From positions 1 through 11,590 of the forward strand of contig JALGWK010000052.1 in assembly GCA_025774205.1 (NCBI GenBank): a stretch of 11,590 nt of DNA, read 5' to 3'. Made by a program: the position numbers and the translations under genes. The stretch comes from a bacterium. Its GTDB lineage: Bacteria > Blakebacterota > Blakebacteria > Blakebacterales > Blakebacteraceae. The notes beneath the pieces were generated by a model. The model did not search any database. It worked only from the letters and a program-made list of their open reading frames with translations, and was not told the origin of the DNA. Shown here in pieces: positions 1 through 11,590 of the stretch. Each line of letters begins with the position of its first letter. Within the stretch, counting starts at the first letter, position 1.

Positions 1-263
1 ACGAACTTGGTGTCGGGGCTGACGGTGACCACGTCGCAGCCCATCTTGTCGAACCGCGGCTGCTGCTCTGCCAGAGCAGCGAACTCGGTTGCTCAGACGA
101 AGGTGAAATCGGCACGGTAGAAGAAGAGGATCGTCCAGCGCCCGTTCTTCTTCTGCTCCGCCATCGAGAAGGTCCCGAAGTCCTTCTTCGTCGGCTCAAA
201 GGTGTCGATCTCGAAATCGGGTACGGACTGGCCCAGCCGCAGCCCGGTCGGGGTGTCGCTCAT
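1..263 (-). CDS. Selenocysteine-containing peroxiredoxin (AhpC/TSA family), 3' part outside window
   Basis: Thiol (here selenol) peroxidase that would reduce H2O2 or organic hydroperoxides in the cytoplasm. Seen: ATG at 263 with AGGAG seven bases upstream (271-275); residues 1-56 read as a peroxiredoxin N-terminus (GQSVPDFEIDTF, then WTILFFYRADFTFV). Codon 57 (95-93) is TGA, exactly where the family has its peroxidatic Cys in PxxxTxxC. The same frame continues as ATEFAALAEQ, then CDVVTVSPDTKF, which matches the usual sequence after that Cys. Residues 1-87 and part of codon 88 are visible; the resolving Cys and catalytic Arg regions lie outside. The Thr three residues before the active site is kept, but the conserved Pro seven residues before it is Arg (residue 50). 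A hairpin follows the TGA. Known: Sec peroxiredoxins (PrxU of Eubacterium acidaminophilum) exist. Inferred: Sec is inserted at 57. The alternative is a point-mutated pseudogene (TGC or TGT to TGA), which the hairpin and the intact downstream frame argue against. Confidence 0.88.
62..95 (-). promoter_or_regulatory. Bacterial SECIS element (UGA plus hairpin) in the peroxiredoxin gene
   Basis: In the mRNA the UGA (95-93) is followed by a 12-nt linker and then a perfect stem: GCUGCUCU (80-73), loop GGC (72-70), AGAGCAGC (69-62). The apical loop begins 20 nt after the UGA and opens with GG. Known for bacterial SECIS elements: a stem-loop lies directly downstream of the UGA inside the coding region, with a small apical loop carrying G in its first two positions, and is bound by SelB. 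Spacing and loop fit. The stem encodes the ordinary peroxiredoxin stretch AALAEQ, so protein and RNA constraints overlap. No folding energy was computed. Confidence 0.82.
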
Positions 264-325
264 CAGTTTTCTCCTCTGTATAGCTGATATTCCCAGGGTT
301 TCATTCTGTATCGTTCGTGGTGCCA

Positions 326-354
326 AATATGCATCGATTACGGCGATACCTCAA
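326..354 (-). promoter_or_regulatory. Possible sigma70-type promoter for the peroxiredoxin gene
   Basis: TTGAGG (354-349) and CATATT (331-326) are separated by 17 bases, each matching four of six positions of the -35 and -10 consensus. It lies in the 103-base gap between the receptor stop and the peroxiredoxin start, and would give a leader of roughly 55 nt. The match is modest and chance is possible. I see no terminator between the receptor and this gene, so read-through is also possible. Confidence 0.3.
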
Positions 355-366
355 CCGTTCTCCTGT

Positions 367-3120
367 TCAGAAGATAATCCGCACTCCGAGATTGATCGTT
401 CGCGGCGTCCCGTAGTACCAGGAGCGGTCGTAGTGATCGCTCCACCCGGTCGCTCCCGGCCGGGGACCGTCGGCTCGACCGGAATCGGCGAACACCGCCC
501 GCACATTCCGGCGGTCGGCGATGTTCCGGATGTCTGCGAAGAGGCTCCAGACTTTACCGAGGATCACGAAGTCGCGATAGATCCTCAGATCGAACTGACT
601 CATCCAGGGCAGACGCCCGGAGTACGTCTCGCCCGGCACCCCGTTTTCGACAGGCGTATACGGCCAGCCGCTGGATGCCTGCCAGGTGAGTCCGGCACTC
701 AGACGTTCGAAGGGTTTGATGCCGAGCACCTCCGGACCGACTCCCCTCGGTACCATCAGGCTCATGATGGCTCGGAGGCGATGCGGCCTGTCCCATCGGG
801 AGACATGCCGCCGGAAATTCGTTTCCTCGATCGTGTACTGTCGATGATACCCTTCCAGCAGATAATCCTGGTTGGTCTCGGTCCGCGTAAACGAATAGCG
901 CACGCGGGCGCTGAAATGGTCACTGTATCGTTTCGAGATTGTGCATTCGAAGCCGCTGGCGCTCAGGAAGCCGCTGTTTACGACGACTGAATAATCGATC
1001 GGGAAGGGATACGAGAGGCGATCCTCCGGCACATGGATACTGCCGGCGAGCAGACTCGTTCGCTTGCCCCACAGGGTGAGCTCGAGAGCCAGGAACTCGG
1101 TCAACATCTGCTTGAAACCGAGTTCATACTGGCTCGATTTAGCGGGATCGAGGGTTGGATTCCCGGCTACTCCCTCCTCGCCAACCAGATACCCGTCATG
1201 CCCGATCCAGAAGGCGCGGTACTCGGGCAGCTGGTGGAAAGATCCATAATTTCCATAAATGACCGCCTGTGGATTGATCGGGTGCGAAACACCGATCCGG
1301 GGAGCTAAGGCCGTTCTGAGGTTATTCCCCCTTTTAATAGGATAGGTTGGACTGAACGGATCACTCCAGAATGGGTGGTACTCTCCGAAGTAGTCAACTC
1401 GTGGTATCGGTATCACTCCGGACCTGTTGTACCAGTAGGGCGTATCAGGGATGAACCAGGCATCGTACCGGATCCCCAGGTTCACGATCACCTGCTCAAA
1501 CTCCAGCTTGTTCTGTATGAAGAGGCCCAGCTCCCACGGACTCTTGCGGAAGTGAGTCCGAAGTTCGTCCTGGTAAGGACGCTGGTGGTCGAGCAGTTCG
1601 AGGGAGAGTTGGTTGTACTCGACACCTGCCTTGACCTGGTGGTGGGTTGAGACCTGGGCGGTGATAGCCCCCTTGATGATGCGGGTGATGTCGTACTGGT
1701 TCTCGTAGTAGCGGTCCGAGCCGGTGAACACCATGTCGTACAGATTGAACGGCGCGTACCGGTGGCTCGGATCATCGACATAGGGACCCGGTTCGAGGGT
1801 GACCATGGTCATGTCATCCCCCGGCTGCCACACCGGCTCCAGACCGGCCGCCAGACGGTCCTGGTTGTTCAGTCGAGAGGCGTGGTACCCGGCGTCATTG
1901 AGCCAGCGTTCCACCCGCATCGTCCGCCGGTAGTCGTGGTAGGCCGCCCTGATCGAGTAGAAGGCGGCCTGGCTCAGCTGATGGGTCCAGACGGCCGAGA
2001 ACCGCTGGTTCTGTACTTCCACGATATCCGTTTCGTTCCGGAAATCGACGAACCCGGTCCCGTTGATGAGATCGGCGTCATCGTTGAGGTCACCACCCGC
2101 GACCGTGAGGCCGAAAGTCCAGGCATCCTGGATCTCCTGCGGGATCCCCCACTGCTGGGTGTACCGGAACCCGGGATCGAAGGGCGCGCGCCGCGATTCG
2201 CTCCTCACCGCCGTGAATGAGAGCTTCTGGCTCGGGGTGAGCTTCCAGGTAGTATTCAGCGTCCCCGACCAGTCATTGTGGAAACCGTACCCGATCCAGC
2301 CCGCCAGCAGATCCCCGCCCCAGATCGGCAGACCATCCGGTCCAGTCTGTTGGTAGAAGTCGGCGGGATCATAGACAACGCCGGGTATCTGCAGGGAATC
2401 TCCGAGGACGGCATCGTAAACGACGTCATCTTTCTCCACCAGGTAGTCTCGGCGGGTTGAAGACATGGCTGACAGGTGGAAGGTGAGCTTGTTCGATCCG
2501 ATGAGCGGGCCACCGAGGAAACCCTCGAACCGGGTGAGATCCCGGAAGTCGTCACGGGGATCACCGGTCAATTCAGAGGAGGCCAGCTCCAGGCTCCCCT
2601 CCAGTTGTCGGCCGCCCTGGCGGGTGATGAGATTGACGACTCCGTCGAGAGCATTGCCGAACTCGGCACTCATACCCCCCTCCATGATGATCATCTCGGC
2701 GGCGCTGGAAGGAGCAACCGACACGGCCATCCCACCAAAGGTCAGGTTGGTCACCTGCATGCCGTCGATCATGAAGGCTGTGCCCGTCGACCGTCCGCCC
2801 CGGAGATGGACATGATCGAAGCCCCTCTTCCCGTCGGCGGTCGGCAGAGCTCCAAGATCGTCTGTCACAACCTCGACATGTGACTGCAGACGCAGGATCT
2901 CGAATACTGTATCAGCCGGTATCTCCGCGTCCATATCCCATACCTGTCGGACCGGGCGAGCAGGCGGTGAAGCGCGGGTCTGATCGATACCTGCCTCTAT
3001 CGAACGGAGGTAGCTGAGCACTCTGGCTGTGGCTTGATAGAGGGAGACACAGCCGCCCGGCGGCAGACCATTCGACCTGGCATTGATCGTGACCGGAGTG
3101 GCAAGCAAATGGTCGAGCAT
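367..3120 (-). CDS. TonB-dependent outer-membrane receptor (plug and barrel), unusual N-terminus
   Basis: Outer-membrane 22-stranded beta-barrel type receptor with an N-terminal plug, expected to import a ligand using TonB/ExbBD energy; the substrate cannot be told from sequence. Seen in the 917-residue frame: plug from about residue 65 to 168, with DTVFEILRLQS, HLRGGRS (105-111), MIDGMQV (117-123) and EFGNALDGVVNLITRQGG (153-170). The barrel runs from about 175 to the end, rich in aromatic residues and alternating strands. It ends in GVRIIF with a terminal Phe, as BAM-assembled barrels do. Odd: residues 1-60 match nothing I recognise, and there is no signal peptide, no carboxypeptidase-like regulatory domain and no clear TonB box. 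ATG 3120 is the only standard start after an in-frame TAA (3174) and has no ribosome site. A good site (3144-3148) instead serves an out-of-frame ATG at 3134. The 5' end may therefore carry a frameshift (see findings). It lies 205 bases after the efflux genes on the same strand, and co-transcription is possible. Confidence 0.88.
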   Translation of the reverse strand: MLDHLLATPVTINARSNGLPPGGCVSLYQATARVLSYLRSIEAGIDQTRASPPARPVRQVWDMDAEIPADTVFEILRLQSHVEVVTDDLGALPTADGKRGFDHVHLRGGRSTGTAFMIDGMQVTNLTFGGMAVSVAPSSAAEMIIMEGGMSAEFGNALDGVVNLITRQGGRQLEGSLELASSELTGDPRDDFRDLTRFEGFLGGPLIGSNKLTFHLSAMSSTRRDYLVEKDDVVYDAVLGDSLQIPGVVYDPADFYQQTGPDGLPIWGGDLLAGWIGYGFHNDWSGTLNTTWKLTPSQKLSFTAVRSESRRAPFDPGFRYTQQWGIPQEIQDAWTFGLTVAGGDLNDDADLINGTGFVDFRNETDIVEVQNQRFSAVWTHQLSQAAFYSIRAAYHDYRRTMRVERWLNDAGYHASRLNNQDRLAAGLEPVWQPGDDMTMVTLEPGPYVDDPSHRYAPFNLYDMVFTGSDRYYENQYDITRIIKGAITAQVSTHHQVKAGVEYNQLSLELLDHQRPYQDELRTHFRKSPWELGLFIQNKLEFEQVIVNLGIRYDAWFIPDTPYWYNRSGVIPIPRVDYFGEYHPFWSDPFSPTYPIKRGNNLRTALAPRIGVSHPINPQAVIYGNYGSFHQLPEYRAFWIGHDGYLVGEEGVAGNPTLDPAKSSQYELGFKQMLTEFLALELTLWGKRTSLLAGSIHVPEDRLSYPFPIDYSVVVNSGFLSASGFECTISKRYSDHFSARVRYSFTRTETNQDYLLEGYHRQYTIEETNFRRHVSRWDRPHRLRAIMSLMVPRGVGPEVLGIKPFERLSAGLTWQASSGWPYTPVENGVPGETYSGRLPWMSQFDLRIYRDFVILGKVWSLFADIRNIADRRNVRAVFADSGRADGPRPGATGWSDHYDRSWYYGTPRTINLGVRIIF

Positions 3121-3128
3121 ACGATCAA

Positions 3129-3148
3129 CATCATGAGAGTCTTCTCCC
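3129..3148 (-). promoter_or_regulatory. Ribosome-binding site serving an out-of-frame ATG ahead of the receptor
   Basis: GGGAG (3148-3144) lies nine bases before ATG at 3134 (a second ATG follows at 3131). That frame encodes a hydrophobic start (MMLIVCSTICLPL) but ends at TAG 2999-2997 after 45 codons. The 917-codon receptor frame is offset by one base. The site suggests that translation really begins here, which bears on where the receptor's signal peptide comes from. Confidence 0.4.
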
Positions 3149-3325
3149 GGGATGGATCGGTTCTGCCCCTCTTACATCAGGGTATCACATGGTGAGGACG
3201 CATTTCCAGCGGTTCGTGTTCACCAGGCCCATGAATCACTCGCGAGGCGAAGCATACCAGCCGGCGTCTCAATGGTGCCGAAGCGGTATCCTCGATATCA
3301 CTCCTCTCCTATATCAATCCGACCC
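3149..3325. other. Spacer between second RND permease and receptor
   Basis: Non-coding stretch. On the minus strand it starts with a purine-rich GGAGAGGAG just after the permease stop, but no usable start codon follows at a proper distance. Only very short reading frames occur. I see no hairpin plus U-run, so no intrinsic terminator separates the pump genes from the receptor, and no convincing promoter. Confidence 0.5.
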
Positions 3326-6300
3326 TTATATCTCCTGCTCGACCGGGGGCGCGGATCCTTCCTTCATGAACAGAGCCAGACCGCCGACCCAGCGACGGGA
3401 ACGGTTCTGGATCCCGTCAACCAATTCATAGACGATCGGGATGATCGTCAGGGTGAAGAAGGTCGCGACCGGCAGGGCGATGCAGATCGTGAAGGCCAGC
3501 GTGTACCACATGTCCTGCCCCTCACGGGCGCCTATGAGGAGCGGCATCAGACCGATCACGGTGGTGAAGGTGGTCATGATGATCGGGCGAGCCCGTTCGC
3601 GGGCAGCCCGGATCACCGCCTCGCGGCGTGACAGGAAGGTCCGCAGGTGGTTGATATGGTCGACGAGAATGATCGAGTTGTTGACCACGATCCCCCCCAT
3701 CAGGATCACGCCGACATAGGCCGACTGATCGAAGCCCTTGTCGAAGAACCAATAGCCGAGGAATACCCCCATCAGCGCCAGCGGCACGGTCAGGATGATC
3801 GTGAAGGGGTGGAAGTACGATTCATAGAGCGATGAGGTCAGGATGTAGACCAGCAGGACCGCGAAGGCCAGCACCAGTTCGAGCTGCTTGCGATCCTCCG
3901 CGCTCTGCCAGATCCGCTCACTCTCATCGAATTCGTAACCGTTGGGCAGGATCATGGTGTCTATGACTTCTTCCCGCACCCGCTCCCCCATCCGGTAGGG
4001 TCCGCGGAACTCGTACGCCACGGTCCGGGTGTACTGCTGGTCCTTCCGCTCGATCCGGTCCATGACCTTCTCGACCGAGATCGTGCTGACGTCCCTCATT
4101 CGCACCCGGTTCCCGGAGTAGGTGGAGACCATGGCGTTCTCCAGCTCAATGACATCCCGCTGGTCGAAACCCTCGACCTTTACCAGGAAGTCGATATCCT
4201 CCCCGCCGTAGGTAACTGTTCCACGGGAAGAACTCGTGACGTACTGGGAAACGAAACTCACCATCTGCTGAGACGTGAGGCCATATTCCGCGAGAGCGTC
4301 ACGATCGAAGCGGATCACGATCTGCTTCTCCCGTCCGCCGCTGTAGCCGCCATAGTTGGTATCGATGTCCCGGATTCGGGGATTGCGAAGGAGCCGGTCA
4401 CCCAGTTCCTCGGCCAGTTCCTTGACCTTGAGATAGTTGTATCCAAGCATGGTGATCCGGGAACTGTAGCTTGTGCCGCCGAATCCGCCGGTCGCGAAGT
4501 AGTCGCCGAAACCGGAGATGCTGATCCGTACCCCCCCCATCAGGCTGGCGAACACCGAGAGCTGATCCTTGAGCAGGTAGGGGAAGCCCTGCCGCTCGAC
4601 CTCCTCGGGGAAACTGATTCGGATGTTGGAGGACTGCGCGCTGATATTGGTGACGAAGTCCTCCAGCTGTCCCGCTTCGTAGAGCGGGATAAGTTTCGAT
4701 TCGAACTGGTTGACCAGTGTCTCCATCACATCGAGGTCCGATCCGGTCGGAGCGCCGATCGATACACTCAGGTACTCCGTCCGGTCGCCCCCGAAACTCC
4801 AGACCCTTCCCTTGGTGACGTACCGGTCGAAAAAGTGGACCGAGACGGCGAAGGCGAGCACGACCGTGATGAGTACCAGTACGCGATGCTTGAGCATTGA
4901 CCGCAGGACGCGCTGGTAGAGATTGTCACCCAGTTTCAGAGTGTGCTCGGCGCTTCCGGTTCCGACTGATCCGACTTCTTCCGCCTCCTTCTCCAGCTCC
5001 CCCTGCGCCCATGGATCCTCGTCGGATTTATTGGTGTCCCCACCCTTCCCGTGACCGCTGATCGATCCGAGCGCACGCGCGGCCAGGCTCGGGATCAGGG
5101 TGAACGAGACCAGCAGCGAACAGGCGAGACTCACCACCACCGCCATGGCGAAGGGGACATACATAACGCGCAGTTCGCCCTGCAGATAGAGGAAGGGCAA
5201 AAAGACAATGATGGTGGTGGCGGTGCCGGCCAGGATCGGCAGCATCATCTGGGCGGTCCCGAGGCTGGAGGCCATGAGCCTGCCGCTCCCCCGCTCCCGG
5301 TGCCGGTGGATGTTGTCGAGCACCACGATCGAGTTGTCGACCATCATGCCGAGCCCCAATGCCAGCCCGGCCAGGGTCATCATGTTCAGTGAAGCGCCGG
5401 TGAAATAGAAGATGGAGATTGTGAGCAGGACACTGGTGGCGATGCTCGACAGGATGATGATCGGATTGGCGATTCCGCGCAGGAAGACCAGGAGCACCGC
5501 GAAGATGAGGAAGACGATGATGATGCTCCTGAACTCGAGTCCTTCGAGTTCGTTCCGGATCGTCTCGCTCTTGTCCTGTTCCTCGATCAGCTCCGTCCCG
5601 GGGGGGAGTGACTCCCGGATCTCCTCGATCATCAGCTTGGTACGATCGGCGACATCGATGATGTTGCTGCCCGAAACGGCGTTGACAGTGAGCGAGACCC
5701 GGGAGCGCCCGTTCAGGCGCTGGTAACCCCGCGGTTTCGCGTACCCGTCCACGATCATCGCGATCTCGCCGAGCCGGATGTAACGGTCCCCTCGCCGGGC
5801 GACGATGACCTCCCGCAGGGAGTTGATCTCGTCGAAATCGTCCCTGACCACGAGGTTGAATTGATCGGTCCCCTCGTGCACCGTGCCGACCGTCGTTACG
5901 ATGTTCTGGATCTGTCGGAGCTGACTGGATACCTGCTGCCGGTTGAGTCCGAGAGATTCGACCTTGTTCTCGTCCAGCACCACCCGCATCTGGCGCATTT
6001 CGCCCCCCTGCACCATCACGTCAGCGATTCCCGAGACGGTCATCAACGGTCTCTGGATAAGTTCCTCACCCAGCCGCTGAAGCTCGTTGACGTTGAACAC
6101 TCCGGTCAAGGTGTAGCGGAGGAGGAAATCGGTCTGACGTTGAACGTCAGGCGGTACATACTGGGAGACGCTGACCCTCACCTGCCGGGGCAGATCTTCC
6201 TGCAGACGGGAGATCTTCTCGTTCAGCTCCAGCCGCGTGAAATCCATGTCGGTATCGGGGGCGAACTCCAGGGAGATCCGGCAGCTGCCCCGGGTAGAGA

Positions 6301-6556
6301 TGCTCGTAACCTCTTCGATGCCGCGCAGGGTACTCGACTCGGCCTCAAGCGGAGCGGTGACGAAGGCCTCAATAGCTTCCGGGCTGGTATCTGGCCAGGA
6401 GGCTGAGATGGTCATCCTCGGGATGTTCAGGGTCGGGTAGGTCTCCAGCGGGATCGAGAGTAGTGAAGCCACGCCGAGAACGATCAGCGCCAGGAAGATC
6501 ATCGAGGTGGTGACGGGCCTTTTCAGGCAGGTATCGGTCAGCGGCGAATGCTTCAC
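3326..6556 (-). CDS. RND efflux permease, AcrB/HAE-type, second of tandem pair
   Basis: Inner-membrane proton-driven exporter subunit of 1076 residues, the usual size for AcrB-like pumps. Seen: TM1 at about 15-35 after an LKRPVTTSM start; first periplasmic porter/docking region about 40-335; TM2-6 about 342-495 with the TM4 motif GLALGLGMMVDNSIVVLDN (397-415); a charged, acidic cytoplasmic linker (500-545); TM7 about 558-575; second periplasmic region; TM8-12 about 892-1045 with GGIVVNNSIILVDHI. In TM4 only Asp407 is kept (AcrB Asp408 position is Asn408), and the AcrB Lys940 position in TM10 is Asn959. Start is GTG at 6556, overlapping the TGA of the preceding permease by four bases; GAGGTGA at 6567-6561 is a good ribosome site. 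The overlap implies coupled translation and fixed stoichiometry with its partner. Substrates unknown. Family assignment is firm; the drug, lipid or metabolite role is open. Confidence 0.95.
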   Translation of the reverse strand: MKHSPLTDTCLKRPVTTSMIFLALIVLGVASLLSIPLETYPTLNIPRMTISASWPDTSPEAIEAFVTAPLEAESSTLRGIEEVTSISTRGSCRISLEFAPDTDMDFTRLELNEKISRLQEDLPRQVRVSVSQYVPPDVQRQTDFLLRYTLTGVFNVNELQRLGEELIQRPLMTVSGIADVMVQGGEMRQMRVVLDENKVESLGLNRQQVSSQLRQIQNIVTTVGTVHEGTDQFNLVVRDDFDEINSLREVIVARRGDRYIRLGEIAMIVDGYAKPRGYQRLNGRSRVSLTVNAVSGSNIIDVADRTKLMIEEIRESLPPGTELIEEQDKSETIRNELEGLEFRSIIIVFLIFAVLLVFLRGIANPIIILSSIATSVLLTISIFYFTGASLNMMTLAGLALGLGMMVDNSIVVLDNIHRHRERGSGRLMASSLGTAQMMLPILAGTATTIIVFLPFLYLQGELRVMYVPFAMAVVVSLACSLLVSFTLIPSLAARALGSISGHGKGGDTNKSDEDPWAQGELEKEAEEVGSVGTGSAEHTLKLGDNLYQRVLRSMLKHRVLVLITVVLAFAVSVHFFDRYVTKGRVWSFGGDRTEYLSVSIGAPTGSDLDVMETLVNQFESKLIPLYEAGQLEDFVTNISAQSSNIRISFPEEVERQGFPYLLKDQLSVFASLMGGVRISISGFGDYFATGGFGGTSYSSRITMLGYNYLKVKELAEELGDRLLRNPRIRDIDTNYGGYSGGREKQIVIRFDRDALAEYGLTSQQMVSFVSQYVTSSSRGTVTYGGEDIDFLVKVEGFDQRDVIELENAMVSTYSGNRVRMRDVSTISVEKVMDRIERKDQQYTRTVAYEFRGPYRMGERVREEVIDTMILPNGYEFDESERIWQSAEDRKQLELVLAFAVLLVYILTSSLYESYFHPFTIILTVPLALMGVFLGYWFFDKGFDQSAYVGVILMGGIVVNNSIILVDHINHLRTFLSRREAVIRAARERARPIIMTTFTTVIGLMPLLIGAREGQDMWYTLAFTICIALPVATFFTLTIIPIVYELVDGIQNRSRRWVGGLALFMKEGSAPPVEQEI

Positions 6557-9500
6557 AGGATCACCTCGCGCTCAGTCGCCGGGGTGGAGGGGTCGTACGA
6601 CTCCGAGCGACTCTCCAGCTTGTTGCCCCTCAGGCTCTCGATCAGGGAGTAGACGACCGGGATCACGATCAGGGTGAGCGCGGTGGCCGAGAACTCTCCA
6701 CCGATCACGGCGATCGCCAGGGGTCTCCTCAGTTCGGCGCCGGCGCCGAACCCGATCGCCATCGGGGTAAGGCCGAGGATCGTCGTGACCGTGGTCATCA
6801 GCACCGGTCGGAGCCGGTAGTGGCCGGCCTCGACAATCGCCTTTCGGAGACAACGGTCTTTAGCCCGGAGCTGATTGATGAAGTCGACCTTGATGATGCC
6901 GTCGTTCACCACGATACCAGTCAGCACGACCATGCCGACCAGGCTCATGATATTGATTCCCGCTCCGAAGAGCTTGAGCCCGAACACTACCCCGATCGCG
7001 GCCAGCGGCACGGTCGCCATGATCGTGAAGGGATGGAGGGGACTCTCGAACTGGGCGGCGAGGATCATGTAGACAAGCAGCACCGCCATCAGGAGCGCGA
7101 AAAAGAGACTGCGGAAGGACCGTCGCATCTCTTCGTTGACGCCTCCGACAACCACCTCGTACCCCTCGGGGAGAGGCATGTCCACCACCAGCCGTTCCAC
7201 ATCGGCGATGGCGTCATCAAGCCGGCGTCCCTCGACACTGGCGAAGGCGGTTATCTGCCGGTTCTGGGACTCCCGCCTGACCTCGTTCGGGCCGGTGGTG
7301 TAGGTCCACTCCACCAGCTCGCGCAGCGGAACACGGAACTCGGTTCCACCCTGCCCCGCCACAGGGATGCCCAGGTTGAGAATATCCTGGAGCGTCTTAT
7401 CCTGGCTCTCTCCCTCCCGGACCAGGATATCCACCTTCCGGTCGAAGTCCTGGTAAGCAGTCGCCACTTCGCCCTGGATGGTCGAGCGTACCAGGTCGAC
7501 CACGTTACTGACCGACAGGCCGAACTGTTCTATCACCCGATGATCGACCGAGAGTCGGATCTCCGGCTTTCCGATCGCAAAATCGATATGGATGTCGCGC
7601 AGTCCCTCGACCCCCTGTAACTGCTCTTCAATCCGGCCAACGATTGCCTGAAGCGTATCAAGACGCAGACCCCGCACCTTGACCGCCAGATCGGCCTGGC
7701 TGGTCCCGAGAATCTCGCTGAAGGTCGTCTCGCCGGCACTGAAGGTGAGTTCCGCGCCGTAGAGGGCTTCTCCCCGGGTTCTCATTTCGGAGATGATGTC
7801 GAATGTTGATCGCTGGATATGGCGGTGGAGGCGCACCCGGAGGCTGGCCGTGTTGATGTCGGAATCCTGACTCCCGAGAGCGCTCTCGCTCCTGATGAGG
7901 CCGGCGTTCAGGAAGACGTGTTCAACCTCGGGCATCTCGAGCAGCCACTCCTCCATCTGTCCCGCGACCGCGGCAGTGGTCTCCAGATTGGTGCCCGGGG
8001 GAAGGACCATATCGATGCTGAATTCACCCTGGTCGACCTCCGGGATGAGCCGTTTATCGAGACCGATCCCGATCCAGACGGATACGGCTACCAGGACCAG
8101 CGCGATAGCGACGACGGTGCCCCGGTTATCGAGGGCGAGTTCCAGGACCTCATGGTAGAAGACCGAAAAGCGGTTGAAGGCGGTGTCGAAGAGGGTGAAG
8201 AGCGGTCGGGTCACAGTCCTGGTGAATCGGAAAATCACCTTCAGTGCTGTGGCAGCCCACCTCACCATAATTCTGACTACCGCCCGGACTCCCCGGAGGA
8301 TGATCCGCAGGAGCCACCAGAGGAAGGTGAAGAGCATTCGGAAAGGCCGGATGACGACCTTCAGAATCTTGCTGACGATACCCGGCGGGCGGCCAGGTTC
8401 GGTGAAGGGTGCGGCTTCGCCAGCCTGACCTTCGGCCGCTGCTGCCGCCTCAGCGGATTTCCGGTCGGCATCCTCTTTTTCTTTCATGAAGACATCCATG
8501 TGGAGGAAGCGGCTGGCAAGCATCGGCAGGAGGGTGAGCGACACGATCAGCGAGCAGAGCAGGCTGAAGGTCACCGTGAGGGCCTGGTCGCGGAAGAGCT
8601 GTCCGGCCACCCCCTCGATGAACATGATGGGAAGGAAAACGCTGATGGTGGTGAAGGTCGAGGCAGTGACCGCCATGGCGACCTCCTGCGCTCCCTTGCC
8701 GGCGGCGGTGAACCGGTCCTCTCCCATCTCGCGGTGTCGGAAAATGTTTTCGAGAACCACGATCGAGTTGTCCACCAGGAGCCCCACCCCGAGCGCGAGC
8801 CCCCCCAGGCTCATCATGTTCAGGGTAATGCCGGAGAAGTAGAGGAGCGAGAAGGTGGCGATGATCGAGATGGGGATCGCCATACCGATGTTGAGGGGAT
8901 TCCGGATGTCGTGCAGGAAGAAGAAGAGGATCAGGAAGGCGAACAGACCGCCGAGGGCGATCGCCCAGATGACATTCGAGATGCTGCTGTTGACGAAATC
9001 GGCCTGATCGAACGCTACCGCAACCGCCAGACCCGGGTACTCCCCCTCCAGTTCAGCCAGCACCTCCAGGACCCGCGAGGAGACCTGGCTGGTGTTGGCG
9101 CCGGCCTCCTTCTGCACCAGGATACCGATCGATTCCGCGCCGTTGAAACGGGTCAGGTTGTCCCGCTCCCGGTATCCGTCGACGACCTCGCCTACATCGG
9201 CCACGGTCACCAGCCGTTCACCCCGGCGGGCGACTACGACCTTTTCGATATCCTCAACTGACTGGAAATCACCAACCGGTCGCAGGTACCACTGGAACCG
9301 ACCCCGGTTGATGTTCCCGCCCATGGAGACCGCGTTCGCAGAGGCCAGGGCACGCTGTATCTCCTGCAGGGTGATCCCAAGGGACTCGACGATCTCCCGA
9401 TCGACCTCCACCCGGATCTGCCGGTCGCTGCCGCCGGTCACTGCCGCCAGAGCGACTCCGTCGATCTGTTCGAGGCGTCGCTTCACCACGTTCTCGGCCA

Positions 9501-9963
9501 GCCCCTTGATCTCGGCCAGTCCGCCCCGCCCCGACACCGCCAGGCTCATGATAGGTTCAGCGTTCGGATCGGCCTTCAGGATGGTGGGACGTCCGGCCAG
9601 GTCAGGCAGCGAGTTTCTGAGGATATCGAGCTTCTCCCGGACATTGAGCATCGCATACTCCATGTCCGCGTCCCAGTTGAACTCGAGCGTTACCAGGCTC
9701 ACTCCCTCGCGGGAAGCGCTGTGCACCTCCCGGATGCCGGGGACCTGCATGACCTGCGACTCGATCGGCTCGGAGATGAACTGCTCGACTTCCTCCGGCG
9801 AGACGTTGGTGTAGGTGGTCCAGATCACCAGCCGGGGGAACTGCAGGCTGGGGAAGAGATCGACCGAGAGCCGGCTGAAACTGATGACCCCGATCAATAC
9901 CACCGCCAGGAAGAACATCGTCGTGGCGACCGGGCGCTTTATCGAAAGTTCAGATACGTGCAC
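6553..9963 (-). CDS. RND efflux permease, AcrB/HAE-type, first of tandem pair, with long central insertion
   Basis: Inner-membrane RND exporter of 1136 residues, longer than typical AcrB homologues (about 1030-1050). Seen: SIKRPVATTMFFLAV start with TM1 about 12-30; porter/docking region about 35-330; TM2-6 about 332-487, with LGVGLLVDNSIVVLENIFRH (391-410) in TM4; central segment about 490-610; TM7 about 614-634; second periplasmic region; TM8-12 about 951-1110. In TM4 Asp398 is kept and Asn399 replaces the second Asp. In TM10 the AcrB Lys position is Asn1020, followed by Asp1021, with Lys1025 further on. The central segment has an Ala/Glu-rich linker (500-520) and an Arg-studded amphipathic stretch (537-598) that accounts for the extra length. 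Start is GTG at 9963 with GGAGG four bases upstream (9968-9972), 17 bases after the adaptor stop. With the diverged second permease it recalls MdtB/MdtC heteromeric pumps; a heterotrimer is inference. Substrate unknown. Confidence 0.95.
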   Translation of the reverse strand: MHVSELSIKRPVATTMFFLAVVLIGVISFSRLSVDLFPSLQFPRLVIWTTYTNVSPEEVEQFISEPIESQVMQVPGIREVHSASREGVSLVTLEFNWDADMEYAMLNVREKLDILRNSLPDLAGRPTILKADPNAEPIMSLAVSGRGGLAEIKGLAENVVKRRLEQIDGVALAAVTGGSDRQIRVEVDREIVESLGITLQEIQRALASANAVSMGGNINRGRFQWYLRPVGDFQSVEDIEKVVVARRGERLVTVADVGEVVDGYRERDNLTRFNGAESIGILVQKEAGANTSQVSSRVLEVLAELEGEYPGLAVAVAFDQADFVNSSISNVIWAIALGGLFAFLILFFFLHDIRNPLNIGMAIPISIIATFSLLYFSGITLNMMSLGGLALGVGLLVDNSIVVLENIFRHREMGEDRFTAAGKGAQEVAMAVTASTFTTISVFLPIMFIEGVAGQLFRDQALTVTFSLLCSLIVSLTLLPMLASRFLHMDVFMKEKEDADRKSAEAAAAAEGQAGEAAPFTEPGRPPGIVSKILKVVIRPFRMLFTFLWWLLRIILRGVRAVVRIMVRWAATALKVIFRFTRTVTRPLFTLFDTAFNRFSVFYHEVLELALDNRGTVVAIALVLVAVSVWIGIGLDKRLIPEVDQGEFSIDMVLPPGTNLETTAAVAGQMEEWLLEMPEVEHVFLNAGLIRSESALGSQDSDINTASLRVRLHRHIQRSTFDIISEMRTRGEALYGAELTFSAGETTFSEILGTSQADLAVKVRGLRLDTLQAIVGRIEEQLQGVEGLRDIHIDFAIGKPEIRLSVDHRVIEQFGLSVSNVVDLVRSTIQGEVATAYQDFDRKVDILVREGESQDKTLQDILNLGIPVAGQGGTEFRVPLRELVEWTYTTGPNEVRRESQNRQITAFASVEGRRLDDAIADVERLVVDMPLPEGYEVVVGGVNEEMRRSFRSLFFALLMAVLLVYMILAAQFESPLHPFTIMATVPLAAIGVVFGLKLFGAGINIMSLVGMVVLTGIVVNDGIIKVDFINQLRAKDRCLRKAIVEAGHYRLRPVLMTTVTTILGLTPMAIGFGAGAELRRPLAIAVIGGEFSATALTLIVIPVVYSLIESLRGNKLESRSESYDPSTPATEREVIL

Positions 9964-9980
9964 GATGCCTCCGCGGTTCG

Positions 9981-11333
9981 TTACGGGGTGAGAACATCCG
10001 GGGGAACGACCTCGGTCAGCACCACCGGTGAGTCATGCTGCAGGCTGACATGTCCCTCGATGCAGACCAGCATTCCCGAGCTGACACCCGCGTGGGGATC
10101 TTCGGTGGGGAGTACGATGACATGGGTGTCGTTTGACTCACCCAGGATCACGTAGCGCCACTTGACAATGTCGGGCCTCTCCTCGTCTTCCGATTCCACC
10201 ACCGCGAACACCAGCGTGCGGTCATCACGTTCCACGATAGACTCGTGCGGAACCATCAGTACGTTCTCGATGTCGCGGGAGAAGATCCTCGCCCGGGCGA
10301 ACATCCCCGACGTGATCCTACCCTCGGGATTGTCGAGTTCGAGGCGGACCTTGCCGGTCCGGGTCTGGGAGTTGATGATCGGATTCACCGATATCACCGC
10401 CCCCTCGAACACCTCCCCGCGAAGGGCGGTGAAGGTCACTTCCGCCCGGCGGCCCGACCTCAGGGGAGAGATCTCGCTCTCAAGCACGTCGACCTCCACC
10501 CGCACCCGACTCAGGTCAAGCAGGGTCAGCAGGGCCGAGCTGCCGCCGATATACTGCCCCTCGGCGACCTCGATGTCCGCGATCCAGCCCGAGAAGGGAG
10601 CCTTGACACTCGTCAGATCGAGATCGCGCCGGGCCCGCTGCAGGGCGATCCGTGACTGGGTGAGATTGGCCTGCTGGATATTGCCCCGTTCGAATCCGGC
10701 CAGGATTCGCGCGGTCATGTACTCCAGCTCGATCTCCTGGAAGGCCGTCTGGCTCAGTTGATTGTTCTGGTACTGCTGCTCCGCCAGCCGGTAGCGGCGC
10801 TCCACGTCGGCATACGCCTGCTGGTCCATGGTCGGCCGGGGGACCTCGAGCCCTTCCCGCTCAACCGTATCCCGCTCCTCGTAATTGGCGGCATAATCGG
10901 CCTGGGCCTGCAGGTAACTGGCCTGGGCTGTCTCCAGGGCCAGCAGGTAATTCTCCTGATCGAGTTCCATCAGGACCGCCCCTTCCCGGACGAAATCTCC
11001 CTCCTTCACCCGGAGCCGGTTCAGGATTCCGTTGACCTGGCTGACCACCCCGACCTGCCTCAGGGGCTGGGCCCGCCCTTCGGCGTGGACCGTCTGGATC
11101 AGGGTCCCTTCCACCGTGGGAGTAGCCCGCACCGGGATCGGATCGAGGCCCCGGAAGAGCCCTTCGACCGCCTCCGCCCTGTCACCGGCGGGCACCTGGG
11201 CGGCGCCGGTGGGAGTGCCTTCGGCTTCTTCAGCCTTCCCCTTCTGGATCCGGAGATACACCGCGGTCCCGATTGCTCCGAGGATCACGACAATGAGGAG
11301 GAACTTCAGCAATGACTTAGCGCGCAGTGCCAT
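9981..11333 (-). CDS. RND efflux periplasmic adaptor (membrane fusion protein, HlyD/AcrA family)
   Basis: Periplasmic adaptor of 450 residues that would connect the downstream RND permeases to an outer-membrane channel. Seen: uncleaved-looking N-terminal membrane anchor (LLKFLLIVVILGAIGTAVYL, 8-27) after a basic start and no lipobox Cys; first lipoyl half-motif GILNRLRVKEGDFVREGAVL (102-121); helical hairpin about 126-238, rich in Gln/Ala/Glu; second lipoyl half VKAPFSGWIADIEVAEGQYI (243-262); beta-barrel about 275-350 with VNPIINSQTRTGKVRLEL; membrane-proximal domain about 355-445, ending GHVSLQHDSPVVL. I chose ATG 11333 because GGAAAGGG (11347-11340) sits six bases upstream and the anchor begins at once. 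The in-frame ATG at 11495 would add 54 residues with no signal features that run through the inverted repeat. First gene of the pump operon; no TolC partner is encoded in the window. Confidence 0.93.
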   Translation of the reverse strand: MALRAKSLLKFLLIVVILGAIGTAVYLRIQKGKAEEAEGTPTGAAQVPAGDRAEAVEGLFRGLDPIPVRATPTVEGTLIQTVHAEGRAQPLRQVGVVSQVNGILNRLRVKEGDFVREGAVLMELDQENYLLALETAQASYLQAQADYAANYEERDTVEREGLEVPRPTMDQQAYADVERRYRLAEQQYQNNQLSQTAFQEIELEYMTARILAGFERGNIQQANLTQSRIALQRARRDLDLTSVKAPFSGWIADIEVAEGQYIGGSSALLTLLDLSRVRVEVDVLESEISPLRSGRRAEVTFTALRGEVFEGAVISVNPIINSQTRTGKVRLELDNPEGRITSGMFARARIFSRDIENVLMVPHESIVERDDRTLVFAVVESEDEERPDIVKWRYVILGESNDTHVIVLPTEDPHAGVSSGMLVCIEGHVSLQHDSPVVLTEVVPPDVLTP

Positions 11334-11357
11334 CGGTATCCCTTTCCTGATTCGGTC

Positions 11358-11410
11358 TCGCCGGAGGCCCGGAAACGTAGCCACTGTGCTACGTTGAGGA
11401 CATCCGGCGA
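11358..11410. promoter_or_regulatory. Nested inverted repeat in the leader of the efflux operon
   Basis: Two perfect 8-bp arms are nested. The inner pair is AACGTAGC (11374-11381) and GCTACGTT (11388-11395) around a 6-base spacer. The outer pair is TCGCCGGA (11358-11365) and TCCGGCGA (11403-11410). They are separated by asymmetric 8- and 7-base internal segments. It ends 25 bases before the adaptor start codon. The inner 22-bp palindrome has the size of an operator for a dimeric (for example TetR- or MarR-like) repressor, common for RND operons. As RNA it would form a two-stage hairpin close to the ribosome site. No U-run follows on either strand, so it is not an intrinsic terminator. Confidence 0.6.
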
Positions 11411-11465
11411 AAGCCAACGCCGTCGGCCGGATGCCAGTACATACCGCAGCCGGTGGCTTACTCTG

Positions 11466-11477
11466 ACAGGCTCCTGT
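11466..11477. promoter_or_regulatory. Short 12-bp palindrome upstream of the efflux operon
   Basis: ACAGG, two bases, CCTGT. It is perfectly palindromic apart from the two central bases and lies in the same non-coding gap as the larger repeat. It could be half of a regulator footprint or chance; no -35/-10 pair that I trust surrounds it. Confidence 0.2.
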
Positions 11478-11511
11478 AGGTAAAGCGAATTTCATGTCCG
11501 TTCCGCGTGAC

Positions 11512-11590
11512 TCAACCGTTCTCCCCGAAGGGTACGGGCGGGTTGGTCCGCTGTCTGACCGGCTGGTTCGTTACCCAGTCCCACATGGTG
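11512..11590 (-). CDS. C-terminal tail of an unidentified upstream gene
   Basis: An open frame enters from the window edge and ends at TGA (11514-11512). It contains an in-frame ATG at 11586, and its tail reads WDWVTNQPVRQ, then RTNPPVPFGENG. The Trp/Pro/Gly-rich but ordinary composition and codon choice look coding, but only 25 residues are visible and I do not recognise the family. It lies 178 bases before the adaptor start on the same strand, so it could be a regulator or an unrelated gene. No ribosome site can be judged, because the sequence before the ATG is cut off. Confidence 0.35.
   Translation of the reverse strand, partial: TMWDWVTNQPVRQRTNPPVPFGENG

Follow-up and report, generated by a model that had tools for sequence, protein, structure and literature searches.

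A predicted selenocysteine-containing, AhpC-type peroxiredoxin from a deep bacterial lineage groups apart from PrxU

The window analysed here, a stretch of 11,590 nucleotides that makes up contig C164 of a genome assembled from metagenomic data (3.09 Mb; completeness 86%, contamination 4.8%), opens within a peroxiredoxin gene encoded on the minus strand, whose reading frame begins at an ATG (263-261) preceded by a ribosome-binding site. The features of the locus are as follows.

271..277, minus strand: ribosome-binding site AGAGGAG, 7 nt before the ATG, read directly from the sequence.
1..263, minus strand: 5' part (codons 1-87) of the selenocysteine (Sec)-peroxiredoxin gene; the remainder lies on contig G000:C225:1-466.
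93..95, minus strand: UGA codon 57, predicted to place Sec in the FTFVU motif as the peroxidatic (CP) residue.
62..80, minus strand: SECIS upper stem-loop GCUGCUCU-GGC-AGAGCAGC, with 8 bp and a 3-nt loop whose first base is G, lying 20 nt 3' of the UGA.
367-3120, minus strand: outer-membrane beta-barrel/TonB-plug-like receptor, upstream of the peroxiredoxin gene.
3326-6556 and 6553-9963, minus strand: two AcrB-type RND pumps, upstream.
9981-11495, minus strand: HlyD-type adaptor, upstream.

Translation of positions 263-3 on the minus strand yields MSDTPTGLRLGQSVPDFEIDTFEPTKKDFGTFSMAEQKKNGRWTILFFYRADFTFV-U-ATEFAALAEQQPRFDKMGCDVVTVSPDTKF, with a single TGA (95-93) that follows 56 residues and past which the frame remains open up to the end of the window at codon 87, the coding frame being intact on both sides. 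The end of C164 and the start of C225 share an exact overlap of 114 bases, and the joined gene encodes 204 residues, stops at a TAA and closes with ...TNTACPSKWKDDGDVDLQPGAEMVGKVYEALNQ, a C-terminus containing the resolving-Cys motif ACPSKW. An overlap of this same length also joins the two contigs encoding SelA, as fits the k-1 overlap of an assembler, which argues that C225 is the graph neighbour of C164 and no chance match, although for a gene split over two contigs such an overlap by itself leaves room for another neighbour at that assembly node. The gene order 3' of the peroxiredoxin gene in C225 is colinear with that of a contig from the same genus (L068) which holds the whole gene unbroken, and the window protein is 77% identical over 204 amino acids to the product of this same-genus gene (L068/L038).

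The outer-membrane and RND genes of the window fit the Gram-negative host surmised in the first-pass annotation. The receptor and the nearer of the two pumps do not lie beside the peroxiredoxin gene on the same-genus contig, and, the upstream order not being common to both, we claim no operon link. Among the genomes compared, the family of the source genome counts four in all, and the next relatives share no more than its domain, indicative of a deep lineage. A distant DNA search in plasmids retrieved only a weak ahpC stretch.

Among 80 relatives in named genomes from many phyla, codon 57 is UGA in 75 and Cys in 4, the site being missing from one fragment, and the motif shared by the clade reads FVUATEF. 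Such a distribution bears on the reading of the gene as an ordinary Cys peroxiredoxin, now a pseudogene, whose catalytic codon was lost to a nonsense mutation or to a sequencing or assembly error. A single change from TGC or TGT to TGA would suffice at codon 57 and the metagenome assembly does break within the gene; the same UGA, however, recurs in these independent relatives, whose frames are intact, the genome of the same genus has it as well, the SECIS element covaries and the genome holds a full Sec machinery (see below), all of which make an error or a decayed gene extremely unlikely. The residues 3' of the UGA are conserved as strongly as those 5' of it, the resolving-Cys motif included. 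This conservation also speaks against the possibility that the UGA and its hairpin act chiefly as a selenium switch, through regulated termination that would release a short product of 56 amino acids and little full-length enzyme; UGA always competes with termination in Sec decoding, but we see only a very slim chance that termination is its principal role here. The resolving Cys is absent from six relatives and from a paralogue of the source genome on contig C355, so that one-Sec variants exist. In the six relatives, which are mainly myxococcal (L135, L137, L138, L140, L141 and L142), Ile takes its place (EGIPxxW).

The hairpin behind the UGA complies with every constraint of a published bacterial SECIS model, which specifies a loop of 3-9 nt with a G in its first two positions, a stem of 4-16 bp, a distance of 16-37 nt from the UGA and a minimum free energy (MFE) of -7.5 kcal/mol or lower (PMC13188914); the corresponding values in the window are 3 nt (GGC), 8 bp, 20 nt and -19.7 kcal/mol. 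The latter value, obtained for a 45-nt segment, corresponds to a z-score of -1.88 relative to shuffled sequences, which is weak on its own. Across 69 distinct sequences, 99.6% of the pair cells of the stem hold standard pairs, while slid versions of the stem pair in only 15-64%, and 12 cells show changes on both sides of the stem against a mean of 1.1 in shuffles, none of 500 of which scored as high; all of these two-sided changes come from the six related rows just named and thus represent few events. In these rows AEQ has given way to AGL in the protein and the stem is nevertheless still paired (U-A to C-G; U-A to G-U or A-U), a pattern indicative of selection acting on the RNA. None of the four Cys forms (L097, L112, L130 and L144) retains an intact hairpin, its stem being broken or gone. 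It is this comparative evidence, rather than the z-score of a single sequence, that carries the case for the UGA and hairpin as predicted decoding signals. Most of the first-pass annotation, made from the window alone, thereby withstands scrutiny: the frame does reach a UGA at the catalytic Cys codon and continues as peroxiredoxin with a hairpin behind it, the extension that it called for below position 1 gave a full-length frame with no sign of decay, and the alignment with Cys homologues that it suggested separates UGA forms from Cys forms devoid of the hairpin.

All four components of the Sec decoding pathway, selA, selB, selC and selD, for which the first-pass annotation had proposed a search, were found in the genome. 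Its tRNA-Sec (65.9 bits, anticodon UCA) is 97% identical to that of a genome of the same genus (G001) and 96% identical to that of a genome of the same family (G003), and is thus native to the genome and no contaminant. SelB was matched with 313 bits (342.7 when its neighbour in frame is included), SelA is encoded across the two overlapping contigs mentioned above, and SelD is in two pieces, the N-terminal one of which (L035; G000:C412) itself carries an in-frame UGA (246-244, minus strand) at the catalytic Cys position, in the motif CAGUASK. With this machinery present and the frame undecayed, none of the testable observations that the first-pass annotation had listed against its own reading came true.

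Besides SelD, six distinct genes matching the AhpC-TSA family (PF00578) carry a UGA at a redox Cys, namely the window gene, the paralogue on C355 and four genes for thioredoxin-fold proteins with hairpins behind the UGA:

L004 (C364): in-frame UGA at the redox Cys, motif WUPPC.
L030 (C491): the same, motif WMUGAC.
L031 (C513): the same, motif FPTUGGC.
L032 (C461): the same, motif SFTUPPY.

The occurrence of UGA within several genes of one genome might be taken for a genome-wide reassignment of this codon to Trp, Gly or Cys, such that the residue in question would not be Sec. UGA is, however, the normal stop of long ordinary genes, two of them inside the window (the beta-barrel receptor and one RND gene), in all seven UGA-containing genes the codon stands in the place of a catalytic Cys and is followed by a hairpin, and the tRNA-Sec has a UCA anticodon; reassignment thus has next to no probability. 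We scanned 557 kb from further contigs of the genome (C1-C100) for codon bias and hairpins; no TGA there combined a two-sided coding signal of the level seen in the window with a hairpin, and no convincing new case emerged, while the same procedure does recover the seven known UGA genes. An initial guess that the selenoproteome might be very large was thus not supported. The selenoproteins of this genome seem to be modest in number, with thioredoxin-fold proteins prominent among them; in an independent genome of the same genus, about half of the 16 PF00578 matches carry a UGA. Taken on its sequence and genomic context, the gene is, almost certainly, one for a 204-residue AhpC-type peroxiredoxin of typical 2-Cys architecture whose UGA-57 would be decoded as Sec by the machinery of the host and the SECIS element.

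The first-pass annotation had further assigned the protein to the PrxU type of selenoperoxiredoxins; a peroxiredoxin with a peroxidatic Sec it appears to be, but the assignment to PrxU did not hold. The protein unambiguously matches PF00578 (110.3 bits; gathering cut-off, 26) and, like PrxU, the selenocysteine peroxiredoxin of Eubacterium acidaminophilum (Sohling et al. 2001, as cited in PMC13188914), has a peroxiredoxin fold, a peroxidatic Sec in a TxxU motif and a hairpin behind the UGA. Its match to the NCBIfam PrxU model NF040737, with an E-value of 2.4e-49, nevertheless reaches only 168.1 bits where the equivalog cut-off is 270, and it likewise remains below the cut-off of the AhpC model TIGR03137 (173.7 versus 272 bits). 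Each of the 26 clade members scanned gave a match to both models; the lowest E-values, 6.8e-59 (PrxU) and 1.7e-63 (AhpC), correspond by extrapolation to about 200 and 215 bits, and no scanned member should therefore pass either cut-off. In phylogenetic analyses, the window protein falls in a clade of 83 rows (78 Sec, 5 Cys; support 100/98) that adjoins Cys rows with a CPTE motif and inside which a few changes from Sec to Cys have occurred, while PrxU rows form another supported group, with Cys lineages in between. This second group includes the C355 paralogue (L034; UGA 3174-3172, minus strand), a true PrxU scoring 389 bits with the NCBIfam model, in which Thr replaces the resolving Cys (EATPSGW) and the Pro of the PxxxTxxU motif is retained. 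Score, tree and the presence of a genuine PrxU in the same genome combine to leave a slim chance that the window protein is an ordinary member of that family. With AhpC the protein shares the overall fold, an FYPADFTFVC-type motif and the C-terminal CPxKW resolving-Cys motif, but it has Sec for Cys followed by Ala (UATE in place of CPTE). On sequence grounds, the window protein is thus a member of neither NCBIfam family but of a separate, strongly supported Sec-AhpC clade, which we define by tree position, the UATEF motif (FVUATEF) and a GCUGCUCUGGCAGAGCAG-type SECIS element, the window gene displaying all three. The root of the tree not being known, two gains of Sec and a single old Sec followed by many losses are both compatible with it. 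The Global Ocean Sampling survey reported 253 "Prx" TxxU selenoprotein sequences of pfam00578 (PMC2398784), a set lumping together all TxxU peroxiredoxins; likened by description, they have the same domain, motif and Sec position as the window protein, and may well include members of the Sec-AhpC clade.

The closest relatives of solved structure are AhpC from Salmonella and E. coli, the AhpC entry PDB 1yf1 being matched with an E-value of 3e-45. A fold predicted for the same-genus protein, with a pLDDT of 82, is likewise nearest to AhpC of these two bacteria, with TM-scores of up to 0.95 by target length. The active-site motif PxxxTxxC/U retains Thr54 and U57 (FTFVU) but not its Pro, which is replaced by Arg at codon 50 (114-116, minus strand) in both members of the genus (RADFTFVU). 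This Pro is conserved in nearly all peroxiredoxins. The two species use different Arg codons (CGT and CGG), and the residue, fixed in both although their proteins are 77% identical, is thus no sequence error; Pro is found in the other clade members with a readable motif. Given that the profile and fold scores are unambiguous, we take the change from Pro to Arg as a lineage-specific departure, one that could lower peroxidase activity.

By analogy with the well-established mechanism of AhpC, a catalytic cycle can be proposed, in which Sec insertion, substrate, electron donor and oligomeric state are all putative. UGA-57 would be decoded as Sec by SelB, SelA, SelD and tRNA-Sec, as directed by the SECIS hairpin immediately downstream. 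Sec57 would then reduce H2O2 or an alkyl hydroperoxide and be oxidized to a selenenic acid, which the Cys of ACPSKW would resolve as a selenenyl-sulfide, across the dimer as in AhpC-type enzymes, before a thioredoxin/thioredoxin-reductase pair re-reduces the enzyme and closes the cycle. The choice of donor is a lean only: a thioredoxin-reductase-like gene is present on C383, and no full-length AhpF, the partner of AhpC, was found in the genome, which is weak evidence at 86% completeness. It is plausible that Sec raises the putative peroxidase reactivity of the enzyme.

Sec-peroxiredoxins are already known as a kind, and the branch described here, the constraint on its RNA and its Arg are modest news. 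Gene callers truncate the window enzyme to 56 residues or miss its start, and the present NCBI equivalog models name neither the window protein nor its relatives above their cut-offs. For these reasons, selenium-dependent peroxide defence is probably both widespread and under-annotated, extending over Nitrospirota, Acidobacteriota, Planctomycetota, Krumholzibacteriota and Myxococcota as well as the deep lineage studied here. A bolder proposal, which we regard as tentative and rather unlikely in its entirety, is that AhpC-type peroxiredoxins acquired Sec independently of PrxU and gave rise to a family spanning several phyla, part of whose protein sequence is dictated by the SECIS element, and that Sec made the near-universal active-site Pro dispensable in this deep lineage, where an Arg close to the selenolate would adapt the enzyme to a different substrate or pH. 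The clade supplies natural pairs, Sec with the hairpin and Cys without it, in which the benefit of Sec to a peroxiredoxin can be studied, together with a naturally occurring replacement of Pro by Arg within a motif regarded as important for catalysis.
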